The notes under the pieces were generated by a model, which ran no database searches, was not told where the DNA came from, and saw nothing but the letters and a program-made list of their open reading frames with translations. The position numbers were made by a program, and so were the translations under genes. Positions 1 to 39,452 of a stretch of 39,452 nt of DNA are shown piece after piece (the first letter of the stretch is position 1; the number at the start of each line of letters is the position of its first letter). Source of the stretch: Deltaproteobacteria bacterium (GTDB taxonomy: Bacteria; Desulfobacterota; Dissulfuribacteria; Dissulfuribacterales; QOAL01); NCBI GenBank assembly GCA_027067775.1, contig JAMOVK010000072.1, forward strand, positions 1-39,452, read 5' to 3'.

Positions 1-1
1 T

Positions 2-163
2 AATCCTCCAATCAATAAGATACTAGCTGGTTCAGATCCTGTGGCTATTGATGCATTTGGTGCCAAGCTACTTTCAAAAAAATGGCAAGAGATCGGCCAT
101 ATCAAAATGGCCAACAACCATGTTGGTCAGGCAGATGCTGAAATTATTAAAATTCCAGTCTGA
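2..163 (+). CDS. DUF362 family protein, C-terminal fragment (5' end outside window)
   Basis: The reading frame is open from base 2 and ends at TGA 161-163, giving the last 53 residues of a protein that begins upstream of the window. The fragment contains a stretch reading SDPVAIDAFGAKLL, which resembles the conserved C-terminal block of DUF362 proteins (iron-sulfur-associated proteins of unresolved function, often with ferredoxin domains). Nothing catalytic can be judged from this piece. It is convergent with ychF, with only 49 bases between the two stop codons and no clear terminator hairpin there. The family call rests on one short motif. Confidence 0.55.
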   Translation, partial: NPPINKILAGSDPVAIDAFGAKLLSKKWQEIGHIKMANNHVGQADAEIIKIPV

Positions 164-212
164 TTCAGATAGATCAAGATTACGGAACAGGGTTCGCTGA
201 CCATCCCAGATT

Positions 213-1259
213 TTATACATTGAACCTAAAGTTTATGACATCTCCATCCTGGACGATATAATCCTTGCCTTCCAGTCGTACTTTACCTGCCTTTTGGGCT
301 GCCTGATAGCTCCCTGCTGCAATTAGGTCTTCAAAGGCAACGACCTCTGCCCGAATAAATCCTCGCTCTATGTCCGAATGTATACGGCCTGCTGCCTTCT
401 GGGCCACGGTACCCCTTTTAATGGTCCAGGCCTTTACCTCGTCTTCTCCAACAGTGAAGAAGGAGATCAGTCCGAGAAGACTGTAGGATTCCTTGATCAA
501 AACATGAGTTGCTGGTTTTTCAATGCCCATATCTTTTCGAAACAGCTCTGCCTCATCCTCTGAAAGCTGAGACAGTTCCATTTCTAGAGCTCCTTTTATA
601 CTAACAGCGACTACTCCTAATGGAAGATCCAGTTCTACACTTCCAGACTCCTGGTCTTCAGCCAGGTTCAAAACAACAATACATGGCTTGGCAGAAAGAA
701 ATGTATAACCCTTTAGTTCGGGGGCATTTCTTATTTCTTCATTCTCTCTGAGGGCACGACCACTATCAAGAAGTTGATAGGCCTTTTTAAGCAGTTCAAA
801 CTCCTTGGGATTGCCCTTCTTGCCCTTCTTCAGTTCTTTCTCCATCTTCTCAAGACGCCGCTCTACGATCATCTGGTCAGTTAGCAACAGTTCGGTCTCA
901 AAATTTTCAAAGTCTCCCTGAGGATCAGGAGACTGGCCTGCAATATCAAAACAACGCACCACATGCACCAGAGCATCACAGGGCCTAAGGAGTCGCAGAA
1001 TCGCATCCATTGAATCCTTCTCGTCTTTGGCACTAAGACTACCACCTAGATCAACATACTGGATGATGGCAGGGCTTGTCTTTTTCGGGTTATACATCTT
1101 GCTGAGTTTGACCAGGCGTTCATCCGGCACCTTTACCTGAGCTATATTTGGGTCCTTTTTCCCACCTGAATATGCAGAGACTTCTGCCTCGCTTCCTGTT
1201 AGGGCATTGAAGATGGTGGTCTTTCCAGCCCCTGGAAGACCCACTATTCCTATTTCCAT
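213..1259 (-). CDS. ychF: YchF/Obg-like P-loop ATPase
   Basis: This is a 348-residue protein of the YchF branch of the Obg superfamily, ribosome-associated nucleotidases that prefer ATP to GTP. The P-loop at residues 7-14 reads GLPGAGKT, where classical YchF has GLPNVGKS. The base-specificity segment reads NLAE, which fits the non-canonical NxxE form linked to ATP preference. A charged helical region lies around residues 130-165, as in the YchF coiled-coil arm. The C-terminal TGS domain is well conserved (FFTVGEDEVKAWTI, then AAGRIHSDIERGFIRAEV and VQDGDVINFRFNV). The length is slightly below the usual ~360. The ATG has an AAGGAAAG ribosome-binding site. It is the last gene of an apparent EF-G-like/mogA/ychF operon. 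The subfamily may be distinct from canonical ychF because of the changed P-loop. Confidence 0.88.
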   Translation of the reverse strand: MEIGIVGLPGAGKTTIFNALTGSEAEVSAYSGGKKDPNIAQVKVPDERLVKLSKMYNPKKTSPAIIQYVDLGGSLSAKDEKDSMDAILRLLRPCDALVHVVRCFDIAGQSPDPQGDFENFETELLLTDQMIVERRLEKMEKELKKGKKGNPKEFELLKKAYQLLDSGRALRENEEIRNAPELKGYTFLSAKPCIVVLNLAEDQESGSVELDLPLGVVAVSIKGALEMELSQLSEDEAELFRKDMGIEKPATHVLIKESYSLLGLISFFTVGEDEVKAWTIKRGTVAQKAAGRIHSDIERGFIRAEVVAFEDLIAAGSYQAAQKAGKVRLEGKDYIVQDGDVINFRFNV

Positions 1260-1294
1260 TGTCTACTTTCCTTAACTGTCTATTTTAAAAACCT

Positions 1295-1789
1295 TTAGGA
1301 GCTGCCACAGGGAGTGGTGTCTCCCTGCAATTTCATGATAGCATGAACTAGCACTTCTTCCACTGCTGCAAGGCCATCTTGCACAGCCTTTGGACTGCCT
1401 GGAAGGTTTATTATAAGGCATTGCCCCCTAACACCCGACACTCCTCTTGAAAGCATTGCTCGGCTTGTTTTTTTTAGACCAAAGGCACGGATGGCCTCAC
1501 TTATTCCAGGAACCGGCCTTTCTATCACCTTTGATGTTGCCTCTGGCGTTACATCGCGAGGCGAAAGGCCCGTACCGCCTGTTGTGAAAATAAGGTCCAG
1601 CCCCAACTCGTCAACCCAGCTAATCAGGATTCTTTTAATCTGGTCAACCTCATCAGGACACACATCTTTAGCAACTATCTTAAACCTACCTGTCCCTTCT
1701 AGATACTCCCATATTAAAGGGCCTCCAGCATCATCCCGGAGGCCCTTGTAAGAGCTGTCGCTTACAGTAAGAACCCCTGCCTTAAACAA
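1295..1789 (-). CDS. mogA: Molybdenum cofactor biosynthesis protein MogA/MoaB type
   Basis: This 164-residue protein belongs to the MogA/MoaB family, which adenylylates molybdopterin before metal insertion (MogA), in the cytoplasm. The family's binding loop is clear (TTGGTGLSPRDVTPEAT), followed by a conserved PG block (RPVPGISEAIRAFG) and the SRGVSGVRG segment. It starts at TTG (1787-1789 complement), immediately after the TAG of the EF-G-like gene, giving a TAG-TTG junction. The Shine-Dalgarno AGGAGGAAG lies in the last codons of the upstream gene at good spacing, so the TTG is well supported and the two genes are probably translationally coupled. A molybdenum/tungsten cofactor role fits with the wtpABC transporter near 27.7-30.6 kb. 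MogA and MoaB cannot be separated from the sequence alone. Confidence 0.87.
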   Translation of the reverse strand: MFKAGVLTVSDSSYKGLRDDAGGPLIWEYLEGTGRFKIVAKDVCPDEVDQIKRILISWVDELGLDLIFTTGGTGLSPRDVTPEATSKVIERPVPGISEAIRAFGLKKTSRAMLSRGVSGVRGQCLIINLPGSPKAVQDGLAAVEEVLVHAIMKLQGDTTPCGSS

Positions 1790-3862
1790 CTACTTTTCTT
1801 CCTCCTGTTTTCTCTGGGCAACGATCTTTTCAATGAGATTTGGAGGAACCTCCTCATAATGTGAAAACTCAACGGTAAACGTGCCTTGACCCGCTGTCAT
1901 GGCGTTAAGATCCAGAACGTACTTTTGGACTTCGGAAAGAGGAACCAAAGCAGTAACTGTTTGGACACCGTTTCCAGGCTCCATGCCCATCACCTTGCCC
2001 CTTCTGGCGTTAAGATCTCCAATAATGTCCCCTACATTGTCCTCTGGAACAGTGACTACAAGCTTTACTATAGGCTCGAGCAGGGTTGGCTTGGCCTCAA
2101 GAACCCCCTTTTTGAAACATTGGATGGCTGCGATCTTAAAGGCCATTTCTGACGAATCAACTTCATGGGACTTTCCATCATAGAAACGGACCTTTACATC
2201 TGTAACCGGATAACCTGCCAGAGGACCCGCCTGCATGGCCTCCTGGATGCCCTTTTCAACTGCTGGCACAAAGTTCCTTGGCACGTTCATGCCTACCAGG
2301 GCCTCTTCAAACTCATAGCCTTCCCCCCTTGGAAGCGGGGTAATGTCAAAATGGACTTCTGCGAATTGACCTGCCCCGCCAGTCTGCTTTTTATGACGGT
2401 AAATCACACCCTTTTTGGGAACCTTGATCGTCTCTCTATAGGCAATCTTTGGAGTGGTGAGATCTACACTTACTCCAAATTTCCTCTGCATCTTTTCTAT
2501 GGTTGCATCTATATGAATCTGGCCCAGACCGGAGATAAGAAGTTCGTTGGTTTCAGGATCCCTGGTAACCTGGAGAGTTGGATCTTCCTCCCTTAGGCGG
2601 GACAGAGCCTGGGTGATCTTTTCTTCATCTCCCCTGCTCTTTGGTTTCAAGGCGTAAGTAATTACCGGAGAAGGAAATTTCACAAAGGGATACACAACAG
2701 GTGCAGAAGGATCACACAGGGTATCTCCGGTTTCGGTATGTTTCAGCTTTGCAAGGGCAACGATACAACCAGGACCAGCCTCGTCGACATTTTCCTGCTG
2801 CTTTCCCTTTAACACAAAGCAAGGGCCGAATTTTTCCTTCTCCTTTTTGTTGGCATTCAGCACTGTGCCGTCTGGCTTTAGAATGCCTGAATAGATACGC
2901 ATTATGGAAAGCCGGCCTGCATAGGGATCTGTAAGCGTTTTGAAAACAAGGGCTGAAAAAGGCTCGTCTGTGCTAGGCTTCCTGGTAACCTCTTCGCCAC
3001 TTTCAGGATCCTCACCGGTGACCTCACCCCTGTCTTCAGGGGATGGCAAAAAGCTGACAATTAGATCTAACAAAATGGAAGGGCCGATATTCTTTGTGGC
3101 AGAACCACAGACTACCGGGACAAAACCACCATCCAAAATGCCTTGCCTGAGCCCTGATAAGATCTCTTGGGAAGAAAGCTCTTCTCCCTCTAGAAATTTT
3201 TCCAAAAGTTCCTCTTCGGATTCTGCTGCGTACTCTACAAGATTGTTTCTGGCCTCTTCCACCTCATCGGCCATATCAGCCGGTATATCCGTAGGCTTTT
3301 TCTTTCCATCTTCGCTAAACTCATAGGCTTTCATCTGAATAAGATCAACAACACCCCTGAAACTATCCTCACTTCCTATGGGAAGGGTCACAGGAACAAG
3401 CCTGATATCCAACGCATCCTTTAACGCTTCAAGAGCACCATTAAAGTTCGCCCTTTCCCTGTCCATCTTGTTGAGAAACATGATAACAGGAGTGCCAGCA
3501 TCTGATATAAAGGACCATATCTTCTGAGTCTGTGGTTTAACAGGGTCCACCGCATCTGCCACAAACAGGCAACTATCCGCCACTCTCAAGGCAGAGATAG
3601 TCTCATGAAAAAAGTTGTCTTCTCCTGGCGTATCCATAAGAAAGAAGTCATGTTTGTTCCAATTAAAAGCGTAAAAGGCCGTACTTATGGTAATCTTGCG
3701 TTTCACCTCCTCAGGCTCGAAATCCAGGTGAGAAGTCCCATCATCTACTTTGCCAAACTTTTTGGTGGCTTTTGCCGAGTAAAGAAGGGCCTCGGCTAGA
3801 GAGGTTTTGCCGCTGCCACTTTGAGACACTATTGCAAAATTTCTTACCTTGGCTGTTTCCAT
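1790..3862 (-). CDS. Elongation factor G-like translational GTPase with altered G motifs
   Basis: This 690-residue protein has the full EF-G architecture: a GTPase domain at roughly 1-280, a domain II around 300-400, and the III-V block ending in an EF-G C-terminal beta domain. The P-loop at 13-20 is SQSGSGKT instead of the AHIDAGKT of canonical EF-G. Switch II at 77-84 reads DTPGEDNF, so the histidine that activates water in EF-G (DTPGHVDF) is Glu81. NKMD (131-134) is intact, so guanine binding is probable. These changes place it in the EF-G-like (FusA2-type) paralogues and not the main translocase. It starts at ATG with a GGGAGAG ribosome-binding site and leads an operon with mogA and ychF. 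Its function is not established from sequence; a role in ribosome or stress-linked translation is inference. Confidence 0.85.
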   Translation of the reverse strand: METAKVRNFAIVSQSGSGKTSLAEALLYSAKATKKFGKVDDGTSHLDFEPEEVKRKITISTAFYAFNWNKHDFFLMDTPGEDNFFHETISALRVADSCLFVADAVDPVKPQTQKIWSFISDAGTPVIMFLNKMDRERANFNGALEALKDALDIRLVPVTLPIGSEDSFRGVVDLIQMKAYEFSEDGKKKPTDIPADMADEVEEARNNLVEYAAESEEELLEKFLEGEELSSQEILSGLRQGILDGGFVPVVCGSATKNIGPSILLDLIVSFLPSPEDRGEVTGEDPESGEEVTRKPSTDEPFSALVFKTLTDPYAGRLSIMRIYSGILKPDGTVLNANKKEKEKFGPCFVLKGKQQENVDEAGPGCIVALAKLKHTETGDTLCDPSAPVVYPFVKFPSPVITYALKPKSRGDEEKITQALSRLREEDPTLQVTRDPETNELLISGLGQIHIDATIEKMQRKFGVSVDLTTPKIAYRETIKVPKKGVIYRHKKQTGGAGQFAEVHFDITPLPRGEGYEFEEALVGMNVPRNFVPAVEKGIQEAMQAGPLAGYPVTDVKVRFYDGKSHEVDSSEMAFKIAAIQCFKKGVLEAKPTLLEPIVKLVVTVPEDNVGDIIGDLNARRGKVMGMEPGNGVQTVTALVPLSEVQKYVLDLNAMTAGQGTFTVEFSHYEEVPPNLIEKIVAQRKQEEEK

Positions 3863-3927
3863 GTCGTCTCTCCCTTTCCCTACATGTTTGATTTTAGGTC
3901 ATCCAGCAGTATGAGCCTGATTGTGGC

Positions 3928-3957
3928 AACATAATTAATTTCATTATATTGCGTCAA
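3928..3957 (-). promoter_or_regulatory. Predicted sigma-70-type promoter for the EF-G-like/mogA/ychF operon
   Basis: On the minus strand a -35 box TTGACG (complement 3952-3957) is followed after 18 bases by TATGTT (complement 3928-3933). It sits about 65 bases upstream of the ATG at 3862, inside the 336-base divergent region 3863-4198. Apart from this promoter and the one facing ffh, nothing else recognisable was found in that region. Confidence 0.5.
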
Positions 3958-4112
3958 GTATTAGCCCATGTTTTTGCCAAAGGATAATAGGGAGGTAGAA
4001 TCATTGCCTAAAATGTTTAGATTATTCTTTAGGAAAAAACCGATATTACCAGGGTTGGCCGTTCCCTATAGAGCGACAAGATTGCGCTGTTGCTTAGGAA
4101 AGAACCGGACAG

Positions 4113-4141
4113 TTGACAGTATTCATGGCCACAAGTATCTT
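4113..4141 (+). promoter_or_regulatory. Predicted sigma-70-type promoter for the ffh operon
   Basis: A perfect -35 hexamer TTGACA (4113-4118) is followed by a 17-base spacer and TATCTT (4136-4141), a good -10. It lies 57 bases before the ffh start codon and points into the nine-gene translation operon. A small open frame crossing this site (3968-4168) is not considered a gene. Confidence 0.65.
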
Positions 4142-4198
4142 AAGACGGTTTATGCTCTAAGAATTTAAATGCTTTTGCAATAACAACAGGCAGGATAC

Positions 4199-5530
4199 AT
4201 GTTTGAAAACCTAAGTGACAGGCTGGCTAAGGTCTTTAAAAAACTTAAAGGCCAGGGCACATTATCCGAGCAAGACATAGATCAGGGTCTTCGAGAAGTG
4301 CGCCTTGCCCTTCTCGAAGCCGATGTAAATTACAAGGTTGTCAAGGAATTTATAAAAAAAGTCAAAGAACGGGCCTTAGGGCACGAGGTCATGGAAAGCC
4401 TCACTCCGGGCCAACAGGTAGTAAAGATCGTTCATGAGGAACTTATAAAACTTCTAGGAGACCATGACGAAGGCCTGAACTTGGCTGGCAGACAGCCTGC
4501 AGTCATTGTTCTTGTAGGTCTTCAAGGCTCTGGTAAAACGACCACGGCAGCCAAGCTTGCCAGATGGCTTAGAAAAAAGGGGAGAAAGCCCTATTTGGTT
4601 CCTGCAGACATCTACAGACCTGCGGCAATAAAACAGCTTGAAACCTTGGCACGCCAGATCGACTGTCCCTGTTTTCCAACTAAGGAAGGGACCCCTCCGC
4701 CGGACATTGCCAGGCAGGCTGTGGCTCAGGCGGAAATGAAAGGGTTGGATACGGTAATAATTGACACGGCCGGACGCCTGCATGTAGACGACGCCCTTAT
4801 GGCAGAACTCAAGGCCATAAAAGAGCAGGTGGAGCCTCAGGAGATTCTTCTAGTTGCAGATGCCATGACAGGTCAGGATGCGGTTAATATCGCTGACAGT
4901 TTTAACAAGGCCCTTTCAATAACTGGTGTAATCCTGTCCAAGATGGAAGGTGATGCCAGGGGTGGAGCCGCCTTGTCCATTCGTGCAGTTACAGGCACGC
5001 CCATCAAGTTTGTGGGTGTGGGCGAAAAGATTAACGCCCTTGAAGTCTTTCATCCAAAACGGATTGCAGATCGCATCCTTGGCATGGGAGACGTGCTAAC
5101 GTTGATTGAAAAGGCCCAAGACACCTTAGACAAGGACAAGGCCTTAGAACTTCAAGAAAAGCTGAAAAAAAATGCCTTCACCTTAGAAGATTTTAGGGAT
5201 CAGCTTCGCCAGGTAAGAAAGCTTGGCAGCCTGGAGCAGATAATCTCCATGATTCCTGGCCTTAACAAGATGAAACAGTTTAAAAACATGATGCCTGATG
5301 AAAAAGAGCTGGTTAAGATAGAGGCCATAATCAATTCTATGACACCAGCGGAAAGGCGCAAGTATACCATTATAAATGCAAGCAGGAGACGCCGAATAGC
5401 AAAGGGCAGTGGAACCACGGTTCAAGACGTAAACCAGCTTCTCAAAAACTATGCTGAGATGAACAAAATGCTCAAAAAATTTGGCAAGGGTGGCTTTAAA
5501 AAGATGCCAAGGGGGCTTTTCCCCTTTTAA
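4199..5530 (+). CDS. ffh: Signal recognition particle protein Ffh (SRP54)
   Basis: This is the 443-residue SRP GTPase that binds SRP RNA and signal sequences and, with FtsY, delivers nascent membrane proteins to the translocon. The N domain helical bundle occupies about 1-90, with the usual motif LREVRLALLEADVN. The G domain has the P-loop GLQGSGKT at 107-114, then ADIYRPAA, DTAGRL and the SKMEGDARGG block. The methionine-rich M domain (about 320-443) contains the helix-turn-helix RNA-binding signature around TPAERRK and SRRRRIAKGSG. Length is typical (E. coli about 453). It is the first gene of the operon containing rpsP, rimM, trmD and rplS, an arrangement that is common in bacteria. No SRP RNA gene is seen in the window. 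Confidence 0.97.
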   Translation: MFENLSDRLAKVFKKLKGQGTLSEQDIDQGLREVRLALLEADVNYKVVKEFIKKVKERALGHEVMESLTPGQQVVKIVHEELIKLLGDHDEGLNLAGRQPAVIVLVGLQGSGKTTTAAKLARWLRKKGRKPYLVPADIYRPAAIKQLETLARQIDCPCFPTKEGTPPPDIARQAVAQAEMKGLDTVIIDTAGRLHVDDALMAELKAIKEQVEPQEILLVADAMTGQDAVNIADSFNKALSITGVILSKMEGDARGGAALSIRAVTGTPIKFVGVGEKINALEVFHPKRIADRILGMGDVLTLIEKAQDTLDKDKALELQEKLKKNAFTLEDFRDQLRQVRKLGSLEQIISMIPGLNKMKQFKNMMPDEKELVKIEAIINSMTPAERRKYTIINASRRRRIAKGSGTTVQDVNQLLKNYAEMNKMLKKFGKGGFKKMPRGLFPF

Positions 5531-5568
5531 AACAACTTGAAAGCATCAAATAAAATTAGTATCTAAGG

Positions 5569-5585
5569 GCTTCCCAAAAGGAAGC
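5569..5585 (+). other. Small hairpin in the ffh-rpsP spacer
   Basis: GCTTCC (5569-5574) and GGAAGC (5580-5585) form a 6-bp stem with a CAAAA loop, 32 bases before the rpsP start. It lacks a following T tract, so it is not a standard terminator. It could be an RNA-processing or stability element; this is inference and the stem is short enough to be chance. Confidence 0.3.
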
Positions 5586-5616
5586 AAAATGCATAAAATT
5601 TAACATGGAGGAATAA

Positions 5617-5862
5617 ATGGCAGTAAGAATTCGTTTGGCAAGAGGCGGCCGGAAAAAAAGGCCGTTTTACCGTATTGTGGCAGCCTACTCAGAATCACCA
5701 AGGGACGGGCGTTTCCTTGAAGTGCTTGGAACCTATGATCCCTTAAAAGACCCTGCTGAGATAAAACTTGATGCAGACAAGGTCAAAAAATGGTTGGAAA
5801 GGGGTGCCAAGCCTACCCAGACCGTTCGATCGCTTATGTCAAAGGTAGGCTGTGCTGCGTAA
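5617..5862 (+). CDS. rpsP: 30S ribosomal protein S16
   Basis: This is an 81-residue protein with the canonical S16 N-terminus ([20 protein letters not shown]), the block [11 protein letters not shown], and a C-terminal region ending [22 protein letters not shown]16 binds 16S rRNA early in 30S assembly. The ATG is preceded by a clear GGAGG ribosome-binding site. It sits in the ffh-rpsP-khpA-rimM-trmD-rplS operon, where RimM later acts on the 30S subunit. Length matches the short S16 class. Confidence 0.97.
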
Positions 5863-5914
5863 GGCATTACCTGTTCTTTAGTAACTGTCGGCTGGTTATG
5901 TGGAGGTAAGTGAA

Positions 5915-6145
5915 ATGAAGGAATTGATAGAACACATTGCTAAGGCTCTGGTTGATTATCCCGATAAGGTTGAGGTGAACGAAGTCGAGGGTCAACAGAC
6001 CTCTGTTATCGAACTCAAGGTGGCCAAGGAAGATCTTGGCAAAATAATCGGCAAACAGGGTCGAACGGCCCGGGCAATGAGGACCATCTTGAGTGCAGCC
6101 TCCACAAAGTTAAAAAAGAGGGCTGTGCTAGAAATACTAGAATAG
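5915..6145 (+). CDS. khpA: KH-domain RNA-binding protein KhpA (YlqC/UPF0109)
   Basis: This is a single-KH-domain protein of 76 residues. The RNA-binding GxxG loop is present in [19 protein letters not shown], the typical KhpA signature. KhpA proteins bind RNA and in some Gram-positives affect cell length with KhpB. A GTG at 5900 opens the same frame five codons earlier, but the GGAGGT at 5902-5907 sits 7 bases before the ATG at 5915, so the ATG is chosen; this also gives the family's normal size. Its position between rpsP and rimM is the standard location for this gene. Confidence 0.93.
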
Positions 6146-6208
6146 CCCGTATAATCAGGGCCTGATAAACAAGCGCAAAATTAAAAAACTTAAAAGAGAG
6201 CCTTTTAT

Positions 6209-6260
6209 CTGCACAACGCATGTCGTGCAGACTCTAAACCGGCTGTCTGTTGACAGTCGG
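6209..6260 (+). promoter_or_regulatory. Tandem hairpins in the khpA-rimM spacer
   Basis: Two stem-loops lie side by side in the 144-base spacer. The first pairs CTGCAC with GTGCAG (6209-6230, one internal mismatch). The second pairs CCGGCTGTC with GACAGTCGG over a UGUU loop (6239-6260, nine pairs including one G-U). Neither is followed by a T run. They may be processing or stability sites, or a protein-binding leader for rimM; the ribosome-binding site ahead of rimM is weak. Function is inference. Confidence 0.4.
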
Positions 6261-6289
6261 TCTTTCACTTTAGTTTCCTGATAGACAAA

Positions 6290-6835
6290 ATGGAGCAAAG
6301 GTACCTGGCGGTTGGCAGGATAAAGAGGGCAGTTGGCCTGAAGGGAGAAGTGCTTATCAAGGCCTACTCAAGCATTGATAGCATTGCTATACCGGCTTGT
6401 ATATTTGTCCGTCTCCATGGCCTTTTCAAAAGATTTAAAATCCTCCGCTTAAGAAAAAAGAAAGACAAGGAGGCTATTTGTCTGATTGAACACGTTAATG
6501 ATAGAACCGCAGCCGAAGCCATCACCGGCATGGAAATCTACCAAGACAAATACCTGTTACCCAGAGAAGAAGATGACGAATACTACTGGTACGAGTTAAA
6601 AGGTATGACCGTGGTTGACCAGGAGGACAACACGCTTGGAACCATCTATTCAATCATAGATGCAGGCGCACAGGACGTGCTTGTGGTTCGAAACAGCAGC
6701 AATGAGATATTGATTCCCATGGTAGACGAATTTATCAAACAGATAGATACCCGAAAAAAATATTGCCAAGTTACCCTCCCGCCAGGATTTAAAGAAGCCA
6801 CCTCTATGCCTTGGAAAAAGAGACGCGGGAAGTGA
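6290..6835 (+). CDS. rimM: 16S rRNA maturation factor RimM
   Basis: This 181-residue protein has the two expected parts: an N-terminal beta-barrel domain (motif VGRIKRAVGLKGEVLIKAY at about 7-25) and a C-terminal PRC-barrel domain (DEYYWYELKGMTVVDQE and QDVLVVR around 110-145). RimM binds ribosomal protein S19 and helps mature the 30S head. The start ATG lacks a strong Shine-Dalgarno sequence but agrees with the family N-terminus. Its TGA overlaps the GTG start of trmD in a GTGA arrangement, which suggests translational coupling. Confidence 0.95.
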   Translation: MEQRYLAVGRIKRAVGLKGEVLIKAYSSIDSIAIPACIFVRLHGLFKRFKILRLRKKKDKEAICLIEHVNDRTAAEAITGMEIYQDKYLLPREEDDEYYWYELKGMTVVDQEDNTLGTIYSIIDAGAQDVLVVRNSSNEILIPMVDEFIKQIDTRKKYCQVTLPPGFKEATSMPWKKRRGK

Positions 6836-7578
6836 CATTTCATATAGTAACCATCTTTCCTGATTATTTTGAATCTCCCTTAAAACATGGGGTTATAGGA
6901 AAGGCAGTATCTTCGGGCATCATAAAGATAAATCCGATTGATCTTAGGTCCTTTACAAAGGACAGGCATAGGACCACAGATGACCGCCCTTATGGAGGCG
7001 GAGCTGGTATGGTCATGATTCCAGGCCCCTTGGCCAAGGCCGTTACGTCTGTCAGAAAAGGACGCAAAGAAGTTCCTGTGATCCTTTTTTCTCCTGCGGG
7101 CCAAACCTTTAATCACAAGCTCGCCCATGAGCTTTCTCAGCACAAGGAGCTTGTATTGATATGTGGCCGTTATGAAGGAGTTGATCAAAGAATAATAGAC
7201 AACTTCGTGGATATGGAGATCTCCATTGGAGATTTTGTCCTGACCGGTGGCGAGCCTGCCGCCTTAGTCCTTATAGATGCAGTAGGAAGACTCATTCCTG
7301 GGGTATTAGGGTCAGACGAGTCTGCATCTGACGACTCTTTTGCAACCGGACTTTTAGAACATCCACACTACACCAGACCAAGAAGATTTATGGAAATGGA
7401 TGTGCCGCAGGTCTTGTTAAGTGGTGACCATGAAAAGATAAAAAGATGGCGCCGGAAAAAATCCTTGGAGCTAACCCTGAAAAGAAGGCCCGAGCTTCTT
7501 AAGAGGGCCAAATTGTCCCAAGAAGACCTGAAAATCCTGGCTGAACTCGGTTTCTATGGAGACACAAAAGATGAGTAG
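6832..7578 (+). CDS. trmD: tRNA (guanine37-N1)-methyltransferase TrmD
   Basis: This SPOUT-fold methyltransferase makes m1G37 in tRNAs and so prevents +1 frameshifting. The start is set at the GTG at 6832, which overlaps the rimM stop and gives the family N-terminus TFHIVTIFPDYF (248 residues); an in-frame TTG at 6811 would add seven residues inside rimM. Conserved blocks are YGGGAGMVM, ICGRYEGVDQR and the knot region GDFVLTGGEPAALVLIDAVGRLIPGVLG. The C-terminal block HPHYTRP is also intact. The end overlaps the next gene by 8 bases. Confidence 0.96.
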   Translation: MTFHIVTIFPDYFESPLKHGVIGKAVSSGIIKINPIDLRSFTKDRHRTTDDRPYGGGAGMVMIPGPLAKAVTSVRKGRKEVPVILFSPAGQTFNHKLAHELSQHKELVLICGRYEGVDQRIIDNFVDMEISIGDFVLTGGEPAALVLIDAVGRLIPGVLGSDESASDDSFATGLLEHPHYTRPRRFMEMDVPQVLLSGDHEKIKRWRRKKSLELTLKRRPELLKRAKLSQEDLKILAELGFYGDTKDE

Positions 7579-8143
7579 GGCTGCCATTTACCTGGCCCTT
7601 GTGCACTATCCTGTAATAAACTGCCAGGGAGAAAAGATCTGTTCTGCCATTACCAACCTGGATATTCATGATATTGCACGTACCTGCACCACTTATGGAG
7701 CAAAAGGTTTCTTTATTGTAACTCCATCTGAAGAGCAAAAGGCTTTAGCCTCCCGGGTGTTGAATCATTGGCTCAAGGGAGCAGGCGCCTCTTTTAACCC
7801 GGACAGGAAAAAGGCATTTGAACAGATCAGTATTGCAGGCTCCATCCAAGAGGCCATAGCTGCAACAAATGTCCCGAGGCACCACCTTGGAATCTTTGCA
7901 ACCTCTGCGCGTCTGTCTGAAGGATGCATAGATTGGGAAAATTTTGAAAAAATAGTGTACAAACCGAAGTTTAAATGTATATTATTGCTCTTTGGAACGG
8001 CCTCTGGGCTCCATGAAGAGTGTTTCAAGGAGTGTGATGGTGTAATCTGTCCCATTTACGGCCCTACAGATTACAACCATCTTTCTGTCAGAAGTGCCGT
8101 TGCCATTACACTTGATAGAATCTCAGGAATCAGGAGGCAATAA
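7571..8143 (+). CDS. Second SPOUT RNA methyltransferase (Methyltrn_RNA_4, Tm1570-like)
   Basis: This 190-residue protein resembles the small SPOUT methyltransferase family found between trmD and rplS in Desulfobacterota, Thermotogae and Aquificae-type operons (Pfam Methyltrn_RNA_4; Thermotoga Tm1570 is the structural example). Visible family features are the N-terminal [10 protein letters not shown] segment, [16 protein letters not shown], and a C-terminal [13 protein letters not shown] followed by [17 protein letters not shown], matching the SAM-binding knot. Its RNA target is not known from sequence. The ATG at 7571, inside the trmD end, is preferred with GGAG 11 bases upstream; an ATG at 7556 is possible. 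It ends 4 bases before the start of rplS. Confidence 0.85.
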
Positions 8144-8147
8144 AAAA

Positions 8148-8504
8148 ATGGATGTAATACGCCGTCTGGCCTTTGAAGAAATGAGAATGGATATTCCTCC
8201 TTTTAGGCCGGGAGACACAGTAAAAGTCCATGTAAAAATCAGAGAAAGTGCTGAAAAAGAAAGAATACAGATCTTTGAAGGTGTAGTAATCAGCCGTAAG
8301 GGCAGTGGAATCTCTGAAACATTTACTGTAAGAAAGATATCCTACGGTGTTGGGGTTGAAAGAATCTTCCCAGTAAACTCTCCCAGGATTGAGAAGATCG
8401 AGATCGTCCAAACCGGTCGTCATAACAGATCCAAACTCTTCTATCTGCGCAATCTGCGTGGCAAGGCCATGAGACAAAAGATCAGGAACAAGAGGACCAT
8501 ATAG
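8148..8504 (+). CDS. rplS: 50S ribosomal protein L19
   Basis: This is a 118-residue L19, located at the 30S-50S interface. Its hallmarks are [45 protein letters not shown] and a basic tail ([17 protein letters not shown]). The frame opens further upstream (8094), but AGGAGG at 8132-8137 sits at proper distance from the ATG at 8148, and that start yields the normal length of about 115-118. The gene follows the SPOUT methyltransferase by 4 bases and is directly followed by rnhB. Confidence 0.97.
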
Positions 8505-8505
8505 C

Positions 8506-9171
8506 TTGCCAAGTTCCCTGTTTGGAAAGGACTCTTGCCAAAGTCAACAGGGAACATGGCACTTTGAATCCATGCTTAAAGACCAGGGGCTCTGGCCAGT
8601 AGCAGGCGTGGATGAAGTAGGTAGAGGCTGTCTGGCCGGGCCTGTGGTAGCTGCAGCAGTAATACTTCCTTATGACATATCTTCAAAGGGTATAACAGAC
8701 TCCAAGAAATTGACCAGCATTCAAAGAGAAAAGATGGCCTATATTATCAAATCTGTTGCCTTGGCCATCTCTATCGCCCAGGTCGAACCTAAAAGGATAG
8801 ATGAAATAAACATACTTCAGGCAAGCCTTGAGGCCATGAAACACGCAGTAGAAGGCCTTTCAATAAAACCTAAGGCAATACTGGTGGATGGTAATCAGCA
8901 GCTTTCCGTATCCATTCCTCAAAAGGCTATTACCAAAGGCGATAGCCGATCATGCTCCATTGCAGCGGCCTCCATTGTAGCCAAGATCTACAGAGATAAC
9001 ATCATGATCAACTATGCACGGAAATATCCTTGTTATTTATTTGATAAACACAAAGGCTATGGCACAAGAAAACACCGACAACTTTTAGAAAAATTTGGTC
9101 CTTGCCCTATTCACAGAAAAAGCTTTAAGGGTGTTGTTCAAAATGAAAAAGCTTTTAACCCAAAAGGGTAA
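8506..9171 (+). CDS. rnhB: Ribonuclease HII
   Basis: RNase HII removes ribonucleotides and RNA from RNA-DNA hybrids. The catalytic core is complete: the first Asp in AGVDEVGRGCLAGPVVAAAVIL, later VDG (about residue 125), and TKGDSRSCSIAAASIVAKIYRD; the C-terminal block HKGYGTRKHR is also conserved. At 221 residues it is of normal length. The start is uncertain: the only in-frame early initiator is TTG at 8506, one base after the rplS stop. The next ATG (8572) would remove the conserved residues HFES just before the core, so TTG is preferred. Its end overlaps yraN by 29 bases. Confidence 0.93.
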   Translation: MPSSLFGKDSCQSQQGTWHFESMLKDQGLWPVAGVDEVGRGCLAGPVVAAAVILPYDISSKGITDSKKLTSIQREKMAYIIKSVALAISIAQVEPKRIDEINILQASLEAMKHAVEGLSIKPKAILVDGNQQLSVSIPQKAITKGDSRSCSIAAASIVAKIYRDNIMINYARKYPCYLFDKHKGYGTRKHRQLLEKFGPCPIHRKSFKGVVQNEKAFNPKG

Positions 9172-9514
9172 GGAATTTGGCAAGTCTTGTGAGGAACTTG
9201 CTGGCAGATTCCTGAAAGACCAGGGCTATACCATAGTTGAGAGAAACTTTCAGACTAAATTAGGTGAGATTGACATAGTTGCCAAAAAGGATAACTACCT
9301 AGTTTTTGTTGAAGTGAAAGCCAGAAGGTCCCAAAACTATGGCCTTCCTCAGGAGGCTGTTACCACAAAGAAACAGGCTGTAATCAAAAAAGTAGCCCAG
9401 GCATTTCTTCAAAAAAATGGTCTTGAACACAAAATGATGAGATTCGATGTAATTGCCATTACCTTTTCAAACCAGGGCCAGCCAAAGGTTGAACACATAC
9501 CCTTCGCCTTCTAA
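9143..9514 (+). CDS. yraN: UPF0102 protein YraN (predicted endonuclease-fold)
   Basis: This 123-residue protein has the UPF0102 signature of a restriction-endonuclease-like fold: GKSCEELAGRFLKDQGYTIVERNF, then GEIDIVAKKDNYLVFVEVKAR, whose acidic and lysine residues form a PD-ExK-like site. The physiological role of YraN is unresolved. The ATG at 9143 gives the usual length; an upstream ATG at 9095 lies inside rnhB and would add 16 non-family residues. It is the last gene of the ffh operon; a long palindrome begins 33 bases after its stop. Confidence 0.9.
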   Translation: MKKLLTQKGKEFGKSCEELAGRFLKDQGYTIVERNFQTKLGEIDIVAKKDNYLVFVEVKARRSQNYGLPQEAVTTKKQAVIKKVAQAFLQKNGLEHKMMRFDVIAITFSNQGQPKVEHIPFAF

Positions 9515-9546
9515 GACTTTATGATTTGCAGATTGCATTTACGTAA

Positions 9547-9739
9547 ATGAATAGGGCAAGGAAGGGCCTTGATTAGGCAGGAAAGCAGGGCCAAGAGCTT
9601 CTAAGGCTTGCTTCGCTGAAACGCTCCAAAGTCGCTCGCTTTGCTCGCTAAATGGAGGTTTCAGCCGCTTCGCTTCGCCAAGAATCTCTAGACCCTGTTC
9701 CCAAATGTCTAATCAAGGCCCTATCCTTGCCCTATTCAT
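9547..9739. repeat. 193-bp imperfect palindrome, copy A
   Basis: The outer arms (9547-9576 and 9709-9739) are complementary over 30 bases with a single one-base bulge, and pairing continues inward with mismatches to an inner stem of TGAAACGCTCCA (9617-9628) with TGGAGGTTTCA (9653-9663). It holds two core blocks shared with copy B: 9576-9610 (34 of 35 bases identical to the complement of 10219-10253) and 9673-9691 (19 of 19 identical to the complement of 10139-10157). It could fold as one long hairpin in RNA or single-stranded DNA. It lies just after yraN, so it may also end that operon. No transposase or clear target duplication is seen. Confidence 0.8.
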
Positions 9740-10089
9740 CTGATAAATCCTGTTATTCAAACTATTAAAACTAGTAACCACCCAAGTCCCTTGTTTTTAT
9801 TTTATTGATATTTTGACTCTGCTAACAAATGTCTTAATAAGAGCGTTCTATTGCTAAGGATGTTTTATCTATTACTACAGACTGTCCCACTTTTTTAGAC
9901 TTTTTAGAATGCCTTCGTCTTTATGCAATCGAGGGTGAAACGTTATGCCTTAAGATTGTGTTATTATTAAGGCCATTATTTCTAAAGCCTGCACCGGATG
10001 TCCTACATTGGTTTTCTAGTTCTAGCTGCATAACACCAAAAACATTGGTGCAACAGCTGTATGTTACAGGAGAAAGGGGCTAAATTGGT
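9740..10089. other. Gene-free spacer between the two palindromes
   Basis: This 350-base AT-rich stretch has no convincing gene. A plus-strand frame is open from about 9839 to 10081 but lacks an ATG, GTG or TTG near its beginning, has no ribosome-binding site and shows no family resemblance. A short inverted repeat GCCTTAA/TTAAGGC lies near 9945-9975. The stretch could be the remains of a decayed gene or insertion; that is inference. Confidence 0.4.
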
Positions 10090-10281
10090 TGCAGATTAGC
10101 CAGGATGGAGGCTTTTCATCAGGCGTTGGGGACAGAGCCTAGAGATTCTTGGCGAAGGCGGAGCAAAAGAAATCCACTCAGGCCGAGCGAAGCGAGGGAA
10201 TTTGGATTTCTGCGAAGCCAAGCCTTAGAAGCTCTTGGCTCTGCTTTCCTGCCTGTGAAAGTCGCCTCCTGCTAATCTGCA
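10090..10281. repeat. 192-bp imperfect palindrome, copy B (inverted relative to copy A)
   Basis: The ends are TGCAGATTAGC (10090-10100) and its complement (10271-10281). A perfect 9-bp inner stem joins AGAAATCCA (10168-10176) with TGGATTTCT (10203-10211). The two core blocks of copy A recur here on the opposite strand. The outer arms and inner stems differ in sequence from copy A yet stay self-complementary, and within the core CAGAG/CTCTG replaces CAGGG/CCCTG, a compensatory change. It ends 123 bases before arfB. Confidence 0.8.
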
Positions 10282-10404
10282 TTCCTTTGTTCAAGTAAGC
10301 GATTAAGCGATCAAAAATGACAAGCAATGTTGTGCAGGTTATGTTGCTTCTTGAGTTACTAAGTTACAATTGCAAAAACTTTTATAAAATTACAACAAAA
10401 CAAA

Positions 10405-10824
10405 ATGGTAAAAATCAATAATATCAAGATCCCAGACAATGAAATACGCTTTATTTTTTCAAGATCGAGCGGCCCTGGTGGTCAAAATGTAAACAAGGTT
10501 AACACCAAGGCTACAGTCAAGTTCGACATAATGGCATCCAAGGCTTTAGGTCTTGAACAAAAAGAAAGGATACGGAAGAGGCTGTCCGGTCGTATTAGCA
10601 GAAACGGGATACTAACCGTATCCTCTGACAGATTCAGATCTCAGCAGGCTAACCGTAAAGATGCCCTTGACAGGCTGTCCCGGCTTCTGTCAGAGGCATT
10701 GAGGGTAAAACCAAAAAGAAAGAAGACGTCTATACCAAAGGCAGCAAAAGAAAGACGTTTAAGGGAAAAACGTCACAGGGGTGAAATAAAGAAGACTAGA
10801 AGAAAAGATTACTATTTTGAGTAA
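10405..10824 (+). CDS. arfB: Peptidyl-tRNA hydrolase ArfB-like (YaeJ), GGQ domain protein
   Basis: This 139-residue protein has the catalytic GGQ loop of the RF-1/ArfB family within SRSSGPGGQNVNKVNTKATV, and a long lysine/arginine-rich tail (from about residue 105: KPKRKKTSIPK, then RRLREKRHRGEIKKTRRKDY). In ArfB this tail enters the empty mRNA channel and the GGQ loop releases the peptide from stalled ribosomes. It lacks the stop-codon-recognising domains of release factors. It is a lone gene, convergent with ftsZ, with a shared terminator hairpin. An ICT1/ArfB versus PrfH-type assignment is settled by the short length and the basic tail. Confidence 0.92.
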   Translation: MVKINNIKIPDNEIRFIFSRSSGPGGQNVNKVNTKATVKFDIMASKALGLEQKERIRKRLSGRISRNGILTVSSDRFRSQQANRKDALDRLSRLLSEALRVKPKRKKTSIPKAAKERRLREKRHRGEIKKTRRKDYYFE

Positions 10825-10854
10825 AAAGGCCCTGACTCAATGCCAAGGCCTTTT
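10824..10854. terminator. Bidirectional rho-independent terminator between arfB and ftsZ
   Basis: AAAAGGCC (10824-10831) pairs perfectly with GGCCTTTT (10847-10854), with a 15-base loop. The A tract on one side and the T tract on the other allow it to serve both the plus-strand arfB and the minus-strand dcw operon ending at ftsZ. Confidence 0.75.
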
Positions 10855-10866
10855 ATAAACAAAAAG

Positions 10867-12057
10867 CTAGTCTGCCTTTTTTCTCATGAATGTGGGAATA
10901 TCCAGATCTTCTCCATCAAGTGACTCAAAACCTGTGAACTCTCCCTTCTGTGTCGATCCCCTAGATGCAAAACCCAGTGTACCCTTTTTCACCTTATGTA
11001 TAGGCAACTCTTCTTCGGGAGGGGGTTCATCTGAAACGCGTTTTTGACGAGCCTCATCCAGACTTGCTATAACAGGATCTTCCATGGGTAGAGGCTTTTC
11101 TCTGCCAATACCAGTGGCGATTACAGTAACCCTAATTTCATCCCCCATATTTTCATCAAAAACTGTTCCCCAAATAATGTTGGCATCATCATGAGCCTCG
11201 TTTTCAATGAGGCTTGCTGCCTGATCCATCTCTTCCATACTCAAAGTAGCTGCGCTTGCAGTGATGTTCATGAGTATGCCCCGGGCCCCGCTTATTGAAA
11301 CATCCTCAAGAAGCGGATTGGCTATAGCCATCTGCACTGCCTCAAGGGCACGCCGCTCACCTTTGGCTACGCCTGTACCCATAAGGGCCATGCCCATCTC
11401 TGCCATCACGGTGCGAACATCTGCAAAATCCACATTTATATAGCCCTGAACCACAATAAGATCTGAAATACCTCTTACAGCATAGTAGAGCACCTCATCC
11501 GCCTTTTTAAACATCTCGAGAAAAGGCGTATTAGGTTGGGCCAGGCTTCTTAGCCTGTCGTTGGGAATGGTTATTATGGTATCAACCACCTCTTTTAGAC
11601 GCTTTATTCCTTCGTCTGCCTGACGGGCACGCCTCTTGCCCTCAAAACTGAAAGGCCGTGTCACCACTGCAACAGTAAGAGCCCCGACTTCCTTGCTGAT
11701 TTCTGCAATGACAGGAGCACCGCCTGTTCCTGTACCTCCTCCCATACCGGCTGTAACAAAGACCATATCAGCACCTTCAAGGGCATCCCTTATTTCCTCT
11801 GCACTCTCTTCAGCAGCCTCTCTACCTATCTCCGGTTTTGCACCTGCACCAAGACCCTTTGTAAGAGTTCTACCAAGCTGGATCTTTTTATCTGCTCTAG
11901 ACATCTCCAGGGCCTGGGCGTCGGTGTTAGCGGCTATAAACTCAACCCCCTGAAGCTCAGAGGCGATCATATTGTTTATGGCATTTCCTCCGCCTCCTCC
12001 AACACCAATAACCTTTATTTTTGCCTGAAGCTCTTGTTCCACAAATTCTAAGGGCAT
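10867..12057 (-). CDS. ftsZ: Cell division protein FtsZ
   Basis: This 396-residue tubulin homologue forms the Z ring. The GTP-binding tubulin signature [11 protein letters not shown] is at about residue 105, following [14 protein letters not shown] near the N-terminus; the T7 loop region ([12 protein letters not shown]) supplies the catalytic aspartates. The C-terminal peptide [13 protein letters not shown] is the conserved tail that binds FtsA and other anchors, after a linker of roughly 60 residues. A strong AGGAGGAGGG ribosome-binding site precedes the ATG. It is the last gene of the dcw operon, 24 bases after ftsA. Confidence 0.98.
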
Positions 12058-12081
12058 ACGACCCTCCTCCTGTCTATGTCG

Positions 12082-13311
12082 TTAAAGACCAAACCAAGAC
12101 TTCATCCTCCCTGTTACCTTGCTGAGGATATTGTCCCCACGCATCTTAAATCTCTTTGGATTTTGCGGCCTGTCCTGAAAACCGTAAAGGACAAGTCCTA
12201 CCGCCGTTGAATACAGGGGACTGTTGACCACATCAACCAGCCCCGAAATGTTTCTTGGATATCCCACCCTTGCGGGAAGCTGGAATATCTGATCCGCCAT
12301 CTCACAGACCCCTGGCAGCAAGGCAGAGCCTCCTGTTATCACTATTCCAGAGGCCAAAAATTCCTTAAGCTTGGTCCTCTGAATCTCCTGATCTATAAGA
12401 GAAAAAATCTCTTCTACCCTGGGCTCAAGAATCTCTGCCAATATGTGCCTGGACAGCTGTCTTGGCCGCCTGTCTCCAACGCTTGGGACCTCTATCATCT
12501 CATCCCTTCTCACCATGGAGACCAGACAAGTCCCGTAACGGATCTTTATCTTCTCTGCATCATTCATGGGGGTTCTGAGCCCAACAGAAATATCATATGT
12601 CAGGTTATTGCCTCCCAGCCCCAAGACTGCGGTGTGCTTGATGGAACCTTCACTTAGCAAGGCAAGATCCGTTGTGCCTCCACCAAAATCTATTAGGGCA
12701 ACTCCTATCTCCCGCTCTTCATCTGTAATTACTGCATAAGCTGAAGCAAGCGGCTGAAGCACTATATCATCCACATCAAGACCTGCACGGTTGGCACACT
12801 TCACAAGATTTTGCGCTGCTGTCACCGCACCTGTCACTATATGGACCTTTGCCTCGAGTCTCACGCCCATCATACCCACCGGATCAAGTATACCGTCCTG
12901 ATCATCCACAATATACTCCTGGGGTAAAATGTGGATTATCTCCCGATCCAATGGTATGGCAACGGCACGGGCTGCGTCTATAACACGTTCAACATCTTCT
13001 TCGCTAACTTCCTCGCCTTTGACAGCAATAACACCGTGACTGTTAAACCCTTTTATATGGCTCCCGGCAATTCCAACAAAGGCTGACGTAATCTCGCAGC
13101 CTGCCATGAGTTCGGCCTCTTCGACTGCCTTTCTGATAGAGTTGACAGTACTGTCGATATTGACCACCACTCCCTTCCTGAGCCCAACTGATGGATGAGT
13201 CCCCACACCAATGATCTCAATCTTGTCATCGTTCAACTCGCCCACAACACAACAAATCTTGGTGGTTCCTATATCAAGGCCAACTACTATATCGTAACCG
13301 CTTTCGACCAT
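12082..13311 (-). CDS. ftsA: Cell division protein FtsA
   Basis: This 409-residue actin-like protein tethers FtsZ to the membrane. ATP-binding blocks are visible: VVGLDIGTTKICCVVG near the N-terminus, LIDFGGGTTDLAL in the middle and IVITGGSALLPGV near residue 325. The 1C domain (about 85-165) follows the first phosphate loop. The last 15 residues (LSKVTGRMKSWFGL) look like the amphipathic membrane-targeting helix. It is preceded closely by ftsQ (6 bases) and followed by ftsZ, the standard order at the end of dcw clusters. Confidence 0.97.
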   Translation of the reverse strand: MVESGYDIVVGLDIGTTKICCVVGELNDDKIEIIGVGTHPSVGLRKGVVVNIDSTVNSIRKAVEEAELMAGCEITSAFVGIAGSHIKGFNSHGVIAVKGEEVSEEDVERVIDAARAVAIPLDREIIHILPQEYIVDDQDGILDPVGMMGVRLEAKVHIVTGAVTAAQNLVKCANRAGLDVDDIVLQPLASAYAVITDEEREIGVALIDFGGGTTDLALLSEGSIKHTAVLGLGGNNLTYDISVGLRTPMNDAEKIKIRYGTCLVSMVRRDEMIEVPSVGDRRPRQLSRHILAEILEPRVEEIFSLIDQEIQRTKLKEFLASGIVITGGSALLPGVCEMADQIFQLPARVGYPRNISGLVDVVNSPLYSTAVGLVLYGFQDRPQNPKRFKMRGDNILSKVTGRMKSWFGL

Positions 13312-13317
13312 ATGCCT

Positions 13318-14157
13318 TTATCTTTTTTTGAGCTTGGCAAGAGCCATATCTTCGCCATAACCGACTTTCACACTGAGAACCTTAGGATACTGACCTGAAT
13401 TATACAGTTGAACCAGTATCTTTTCAGCCTGATAAAACTGTTTCTTATACTTGTCCCTATCAAGAATAAAAGGTACTGCCTTGTCCGCAGTATAAATCAC
13501 CACATTATTGTTATTTGGAAAATCTATCTGGCTGATATTGTTGAAACCCAAGGCCCTTACACCCCTTTTGGACATCCTCACTATAGTTATAGCCACACGC
13601 ATCTTGTCTTCATCTACCGGCGCAGGCCCATTTGAAACATCACTGCCTGGCTTTAACTCTATGCCTGTTATAATCGGTGCAGAAAAATTTTCCTTTGGAT
13701 CCAGAGGCTTAAACGCTTCCCCGTAACGGTCAACGATATAGATACGATCACTTATTCTAGCCAACGCATAGGGTTCCCGTTCTTCTATATAAATAACAAT
13801 CTTGTCTGGAAGACGTCTCTCTATAGAGACATCCCTGACCCACGGATTATCTAGTATCTTGTCTCTTATGGCCGCAAAGTCCAAACTAAAAATGTTGTCT
13901 CCATTCTTAATAGAGCTTAACTTGACAATGTCTTGCTTTGGAATACGATTGACTCCCTGCACCTCCACCTGGGAAACAAAGAAATACGGACAACAGCTCA
14001 TCCATTTTTTGATTCCATAAACCGTACCAGCAATTCCTCCCATCAAGAGACAGGCCAGGCCCATAAACAGAAAGACTCGAGACCAGATGCCTCTGCCATT
14101 TCTTTCTGTAGCACGCCTTCTTACTGAACGCCTATTTTTGCCAAAACTCTTCTTCAT
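13318..14157 (-). CDS. ftsQ: Cell division protein FtsQ/DivIB
   Basis: This bitopic division protein has a basic cytoplasmic N-terminus (FGKNRRSVRRRATERN), one membrane segment (VFLFMGLACLLMGGIAGTVYG) and a periplasmic POTRA domain starting at VSQVEVQGVNRIPKQDIV, then the beta domain with WVRDVSIERRLPDKIVIYIEEREPYA. FtsQ links FtsL and FtsB to the divisome. The ATG at 14157 is chosen, giving 279 residues; a TTG at 14172 adds five residues but has its SD-like GGAAGAGG too close. The gene overlaps the murB end. Retention of FtsQ and FtsL is notable because their usual client FtsI is degenerate here and ftsW is missing. Confidence 0.92.
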   Translation of the reverse strand: MKKSFGKNRRSVRRRATERNGRGIWSRVFLFMGLACLLMGGIAGTVYGIKKWMSCCPYFFVSQVEVQGVNRIPKQDIVKLSSIKNGDNIFSLDFAAIRDKILDNPWVRDVSIERRLPDKIVIYIEEREPYALARISDRIYIVDRYGEAFKPLDPKENFSAPIITGIELKPGSDVSNGPAPVDEDKMRVAITIVRMSKRGVRALGFNNISQIDFPNNNNVVIYTADKAVPFILDRDKYKKQFYQAEKILVQLYNSGQYPKVLSVKVGYGEDMALAKLKKR

Positions 14158-15106
14158 GGCGCCACACCACAACCTCTTCCTTCAAAACGACCCCTGTATT
14201 TTCCCAGACCCTTTTCTTTATAAGCCCGATCAGCGAAAGCACATCATGACTGCTTGCCTGGCCCAGATTGACAATGAAATTTGCATGCTTTGGAGAGACC
14301 TGAGCATCTCTCATCCTGAACCCCTGAAGTCCGCATGATGCTATAAGAGACCAGGCTGAACATTCCGGCAAAGGATTCTTAAAGATACATCCTGCACTGG
14401 CTTGACCAAGGGGTTGAGTAGAAAGTCTTTTTTTCATAGCCTGCCTGATGTTATCACGTACTAAAGAGCCATGAGATGGAACAAGTGCATCTGCGGCCAC
14501 AATGCCTTTTTGAACACATTGAGCCTCACCCTCTTTCCTGATACGAAATCTAACAGCCGATACGAGGCCGCCTGGAGGAATACTGCCAGCTCTGTAATGA
14601 AAGGTATTTTCATCTGCCTTTAACCAATAGCTACCGTCAGCCGTGGTAATGCATAATTCCTTAACAAAATTGCCTATAGAGACATCATTTGCCCCTGCGT
14701 TCATAGATATGGCACCACCAAGGGAACCTGGAATACCAACAAGAGATTCCAGACCAGTATAGCCATTTTTTATGCACCACTTTAGAAACCCTGGCAAACT
14801 ACAACCTGCCTCAACATACACGCTGTCACATTTTGATCTGTAAATCCCTTTTAAAAGCGAAAGGCTAAGCACCACACCCACACCCTCATCCTCTACGATG
14901 AGGTTGCTACCATTTCCAAGCACCTTGAAACTGATTTGGTGCCTATGGAGAAATCGGAGCACTCTTTCTAGGGCTCCAATAGTACTAGGAGTGATAAAAC
15001 ACCTGGCCTTCCCTCCCACTTTCATGGTGGTAAGAGGCGCAAGGGGCACGTTTTCCCTGCATGTAATTCCCTTAATCTGAGAGATATCCTTAAAAAATTG
15101 CTGCAA
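14132..15106 (-). CDS. murB: UDP-N-acetylenolpyruvoylglucosamine reductase MurB
   Basis: This FAD enzyme reduces the enolpyruvyl group to make UDP-MurNAc. The FAD-binding segment is clear (VLGNGSNLIVEDEGVGVVL; GLESLVGIPGSLGGAISMNAGAN). The catalytic proton donor in the loop usually read as GSVFKNP is a cysteine here (ASAGCIFKNP), a substitution that also occurs in other bacterial MurBs. The C-terminal Glu-containing end is present. A GTG at 15115 opens the frame, but AGAGGT at 15114-15119 abuts it and instead sits 7 bases before the TTG at 15106, which is therefore preferred (324 residues). It overlaps the murC end by 17 bases. Confidence 0.93.
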   Translation of the reverse strand: MQQFFKDISQIKGITCRENVPLAPLTTMKVGGKARCFITPSTIGALERVLRFLHRHQISFKVLGNGSNLIVEDEGVGVVLSLSLLKGIYRSKCDSVYVEAGCSLPGFLKWCIKNGYTGLESLVGIPGSLGGAISMNAGANDVSIGNFVKELCITTADGSYWLKADENTFHYRAGSIPPGGLVSAVRFRIRKEGEAQCVQKGIVAADALVPSHGSLVRDNIRQAMKKRLSTQPLGQASAGCIFKNPLPECSAWSLIASCGLQGFRMRDAQVSPKHANFIVNLGQASSHDVLSLIGLIKKRVWENTGVVLKEEVVVWRHEEEFWQK

Positions 15107-16484
15107 CTCTGTCACCTCTAAGGGATTGCACTATCTTGGGACCTATCTTTCCGATTGCCCCTGCCCCCATAGTAAAAACTACATCTCCATCCCTTAGAAA
15201 GGGCGGTACCACACTTGGAAAATCGTTAACATTCTTCACAAAATGTACATCCCTGTTACTTTTTTTCTCAATAAGTCCTGCAAGACGCTGGCCACTTACC
15301 CCAACGATTGGCTTTTCGCTTGCCGGATAGATTTCTGTAAGCCAAAGGTCATCAGCATTGTCAAAACATGAAACAAATTCTTCCATAAGAGCCTGGGTCC
15401 TGCTGTAGCGATGGGGCTCAAAGAGCACTACAATACGTCTATCCGGCCACAGTTGCCTAGCCGCCTCCAAGGTTGCCTTTATCTCGGTAGGATGATGGGC
15501 ATAGTCATCAACAACCGTGACACCTCTTTCAGTGCCAAGAATCTCAAACCTTCGTCCAACACCACTGTATGCCTCCAGACCCCTTCGAATGATTTCAAAT
15601 TCTTGCTGAAGTTCAATGCCAAGGGCCACCGCTGCCAAGGCATTTCTTACATGGTAGATTCCTGGCACAGAAAGATTGATCTGTCCAAGAAAGGTTCCAT
15701 AATGCTCAACCCCAAATGATACCCCCTTGGAGGTTGTTCTGATGCAGCAGGCCTTTAGCTCTACGTCTTCTCCGGTTCCATAAATGATATGCCTCTTGCG
15801 GTTATTTGAAAGCACCTGTTTTACAACAGGGTCATCACCACAGGCTATCACCACACCATAAAAGGGAATCCTGTCAATGAATCTTGAAAAACTTTCCTTT
15901 ATCTCTTCGAGCCCCGAATAGAAATCAAGATGCTCCCTATCTATGTTGGTGACCACCACGATACTTGGCGTGAGCCTCAGAAAACTGCCGTCACTTTCGT
16001 CTGCTTCGGCAACCAGGAAATCCCCTTGACCCCAATAAGCATTTGTCCCAAGGCCCTTGACCTGACCACCTATTATAACCGTTGGATCAAAACTGGCCGC
16101 CTGGAGAACAGATGTTATCATAGACGTTGTGCTTGTCTTCCCATGGGTCCCGGCAACGGCTACACCAAATTTTTTAAAACGCATCAGCTCTCCCAACATC
16201 TCGGCCCTGGGTATGATTGGAATATCTGCAGCACGTGCAGCCGTGAGTTCTGGATTGTCCGATCTTACGGCCGAAGACACCACCAATACATCTGCACCAG
16301 TTACATTCTCTGGACGATGTCCCTTGTAAATGGTTGCTCCGTTTGCCTCCAGTCTTTTGGTAATCATGGTACTTCTGATATCAGAACCTGAAACAGAATA
16401 ACCCAGGGTCAAAAGGACCTGGGCCAGACCGCTCATCCCGATTCCGCCTATACCAACAAAATGAATATGCTGTTTCTTATACAT
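15090..16484 (-). CDS. murC: UDP-N-acetylmuramate-L-alanine ligase MurC
   Basis: This 464-residue cytoplasmic Mur ligase adds L-Ala to UDP-MurNAc using ATP. The N-terminal UDP-binding Rossmann motif is HFVGIGGIGMSGLAQVL; the ATP P-loop GTHGKTSTTSM is at about residue 113; the central Mur ligase block HLDFYSGLEEI and the C-terminal VVDDYAHHPTEI with FEPHRYSRT are all conserved. The start ATG overlaps the murG stop by 8 bases. It lies in the order murD-murG-murC-murB. Confidence 0.97.
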   Translation of the reverse strand: MYKKQHIHFVGIGGIGMSGLAQVLLTLGYSVSGSDIRSTMITKRLEANGATIYKGHRPENVTGADVLVVSSAVRSDNPELTAARAADIPIIPRAEMLGELMRFKKFGVAVAGTHGKTSTTSMITSVLQAASFDPTVIIGGQVKGLGTNAYWGQGDFLVAEADESDGSFLRLTPSIVVVTNIDREHLDFYSGLEEIKESFSRFIDRIPFYGVVIACGDDPVVKQVLSNNRKRHIIYGTGEDVELKACCIRTTSKGVSFGVEHYGTFLGQINLSVPGIYHVRNALAAVALGIELQQEFEIIRRGLEAYSGVGRRFEILGTERGVTVVDDYAHHPTEIKATLEAARQLWPDRRIVVLFEPHRYSRTQALMEEFVSCFDNADDLWLTEIYPASEKPIVGVSGQRLAGLIEKKSNRDVHFVKNVNDFPSVVPPFLRDGDVVFTMGAGAIGKIGPKIVQSLRGDRVAAIF

Positions 16485-17631
16485 GGCTCTTGAGCTGTTC
16501 TCCCTCCATTTCTGTCACATCAGAAAAAATCTCGCTATCGCAATTACATAGTTTTAACATAGACAGTGCAATTTCTTTGGCTGCATCAGGTTTTCCAAGC
16601 CCTTTTGAGCGTTTTCCCATTTCAACCAGACGGACAGGATCGCTCATCAGCGTTTCTATATTTGACGCCAAGGCTACTGCCCCTAAATCTCTTTCGTTAA
16701 AACAAAGGGCAGCACCTGCCTCACACAGGGTTTTAGCATTCAGGTCCTGATGACCATCAGCTGCATAAGGAAACGGTATGCATATAGCCGGCTTGCCAAC
16801 TGCTGTAATCTCTGCCAAGGTACTAGCACCTGCCCTGCAAATTATCAGATCAGCCCATGAGTACGCAATCCCTATTCTTTCAATAAATGACTCTACTTTC
16901 ACATTCATACCGCTCGATTTATAACTATCTGAAATAACATCTCTTTCTCGAGGACCTGTCTGATGGATGGCCTGAAACCTTAAACCTGACTGATGCATGA
17001 TTTTCAGGGCAGAACTCACAATCCTGTTAAGGCCTGTGGCTCCCTGACTGCCTCCAAGCACAAGTATCCTGAAATGCCTATAGGGATCAACATTGGTAGA
17101 CAGATCCATGGCATCTTCCAGTATCTGTCTCCTAATGGGATTACCAAGGCATTCCACCTTTTTACCCTTGAAATAACGAGAGGATCCCTGGAAGCTTGTG
17201 TAAATCCTATCTGCAAAACGGGCAGCCAGCTTGTTTGCAAGGCCTGGCAGATAATTTTGTTCATGTATTGCAGTTGGAATCCGAAGGATTTTTCCTGCCA
17301 GAAGCACTGGCCCTGAAACATACCCTCCTACACCGAGAACTATATCCGCCCTGAATCGCCTGATTGCGCTTACAGCCCTTGCCACCGATACAGGAAGGCT
17401 AAGTACTGCTGTAAACAGCCCTCCCAGGTTTCTGCCCTTGAGAGGACTGACATGAAGGATCTGATACTGCCAGGGCCTTTTGGAAAGTACCTTTTCTTCA
17501 ACTGGCCGACCAGTGCCTATCCACTTTACATGCAAAGGGCACATCGATGACAGCTCTTCAGCGATCGCAATACCCGGAAAGAGATGTCCTCCTGTTCCTC
17601 CACCTGCTATTAAAAGCCGTATTTCTTTCAT
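16477..17631 (-). CDS. murG: UDP-GlcNAc:lipid I N-acetylglucosaminyltransferase MurG
   Basis: This 384-residue peripheral membrane glycosyltransferase converts lipid I to lipid II. The donor/acceptor glycine loops are visible (LLIAGGGTGGHLFPGIAIAEEL near the N-terminus; LVLGGSQGATGLN in the middle), as are the HEQNYLPGLANK block and the UDP-GlcNAc site ICRAGASTLAEITAVGKPAICIPFPYAADGHQ. The last 25 or so residues extend a little beyond the usual end. The start overlaps murD by 4 bases. In most dcw clusters ftsW lies between murD and murG; here it is missing. Confidence 0.97.
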   Translation of the reverse strand: MKEIRLLIAGGGTGGHLFPGIAIAEELSSMCPLHVKWIGTGRPVEEKVLSKRPWQYQILHVSPLKGRNLGGLFTAVLSLPVSVARAVSAIRRFRADIVLGVGGYVSGPVLLAGKILRIPTAIHEQNYLPGLANKLAARFADRIYTSFQGSSRYFKGKKVECLGNPIRRQILEDAMDLSTNVDPYRHFRILVLGGSQGATGLNRIVSSALKIMHQSGLRFQAIHQTGPRERDVISDSYKSSGMNVKVESFIERIGIAYSWADLIICRAGASTLAEITAVGKPAICIPFPYAADGHQDLNAKTLCEAGAALCFNERDLGAVALASNIETLMSDPVRLVEMGKRSKGLGKPDAAKEIALSMLKLCNCDSEIFSDVTEMEGEQLKSHV

Positions 17632-19025
17632 CGCTCCTGGCCATATATCTTTTTCACAGCCTTTTTAAAGGCCATGCCCCGTTCCCTGTAGCTGGAAAAC
17701 ATGTCAAAACTTGCACATGCTGGAGAAAGCACGATTAAATCTCCTAGCTTGGCCATGGTTCTGGCCTTTCTTACCGCTTCTTCCATCACCGTTTCCCCGC
17801 AGGTACCCTGTATTACGCATATATTTTGAAAAAATCCATCAAGGCCGGAAGCCATTTCATGGGCAGACTCTCCCACAAGGACAACACCCTTTATCTGTGG
17901 ACCACATCCATTGCCCAGGGATGAAAGAACCTGGCCAAGTCGGGAAAAATCCTCTCCCTTTGCCCTGCCACCTGCAATCAACACCACCGGTCTTGACAAG
18001 CCACCAAGACCTGAAACAACAGCATGGAGGTTGGTGGCCTTAGAATCATCAAAATATGTTACGCCTTCAAAGACCCCTATCTCTTCCATTCTGTGAGAAG
18101 GAGATTCAAAATCAGAAAGGGCCTTTTCAATCAGCCCTGTGCCAACCCCTAAGACCTTGGCACTGACAGCAGCTGATGCCAAATTCTCCATGTTGTGCCT
18201 TCCCCTAAGAGTCCAATTAGACACATCAAACCTAAGATCTTTACCTAGTAAAGATATAGTAAGAGTAGAGCTTGACTCATCTATCAGCATATCCCTGAGA
18301 AAGACTCGATCGGCTACCGTCTTGAATTCTTCTGCACCTGGTCCCAGGACAGCCACTGAATCTTTTTCCTGAAAAGAAAAAAGATGCTCCTTTGCCCTTT
18401 TGTATTCTTCAACGCTGCCATGTCTGTCAATGTGGTCCGGAGCAACGTTAAGGCATACAGCAGCCTTAAATGCTGGCCTTTTGAGATCCAGGACAGAAAA
18501 ATCTGGAAAATATTCCAGTTGAAAACTGCTTATTTCCAGCACCCCACAGGTCCTGCCGTCATTTAAATGAAAAAGATCAAAAAGCGGAGGAGATATGTTC
18601 CCAGCCCTAACAACAGGAAGACCGCCTTTTTCCAAAATATGGCCGGTAAGAAGTGTAGTGGTGGTCTTGCCATTGGTGCCGGTAATTCCCACAAGCGGCC
18701 CCTTCCAGAGGCTCGAGGCGAGATACAATTCACCCACAACAGGGATGTCTTTCCTTACTGCATTGGTGACAACCATGTGATAAGGAGGCACGCCAGGACT
18801 CACCACAAGAAGTTCAAGGCTGCTGGGCACCTTCTGGCTGGAACAGGAGCCGATGGTTTCGATATCGTTTTGCCTGCACCATGATAGAAAATCTTTTTTC
18901 CATTCCTGTTCAGGCTTGTCGTCTATACATACAACATCCGCTCCTTGACTCCAGAGCCAGCGGGCTGCTGACATTCCAGCCTCGCCCAATCCAAGGATGC
19001 CTATGTAACGTTTTGCAAGATTCAA
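17628..19025 (-). CDS. murD: UDP-N-acetylmuramoyl-L-alanine-D-glutamate ligase MurD
   Basis: This 465-residue Mur ligase adds D-Glu. The ATP loop reads [19 protein letters not shown] at about residue 115; the later blocks VAPDHIDRHGSVEEY, SPSHRMEEI, YFDDSKATNLHAV and LSPACASFDMFSSYRERG are typical MurD features. It begins at TTG (19023-19025 complement), with the ribosome-binding sequence GAGGTAGG overlapping the mraY stop, so translation is likely coupled to mraY. It overlaps murG by 4 bases. Confidence 0.96.
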   Translation of the reverse strand: MNLAKRYIGILGLGEAGMSAARWLWSQGADVVCIDDKPEQEWKKDFLSWCRQNDIETIGSCSSQKVPSSLELLVVSPGVPPYHMVVTNAVRKDIPVVGELYLASSLWKGPLVGITGTNGKTTTTLLTGHILEKGGLPVVRAGNISPPLFDLFHLNDGRTCGVLEISSFQLEYFPDFSVLDLKRPAFKAAVCLNVAPDHIDRHGSVEEYKRAKEHLFSFQEKDSVAVLGPGAEEFKTVADRVFLRDMLIDESSSTLTISLLGKDLRFDVSNWTLRGRHNMENLASAAVSAKVLGVGTGLIEKALSDFESPSHRMEEIGVFEGVTYFDDSKATNLHAVVSGLGGLSRPVVLIAGGRAKGEDFSRLGQVLSSLGNGCGPQIKGVVLVGESAHEMASGLDGFFQNICVIQGTCGETVMEEAVRKARTMAKLGDLIVLSPACASFDMFSSYRERGMAFKKAVKKIYGQER

Positions 19026-19029
19026 AAAC

Positions 19030-20109
19030 CTACCTCAATTTAAGCGTGCTTATGGCCACAAGGCCAAGAAGCACCGAAATTATCCAAAACCTGACGATTA
19101 CCTTTGGCTCTGGCCAGCCCAGCATCTCAAAGTGATGATGCAGAGGAGCCATTTTAAAAATTCGCCTGCCCTTTGTCGCCTTAAAATATCCCACCTGCAT
19201 TAAAACTGAAACAGCCTCTGCAACAAATACCCCGCCTACAATAGCAAGCAGTATCTCCTGTTTTGACAATACAGCCACTATGCCAAGAATTCCTCCCATT
19301 GCAAGCGAACCAACGTCTCCCATGAAAATCTCTGCAGGATAACTGTTGTACCACAGAAAACCCAGCCCGGCCCCTACCATGGCTCCACAAAAGACAGAAA
19401 GCTCGCCTACACCTGGCACATAGGGTATCTGCAGATACTGGGCAAGCCCTGAATGTCCTGCCAGATAGCAAAAAAGCGTATAAACTGCAGATGAGATAAC
19501 AAATGGGCCGGTGGCAAGACCATCAAGTCCATCTGTCAGGTTGACCGCATTGGAAGAGCCTGCCACAACCAAAAAGGCAAAAAAGATGTAAAATAGTCCA
19601 AGATCAGGACGCAGGTTCTTAAAAAAAGGCACACTCAGCCTGGTGTCCCAATGGCCGCTCTTTATAAGAATTACAGCACACACACAGACCAAAACGGCCT
19701 GGATGGCAAGCTTCCACCTTCCTGCAAGCCCGGCACTGCTCTTTTTGCGTATCTTAAGCCAGTCGTCATAAAAGCCTATGGCTGCAAAGCCAACCAGTAT
19801 TATCATGCACACCCAGATATAAAGGTTGGTAAGATCGGCCCAAAGAAAAGTTGACGAAATAATGGCAAAGTTTATGAGCAGCCCTCCCATGCTTGGAGTA
19901 CCGGTCTTTTTCAGATGGCTTTTGGGGCCATCATCCCTTACAACCTGACCAAACTGCAATTCCTTGATCTTATTAATAAACCATGGGCCAAGAAACAGGG
20001 TTATGGCAAGGGCAGTCACGGCAGCGTATATGGTGCGAAAGGTTATGTACCTAAAGACATTCAGGACCTGAAAATGAACATGCAAGGGGTATAGCAAATG
20101 ATAAAGCAT
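19030..20109 (-). CDS. mraY: Phospho-N-acetylmuramoyl-pentapeptide transferase MraY
   Basis: This 359-residue integral membrane enzyme makes lipid I from UDP-MurNAc-pentapeptide and undecaprenyl phosphate. It has about ten hydrophobic segments and the family motifs [43 protein letters not shown] and the histidine motif [24 protein letters not shown]. Length matches E. coli MraY (360). Its ATG overlaps the TGA of the murE-murF gene by one base (TGATG). Confidence 0.98.
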
Positions 20110-23051
20110 CAGGCTTCCTCCACCAACCTGTTTCTTATGGCAAAGGCCACCTTCTCAAGCCCAACTCCTCTTGAACCCTTTAAAAGCACAACCCTTTTTG
20201 TTCCGTTAAAAAAACATCCTTTGTCTTCCATAAGATAGGAGAGTGCATCCATGGCATTTTCAAATGTAACTATTTTTTTTGAAGAAAGGCCTGATTCCAT
20301 GGCTCCAGAGGCTATTTTATTTGCCATGGCACCAACTGCCAAAAGTACCTTTGGGTCAAGTTGTGCTGCCTTTCTGCCAAGCTCCAAGTGATATCTTTCT
20401 GCATCCTTGCCAAGTTCCAGCATGTCTCCAAGGACCAGGTTTTTACCATATGAACCCGGCAATCTGTCAACGAAGTCTAAGGCAGCTTCCATAGAGGCAG
20501 GATTTGCATTGTAGGTATCATCAACAATTATCCAGCCCGACACCTCCTCCATATTCAGACGCCCCTTTGGAGGACTGCAATGCAAGATACCCTGGGCAAC
20601 ATCTTCGGTAGATATCCCAAAGGCCATTCCAGAGGCAACGGCAGCAGCGATGTTCAGGATGTTCACCTTGCCGTGAAGTCTGGATTCTACTTCTACCTCT
20701 GTCCCCTCCACATCCAGGGTCAAAAACAATCCTTGAGGTCTGTCAATCCAGTGCTTCACCAAAACAACATGGCCAACCTTGACATGTCTAGCCCTTTTCA
20801 TGTCAGTGCCAAAACCCCAGATATTTGCCGCCTTGGTCCTTTTGAGATTTTCAACCACCAGTTCGTCATCAAGGTTGCAGACAGCCGTGCCCTTCTCGGG
20901 CAAACATTCAAAAACAAAACCCTTTTCAAATGCAATGTTTTCTATAGTTCCTAGACCTTCCAGATGAACCGGCCTGATACAGGTGATAAGCCCCACCTCG
21001 GGACTGGCTATCTGGCACAGTCGCTCAATCTCACCTGGAAGGTTTGTTCCCATCTCCAGCACAGCCCACTCGGTTCCTGGCGTCATTGAAAAAATGGTAA
21101 GGGGAAGGCCTATGAGATTATTGTAGTTCCCCATTGTGGCACCGGTGCGGAATGCTGTTGACAGTACAGAATGGACCAGCTCCTTGGTTGTTGTCTTTCC
21201 ACAACTTCCAGTTATGGCCAGGGTCTTCATACCTAGAAATCTTCGATACCATGAGGCAAACTCTCCCAAGGCGTAGAGGGTGTTGTTTACCATAACAACC
21301 GGAGCATCTGTCCCTTTAAAACAGCCCTTTTCACAGACGGCACCTGCTGCCCCCCTTTCCAGTGCCTGGGCAACAAAGCTGTTTCCATCAAAGCGCTCTC
21401 CCCTAACAGCCCAAAAAAGCGCATTCTGACCTATGGTCCTGCTGTCTGTAGATATTGAGCTGAAAGAGACAAACTGGAAATCCTCATGGCAGCTGCCACC
21501 AGTAGCCCTGCAAACATTTCTCAATACCGGACAGCCTTTACCGGGGCTGTCTTTTGGGAAACCAGCCCCCAAGGCCAAATCAAGACCTTTTTTAAGCACC
21601 TCCCTATCGTCAAAAGGGAACTTTTGTTTTCCAATCATCTGATAATCTTCGTGACCCTTACCTGCCACAAGCAATATATCCCCAGGCCTTGCCTGGGAAC
21701 ACGCCCAGTATATAGCTTCTTTCCGATCTTCAATAACCCGCACCTTGGACAAGAGATTACCTCTTATGCCTGCAAGCATCTCATCTATTATCGTAGAGGG
21801 ATCTTCAGTACGAGGATTGTCAGAGGTAAACACGACAAGATCTGAAAGACGAGCAGAAGTAGCAGCCATCTCCGGCCTTTTTCCCCTGTCCCTATCTCCG
21901 CCGCAACCTATGACGGTTATGATACGCCCATGCTTTCTCACCTCGGAAAGGGCCTTAAGAACACTGCTCACAGCATCTGGAGTGTGGGCATAGTCAACAA
22001 GGGCCGTCACCTTGGCATCCACCACCCGTTCTAATCTGCCGGGTATGTTTCTTATGGACTCCACACCTCTTTTTACAGCCCATGAGGGAACACCAAGCGC
22101 CAAGGCCACGGCAGCAGAGGCGAGAATGTTTTGCAGGTTGTGCCTTCCAAGAAGAGGGGAATCTATCTCTATGAGCTCTTCACCGTAGTGGATTTTGGCC
22201 TTGATACCCCCTTGACCCAGATGGATATCCTCGGGAAAGACATCTGCCTGATGCGGGATCTCTCCATAAGAGATCTTGCTGCCAGAAACAGACTGCCACA
22301 GCCTTTTTCCATAGGAATCGTCAACATTTATTACGCATCTTTGAGCCTTGTCTTCCCAAAAAAGTTGTGCCTTGGCATTGAAGTAGCTTTCAATCCCTTT
22401 GTGATAATCTAGGTGATCCCTAGTCAGGTTGGTAAACAAGGCCGCTGAAAACCTGCATCCCTCAACCCTACCCTGATCAAGTGCGTGGGACGAGACCTCT
22501 GCAACAAGATACTCCACCCCTCTGTCTAACGCCTTTTTTAAAAAGGCATGAAAGGCAACGCAGTCAGGGGTGGTCAGCTCGGCCTCCATCTCTTCCCGGC
22601 CTATTCTCTGACAAATGGTTCCGGAAACTGCTGTATTTTTTCCCCATGCAGCAAGTATTGCCTCTATAAGATATGAACATGTGGTCTTGCCGTTTGTGCC
22701 GGTAATACCAATAACCTCAAGACCATGACTTGGCATATTGAAAAACGCATGGGCCAGTCTGCCTGCCGAATATCTGATATCAGGAGTAGACAGAAGAACT
22801 ATGTCTTGGGGCAGATGTGACTTTACGGATTCAAGCCGCTCTTGAGGTATGAGTATGGCTGAAGCGCCTCTTTCTAAGGCATCCCCTATGAAACGACATC
22901 CGTGGACCTTCGTTCCTGGAAGGGCCATAAACAGGCCACCAGGAACTATCTTTCTTGAATCCACAGCCAGGGAAGTAACTTCTTCTGATCCGCTTCCTTG
23001 TACCAGGATAATGGGAACTTTCGCTGTCTGAAGCAACCTTGACAGTTTCAT
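20109..23051 (-). CDS. murE-murF: MurE-MurF fusion: meso-DAP-adding ligase fused to D-Ala-D-Ala-adding ligase
   Basis: One uninterrupted frame encodes two complete Mur ligases, 980 residues from the chosen ATG. The MurE half (about 1-498) has the ATP loop [10 protein letters not shown] at 115-124, the UDP-substrate block [15 protein letters not shown] and the DNPR motif at 411-414, which in MurE recognises meso-diaminopimelate. After a short linker the MurF half (about 515-980) has STDSRTI, the ATP loop ITGSCGKTT at 613-621, and [12 protein letters not shown]. Both halves are full length, so this is a true fusion performing consecutive steps (tripeptide, then pentapeptide). A TTG at 23147 opens the frame 32 residues earlier, overlapping the ftsI-like gene, but the ATG matches the MurE N-terminus (KLSRLL). 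Similar fusions are known in Bordetella. Confidence 0.95.
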
Positions 23052-23121
23052 TCGGTTTTGATGAGTCTCACTATATAATTTTATTTTTTCAAAAGATGCG
23101 GCCGAAAAAAACCTGATCCAA

Positions 23122-24771
23122 TTATGCAGGACCTTTTTCACACACAATTACACACTCTTGACTGCTAACTATCCTGCGACCAGGCTTGGGGTACTGATCC
23201 TTTACCTTGCCAGTGCCAGAGATACGGATCTTCATTCCGAGACGACCAGCCACCTCCAGAGCACTCCTAATAGACATTCCCCTCAAATCGGGCATGATCC
23301 ATGGACGGATCTCGTTCTTTTGGACCACCCTTGAGCTATTACCAGGAACCTGGCGATCCTTGGCAAACCTATAACGGGCCCCAAGGGCCATGGCCCCCTT
23401 TTTTGCAAGTACTGCCATCCTGCCCAATGTTCCTCTGCGTTGAGAGGGGGTATATTTAGCATCAAACAACACACTAATATAACTGATTTTCGGTTTGTCT
23501 GCAGGCCAAAATCCAAGCCCCACCACCTGAAATTTCCCAGAATCCGAAGGCCAATAGGCAGCTACAGAAGGGCCGCTCTCATCTCCGAATACCGATAACA
23601 TGAATCTGTGTGTTTGTTTACCAAACAATCTGGATGATGCCGGCTCATCCGAACCTTTTTGGCCCAAATCATTCATTGCAATGTGAGGCCGCACAGGTCC
23701 GCTGTTCTTAAGCAAGGCCGTATAGGCCGAAAGGAGCTGAATAGGGGTTGAATTTGCCGTTGATGAAATGACGCGGGTAACGTTGCCTGAAAGCATTGTT
23801 GGCAACCCGCCTTGTCTTTCTTCAGGAAGATCAATTCCCGTTTGTTGCCCAAAACCCAAATTGATGAGACGGGTAAGCATGTCTTGATGAAATTCTAGAC
23901 CATCCAATTCTTCTTCCTGCAGACAAGTCCATATGGCTGCATCTTCTGAGAAATTGTGCCAGTGCCACCTTCCTACCTTTACTATGGGGTTGTCATCTTT
24001 TTGCAAAAGCCATAGAAGATCCCTGTTTACCTGCCTGACATCGTCTTTCACTTGAGCCTGATCTGACAACCTAGTCTTCAACCTTAAATCCATAATCTCC
24101 TCAAGGGCTATGGTCACCATTACAGGCCAAGGATTTACCAGACCACTGATAGCCAAGTTGATATTTTGGTCTGAATGAATTGATCCGTCCCTGTTATTCA
24201 CACTTGTCATGGCAAGTATTTGGCCAGTCTCTACGTCCATAAGCACCAGGGAACCTGCATTAGCGTGCAGCCTTTTCATCTGCCATATCAAGTTTTCCCT
24301 GCTTTGGGTCTGAAGATTTTTGTCAATGGAAAGGACAAGGGGATCCTGCCAATCCCCCTGTCCGCCATTGGAAGAGAGGAGAAAATTGTCATAGATGTAC
24401 TCTATGCCTTCAAGCCCGCGCCCGTAACGGTCTATATAACCAATAACATCATCCAAAAGTCCCTTGTAGGGTCTGATGCGAACAGCACCTCTTTGAGGAT
24501 CTTCTTTTGAGATGCACAAGATGGTACCCGTCCTGTCAACAATTGGACGCCTTTTAAGGATACGCCTGGTAAGCGGTGATGCAGCGGAAAAAGAAGCGCC
24601 AGGGGCAAGAGTTGGGCTGTCTAGATGCTGCTGTTCAGACACCCTCTCCCCGAAACAGCCTGAAAGACACAGACTGATTAGAAAAAGGACCACCACTAGG
24701 TTGAAAGTCTGGTCCTTTTTCCTAAACTCCCCATCTCTAGCAATAATCCCGCCCCTGACAAACTGTTTCAC
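23122..24771 (-). CDS. FtsI/PBP2x-like lipoprotein lacking all transpeptidase catalytic motifs
   Basis: This 549-residue protein is in the ftsI position and keeps class B PBP landmarks: RPIVDRTG (76-82), GRGLEGIE (117-124), PLVLSIDKNLQ, LVLMDVETGQILAM (175-188), LGFGQQTGIDLPEE (305-318), STPIQLLSAYTAL and a C-terminal PASTA-like segment (about 493-545). The catalytic motifs are absent: EPGSTFK is replaced by NPWPVMV (213-219), the SxN site by SED (275-277), and the KTG region by GDESGPSV (396-403). The pedestal between DRTG and GLEGIE is much shorter than in FtsI. The N-terminus is a lipoprotein signal: basic region, VVVLFLISLCLSGC, with lipobox LSGC and Cys39. The GTG start has GGAG 8 bases upstream. 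The frame is intact and lies between ftsL and murE, so a maintained pseudoenzyme is more likely than decay. Confidence 0.85.
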   Translation of the reverse strand: MKQFVRGGIIARDGEFRKKDQTFNLVVVLFLISLCLSGCFGERVSEQQHLDSPTLAPGASFSAASPLTRRILKRRPIVDRTGTILCISKEDPQRGAVRIRPYKGLLDDVIGYIDRYGRGLEGIEYIYDNFLLSSNGGQGDWQDPLVLSIDKNLQTQSRENLIWQMKRLHANAGSLVLMDVETGQILAMTSVNNRDGSIHSDQNINLAISGLVNPWPVMVTIALEEIMDLRLKTRLSDQAQVKDDVRQVNRDLLWLLQKDDNPIVKVGRWHWHNFSEDAAIWTCLQEEELDGLEFHQDMLTRLINLGFGQQTGIDLPEERQGGLPTMLSGNVTRVISSTANSTPIQLLSAYTALLKNSGPVRPHIAMNDLGQKGSDEPASSRLFGKQTHRFMLSVFGDESGPSVAAYWPSDSGKFQVVGLGFWPADKPKISYISVLFDAKYTPSQRRGTLGRMAVLAKKGAMALGARYRFAKDRQVPGNSSRVVQKNEIRPWIMPDLRGMSIRSALEVAGRLGMKIRISGTGKVKDQYPKPGRRIVSSQECVIVCEKGPA

Positions 24772-24775
24772 TATT

Positions 24776-25126
24776 TTACTCCGGCAACGTAATTATTTGA
24801 TTTTCTCCTGGCGGTCTAAGCCCCAGTCTCCTGCCTATCTTTGCCAAAGTGGCCTTGGAAGTTATGTTATCAAGCTGTCTGTTAAGCTGTTTATTTTCAT
24901 ATTGGAGGGCAGAATACCTCTGTTCAAGTGCACTTATATCATTTGCAACACTTTTAACCTTATAGGAGGTATAAACAGAAAGAGCTAAGAATAGGATCAG
25001 CAAAAGAAAGGACAAAATGCCCCTAAAAGACGAATGAAAGAGTCGGGAACCTGAAGAAGTTCCAACACGCCTTGGCGTATAACCTCTTTTCTGCGGCATT
25101 CTTATGGTAGCTGATTTGATGGTCAT
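24776..25126 (-). CDS. ftsL: Cell division protein FtsL
   Basis: This 116-residue small bitopic protein has a basic cytoplasmic part of about 33 residues, one membrane segment (ILSFLLLILFLALSVYTSY) and a periplasmic heptad-type coiled coil (VANDISALEQRYSALQYENKQLNRQLDNI), ending in GRRLGLRPP, the typical FtsL C-terminal motif. FtsL pairs with FtsB and FtsQ to activate FtsWI. It overlaps rsmH by 4 bases and precedes the ftsI-like gene by 4 bases. Primary sequence is poorly conserved in this family; the call relies on topology and position. Confidence 0.85.
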   Translation of the reverse strand: MTIKSATIRMPQKRGYTPRRVGTSSGSRLFHSSFRGILSFLLLILFLALSVYTSYKVKSVANDISALEQRYSALQYENKQLNRQLDNITSKATLAKIGRRLGLRPPGENQIITLPE

Positions 25127-26064
25127 TTCCCTACCTCCGTGACCTGCATAACTCTTTGTGCCACCCTGAGTTTGGCACTTCTTGACCTGGGGTTGGAGGT
25201 TATCTCATCCCTAGAAGGCCTGACGGGTCTCTTGGTAACCACCTCAAGTTCTTTACAACCCCTAAAAAAATGTTTGACTATACGATCTTCCAAGGAATGG
25301 AAGCTTATTACGCATATACGGCCACCAGGACTTAACACCCTGTAAGATGCCTCTAAGGCACAAGTCAAATTTTCGAACTCCCTATTTATTGCAATTCTAA
25401 TGGCCTGGAAGGTCCTGGTTGCAGGGTGGATCTTTCTGGGATGAAATCTCTTGGGGATAGCCTCCTTAACTATAGTGGCCAGTTCCAGGGTGGAAAAGAT
25501 TGGCCTGTCTTGCCTTTTGGCAACTATTGCAGCAGCTATCTTTTTGGCCCATGGTTCTTCTCCGTAAAGCTGAATAAGTTGGACAAGCCTGTCTTCCGGG
25601 AGTTTATTTATCATATCCGATGCGAGAATCGTGGTACTCCTATCCATTCTCATGTCAAGGGGCTCGTCACGCATAAAACTGAATCCCCGTCCGCTTTCAT
25701 CCAGCTGAAAAGAAGACAATCCCAGATCCATAATAATTCCATCTACTTGAGTTACACCCTCTTCTGACAAAACTACTTCCAGATTGCTAAAGTTGGACTG
25801 GTAAAAGGATATCTTGGATTCAAATGGCTCCAGTCTCATCTTTGCAAGCTCAAGGGCCTCTTCATCCCAGTCAAGGGCAATGACACGTTCTATATCAGGG
25901 TATGCTTGGAGCAGGGCCTTGGTATGCCCCCCAAGCCCCAAGGTTGCATCCAAGTAGACTCCACCTTTTTTGGGAACAAGATTGCCAAGGACCTCTTTGA
26001 CAAGGACCGGAGTATGAATGCTATCAAGCCTATAATCCGATGCCGTATTCCTTGATGATATCAT
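25123..26064 (-). CDS. rsmH: 16S rRNA m4C1402 methyltransferase RsmH (MraW)
   Basis: This SAM-dependent methyltransferase modifies C1402 in the decoding centre of 16S rRNA. Family blocks are HTPVLVKEVL near the start, the SAM loop YLDATLGLGGHTKALL, DGIIMDLGLSSFQLD, GFSFMRDEPLDMRMD, HPATRTFQAIRIAINREF and ICVISFHSLEDRIVKHFF. Several ATG codons lie at the start inside the mraZ end; the one at 26064 gives 313 residues, the size of the E. coli enzyme, with a modest GAG upstream, while 26079 is also possible. It is the second gene of the dcw operon. Confidence 0.96.
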   Translation of the reverse strand: MISSRNTASDYRLDSIHTPVLVKEVLGNLVPKKGGVYLDATLGLGGHTKALLQAYPDIERVIALDWDEEALELAKMRLEPFESKISFYQSNFSNLEVVLSEEGVTQVDGIIMDLGLSSFQLDESGRGFSFMRDEPLDMRMDRSTTILASDMINKLPEDRLVQLIQLYGEEPWAKKIAAAIVAKRQDRPIFSTLELATIVKEAIPKRFHPRKIHPATRTFQAIRIAINREFENLTCALEASYRVLSPGGRICVISFHSLEDRIVKHFFRGCKELEVVTKRPVRPSRDEITSNPRSRSAKLRVAQRVMQVTEVGK

Positions 26065-26479
26065 CGCTAATCTCATCAAAATTGTCCCTCGTCTCTATCA
26101 GCTGGTTCTCCAAGAGTTCTCTACTCCAGATCTCGAAATAGGTAAGCATGCCAACAACGACAACTTCCTTCTTTATTTCAGCACCTTCCCTGAGATGGGC
26201 TGGCAGAAGGATGCGACCTTGACCATCCAGATTACACTCAACGGCAGCTCCAAGAAGATATCGCTTAAAAGCCAGGACCTTCGGAGGGCCAAACCTAAAC
26301 CGTGTGAATTGTTCCTCTACCCGATTCCATTCCTCAACAGGGTAGGCGGCAAGACAGTTGGGCAGATTGGTGACGATAAGCCTGCTATCGTACTTGGTTT
26401 TGAGTACATCCCTAAATCGTGCCGGAATGCTCAGTCGACCCTTAGAATCAAGATTATGGGTCGATCTGCCACGGAACAT
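26030..26479 (-). CDS. mraZ: Transcriptional regulator MraZ
   Basis: This 149-residue protein contains two SpoVT-AbrB-like half-domains. The first has the motif NLDSKGRLSIPARFRD (about 10-25), the second CNLDGQGRILLPAHLRE (about 80-96), with DxxGR in each. MraZ forms a ring and binds direct repeats upstream of its own gene to repress the dcw operon. Here four such repeats lie immediately upstream. Length is close to E. coli MraZ (152). Its end overlaps rsmH. Confidence 0.97.
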   Translation of the reverse strand: MFRGRSTHNLDSKGRLSIPARFRDVLKTKYDSRLIVTNLPNCLAAYPVEEWNRVEEQFTRFRFGPPKVLAFKRYLLGAAVECNLDGQGRILLPAHLREGAEIKKEVVVVGMLTYFEIWSRELLENQLIETRDNFDEISDDIIKEYGIGL

Positions 26480-26480
26480 T

Positions 26481-26520
26481 CACCTTACCCCTTTCCCCCA
26501 CTTTTTACCACTTCTTACCA
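26481..26520 (-). promoter_or_regulatory. MraZ operator: four 10-bp direct repeats
   Basis: Read on the minus strand, four tandem 10-mers follow: TGGTAAGAAG, TGGTAAAAAG, TGGGGGAAAG, GGGTAAGGTG. The GG core recurs every 10 bases, like the TGGGN-N5 repeats bound by E. coli MraZ. They begin at the last base of the -10 box and end one base before the mraZ ATG, so they cover the transcription start and the ribosome-binding region (AAGGTG). Bound MraZ could therefore block initiation. Identification is by pattern and position. Confidence 0.8.
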
Positions 26521-26549
26521 CTATATTGGGATACCATTAATTCTGTCAA
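26520..26549 (-). promoter_or_regulatory. Predicted promoter of the dcw (mraZ) operon
   Basis: A perfect -35 TTGACA (complement 26544-26549) and a near-perfect -10 TATAGT (complement 26520-26525) are separated by 18 bases. The predicted leader is only about 30 bases and consists almost entirely of the MraZ repeats. No second strong promoter was noticed inside the 15.6-kb cluster. Confidence 0.75.
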
Positions 26550-26721
26550 GTCACAATCTGCAGATTTCATTAACAAAATGGGCGAAAAGATTGTTGAAAA
26601 CTTCCTATTTATTTGGAATTTGGAACAATTTTATCTATTTTGTAATTTCGCATATGGCGCTTTGGGATGTCTACGTATATGCTTAAAGATCTAGGGAGCA
26701 GAGAAAAGGAGACGAACATTC

Positions 26722-27747
26722 ATGATAGTTACCGGATGCGGAGCATTAAACCTGGATATCATCTATGAAATTGACAACCTTGAAAGGATCAGACAGGCTG
26801 GATTTCCACTGGAACCTGGCAGGGAATGCACCCTGTCGCACCAAAGGGCCCAGGAACTCTTGGAACTTCTTGAGAAAACTGCAACGCTTATGGGTAAAAG
26901 CGGTGGAGGATCTGCTGCCAACACCCTATGCGCCCTTGCAAAAATGGGCCACAGATCCTACTTCATAGGCACGGTAGGAGATGATCCTGAAGGTGATTTT
27001 CTACTTGACTCTATGAAAGATGTGGACTGCTCCCTTGTCAGCCAGTGCGGCAGGAGTAGCATCTGCATCATTGTTATAGACGGACTCAGCAATGACAGGG
27101 CCATGGCAGTGGTGCCGGGCACACTGAAAATAGACTTTGACAATCCCAAGATGGAAACGGTTTTAAAAAATACCCGCCTTTTTCACATGAGTTCACTAGT
27201 CCAGCAAGAAGGACCGTCTCTTCAGGGCAGAGTCCTTGAGCTTTGCACCAAAGGCTGCCTAGTCACCTTTGACCCAGGCGAGATCTATGCCCAAAAGGGC
27301 TTTGAGGCCATTAAGGGCCTGCTGGCTCAAACTGCACTGCTTTTTGCCTCTGACGTGGAGTTTCAAACAATTTTCCAAGGCAAATCCATTATGGAAGTAT
27401 TAACGAAAAAATTTTTTGGAAAACGCATCCACCCAAAACACCTCATTTCTTATAAATTTTTCAAAGACATGCCCCCGCCTGTTATTGCAAAAAAGGCAGG
27501 TGCAGAAGGAGCCCTCTTGGCGTCAACAAATCTGATATTCAAGTGTCCGGCCCAAAAGGTGGAAAAAATAGTAGACAACACAGGAGCAGGAGACGCCTTT
27601 AACGCGGGACTGATAGATGCCATATTCAAAAACAAAGATCCCAAGACAGCCCTTGAGGAAGCGGTTTCAACTGCAGCATTCTCTTTGATGTTCACAGGAC
27701 GTCAGTGGATAGATCACCTGGACGGTTTTGCTATTTTGCCTCCCTAA
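26722..27747 (+). CDS. PfkB/ribokinase-family kinase, adenosine kinase-like
   Basis: This 341-residue cytoplasmic kinase of the PfkB family has both family signatures: GKSGGGSAANTLCALAKMG (about 57-75) and DNTGAGDAFNAGLIDAIF near the C-terminus, whose Asp is the catalytic base. The form GGSAANT and the long N-terminal helix are closer to the adenosine-kinase/nucleoside subgroup than to ribokinase, but the substrate cannot be set from sequence. GGAG precedes the ATG. It is transcribed divergently from mraZ and its end overlaps wtpC by 17 bases tail to tail. Confidence 0.85.
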   Translation: MIVTGCGALNLDIIYEIDNLERIRQAGFPLEPGRECTLSHQRAQELLELLEKTATLMGKSGGGSAANTLCALAKMGHRSYFIGTVGDDPEGDFLLDSMKDVDCSLVSQCGRSSICIIVIDGLSNDRAMAVVPGTLKIDFDNPKMETVLKNTRLFHMSSLVQQEGPSLQGRVLELCTKGCLVTFDPGEIYAQKGFEAIKGLLAQTALLFASDVEFQTIFQGKSIMEVLTKKFFGKRIHPKHLISYKFFKDMPPPVIAKKAGAEGALLASTNLIFKCPAQKVEKIVDNTGAGDAFNAGLIDAIFKNKDPKTALEEAVSTAAFSLMFTGRQWIDHLDGFAILPP

Positions 27748-28801
27748 AGGTACTAACATCGGCCTTGTTAAAGGCAAAACCTACCTTTTTCCCCACATGA
27801 AGCCCCATTTTACGGACATAAATCTCTGGCCAAACCGCCCTAAAGATGGTTTCGTCCTTTTGAATCTTAAGATGCACAGAAAAGTTGCAATACGACATCT
27901 CTAACACTTTACCCCAAAACATGTTTTCCAAACCGGTCCTTATATCGGGCATGTCCAACACGGGAACTATCTTTTCCGGTCTTATGACAATGTGATCAAA
28001 GTCAGGGACTAGACATGCATCGGCTATCCGAACCGATGTTGAACCTATATACGCCAGTCCGTTTTCAAAACGCACCTTGAAAACATTTTTTGCACCCACA
28101 AAACGGGCCACAAAAGTGGATGCAGGCCTGTTGAATATCTCATCTATTTGGGCCTGTTGCACCACTTGTCCCTGATGAATCACTGCCCCTTTCTGCGCAA
28201 GATACATAACCTCTTCAAAGTCATGAGACACCATAACAAAGGTGATGCCAAGCTCACTGTGAAGCTGACGCAACAGCCTTCTTATATCTCCCTGAAAAAG
28301 GGGATCAAGCCCAGAAATGGGCTCATCCAATAAAACCACATCAGGATCAAGCACGAGCACCCGGGCAAGCGCAACCCTCTGTCGCTCTCCACCACTAATT
28401 CTTGCAGGATAACGATGCAATATGTGACCGAGGTCAAACCTTTTAACAAAAAATTGAAATCTCTTTTGTGCATTGGCTCCATTCCCCTTGCAATACCTAA
28501 GCCCATAGGAGATGTTTTGCTCAACAGTCATATGGGGAAAGAGGGCTACATCCTGGTAAAGTATACCAATATTACGTCTATTAGGAGGCAGATGAGTAAT
28601 TTCCTTGCCATTTCGCCAAATAGAACCTTCAAAATCAAGCATGTTCGAAGGCAAAAGCCCTGTTATGGCCTCTACAAGGAGAGATTTACCAGAGCCTGTA
28701 GGCCCCATTATTGCAAAAAATTCTCCCTTGGCTATTTCCAGGTTTACATCCCTGAGGACAAAGCCAGGAACTTCTACGGTAAGACCTTCTATCTTCAGCA
28801 T
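27731..28801 (-). CDS. wtpC: Tungstate/molybdate ABC transporter ATP-binding protein (WtpC/ModC type)
   Basis: This 356-residue ABC ATPase has Walker A GPTGSGKS (33-40), the Q-loop YQDVALFPHMTVEQN, signature ISGGERQRVALARVL, Walker B VVLLDEP and the switch His in MVSHDFEEVM. The C-terminal ~120 residues form a TOBE-like oxyanion-binding region. It starts directly after the permease stop (TAG-ATG) and is the third gene of an order wtpA-wtpB-wtpC. The substrate call comes mainly from the neighbouring binding protein. Its 3' end overlaps the pfkB-family gene on the other strand. Confidence 0.87.
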   Translation of the reverse strand: MLKIEGLTVEVPGFVLRDVNLEIAKGEFFAIMGPTGSGKSLLVEAITGLLPSNMLDFEGSIWRNGKEITHLPPNRRNIGILYQDVALFPHMTVEQNISYGLRYCKGNGANAQKRFQFFVKRFDLGHILHRYPARISGGERQRVALARVLVLDPDVVLLDEPISGLDPLFQGDIRRLLRQLHSELGITFVMVSHDFEEVMYLAQKGAVIHQGQVVQQAQIDEIFNRPASTFVARFVGAKNVFKVRFENGLAYIGSTSVRIADACLVPDFDHIVIRPEKIVPVLDMPDIRTGLENMFWGKVLEMSYCNFSVHLKIQKDETIFRAVWPEIYVRKMGLHVGKKVGFAFNKADVSTFREAK

Positions 28802-29593
28802 CTACCACTGCCTTACAGGTCTGGATAGAAATCTCATGGCAACAAACAGAATCACTGAAATGACTATCAACCATACAGCCACTGGCTGGGAATATTTCAG
28901 GCCATAGGCAGTAAAACGTTCATAGATCAAAACCGGCGCTAGCATGGGATGATAGGCCACTACAATGACTGCACCAAACTCGCTTATAGCCCTTGCCGTA
29001 CACATTACCATGCCAAGGACGATCCCACGCCAAGACAAGGGCAGAGTCACCCTGAAAAAAGTACTCAACGAACCAGCACCAAGGCCCATGGACACATGTT
29101 CCAGCCGTTCTGGAACCGATTCAAAGGCCGCCTTAGCAGTATTTAGAAAAAAGGGTAAGCCCACAAAGGTAAGAACAGCCACTATTCCTGCATATGTTCC
29201 CATTACCTGTATGCCCATCCACTCCAATATCCTTCCGAAAACAGTGTCTCTTGTGGCAAGTCCAAGGATGGCAATCCCGATAACAGGATGCGGGATCATG
29301 ATGGGGAGATCTATAAGCCCCTCCACAAGCTTTTTGCCAGGAAAATCGCGTCTAGATAAAAGATAGGCCAAAGGAGTACCAAAAACCAGCGAAACCAGCG
29401 CAGCACCGAGTGCTGTTAACAAGCTTCTGAGTAGGGCTGCCTGTACATCGGCTTCCCTAATGGCATGAACCAGATCTTCAAAGGTGGGGGCGGTTACAAG
29501 CCTGCCAAGCGGGAAAAATATGAGAAAAAGCACTGGCAAGGATAGGCCTAGAAGCCCTGCAAAGAAAAGGGTGTTGCTACCTCTTCTGGCCAT
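28802..29593 (-). CDS. wtpB: Tungstate/molybdate ABC transporter permease (WtpB/ModB type)
   Basis: This inner-membrane permease has about six hydrophobic segments, beginning LFFAGLLGLSLPVLFLIFFPLG. The cytoplasmic loop that docks on the ATPase is visible around EHVSMGLGAGSLSTFFRVTLPLSWRGIVLG, with the usual GA-x-x-x-F spacing. The segment RAISEFGAVIVVAYHP is typical of molybdate/tungstate permeases. The ATG at 29593 gives 263 residues; a TTG at 29611 would add six, and neither has a strong ribosome-binding site. It lies between wtpA and wtpC. Confidence 0.88.
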   Translation of the reverse strand: MARRGSNTLFFAGLLGLSLPVLFLIFFPLGRLVTAPTFEDLVHAIREADVQAALLRSLLTALGAALVSLVFGTPLAYLLSRRDFPGKKLVEGLIDLPIMIPHPVIGIAILGLATRDTVFGRILEWMGIQVMGTYAGIVAVLTFVGLPFFLNTAKAAFESVPERLEHVSMGLGAGSLSTFFRVTLPLSWRGIVLGMVMCTARAISEFGAVIVVAYHPMLAPVLIYERFTAYGLKYSQPVAVWLIVISVILFVAMRFLSRPVRQW

Positions 29594-29640
29594 GCGTGTG
29601 CCCACTTTCAATTCTAAAATACCTGCTACCGACTGCTAGG

Positions 29641-30618
29641 TTACTGGGGCCTTACCAACTTCCTAAGAACATCAGGCAGTGCCTGATACATCTGCACCGA
29701 ACCTGTAAGACATGGAATAATAGGAGCCTGGCCACTTTCTTGCAATATCCTTAGCCCTCCTTCCGGATTGATCAAATACTCCACAAAGGCCACTGCTGCC
29801 TCTTTGTTTGCTGAATCTTTCAAAATAGTAACTCCGTATGTGCACGATTTTCCTGTCTTAACTGTCCATGTTCCAGGCTTCCTTCCTGTCACTTTCACCT
29901 TGGCCAATCTATAAAAACTATCAAACTCGCTGTTTCCCAAATTTATTTCATCAGGTAGTCTTACATACTTAAGTCCATGCTGAAGCGCTACCGACAGATA
30001 CTCCCAGGCATAATCTATGTTTCCTGTCTTAAGAAGTGATATCAGTTCCACAGACTTTGGCCTTATGGCTGCCTCTGATCTTGAGGCCAAGAGTCTGCCA
30101 TAAAGACCAGGAGATCTGTAAAATCTTTCTGCCAGCTGCATCACCATAAGGGCTCTATACCCGCATGGATCAAGATTTGGATCTGCCTGCCCCCAGATCA
30201 CTCCCTTTTCCTGCAAGATTTTATACCAGTTCCTGCCGTTAACCTTATCTGCGTACCGGCTTTTGGATGTATAACAAAGGACCAGTTGGTTTGAGGCAAA
30301 GCGCACTTGCCAGTCTGTAAATCTGGGAATAAGCAGATCGTCTATTACCGTATAATCGGCCGCTGCCATTACGTCTGCAGGTTTTCCAACTTCACTGATA
30401 AGACGGGCCATCTTAGTGCTGCCACCTGCCTCGCGCAGGACATCCACATCCGGATATTTTTCTTCAAACGCCTTTTCAATCATGGCAAAAGGCACGCTAA
30501 GACTTCCGGCATGGAAGACAACCAGCTTTCCTTCGGGTCTTTTCTGGGCATAGGAAGTGACAAAATGAATGAATAGGAAAAAAATTGACACAGACAGGAT
30601 AAATCCAATTTTTTTCAT
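29641..30618 (-). CDS. wtpA: Tungstate/molybdate-binding periplasmic protein WtpA
   Basis: This 325-residue solute-binding protein has an N-terminal signal peptide (KKIGFILSVSIFFLFIHFVTSYA) and WtpA-specific blocks: VVFHAGSLSVPF, the REAGGSTKMARLISEVGKPADVMAAADYTVID segment and WGQADPNLDPCGYRALMVMQLAERFY. WtpA proteins bind tungstate and molybdate with high affinity. A good AGGAGA ribosome-binding site precedes the ATG. It is the first gene of wtpABC and lies 86 bases after the ubiD-family gene on the same strand. Import of W/Mo matches the presence of mogA in the window. Confidence 0.92.
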   Translation of the reverse strand: MKKIGFILSVSIFFLFIHFVTSYAQKRPEGKLVVFHAGSLSVPFAMIEKAFEEKYPDVDVLREAGGSTKMARLISEVGKPADVMAAADYTVIDDLLIPRFTDWQVRFASNQLVLCYTSKSRYADKVNGRNWYKILQEKGVIWGQADPNLDPCGYRALMVMQLAERFYRSPGLYGRLLASRSEAAIRPKSVELISLLKTGNIDYAWEYLSVALQHGLKYVRLPDEINLGNSEFDSFYRLAKVKVTGRKPGTWTVKTGKSCTYGVTILKDSANKEAAVAFVEYLINPEGGLRILQESGQAPIIPCLTGSVQMYQALPDVLRKLVRPQ

Positions 30619-30686
30619 GTGTTTCTCCTAACAGGCAACTCAACAAAAAGATTAAAACGGACCTATTAATCAAAACCATCTTCACA

Positions 30687-30704
30687 AGCCAGGGCCTGCT
30701 GGCT
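30687..30704 (-). terminator. Weak hairpin just after the UbiD-family gene
   Basis: Two 6-base arms, AGCCAG and CTGGCT, pair at 30687-30692 and 30699-30704, directly after the stop of the decarboxylase. The T-rich stretch that follows on the minus strand is interrupted. It may attenuate read-through into wtpABC, but the support is limited. Confidence 0.3.
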
Positions 30705-32545
30705 CAGATTATTCCATGCAGTGGCCCTCCCCTGGCGGCAAGCCTGTCTACACGTCTTGTCACCCTGGGGTCTTCCTCTAGAGGCGGTGCATGATGGGGC
30801 TTGAGTCTTGCGTCTATTATGATACTTCCAGTACAGCCCCAATGCTTGTGCTCAATAAAACTACCCACTCCATAAATATCATGAGAAGGATTAGATCTGG
30901 TAAAGGTGACCCAGAGAAAATTGGCAAGGGTTTGACAGACAAACCGTGCATCGTCCACCAGTACCACCAGAGGAAATTCATGGCATTGGAATCCATTTTC
31001 CAGAGTCCTTTCCAGTTTTCCTAACAACTTGGTTTCTTGATCATACGTTGAAAACCTGGGAGCTGAAACCACCAAGATTCCTGGCATTGCAACATATGCC
31101 TCTTTGTAGCCCTGAGGGAGGATTAGCCCTTTTGGAATAGAGCCACCAAGATTTCGCCTTTTCTCTCCGGCTGCCGCAACCACAAGCTTTGACCCCCTGT
31201 TTAGGCCACAGCCGCTATAATCCAAGGTATCAATAGTGGTTTTAGTGTAAAAGTGGAGATCCCTGGTCCAGTCAACCCTTTCCAGAATGTGCATGAAAAA
31301 ACCCTCAATGTCATTGACATCAAGATCTGGATTATCCTCCCAGGCCGCAATGAACAGATATTTTGCCAAGGAGCACTGGCCAAAACCAAGAAGGGCATTC
31401 GCAATGGTCAGAAGCTCCATGGGCTCCCGTTCCCTGTAAGGCACATACCTTTCACTACCAATGGCCAGGAGCAACGGATGGACACCAGCCTCATCCACTG
31501 CATGAATGGCCTTGAGGCCTGGAATCTCTACTGGTACCACAGGGGCTGTGATGTCATGTATAAGTTTCCCAAATGTGGTATCCTCCTGTGGAGGTCTTCC
31601 AACCACGGTAAATGGCCATATTGCATCTTTTCTGCACCATATTTTTTCGATTTTTAAATAGGGAAAGGGATGAACAAGGCTATAGTAGCCTAGATGATCA
31701 CCAAAAGGGCCTTCTGGCTTGGTCTTTGAGTTGTCTACAGTACCTGTAATACAAAAATCAGCATCGGCAGAGATGACGTGCCCGCCATGCCTGATGTAGC
31801 GAAAGCGCCTCGCACCAAGCATGCCAGCGAACATGAGTTCTGAAAGCCCCTCTGGAAGAGGCATTACTGCAGCGACTGTATGGGCAGGAGGCCCACCAAC
31901 GAATATGCTGACTTTAAGGGGCTCTCCCTTTTCAATGGCCCTGGCATGATGAACGCCTATTCCTCGGTGTATCTGGTAATGCAGACCGGCCTCTCTGTCC
32001 TTTTCATAAAGGTTGCCTGATATCTGTACCCTGTACATACCAAGATTCGAATGCACAACATCAGGGCTGTAGGGATCCTCAGAATAGACCTGGGGAAGGG
32101 TTATGAAAGCACCTCCATCTTCTGGCCAGCTCTTGATCTGGGGCAGCATGGAGAGCCTGGTTTGATTCTGAAGGATAGGCCCGCCTTTCACCTGCTTCGG
32201 GATCGAGTAAAAGCCCAACCTGGCAACACCTGGAAGCCTGGCCATTTTTTTGAAATCTTTTAGGTTTCCAACAAGGTCGGCCTTCAATTTCATGAGAAAC
32301 TGTACGCTCTCGATGGTATCTCGAAAGATGAAACGGCACCTTTCCATGGTACCAAAGAGATTACACACGGCACGAAAGGGGCTTCCCTTCACTCTTTCAA
32401 AAAGAATGGCCGGAGCCTTGGCAGCGTATGCTCGCCTTTGTATTTCAGCCATTTCAAGATCTGGGGACACCTCATCAGACACACGCACCAGCTGGCCATG
32501 CCTTTCAAGATCCTTCAGACACTCGGTCAGGCTTTTATAGCCCAT
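30704..32545 (-). CDS. UbiD-family decarboxylase, long form (possible menaquinone futalosine-route enzyme)
   Basis: This 613-residue protein belongs to the UbiD family, prenylated-FMN decarboxylases of aromatic and unsaturated acids. Family blocks include YRVQISG, the metal/prFMN region HRGIGVHHARA, ITGTVDNSKTKPEGPFGDHLGYYS (the catalytic Arg-Glu-Glu network lies in these parts) and the C-terminal KLVVAAAGEKRR. It is about 110-130 residues longer than E. coli UbiD and similar in size to the Helicobacter homologue linked to menaquinone synthesis by the futalosine pathway, which makes an MqnL-like role plausible; this is inference. No ubiX partner is seen nearby. AGGAGA precedes the ATG. It may be cotranscribed with wtpABC. 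Confidence 0.85.
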   Translation of the reverse strand: MGYKSLTECLKDLERHGQLVRVSDEVSPDLEMAEIQRRAYAAKAPAILFERVKGSPFRAVCNLFGTMERCRFIFRDTIESVQFLMKLKADLVGNLKDFKKMARLPGVARLGFYSIPKQVKGGPILQNQTRLSMLPQIKSWPEDGGAFITLPQVYSEDPYSPDVVHSNLGMYRVQISGNLYEKDREAGLHYQIHRGIGVHHARAIEKGEPLKVSIFVGGPPAHTVAAVMPLPEGLSELMFAGMLGARRFRYIRHGGHVISADADFCITGTVDNSKTKPEGPFGDHLGYYSLVHPFPYLKIEKIWCRKDAIWPFTVVGRPPQEDTTFGKLIHDITAPVVPVEIPGLKAIHAVDEAGVHPLLLAIGSERYVPYREREPMELLTIANALLGFGQCSLAKYLFIAAWEDNPDLDVNDIEGFFMHILERVDWTRDLHFYTKTTIDTLDYSGCGLNRGSKLVVAAAGEKRRNLGGSIPKGLILPQGYKEAYVAMPGILVVSAPRFSTYDQETKLLGKLERTLENGFQCHEFPLVVLVDDARFVCQTLANFLWVTFTRSNPSHDIYGVGSFIEHKHWGCTGSIIIDARLKPHHAPPLEEDPRVTRRVDRLAARGGPLHGII

Positions 32546-32874
32546 TTGTTATTTCTCCTGATAAAAATTGATTATTATAAACAGGGTCTAGTCTAAAGCA
32601 ATGGCTGGAATTCGAGAAGCCTTTTGGCAAATGGAAAACATTGATAGTTGGCCTGATATTATGCCTCTGGCTGCAATGTAGTTGAACTGTTTCAAAAGAC
32701 AATCTTTATCTTTCTGCATGACATGATTTAAGATAGGAAGTGCGGGGCTCCATTCTGTCCATTTGGATCGGATCCTTTGCGTCTGTTCGGGCTAAACGGA
32801 CGGACAAGGACAGACCTTTGCGGAAATGAATCTTGTTTATTATCGAGGGCGATATCAAAAGAAAGTTTCGGATT

Positions 32875-33597
32875 ATGCCTGAAAAGAAACGCAACACTTT
32901 TTGCATCAGGGGTGTCAAAGTCCATGTTGAGTGGAAACCTATCAAGAATCTCTATATAAAGGTGCTTCCTCCCGATGGTGCAGTGAGGGTCTCGGCCCCT
33001 GTAAATGCAGGGTCTTGTCTTGTAAAAGAGTTTGTTCTCAAACGGCTCGACTGGATCAGACAGTGTCAGGAGGATATCAACTCAAAGATTGGTCCTGTCA
33101 ATGACTTTCTTTCCACAGGCCAGACACAGTCCTTTCTCGGCAGAGAGTACAGATTGCTCAAAAAGGAAAGCACAGGTTCCTACTGTGAAATTGTTGGAAA
33201 TGACCTGGTCATACATACCCCTGTGCTTAATCGGCATGAGGTGGTTTTCCCTATACTGGTACGTTGGTATTCGGAACAGCTTGAAAAAATCCTTAATGAC
33301 CTCCTCCCCGTTTGGGAAAAGAAAATGGGGTGCAAAGTGACAAGGATAAATATAAAAATGATGAAGACAAAGTGGGGAAGCTGTAACTCCAGAACTAAAA
33401 GAATAAGCATGAATCTGGACCTAATAAGGCTAAGGCCCGAGGTTATCGAGTATGTGCTCGTCCATGAGATGGCACATATTTTTGAGCCCAATCATGGAAA
33501 AGGTTTTAAATTGCTCATGGACAAAACCATGCCTGAGTGGCGCTGTCTTGACAGGGAGTTAAGCAACTGTTCCCCTTTGCTTTATTATCTGAAATAA
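32875..33597 (+). CDS. YgjP-like (DUF45) zinc metallopeptidase
   Basis: This is a WLM/SprT-type metal-dependent protease fold of the YgjP/DUF45 family. The family signature is clear: KTKWGSCNSRTKRISMNLDLIRLRPEVIEYVLVHEMAHIFEPNHGKGFKLLMDKTMPEW, in which the HEMAH residues and the third His (NHGKGF) form the zinc site. The N-terminal part (about 20-110) matches the beta-rich region that precedes the catalytic domain. Its cellular role is unknown. The ATG at 32875 gives 240 residues; a TTG at 32833 with GGAA upstream would add 14. It is transcribed divergently from the ubiD-family gene across a 329-base spacer in which no strong promoter was recognised. Confidence 0.88.
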   Translation: MPEKKRNTFCIRGVKVHVEWKPIKNLYIKVLPPDGAVRVSAPVNAGSCLVKEFVLKRLDWIRQCQEDINSKIGPVNDFLSTGQTQSFLGREYRLLKKESTGSYCEIVGNDLVIHTPVLNRHEVVFPILVRWYSEQLEKILNDLLPVWEKKMGCKVTRINIKMMKTKWGSCNSRTKRISMNLDLIRLRPEVIEYVLVHEMAHIFEPNHGKGFKLLMDKTMPEWRCLDRELSNCSPLLYYLK

Positions 33598-33671
33598 CAA
33601 GGCAAACCTTTGGATCAGTTAAACAACTGGAGACCTTTTGGTCCAAGTTTAAAGAATATCTGTGGAAATAA

Positions 33672-35444
33672 ATGAATAAAGTAGCCATGGGTCCAAACAG
33701 ACAGAGGGCCAGTAATGTATTCACCCAGATAGCCCTTCCAATCTTTACCTCGCTCTTTATAGGATTGGTAGCTGGCCTTGGTGGCGTCTTATTCCATTTT
33801 CTGCTCAAGTTTGGGGCCATGGTCCTTTGGACCACCCCTGAAGAACTTTCAACGCTCCCTGTTTATATGAGGCTTGCCATTCCTGCCATGGCAGGTCTTT
33901 TGGCCGGGATCATAATATGCAAGTGGGCCCCAGAACTTAAAGGGCCAGGAGTACCTCACGTTATGAAGGCCCTTGCTATTGGCGGAGGGCGTATAAGGCA
34001 CAGGGTAACCGTGTTAAAGGCTCTTGTTACCTCTCTTCTTATTTCGTCCGGGGCCTCGGTGGGCCGAGAAGGTCCGATAGTACAAATAGGTTCCTCCATA
34101 GGTTCTTCTATTTCCCAGTTTTTGGGATTGAATCTGGAAAAGAGACGCTTAGCCGTGGCATGTGGGGCAGCAGCAGGCATGGCTGCCACATTTCAGGCAC
34201 CTATAGCTGGGACCATGTTCGCTGTGGAGATACTCCTGTTTGACCTAGAGGTTTCCTCCATGAGCAACATAGTCATATCTGCAGTTACCGGCACTGTAGT
34301 TGCGAGACAGATTCTTGGTCCAAGAGCAACCATTCACCCAGCCCATTTTGCTCTGATAAGCCACTGGGAACTGCTAATTTATCTTGTCCTTGGCCTGTGT
34401 GCTGGCATAGCTAGCCTGATGCTCATTTGGAGCCTTTTTGGTCTTCCAAAGTTATGGCAAAGGGTTCCTGGCCCGGAATGGATACGGCCGGCCCTTGGCG
34501 GCCTGCTTGTAGGCGCCCTGGGCCTTTATTTTCCACAGGTTCTCGGAGTCGGTTACAATGAAATAATAAAGGCCCTAAATGGACAGGTCTTGATGAATGT
34601 TGCACTGGTATTATTTCTGGCAAAGATTGCGGCAACGAGCATCTGTATCAGTTCTGGAATGAGCGGAGGCATTTTTGCCCCCTCTCTTTTTATCGGTGCA
34701 ATGCTTGGAACCTTGGTTGGCAGCTTGGCCATGGAGTTCTTGCCAATCCACTCGATTAATCCAGCATACTACGCCCTGGTGGGAATGGGAGCAGTTGTCA
34801 GCGGTACCACCCTTGCACCCATGACTGCTGTACTTACAATTTTCGAGCTGACATACACCTATCAGGTGATACTTCCTTTGATGGTTGCCTGTATCCCAAG
34901 CCTTCTGATAGTTCGTCTGCTTCATGGATACTCTGTCTATGAGACAAAGCTGCTAACCGAGGGTGTTCACATTGTAAAAGGTCACGAAATCAACCGTTTG
35001 AGAGATATGACTGTTTCCGATTTTCTGACTCCTTTGGAGGAGTTTGTAACGGTAGACACACCCTTTTGCAAATTGGTGGACATGCTAGAGGCCAGTAGTT
35101 TTCCCCACTTTGTCGTTCTCGATGAAAAAGGCAGGCTTGCCGGAGTAGTCACTGTAAGGGATGTAAGGAGTTACCTTGTTCACAGGGACAGATGCCCAGC
35201 CAACTTGCTGACCAAGCACGTAATGACCGTCAATCCTGTGACCATACGAGACAATGATAGCCTTGAGACTGCCTTCAATCTCTTTGCTCAAAAGGGCTTC
35301 TCGTTTTTGCCAGTGGTTTCCCACAAAGACCCTCACACAGTAATTGGTATCTTAAAAGAGAGCGATTTTCTTAATGCCTATCACGAAAGGCTGGTAAAGG
35401 ATAGAAGTCTTTCTGGTTCCAGTTCCTTTTCGATCTGGAGATAA
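33672..35444 (+). CDS. ClC-family anion channel/transporter with C-terminal CBS pair
   Basis: This 590-residue protein has a ClC membrane domain (about 15-425, many hydrophobic segments) followed by two CBS domains (about 445-500 and 515-575), which typically bind adenine nucleotides. The selectivity loop at 91-95 is GPGVP rather than GSGIP; in plant CLCa a proline at this site favours nitrate. The gating glutamate is present (GREGP, Glu133). At the site of the proton-pathway glutamate of E. coli ClC the sequence reads FAVEIL, so that residue appears to be Ile187. It could be a channel or an atypical exchanger. It follows the metallopeptidase by 74 bases. Confidence 0.9.
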   Translation: MNKVAMGPNRQRASNVFTQIALPIFTSLFIGLVAGLGGVLFHFLLKFGAMVLWTTPEELSTLPVYMRLAIPAMAGLLAGIIICKWAPELKGPGVPHVMKALAIGGGRIRHRVTVLKALVTSLLISSGASVGREGPIVQIGSSIGSSISQFLGLNLEKRRLAVACGAAAGMAATFQAPIAGTMFAVEILLFDLEVSSMSNIVISAVTGTVVARQILGPRATIHPAHFALISHWELLIYLVLGLCAGIASLMLIWSLFGLPKLWQRVPGPEWIRPALGGLLVGALGLYFPQVLGVGYNEIIKALNGQVLMNVALVLFLAKIAATSICISSGMSGGIFAPSLFIGAMLGTLVGSLAMEFLPIHSINPAYYALVGMGAVVSGTTLAPMTAVLTIFELTYTYQVILPLMVACIPSLLIVRLLHGYSVYETKLLTEGVHIVKGHEINRLRDMTVSDFLTPLEEFVTVDTPFCKLVDMLEASSFPHFVVLDEKGRLAGVVTVRDVRSYLVHRDRCPANLLTKHVMTVNPVTIRDNDSLETAFNLFAQKGFSFLPVVSHKDPHTVIGILKESDFLNAYHERLVKDRSLSGSSSFSIWR

Positions 35445-35490
35445 ACTATATTTTCACACAAACTTTGGGATGTTTTTTTCAATAAGAGTA

Positions 35491-35521
35491 TTGACAAAAA
35501 TCGAATTTCTAGACTTATTAT
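35491..35521 (+). promoter_or_regulatory. Possible promoter for mscL
   Basis: TTGACA (35491-35496) and TATTAT (35516-35521) are separated by 19 bases, a little longer than optimal. They lie 58 bases before the GTG start of mscL, after the ClC gene stop. Confidence 0.4.
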
Positions 35522-35579
35522 TAGGTCGTTTTATATTACCTAATCCAATTTATATCTTAAAAAGAAGGAGGAGAAAATC

Positions 35580-35981
35580 GTGGGTTTATTACAAGAATTC
35601 AAAGAATTTGCAATGCGTGGAAACGTGGTGGACATGGCCGTTGGCATTGTCATTGGTGGTGCCTTCGGCAAGATAGTGTCTTCTTTTGTGGCAGACGTGC
35701 TTATGCCACCCATAGGTTTATTACTTGGTGGAGTGGATTTTACCAATCTGTCCATTGTGTTGAAGGAGGCAGTGGGAAACAGCCCGGCAGTGACCCTTAA
35801 CTATGGCAAATTTATTCAGAGCGTTGTTGACTTTACCATTATTGCCTTTGCCATATTCATGGTAATCAAGGCAATGAACACCCTTCAGAAGAAAAAGGAA
35901 GAGGAGCCAGAGGAACCACCCAAACCATCCAATGAAGAGCTGTTGCTTGCGGAAATAAGGGATCTCTTAAAACAGAAGTAA
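35580..35981 (+). CDS. mscL: Large-conductance mechanosensitive channel MscL
   Basis: This 133-residue inner-membrane channel releases solutes on hypo-osmotic shock. The N-terminal helix and first membrane segment are classical ([45 protein letters not shown]), the second membrane segment is [23 protein letters not shown], and a charged C-terminal helix ([27 protein letters not shown]) forms the cytoplasmic bundle. It starts at GTG with a strong AAGGAGGAG ribosome-binding site. It lies between the ClC transporter and tRNA-Glu. Confidence 0.97.
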
Positions 35982-36023
35982 ATTGATGGACTAGACAAAA
36001 GAGCTCTCTCAAATGTTTTATGT

Positions 36024-36042
36024 AAGGCCTCAAAACGGCCTT
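36024..36042 (+). terminator. Weak hairpin downstream of mscL
   Basis: AAGGCC (36024-36029) pairs with GGCCTT (36037-36042) over a 7-base loop, 43 bases after the mscL stop. Only a broken T stretch follows. A weak terminator is possible before the tRNA promoter. Confidence 0.35.
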
Positions 36043-36054
36043 CAGGATTTAGTC

Positions 36055-36083
36055 TTGACATGACCGGTTAGTCTTTTTATGTT
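36055..36083 (+). promoter_or_regulatory. Predicted promoter of tRNA-Glu
   Basis: A perfect -35 TTGACA (36055-36060), a 17-base spacer and TATGTT (36078-36083) lie 22 bases upstream of the tRNA. The arrangement suggests the tRNA is an independent transcription unit. Confidence 0.65.
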
Positions 36084-36105
36084 TCGGCCACTTGTAAATC
36101 AAGTA

Positions 36106-36181
36106 GGTCCCATCGTCTAGCGGTCTAGGACGCCGGCCTCTCACGCCGGAAACAGGGGTTCGATTCCCCTTGGGACCGCCA
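36106..36181 (+). tRNA. tRNA-Glu (anticodon CUC)
   Basis: The 76-base sequence folds as a complete cloverleaf. The acceptor stem GGTCCCA pairs fully with TGGGACC; the anticodon stem CCGGC/GCCGG encloses the loop CTCTCAC with anticodon CTC (codon GAG); the T arm AGGGG-TTCGATT-CCCCT is intact; and CCA is encoded (36179-36181). It is followed after 8 bases by a strong terminator. Confidence 0.97.
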
Positions 36182-36189
36182 GGCTGGAT

Positions 36190-36228
36190 AAAAAAGGCGC
36201 CCAACCAGGCGCCTTTTTTATTTTTTTT
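36190..36228. terminator. Strong bidirectional terminator (tRNA-Glu / RACo-like gene)
   Basis: A 12-bp symmetrical stem, six A then GGCGCC pairing with GGCGCC then six T, encloses the loop CAACCA (36202-36207). T runs follow on both strands, with T8 at 36221-36228 on the plus strand. It can end both the tRNA transcript and the minus-strand RACo-like transcript. Confidence 0.9.
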
Positions 36229-36238
36229 CATTCAGTTG

Positions 36239-36306
36239 TTATGATTTCAATATCAAAATAGCGGATTGACCAAGGGACGACCTCCTCGGTCGGGCATGAA
36301 TCATAA
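36239..36306. repeat. Short inverted repeat with nested hairpin beside the tRNA terminator
   Basis: The 8-base ends TTATGATT (36239-36246) and AATCATAA (36299-36306) are complementary and enclose a small stem CGACC/GGTCG (36278-36292). It lies between the terminator and the end of the RACo-like gene. It may be an mRNA 3' end structure or a remnant; the evidence is thin. Confidence 0.3.
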
Positions 36307-36311
36307 ACTTT

Positions 36312-38195
36312 CTACGTTTCCTCCAGAGCGTCACGAACAGAGGGAAAAAGTGACAGATCTGTATGTGGTAAAAATAGACAAGAGACATAGTGATCCATAA
36401 AACGCGGATTGTCTGCAAGGTCAAAGTGGGTCATCATCTGGGCCACCTCTTCCATCTCCTGAAACTTTGGCCAGGATACGGCCGCAATCTGGGCACCCAT
36501 AAGTGAAGAATTCCCTGCAAAGAAGAACCGGTCCCTGGGAATATCTGGCAGTAGCCCAATGGTTATTGCCTGTTCAAGATCCAGATAACTTCCAAAGTTA
36601 CCTGCAAGTACCACCCTTTCAAGGTCTTCTACAGTCATGCCTACAGATTCAAGAAGTGTGAGATACCCTGCAAACATAGCCCCCTTTGCCCTTATCAGAT
36701 TCTCAACGTCTGCCTCGGTAAAGACAATATCTTCTCCTATGGCCGTGGCCTCTTTTTCAACTACCACGTACTCCCAACCGTATTTCCCCTGCCTAATCCT
36801 AGAAACAGGCAAATCTCTACGAAACTTTCCCTGTCTGTCCAGAGCACCTGTCATAAAAAGGCCTGCCAGGAGACTTATGATTCCTGAACCGCAGATTCCC
36901 TTTGCCTTTTTACCACCAATGGTGAGCACCATGGGTTCAAAGGTCTCCGGATGAATATGAACCACCTCCACAGCCCCAACCGTGGCCCTCATGCCATACT
37001 TTATTCCTCCTCCTTCAAATGCAGGGCCTGCCGAGCAGGCGGCACATGCCATCCAGTCCTGATTCCCAAGCACGATTTCACCGTTGGTACCAATATCTAT
37101 AAAGAGGGTCAACTCCGGATGGTGATTTATTCCCACCCCCACAACACCAGCCACGATATCGCCTCCGACATAGCTTGCCACACAGGGCGCCAAAAAAATG
37201 CGCACATGAGAAGGCAGATCAATTCCTATCTCCTTAGCCCGTACGGGCGGAAAACGGTTGGCAACAGGCGTGTAAGGGGCTGCCCTGAGAAATCTGGTCT
37301 CAAGCCCCAGCAGGAAATGGGTCATAACTGTGTTTGCCGCTATGGTCACAAGACAGATGTCCTCCTTTTCCTTTCCCGCCTGAGAGAGCAATTCCAAGAT
37401 GAGTTTATTTAGACACTCGATGATCCTTTCTTGAAGTATGGTCAGACCGTCTCCCTTTCTGGTAAACTCCATACGGGAGATCACGTCTTCCCCATAGCTA
37501 ACCTGCGGATTATAGTCTGAAGATTCTGCCAACACCTTCTGGTCTTTTAGTGAGATGAGTCGTGCAGAAACAGTGGTTGTCCCTATATCTACACATACTC
37601 CATGCTGGCCCTTTGTCCTGTCTCTTGGTTCCACCCTAATCAGACGCTTGTGCCCTGGGGAAGAGGTTTCCATAAAACTGGCCGTTACCTGCCAGTTTCC
37701 CTCCCTCATGGCATGAGGCAAGCGGTAAAGCACCTGGCTGTCAACCTCCAGATGAAAAGACTGGCCAACCTCACGCCTAATCCTTCCAAGGTCACTCAAA
37801 TTATCTGTCACACTCGGCTCTGGGACAACAAGAAGACTCTTTGAGATGGCAGGTTCACTCTTTACCGTTACCTTTTCACCATGGACCTTTATCCAGGCAG
37901 CAGCCTTTTTGGCAAGGGGACGTGACAGTGCCTTTCTGTCCATCTGGGACTCTACAGGCACCCGGACCACCACGTCGCTTAAGGGAAAGGTGGCACAGGC
38001 CTTCCATCCACCTTCTGGCAGTTGTTCCCCTTCAACCTTTCCTTCTTCAATGAAAATCCTGCACTTGTTGCATACACCTGCACCGCCGCAGCTTGCATTA
38101 ATATGGATCCCTGCTCCCATTGCGGCCTTTAGAAGATTTTCATCTGTTGGGACTTCAAGCACCACATTTGCTGGCAAAAAGGTGACCTTTGGCAT
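36312..38195 (-). CDS. RACo-like corrinoid-protein activator (2Fe-2S ferredoxin + ASKHA ATPase, DUF4445)
   Basis: This 627-residue protein has an N-terminal plant-type 2Fe-2S domain with cysteines 36, 42, 45 and 67 (CGGAGVCNKC spacing) and a C-terminal ASKHA-type domain with VDIGTTTVSA, DIGTNGEIVLG, CSAGPAFEGGG and LAGNFGSYLDLEQAITIGLLP. RACo proteins reactivate the Co(II) state of corrinoid proteins by ATP-driven electron transfer, for example the corrinoid iron-sulfur protein or methyltransferase partners. The ATG at 38195 is chosen because AAAGGA precedes it and the N-terminus KVTFLP fits; the frame extends 19 codons further upstream. No corrinoid methyltransferase gene is present nearby, so the partner is unknown. 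Confidence 0.88.
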   Translation of the reverse strand: MPKVTFLPANVVLEVPTDENLLKAAMGAGIHINASCGGAGVCNKCRIFIEEGKVEGEQLPEGGWKACATFPLSDVVVRVPVESQMDRKALSRPLAKKAAAWIKVHGEKVTVKSEPAISKSLLVVPEPSVTDNLSDLGRIRREVGQSFHLEVDSQVLYRLPHAMREGNWQVTASFMETSSPGHKRLIRVEPRDRTKGQHGVCVDIGTTTVSARLISLKDQKVLAESSDYNPQVSYGEDVISRMEFTRKGDGLTILQERIIECLNKLILELLSQAGKEKEDICLVTIAANTVMTHFLLGLETRFLRAAPYTPVANRFPPVRAKEIGIDLPSHVRIFLAPCVASYVGGDIVAGVVGVGINHHPELTLFIDIGTNGEIVLGNQDWMACAACSAGPAFEGGGIKYGMRATVGAVEVVHIHPETFEPMVLTIGGKKAKGICGSGIISLLAGLFMTGALDRQGKFRRDLPVSRIRQGKYGWEYVVVEKEATAIGEDIVFTEADVENLIRAKGAMFAGYLTLLESVGMTVEDLERVVLAGNFGSYLDLEQAITIGLLPDIPRDRFFFAGNSSLMGAQIAAVSWPKFQEMEEVAQMMTHFDLADNPRFMDHYVSCLFLPHTDLSLFPSVRDALEET

Positions 38196-38329
38196 ATTCT
38201 GTCCTTTGATGCTAATGTAGTTTCGGATACATGGAGCTGATATTAAACACAAGCTCAGTTTACGTCTAGACCTTAGTGGCCGTTAAGTAAACCAAAAATG
38301 CAAGAAATAATATTTCATTTGGAGGTGGC

Positions 38330-39283
38330 ATGAAGATATTAGTTACAGGTGGAGCTGGTTTTATTGGCTCAAACGTGGTGGATGCCTACATCAGGCTTGG
38401 TCATGACGTGGTGGTTGTTGACAACCTCTACTCTGGTAAAATGGAAAATCTAAATAAAGAAGCCAAATTTTATCTGTTAGACATAAGAAGTCCAGAGTTT
38501 GAAAAGGTTCTTGATATTGAAAGACCAGAGGTGATAAATCACCACGCGGCACAAATATCTGTCCCATTTTCTGTTGAAGATCCTCGATTTGATGCAGATG
38601 TCAACATCCAAGGCTTTGTCAACATATTGGAGGCGGCAAAGGACAAGGGTGTAAGAAAGGTGATCTTCATCTCCTCAGGTGGTGCCATCTACGGAGAGGC
38701 AGAAGAGTATCCTACCAGTGAAGACTATCCACCAAAGCCCCTTTCACCCTATGCAATTGCAAAGGCTGTTTCAGAAGATTTCCTGTTTTTTTACAATCAC
38801 CAGTACGGCCTGGACTACACTGTGCTCAGATATGCCAACATATATGGTCCGCGCCAAATCCCCCACGGTGAGGCAGGAGTGGTGGCCATTTTTATGGATA
38901 GGCTCCTTTCTGGTAAAAAGTGCACCCTTTTCCACTTCCCTGAAGATGAACGGGGTATGATAAGAGATTACTGTTTTGTTGGAGATGTGGTTGAGGCAAA
39001 CATCAAGGCCCTTGAAAAAGGCAGCTGTCAGGCCTTTAACATCGGAACGGGCATCGAGACCAAAACCCAAGACCTTTTTGAAAAGATATTTCAGGTCATA
39101 AAGGAAAGGATAGACGTGCCAGACGATCTTTTCACAATGAAACGTACCCAGGCACGGGCAGGAGACCTAAAAAAAAGCTGTCTCAACTGTCAAAAGGCCC
39201 GAAGGGAACTAGATTGGAAGGCTGTGCACAGCCTGGAAGAAGGGCTTAGAAAAACCCTTGACTGGAGGCTTTCTGTAAAGTGA
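38330..39283 (+). CDS. NAD-dependent sugar-nucleotide epimerase (UDP-glucose 4-epimerase-like)
   Basis: This 317-residue extended short-chain dehydrogenase has the NAD-binding motif GGAGFIGSNVVDAY at the N-terminus, DNLYSGK, ISSGGAIYGE with the catalytic Ser/Thr region, and the YAIAK form of the YxxxK active site (SPYAIAK). The block RYANIYGPRQ and RDYCFVGDVVEANIKAL are typical of GalE-like enzymes acting on UDP- or dTDP-sugars. Exact substrate is not decidable. It has a good GGAGGTGG ribosome-binding site, is divergent from the RACo-like gene, and its stop overlaps the next gene (GTGA). Confidence 0.88.
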   Translation: MKILVTGGAGFIGSNVVDAYIRLGHDVVVVDNLYSGKMENLNKEAKFYLLDIRSPEFEKVLDIERPEVINHHAAQISVPFSVEDPRFDADVNIQGFVNILEAAKDKGVRKVIFISSGGAIYGEAEEYPTSEDYPPKPLSPYAIAKAVSEDFLFFYNHQYGLDYTVLRYANIYGPRQIPHGEAGVVAIFMDRLLSGKKCTLFHFPEDERGMIRDYCFVGDVVEANIKALEKGSCQAFNIGTGIETKTQDLFEKIFQVIKERIDVPDDLFTMKRTQARAGDLKKSCLNCQKARRELDWKAVHSLEEGLRKTLDWRLSVK

Positions 39284-39452
39284 AACTCAGGATCGCCCTG
39301 GTCCAGCTAGACCCTGGCTCAAGGTCCCCCTTAGAAAATATAGAACACGCCTTAAGGGCGGCTGATGAATCTGCCAACAAAAAGGCAAGCATCCTTTGCC
39401 TTCCAGAGCTTTTTCCCTTTGGCCTTCTGCCTAACAAGATTCTTGCAAAAGA
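39280..39452 (+). CDS. Carbon-nitrogen hydrolase (nitrilase superfamily), N-terminal fragment
   Basis: The gene starts at GTG 39280, overlapping the epimerase TGA, with GGAGG 11 bases upstream, and runs off the window. The 57 visible residues begin KLRIALVQLDPGSRSPLENI and contain LCLPELFPFG, the block with the first catalytic Glu of nitrilase-family amidases. The full enzyme could be a stand-alone amidohydrolase or the N-terminal glutaminase domain of an NAD synthetase; this cannot be settled from the fragment. Confidence 0.75.
   Translation, partial: MKLRIALVQLDPGSRSPLENIEHALRAADESANKKASILCLPELFPFGLLPNKILAK

Follow-up and report, generated by a model that had tools for sequence, protein, structure and literature searches.

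Genes and features of the locus

The window, that is, the whole analyzed stretch of 39,452 nucleotides, contains a dcw cluster on the minus strand. The ftsI slot of this cluster is occupied by an open reading frame (ORF) that starts with GTG according to the ORF listing and is herein referred to as pseudo-FtsI. The limits given for it by an earlier, sequence-only reading were exact, and its strand is minus. The following features were assigned:

10867..12057, minus strand: ftsZ (ORF and position; conserved in relatives)
12082..13311, minus strand: ftsA (ORF and position; conserved in relatives)
13318..14172, minus strand: ftsQ (ORF and position; between murB and ftsA in relatives too)
16477..17631, minus strand: murG (ORF; contact with murD also in relatives from the class)
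17628..19025, minus strand: murD (ORF; overlaps murG by 4 nt, murD-murG span 16477..19025)
20109..23147, minus strand: fused murE-murF, directly downstream of pseudo-FtsI (two Mur ligase Pfam sets)
23122..24771, minus strand: pseudo-FtsI (549 aa) in the ftsI slot, a degenerate class B PBP that has the FtsI fold (ORF, Pfam, model, profile)
23170..23295, minus strand: C-terminal PASTA domain, residues 493-534 (Pfam PF03793, 1.3e-8)
23563..23580, minus strand: ESGPSV, residues 398-403, immediately upstream of the deleted KTG strand (alignments)
24115..24135, minus strand: position of the lost SxxK, now NPWPVMV, residues 213-219, with Ser replaced by Pro216 and Lys by Val219 (alignments)
24655..24666, minus strand: lipobox LSGC, residues 36-39, predicted lipoprotein signal (sequence, alignment, lipobox scan)
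24776..25126, minus strand: ftsL (DivIC/FtsL family), 4 nt upstream of pseudo-FtsI (PF04977, 3.6e-10)
25123..26479, minus strand: rsmH and mraZ, which open the dcw cluster (ORFs, synteny)

The 3′ end of the pseudo-FtsI ORF overlaps the annotated start of murE-murF. In the class Dissulfuribacteria (Thermodesulfobacteriota), the order mraZ-rsmH-ftsL-(pseudo-FtsI)-murE-murF-mraY-murD-murG-murC-murB-ftsQ-ftsA-ftsZ is constant in the clusters examined as far as the contigs reach, and wherever the slot is readable, pseudo-FtsI has ftsL on one side and murE on the other. The murE-murF fusion forms one ORF of 1012 aa; a fused or adjoining pair was also found in relatives from the class and in genome G080. 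A candidate for FtsB was found outside the window, on contig C34 (DivIC match, 7.7e-10).

Active site, fold, and maintenance of pseudo-FtsI

The best profile match of pseudo-FtsI is FtsI of Pseudomonas aeruginosa (E 1.9e-41). The HMM alignment between the two breaks off immediately ahead of the catalytic serine and picks up at a conserved block, LGxGQxTGxxxPGE, and the best stretch of the Pfam Transpeptidase domain (PF00905) covers only profile positions 125-189 of 299. The N-terminal pedestal is much shortened in the source genus, as seen in the alignment. An AlphaFold2 model built on an input alignment of 27 orthologues (pLDDT 80.2, pTM 0.71) has PBP3 of Escherichia coli (7ono) as its top Foldseek match (E 7e-21). 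Realignment with VIA gave Z 29.9 to PBP3 of E. coli and Klebsiella (338 residues aligned for PBP3); for the FtsI subunit of the FtsWIQBL complex, Z was 29.2. The class B PBP scaffold inferred in the sequence-only reading is kept as an FtsI/PBP3 fold, and alignment, which it proposed as a check, confirms loss of the Ser-Lys-Ser site.

The residues PWPVM (214-218), SED (275-277), and ESGPSV (398-403), named earlier as substitutes for SxxK, SxN, and KTG, are all present in the sequence. In alignments with PBP2 of the same genome and with relatives, Pro216 and Val219 fall in the columns of the catalytic Ser and Lys, which bears out the replacement of SxxK. The other two motifs were not replaced residue by residue: in the same alignments SxN falls in a remodelled segment and the strand that would carry KTG is deleted, so SED and ESGPSV are only neighbouring sequence. 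An intact set elsewhere in the protein would have refuted the loss; a scan of the whole ORF found no substitute set (the sole S..K is SIDK148, and the sole [KHR][TS]G is RTG80), which rules out relocation of the active site within the ORF. The PASTA-like tail is indeed intact, its match reaching 35.1 bits against a Pfam cut-off of 23.2. To judge from its sequence, pseudo-FtsI lacks the septal transpeptidase active site (SxxK, SxN, KTG); there are no data on beta-lactam binding.

The proposed replacement of the membrane anchor by a lipoprotein signal holds for the source genus, with its clear LSGC, and fails for most other families. The lipobox pattern was found in 8 of 9 genus members, the ninth having Met at -3, and C39 is unchanged in 11 aligned family members. 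In most other families the pattern is missing, and some of them carry an ordinary signal anchor (lipobox scan). The predicted lipoprotein form is a local variant.

Of 41 genomes from the genus, family, and order, 38 encode a relative of pseudo-FtsI; 30 relatives were extracted and the 27 near-full-length ones compared. All three motifs are missing in each of these 27 orthologues from the class, and 19 positions are invariant over this divergent set. Close pairs have dN/dS of 0.15-0.40 (Nei-Gojobori), so the gene is maintained. Both the shared losses and these values answer checks suggested beforehand. The frames are open throughout the class; orthologues that are scattered, frameshifted pseudogenes, which would also have refuted the sequence-only reading, did not appear. 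A pseudogene or a sequencing error is ruled out by these open frames together with the dN/dS values. As a separate observation, the Planctomycetes contigs L055 and L056 show 24-26% identity to the middle region of pseudo-FtsI.

Loss of FtsW within and beyond the class

Because of the 4-nt overlap between murD and murG, nothing is located at the usual ftsW site in the window. In relatives where both genes are present, the gap between them is at most about 180 nt, with no ftsW between. The FTSW_RODA_SPOVE family has exactly one member in 21/21 relatives, and a single SEDS protein was found in all 35 class genomes of at least 90% completeness, one of these matches being a contig-end fragment. An assembly artefact is ruled out by the murD-murG overlap and by the agreement of all 35 genomes, including a one-contig genome. 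G052, also in one contig, is an apparent exception: its two SEDS matches, L177 and L178 (C1:137697-138757), adjoin and look like one rodA split by a frameshift or sequencing error.

The sole SEDS gene of the window's genome is the rodA of an mreB-mreC-mreD-mrdA-rodA operon, whose PBP2 has all motifs. No FtsW is detectable in this genome with Pfam, although a strongly diverged one elsewhere could escape, as those of families f29 and f52 do (see below). PF00905 was found only in PBP2, PBP1a, a small transpeptidase, and pseudo-FtsI, which rules out a second intact FtsI elsewhere in the genome. The small transpeptidase is a secreted protein of 412 aa (L003:1189-2427, contig C84 of G000) with SASIFK, SHSIN, and KTGT; many class genomes have it, others do not, and it is a possible additional cross-linking enzyme. 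In G016, G030, G036, G034, and G027, intact PF00905 matches at threshold are limited to PBP2 and PBP1a, and G034 also shows the dead protein. The class has lost FtsW, short of a strongly diverged copy that is not excluded, and retains only an inactive copy of FtsI.

The SEDS count was extended to 198 genomes sampled over the phylum. Most of them carry two SEDS proteins, and several families carry one. The one-SEDS families f20, f23, f61, f73, f63, f32, f29, and f52 have a dcw cluster without FtsW and an FtsI eroded to different degrees: 620-703 aa with the site destroyed in f23, f20, f61, and f73; 451-455 aa in f63; 324-332 aa without PASTA in f32; and 248-318 aa, with little beyond anchor and PASTA, in f29 and f52. 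At the aligned positions, SxxK, SxN, and KTG are each present in 19/19 FtsI proteins of FtsW-bearing relatives. In the alignable orthologues from FtsW-less clusters, SxxK and KTG were found in 0/34 each and SxN in 1/34, the latter in a stretch without neighbouring similarity; this contrast is not due to chance. The one-SEDS families f24 and f80 nevertheless keep FtsW in the dcw cluster and an intact FtsI; therefore, erosion of FtsI correlates with FtsW and not with the number of SEDS proteins. To the extent that gene content reveals it, absence of FtsW with an eroded FtsI also characterizes lineages similar to Desulfurivibrio and to Thermodesulfobacteria; G191 and f32 are the ones that we take to resemble Thermodesulfobacteria.

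Genome G126 (f20, 99% complete) has no RodA/FtsW match and lacks both a class B PBP and a full-length MreB; the whole mre-PBP2-rodA operon is missing, through loss or an assembly gap. Frames of ~970-1150 aa with weak partial matches to the transpeptidase domain, perhaps more degenerate PBPs, were found in G183, G147, G200, G105, and G126 (f20/f61/f73).

Seven dcw proteins were concatenated (2711 columns), and the resulting FastTree phylogeny united Dissulfuribacteria, f20/f61/f73, and f32/f63 with support 0.997; f23 joins next (0.84), and all of these form a single clade without FtsW. The "W-" score of G207 in this tree arises only because its sequence stretch ends before the ftsW site. Families f29 and f52 form a clade of their own (support 1.0), whose nearest sampled relatives have FtsW. 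We infer that FtsW was lost twice; this remains an inference because the data set is modest and several deep supports are low.

At the ftsW site of f29 and f52, a membrane protein of ~262 aa without a Pfam match was found (L147-L152, e.g. L149:9079-9864). Its model (pLDDT 84.8, pTM 0.85) has the ten-helix SEDS fold, with Z 19.9 to RodA and 19.3 to FtsW, the next non-SEDS match being at 12.8. The large catalytic loop (P-x-x-H-T-D-F, with the catalytic Asp) is deleted in all six proteins. Judged by this predicted fold, they look like a pseudo-FtsW family; in f29 and f52, the entire FtsW-FtsI pair persists as pseudoenzymes.

Proposed division without a catalytic FtsW-FtsI pair

The sequence-only reading of a maintained pseudoenzyme is upheld by the fold, the class-wide loss of motifs, the fixed synteny, and purifying selection; what it overlooked was the loss of FtsW, the spread over several classes, the two inferred origins, and the local nature of the lipoprotein form. 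With a dead FtsI and without FtsW, a major builder of the wall that separates daughter cells, this deep group of sulfur bacteria must close its cells by means of another wall-building enzyme. The explanation that we consider rather probable is that pseudo-FtsI represents the genuine FtsI orthologue in this lineage, kept as a non-catalytic part of the divisome after its partner FtsW was lost. FtsL, FtsQ, FtsA, and FtsZ in the window and the FtsB candidate elsewhere were counted in its favor. Pseudo-FtsI would bridge the FtsQLB-FtsA-FtsZ machinery to septal peptidoglycan through its PASTA tail and may recruit or activate the synthase that replaced FtsWI. This bridge is inferred, with no data on interaction, localisation, or essentiality. 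The replacement would most likely be RodA-PBP2, the most economical candidate because it is the only SEDS-bPBP pair left, perhaps together with the single class A PBP. With FtsW gone, contact with its membrane helices would be unneeded, which would fit, speculatively, the exchange of the anchor for a predicted lipoprotein signal in the genus. The structural role in division that was first proposed is plausible, but there are no data on contact surfaces for FtsL or FtsQ. Since f32, f29, and f52 lost nearly the whole transpeptidase-like domain, a full FtsI scaffold is not required everywhere; perhaps only anchor and PASTA matter in the shrunken forms, but f32 is also without PASTA.

The main rival to RodA-PBP2 as septal synthase is PBP1a. 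The septum could be made mainly by PBP1a, alone or with the 412-aa transpeptidase, as in Clostridioides difficile, with dead FtsI organising the ring and RodA-PBP2 confined to elongation. We regard this as possible but unlikely. The class genomes do have a class A PBP, and the small transpeptidase on C84 looks active, but the latter is missing in several class genomes; the FtsW-less relative G126 shows neither RodA nor a class B PBP, but it lacks the whole mre operon too, so that an assembly gap is possible. It is more doubtful still that pseudo-FtsI left division and became a PASTA peptidoglycan-binding envelope lipoprotein or sensor whose place in the dcw cluster persists by inertia. The predicted lipoprotein switch in the source genus, the strongly shortened pedestal, and the shrinkage of f29/f52 proteins to PASTA plus anchor would suit such a protein; the unbroken ftsL-murE position in all readable class clusters, the complete FtsI fold retained in the class, and the association, twice, with loss of FtsW speak against it. 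That the gene is simply decaying toward loss, as stepwise shrinkage across lineages might suggest, is very improbable: every near-full-length orthologue examined has an open frame, and the dN/dS range, the 19 invariant positions reported above for divergent orthologues, and the ancient origin seen in the dcw tree also speak against it.

Returning to a retained, non-catalytic FtsI, we think it somewhat likely that a large and ancient portion of Thermodesulfobacteriota, made up of Dissulfuribacteria and their relatives in Desulfobulbia and Thermodesulfobacteria, and separately f29 and f52, carry out FtsZ division without a catalytic FtsW-FtsI pair, the pseudoenzyme steering either RodA-PBP2 or a class A PBP toward the septum. 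In this multi-class group without FtsW and with dead FtsI, the structural task of FtsI would be naturally separated from catalysis, and the ability of RodA-PBP2 or of class A PBPs to build a septum can be put to the test. The group includes the cultured Dissulfurimicrobium hydrothermale, of which strain Sh68 is a short rod of the class Dissulfuribacteria (PMC8780430), and Desulfurivibrio alkaliphilus, of which strain AHT2 is rod-shaped (PMC5016858). Entries of "FtsI" as a transpeptidase in these bacteria, in pipelines, published tables, and possibly work on cable bacteria, need checking.

Pseudo-FtsI shares with FtsI/PBP3 of E. coli and P. aeruginosa the fold, the gene slot, and the arrangement of anchor, pedestal, and transpeptidase-like domain. 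It differs in lacking SxxK, SxN, KTG, and an FtsW partner, and in having a short pedestal, a PASTA tail, and, in this genus, a lipoprotein anchor. PBP2b and SpoVD of Bacillus subtilis are PASTA-tailed septal class B PBPs, and the catalytic activity of PBP2b, a known division scaffold, can be bypassed; both keep the active site, whereas pseudo-FtsI does not.

Absence of FtsW is already known for Desulfobulbaceae, including cable bacteria, and for Thermodesulfobacteria. It is missing in four Desulfobulbaceae genomes, where FtsI is treated as present and working (PMC7873302), and ftsW is missing from the dcw cluster of Thermodesulfobacteria (PMC8871954). In the present data, members of both groups have the same eroded FtsI, and the parts of the cable-bacteria paper that we consulted do not mention loss of its active site (PMC7873302). 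Inactivation of FtsI appears to be unreported: open-licence literature yielded no description of an inactive FtsI from these bacteria, and nothing on pseudo-FtsI, inactive SEDS proteins, or the peptidoglycan of Dissulfuribacterales, but the restriction to such literature makes this weak evidence.

The view that FtsW-FtsI is universally conserved for septal wall synthesis has been stated and then challenged with C. difficile, which has no canonical FtsWI pair and makes its division septum with a class A PBP (PMC10693644). The two systems share FtsZ-based division, absence of canonical FtsWI, and retention of FtsQLB-type proteins. They differ in that the dcw pair of C. difficile is the active sporulation pair SpoVD/SpoVE (PMC10693644), whereas here FtsW was lost and FtsI was kept as a pseudoenzyme.
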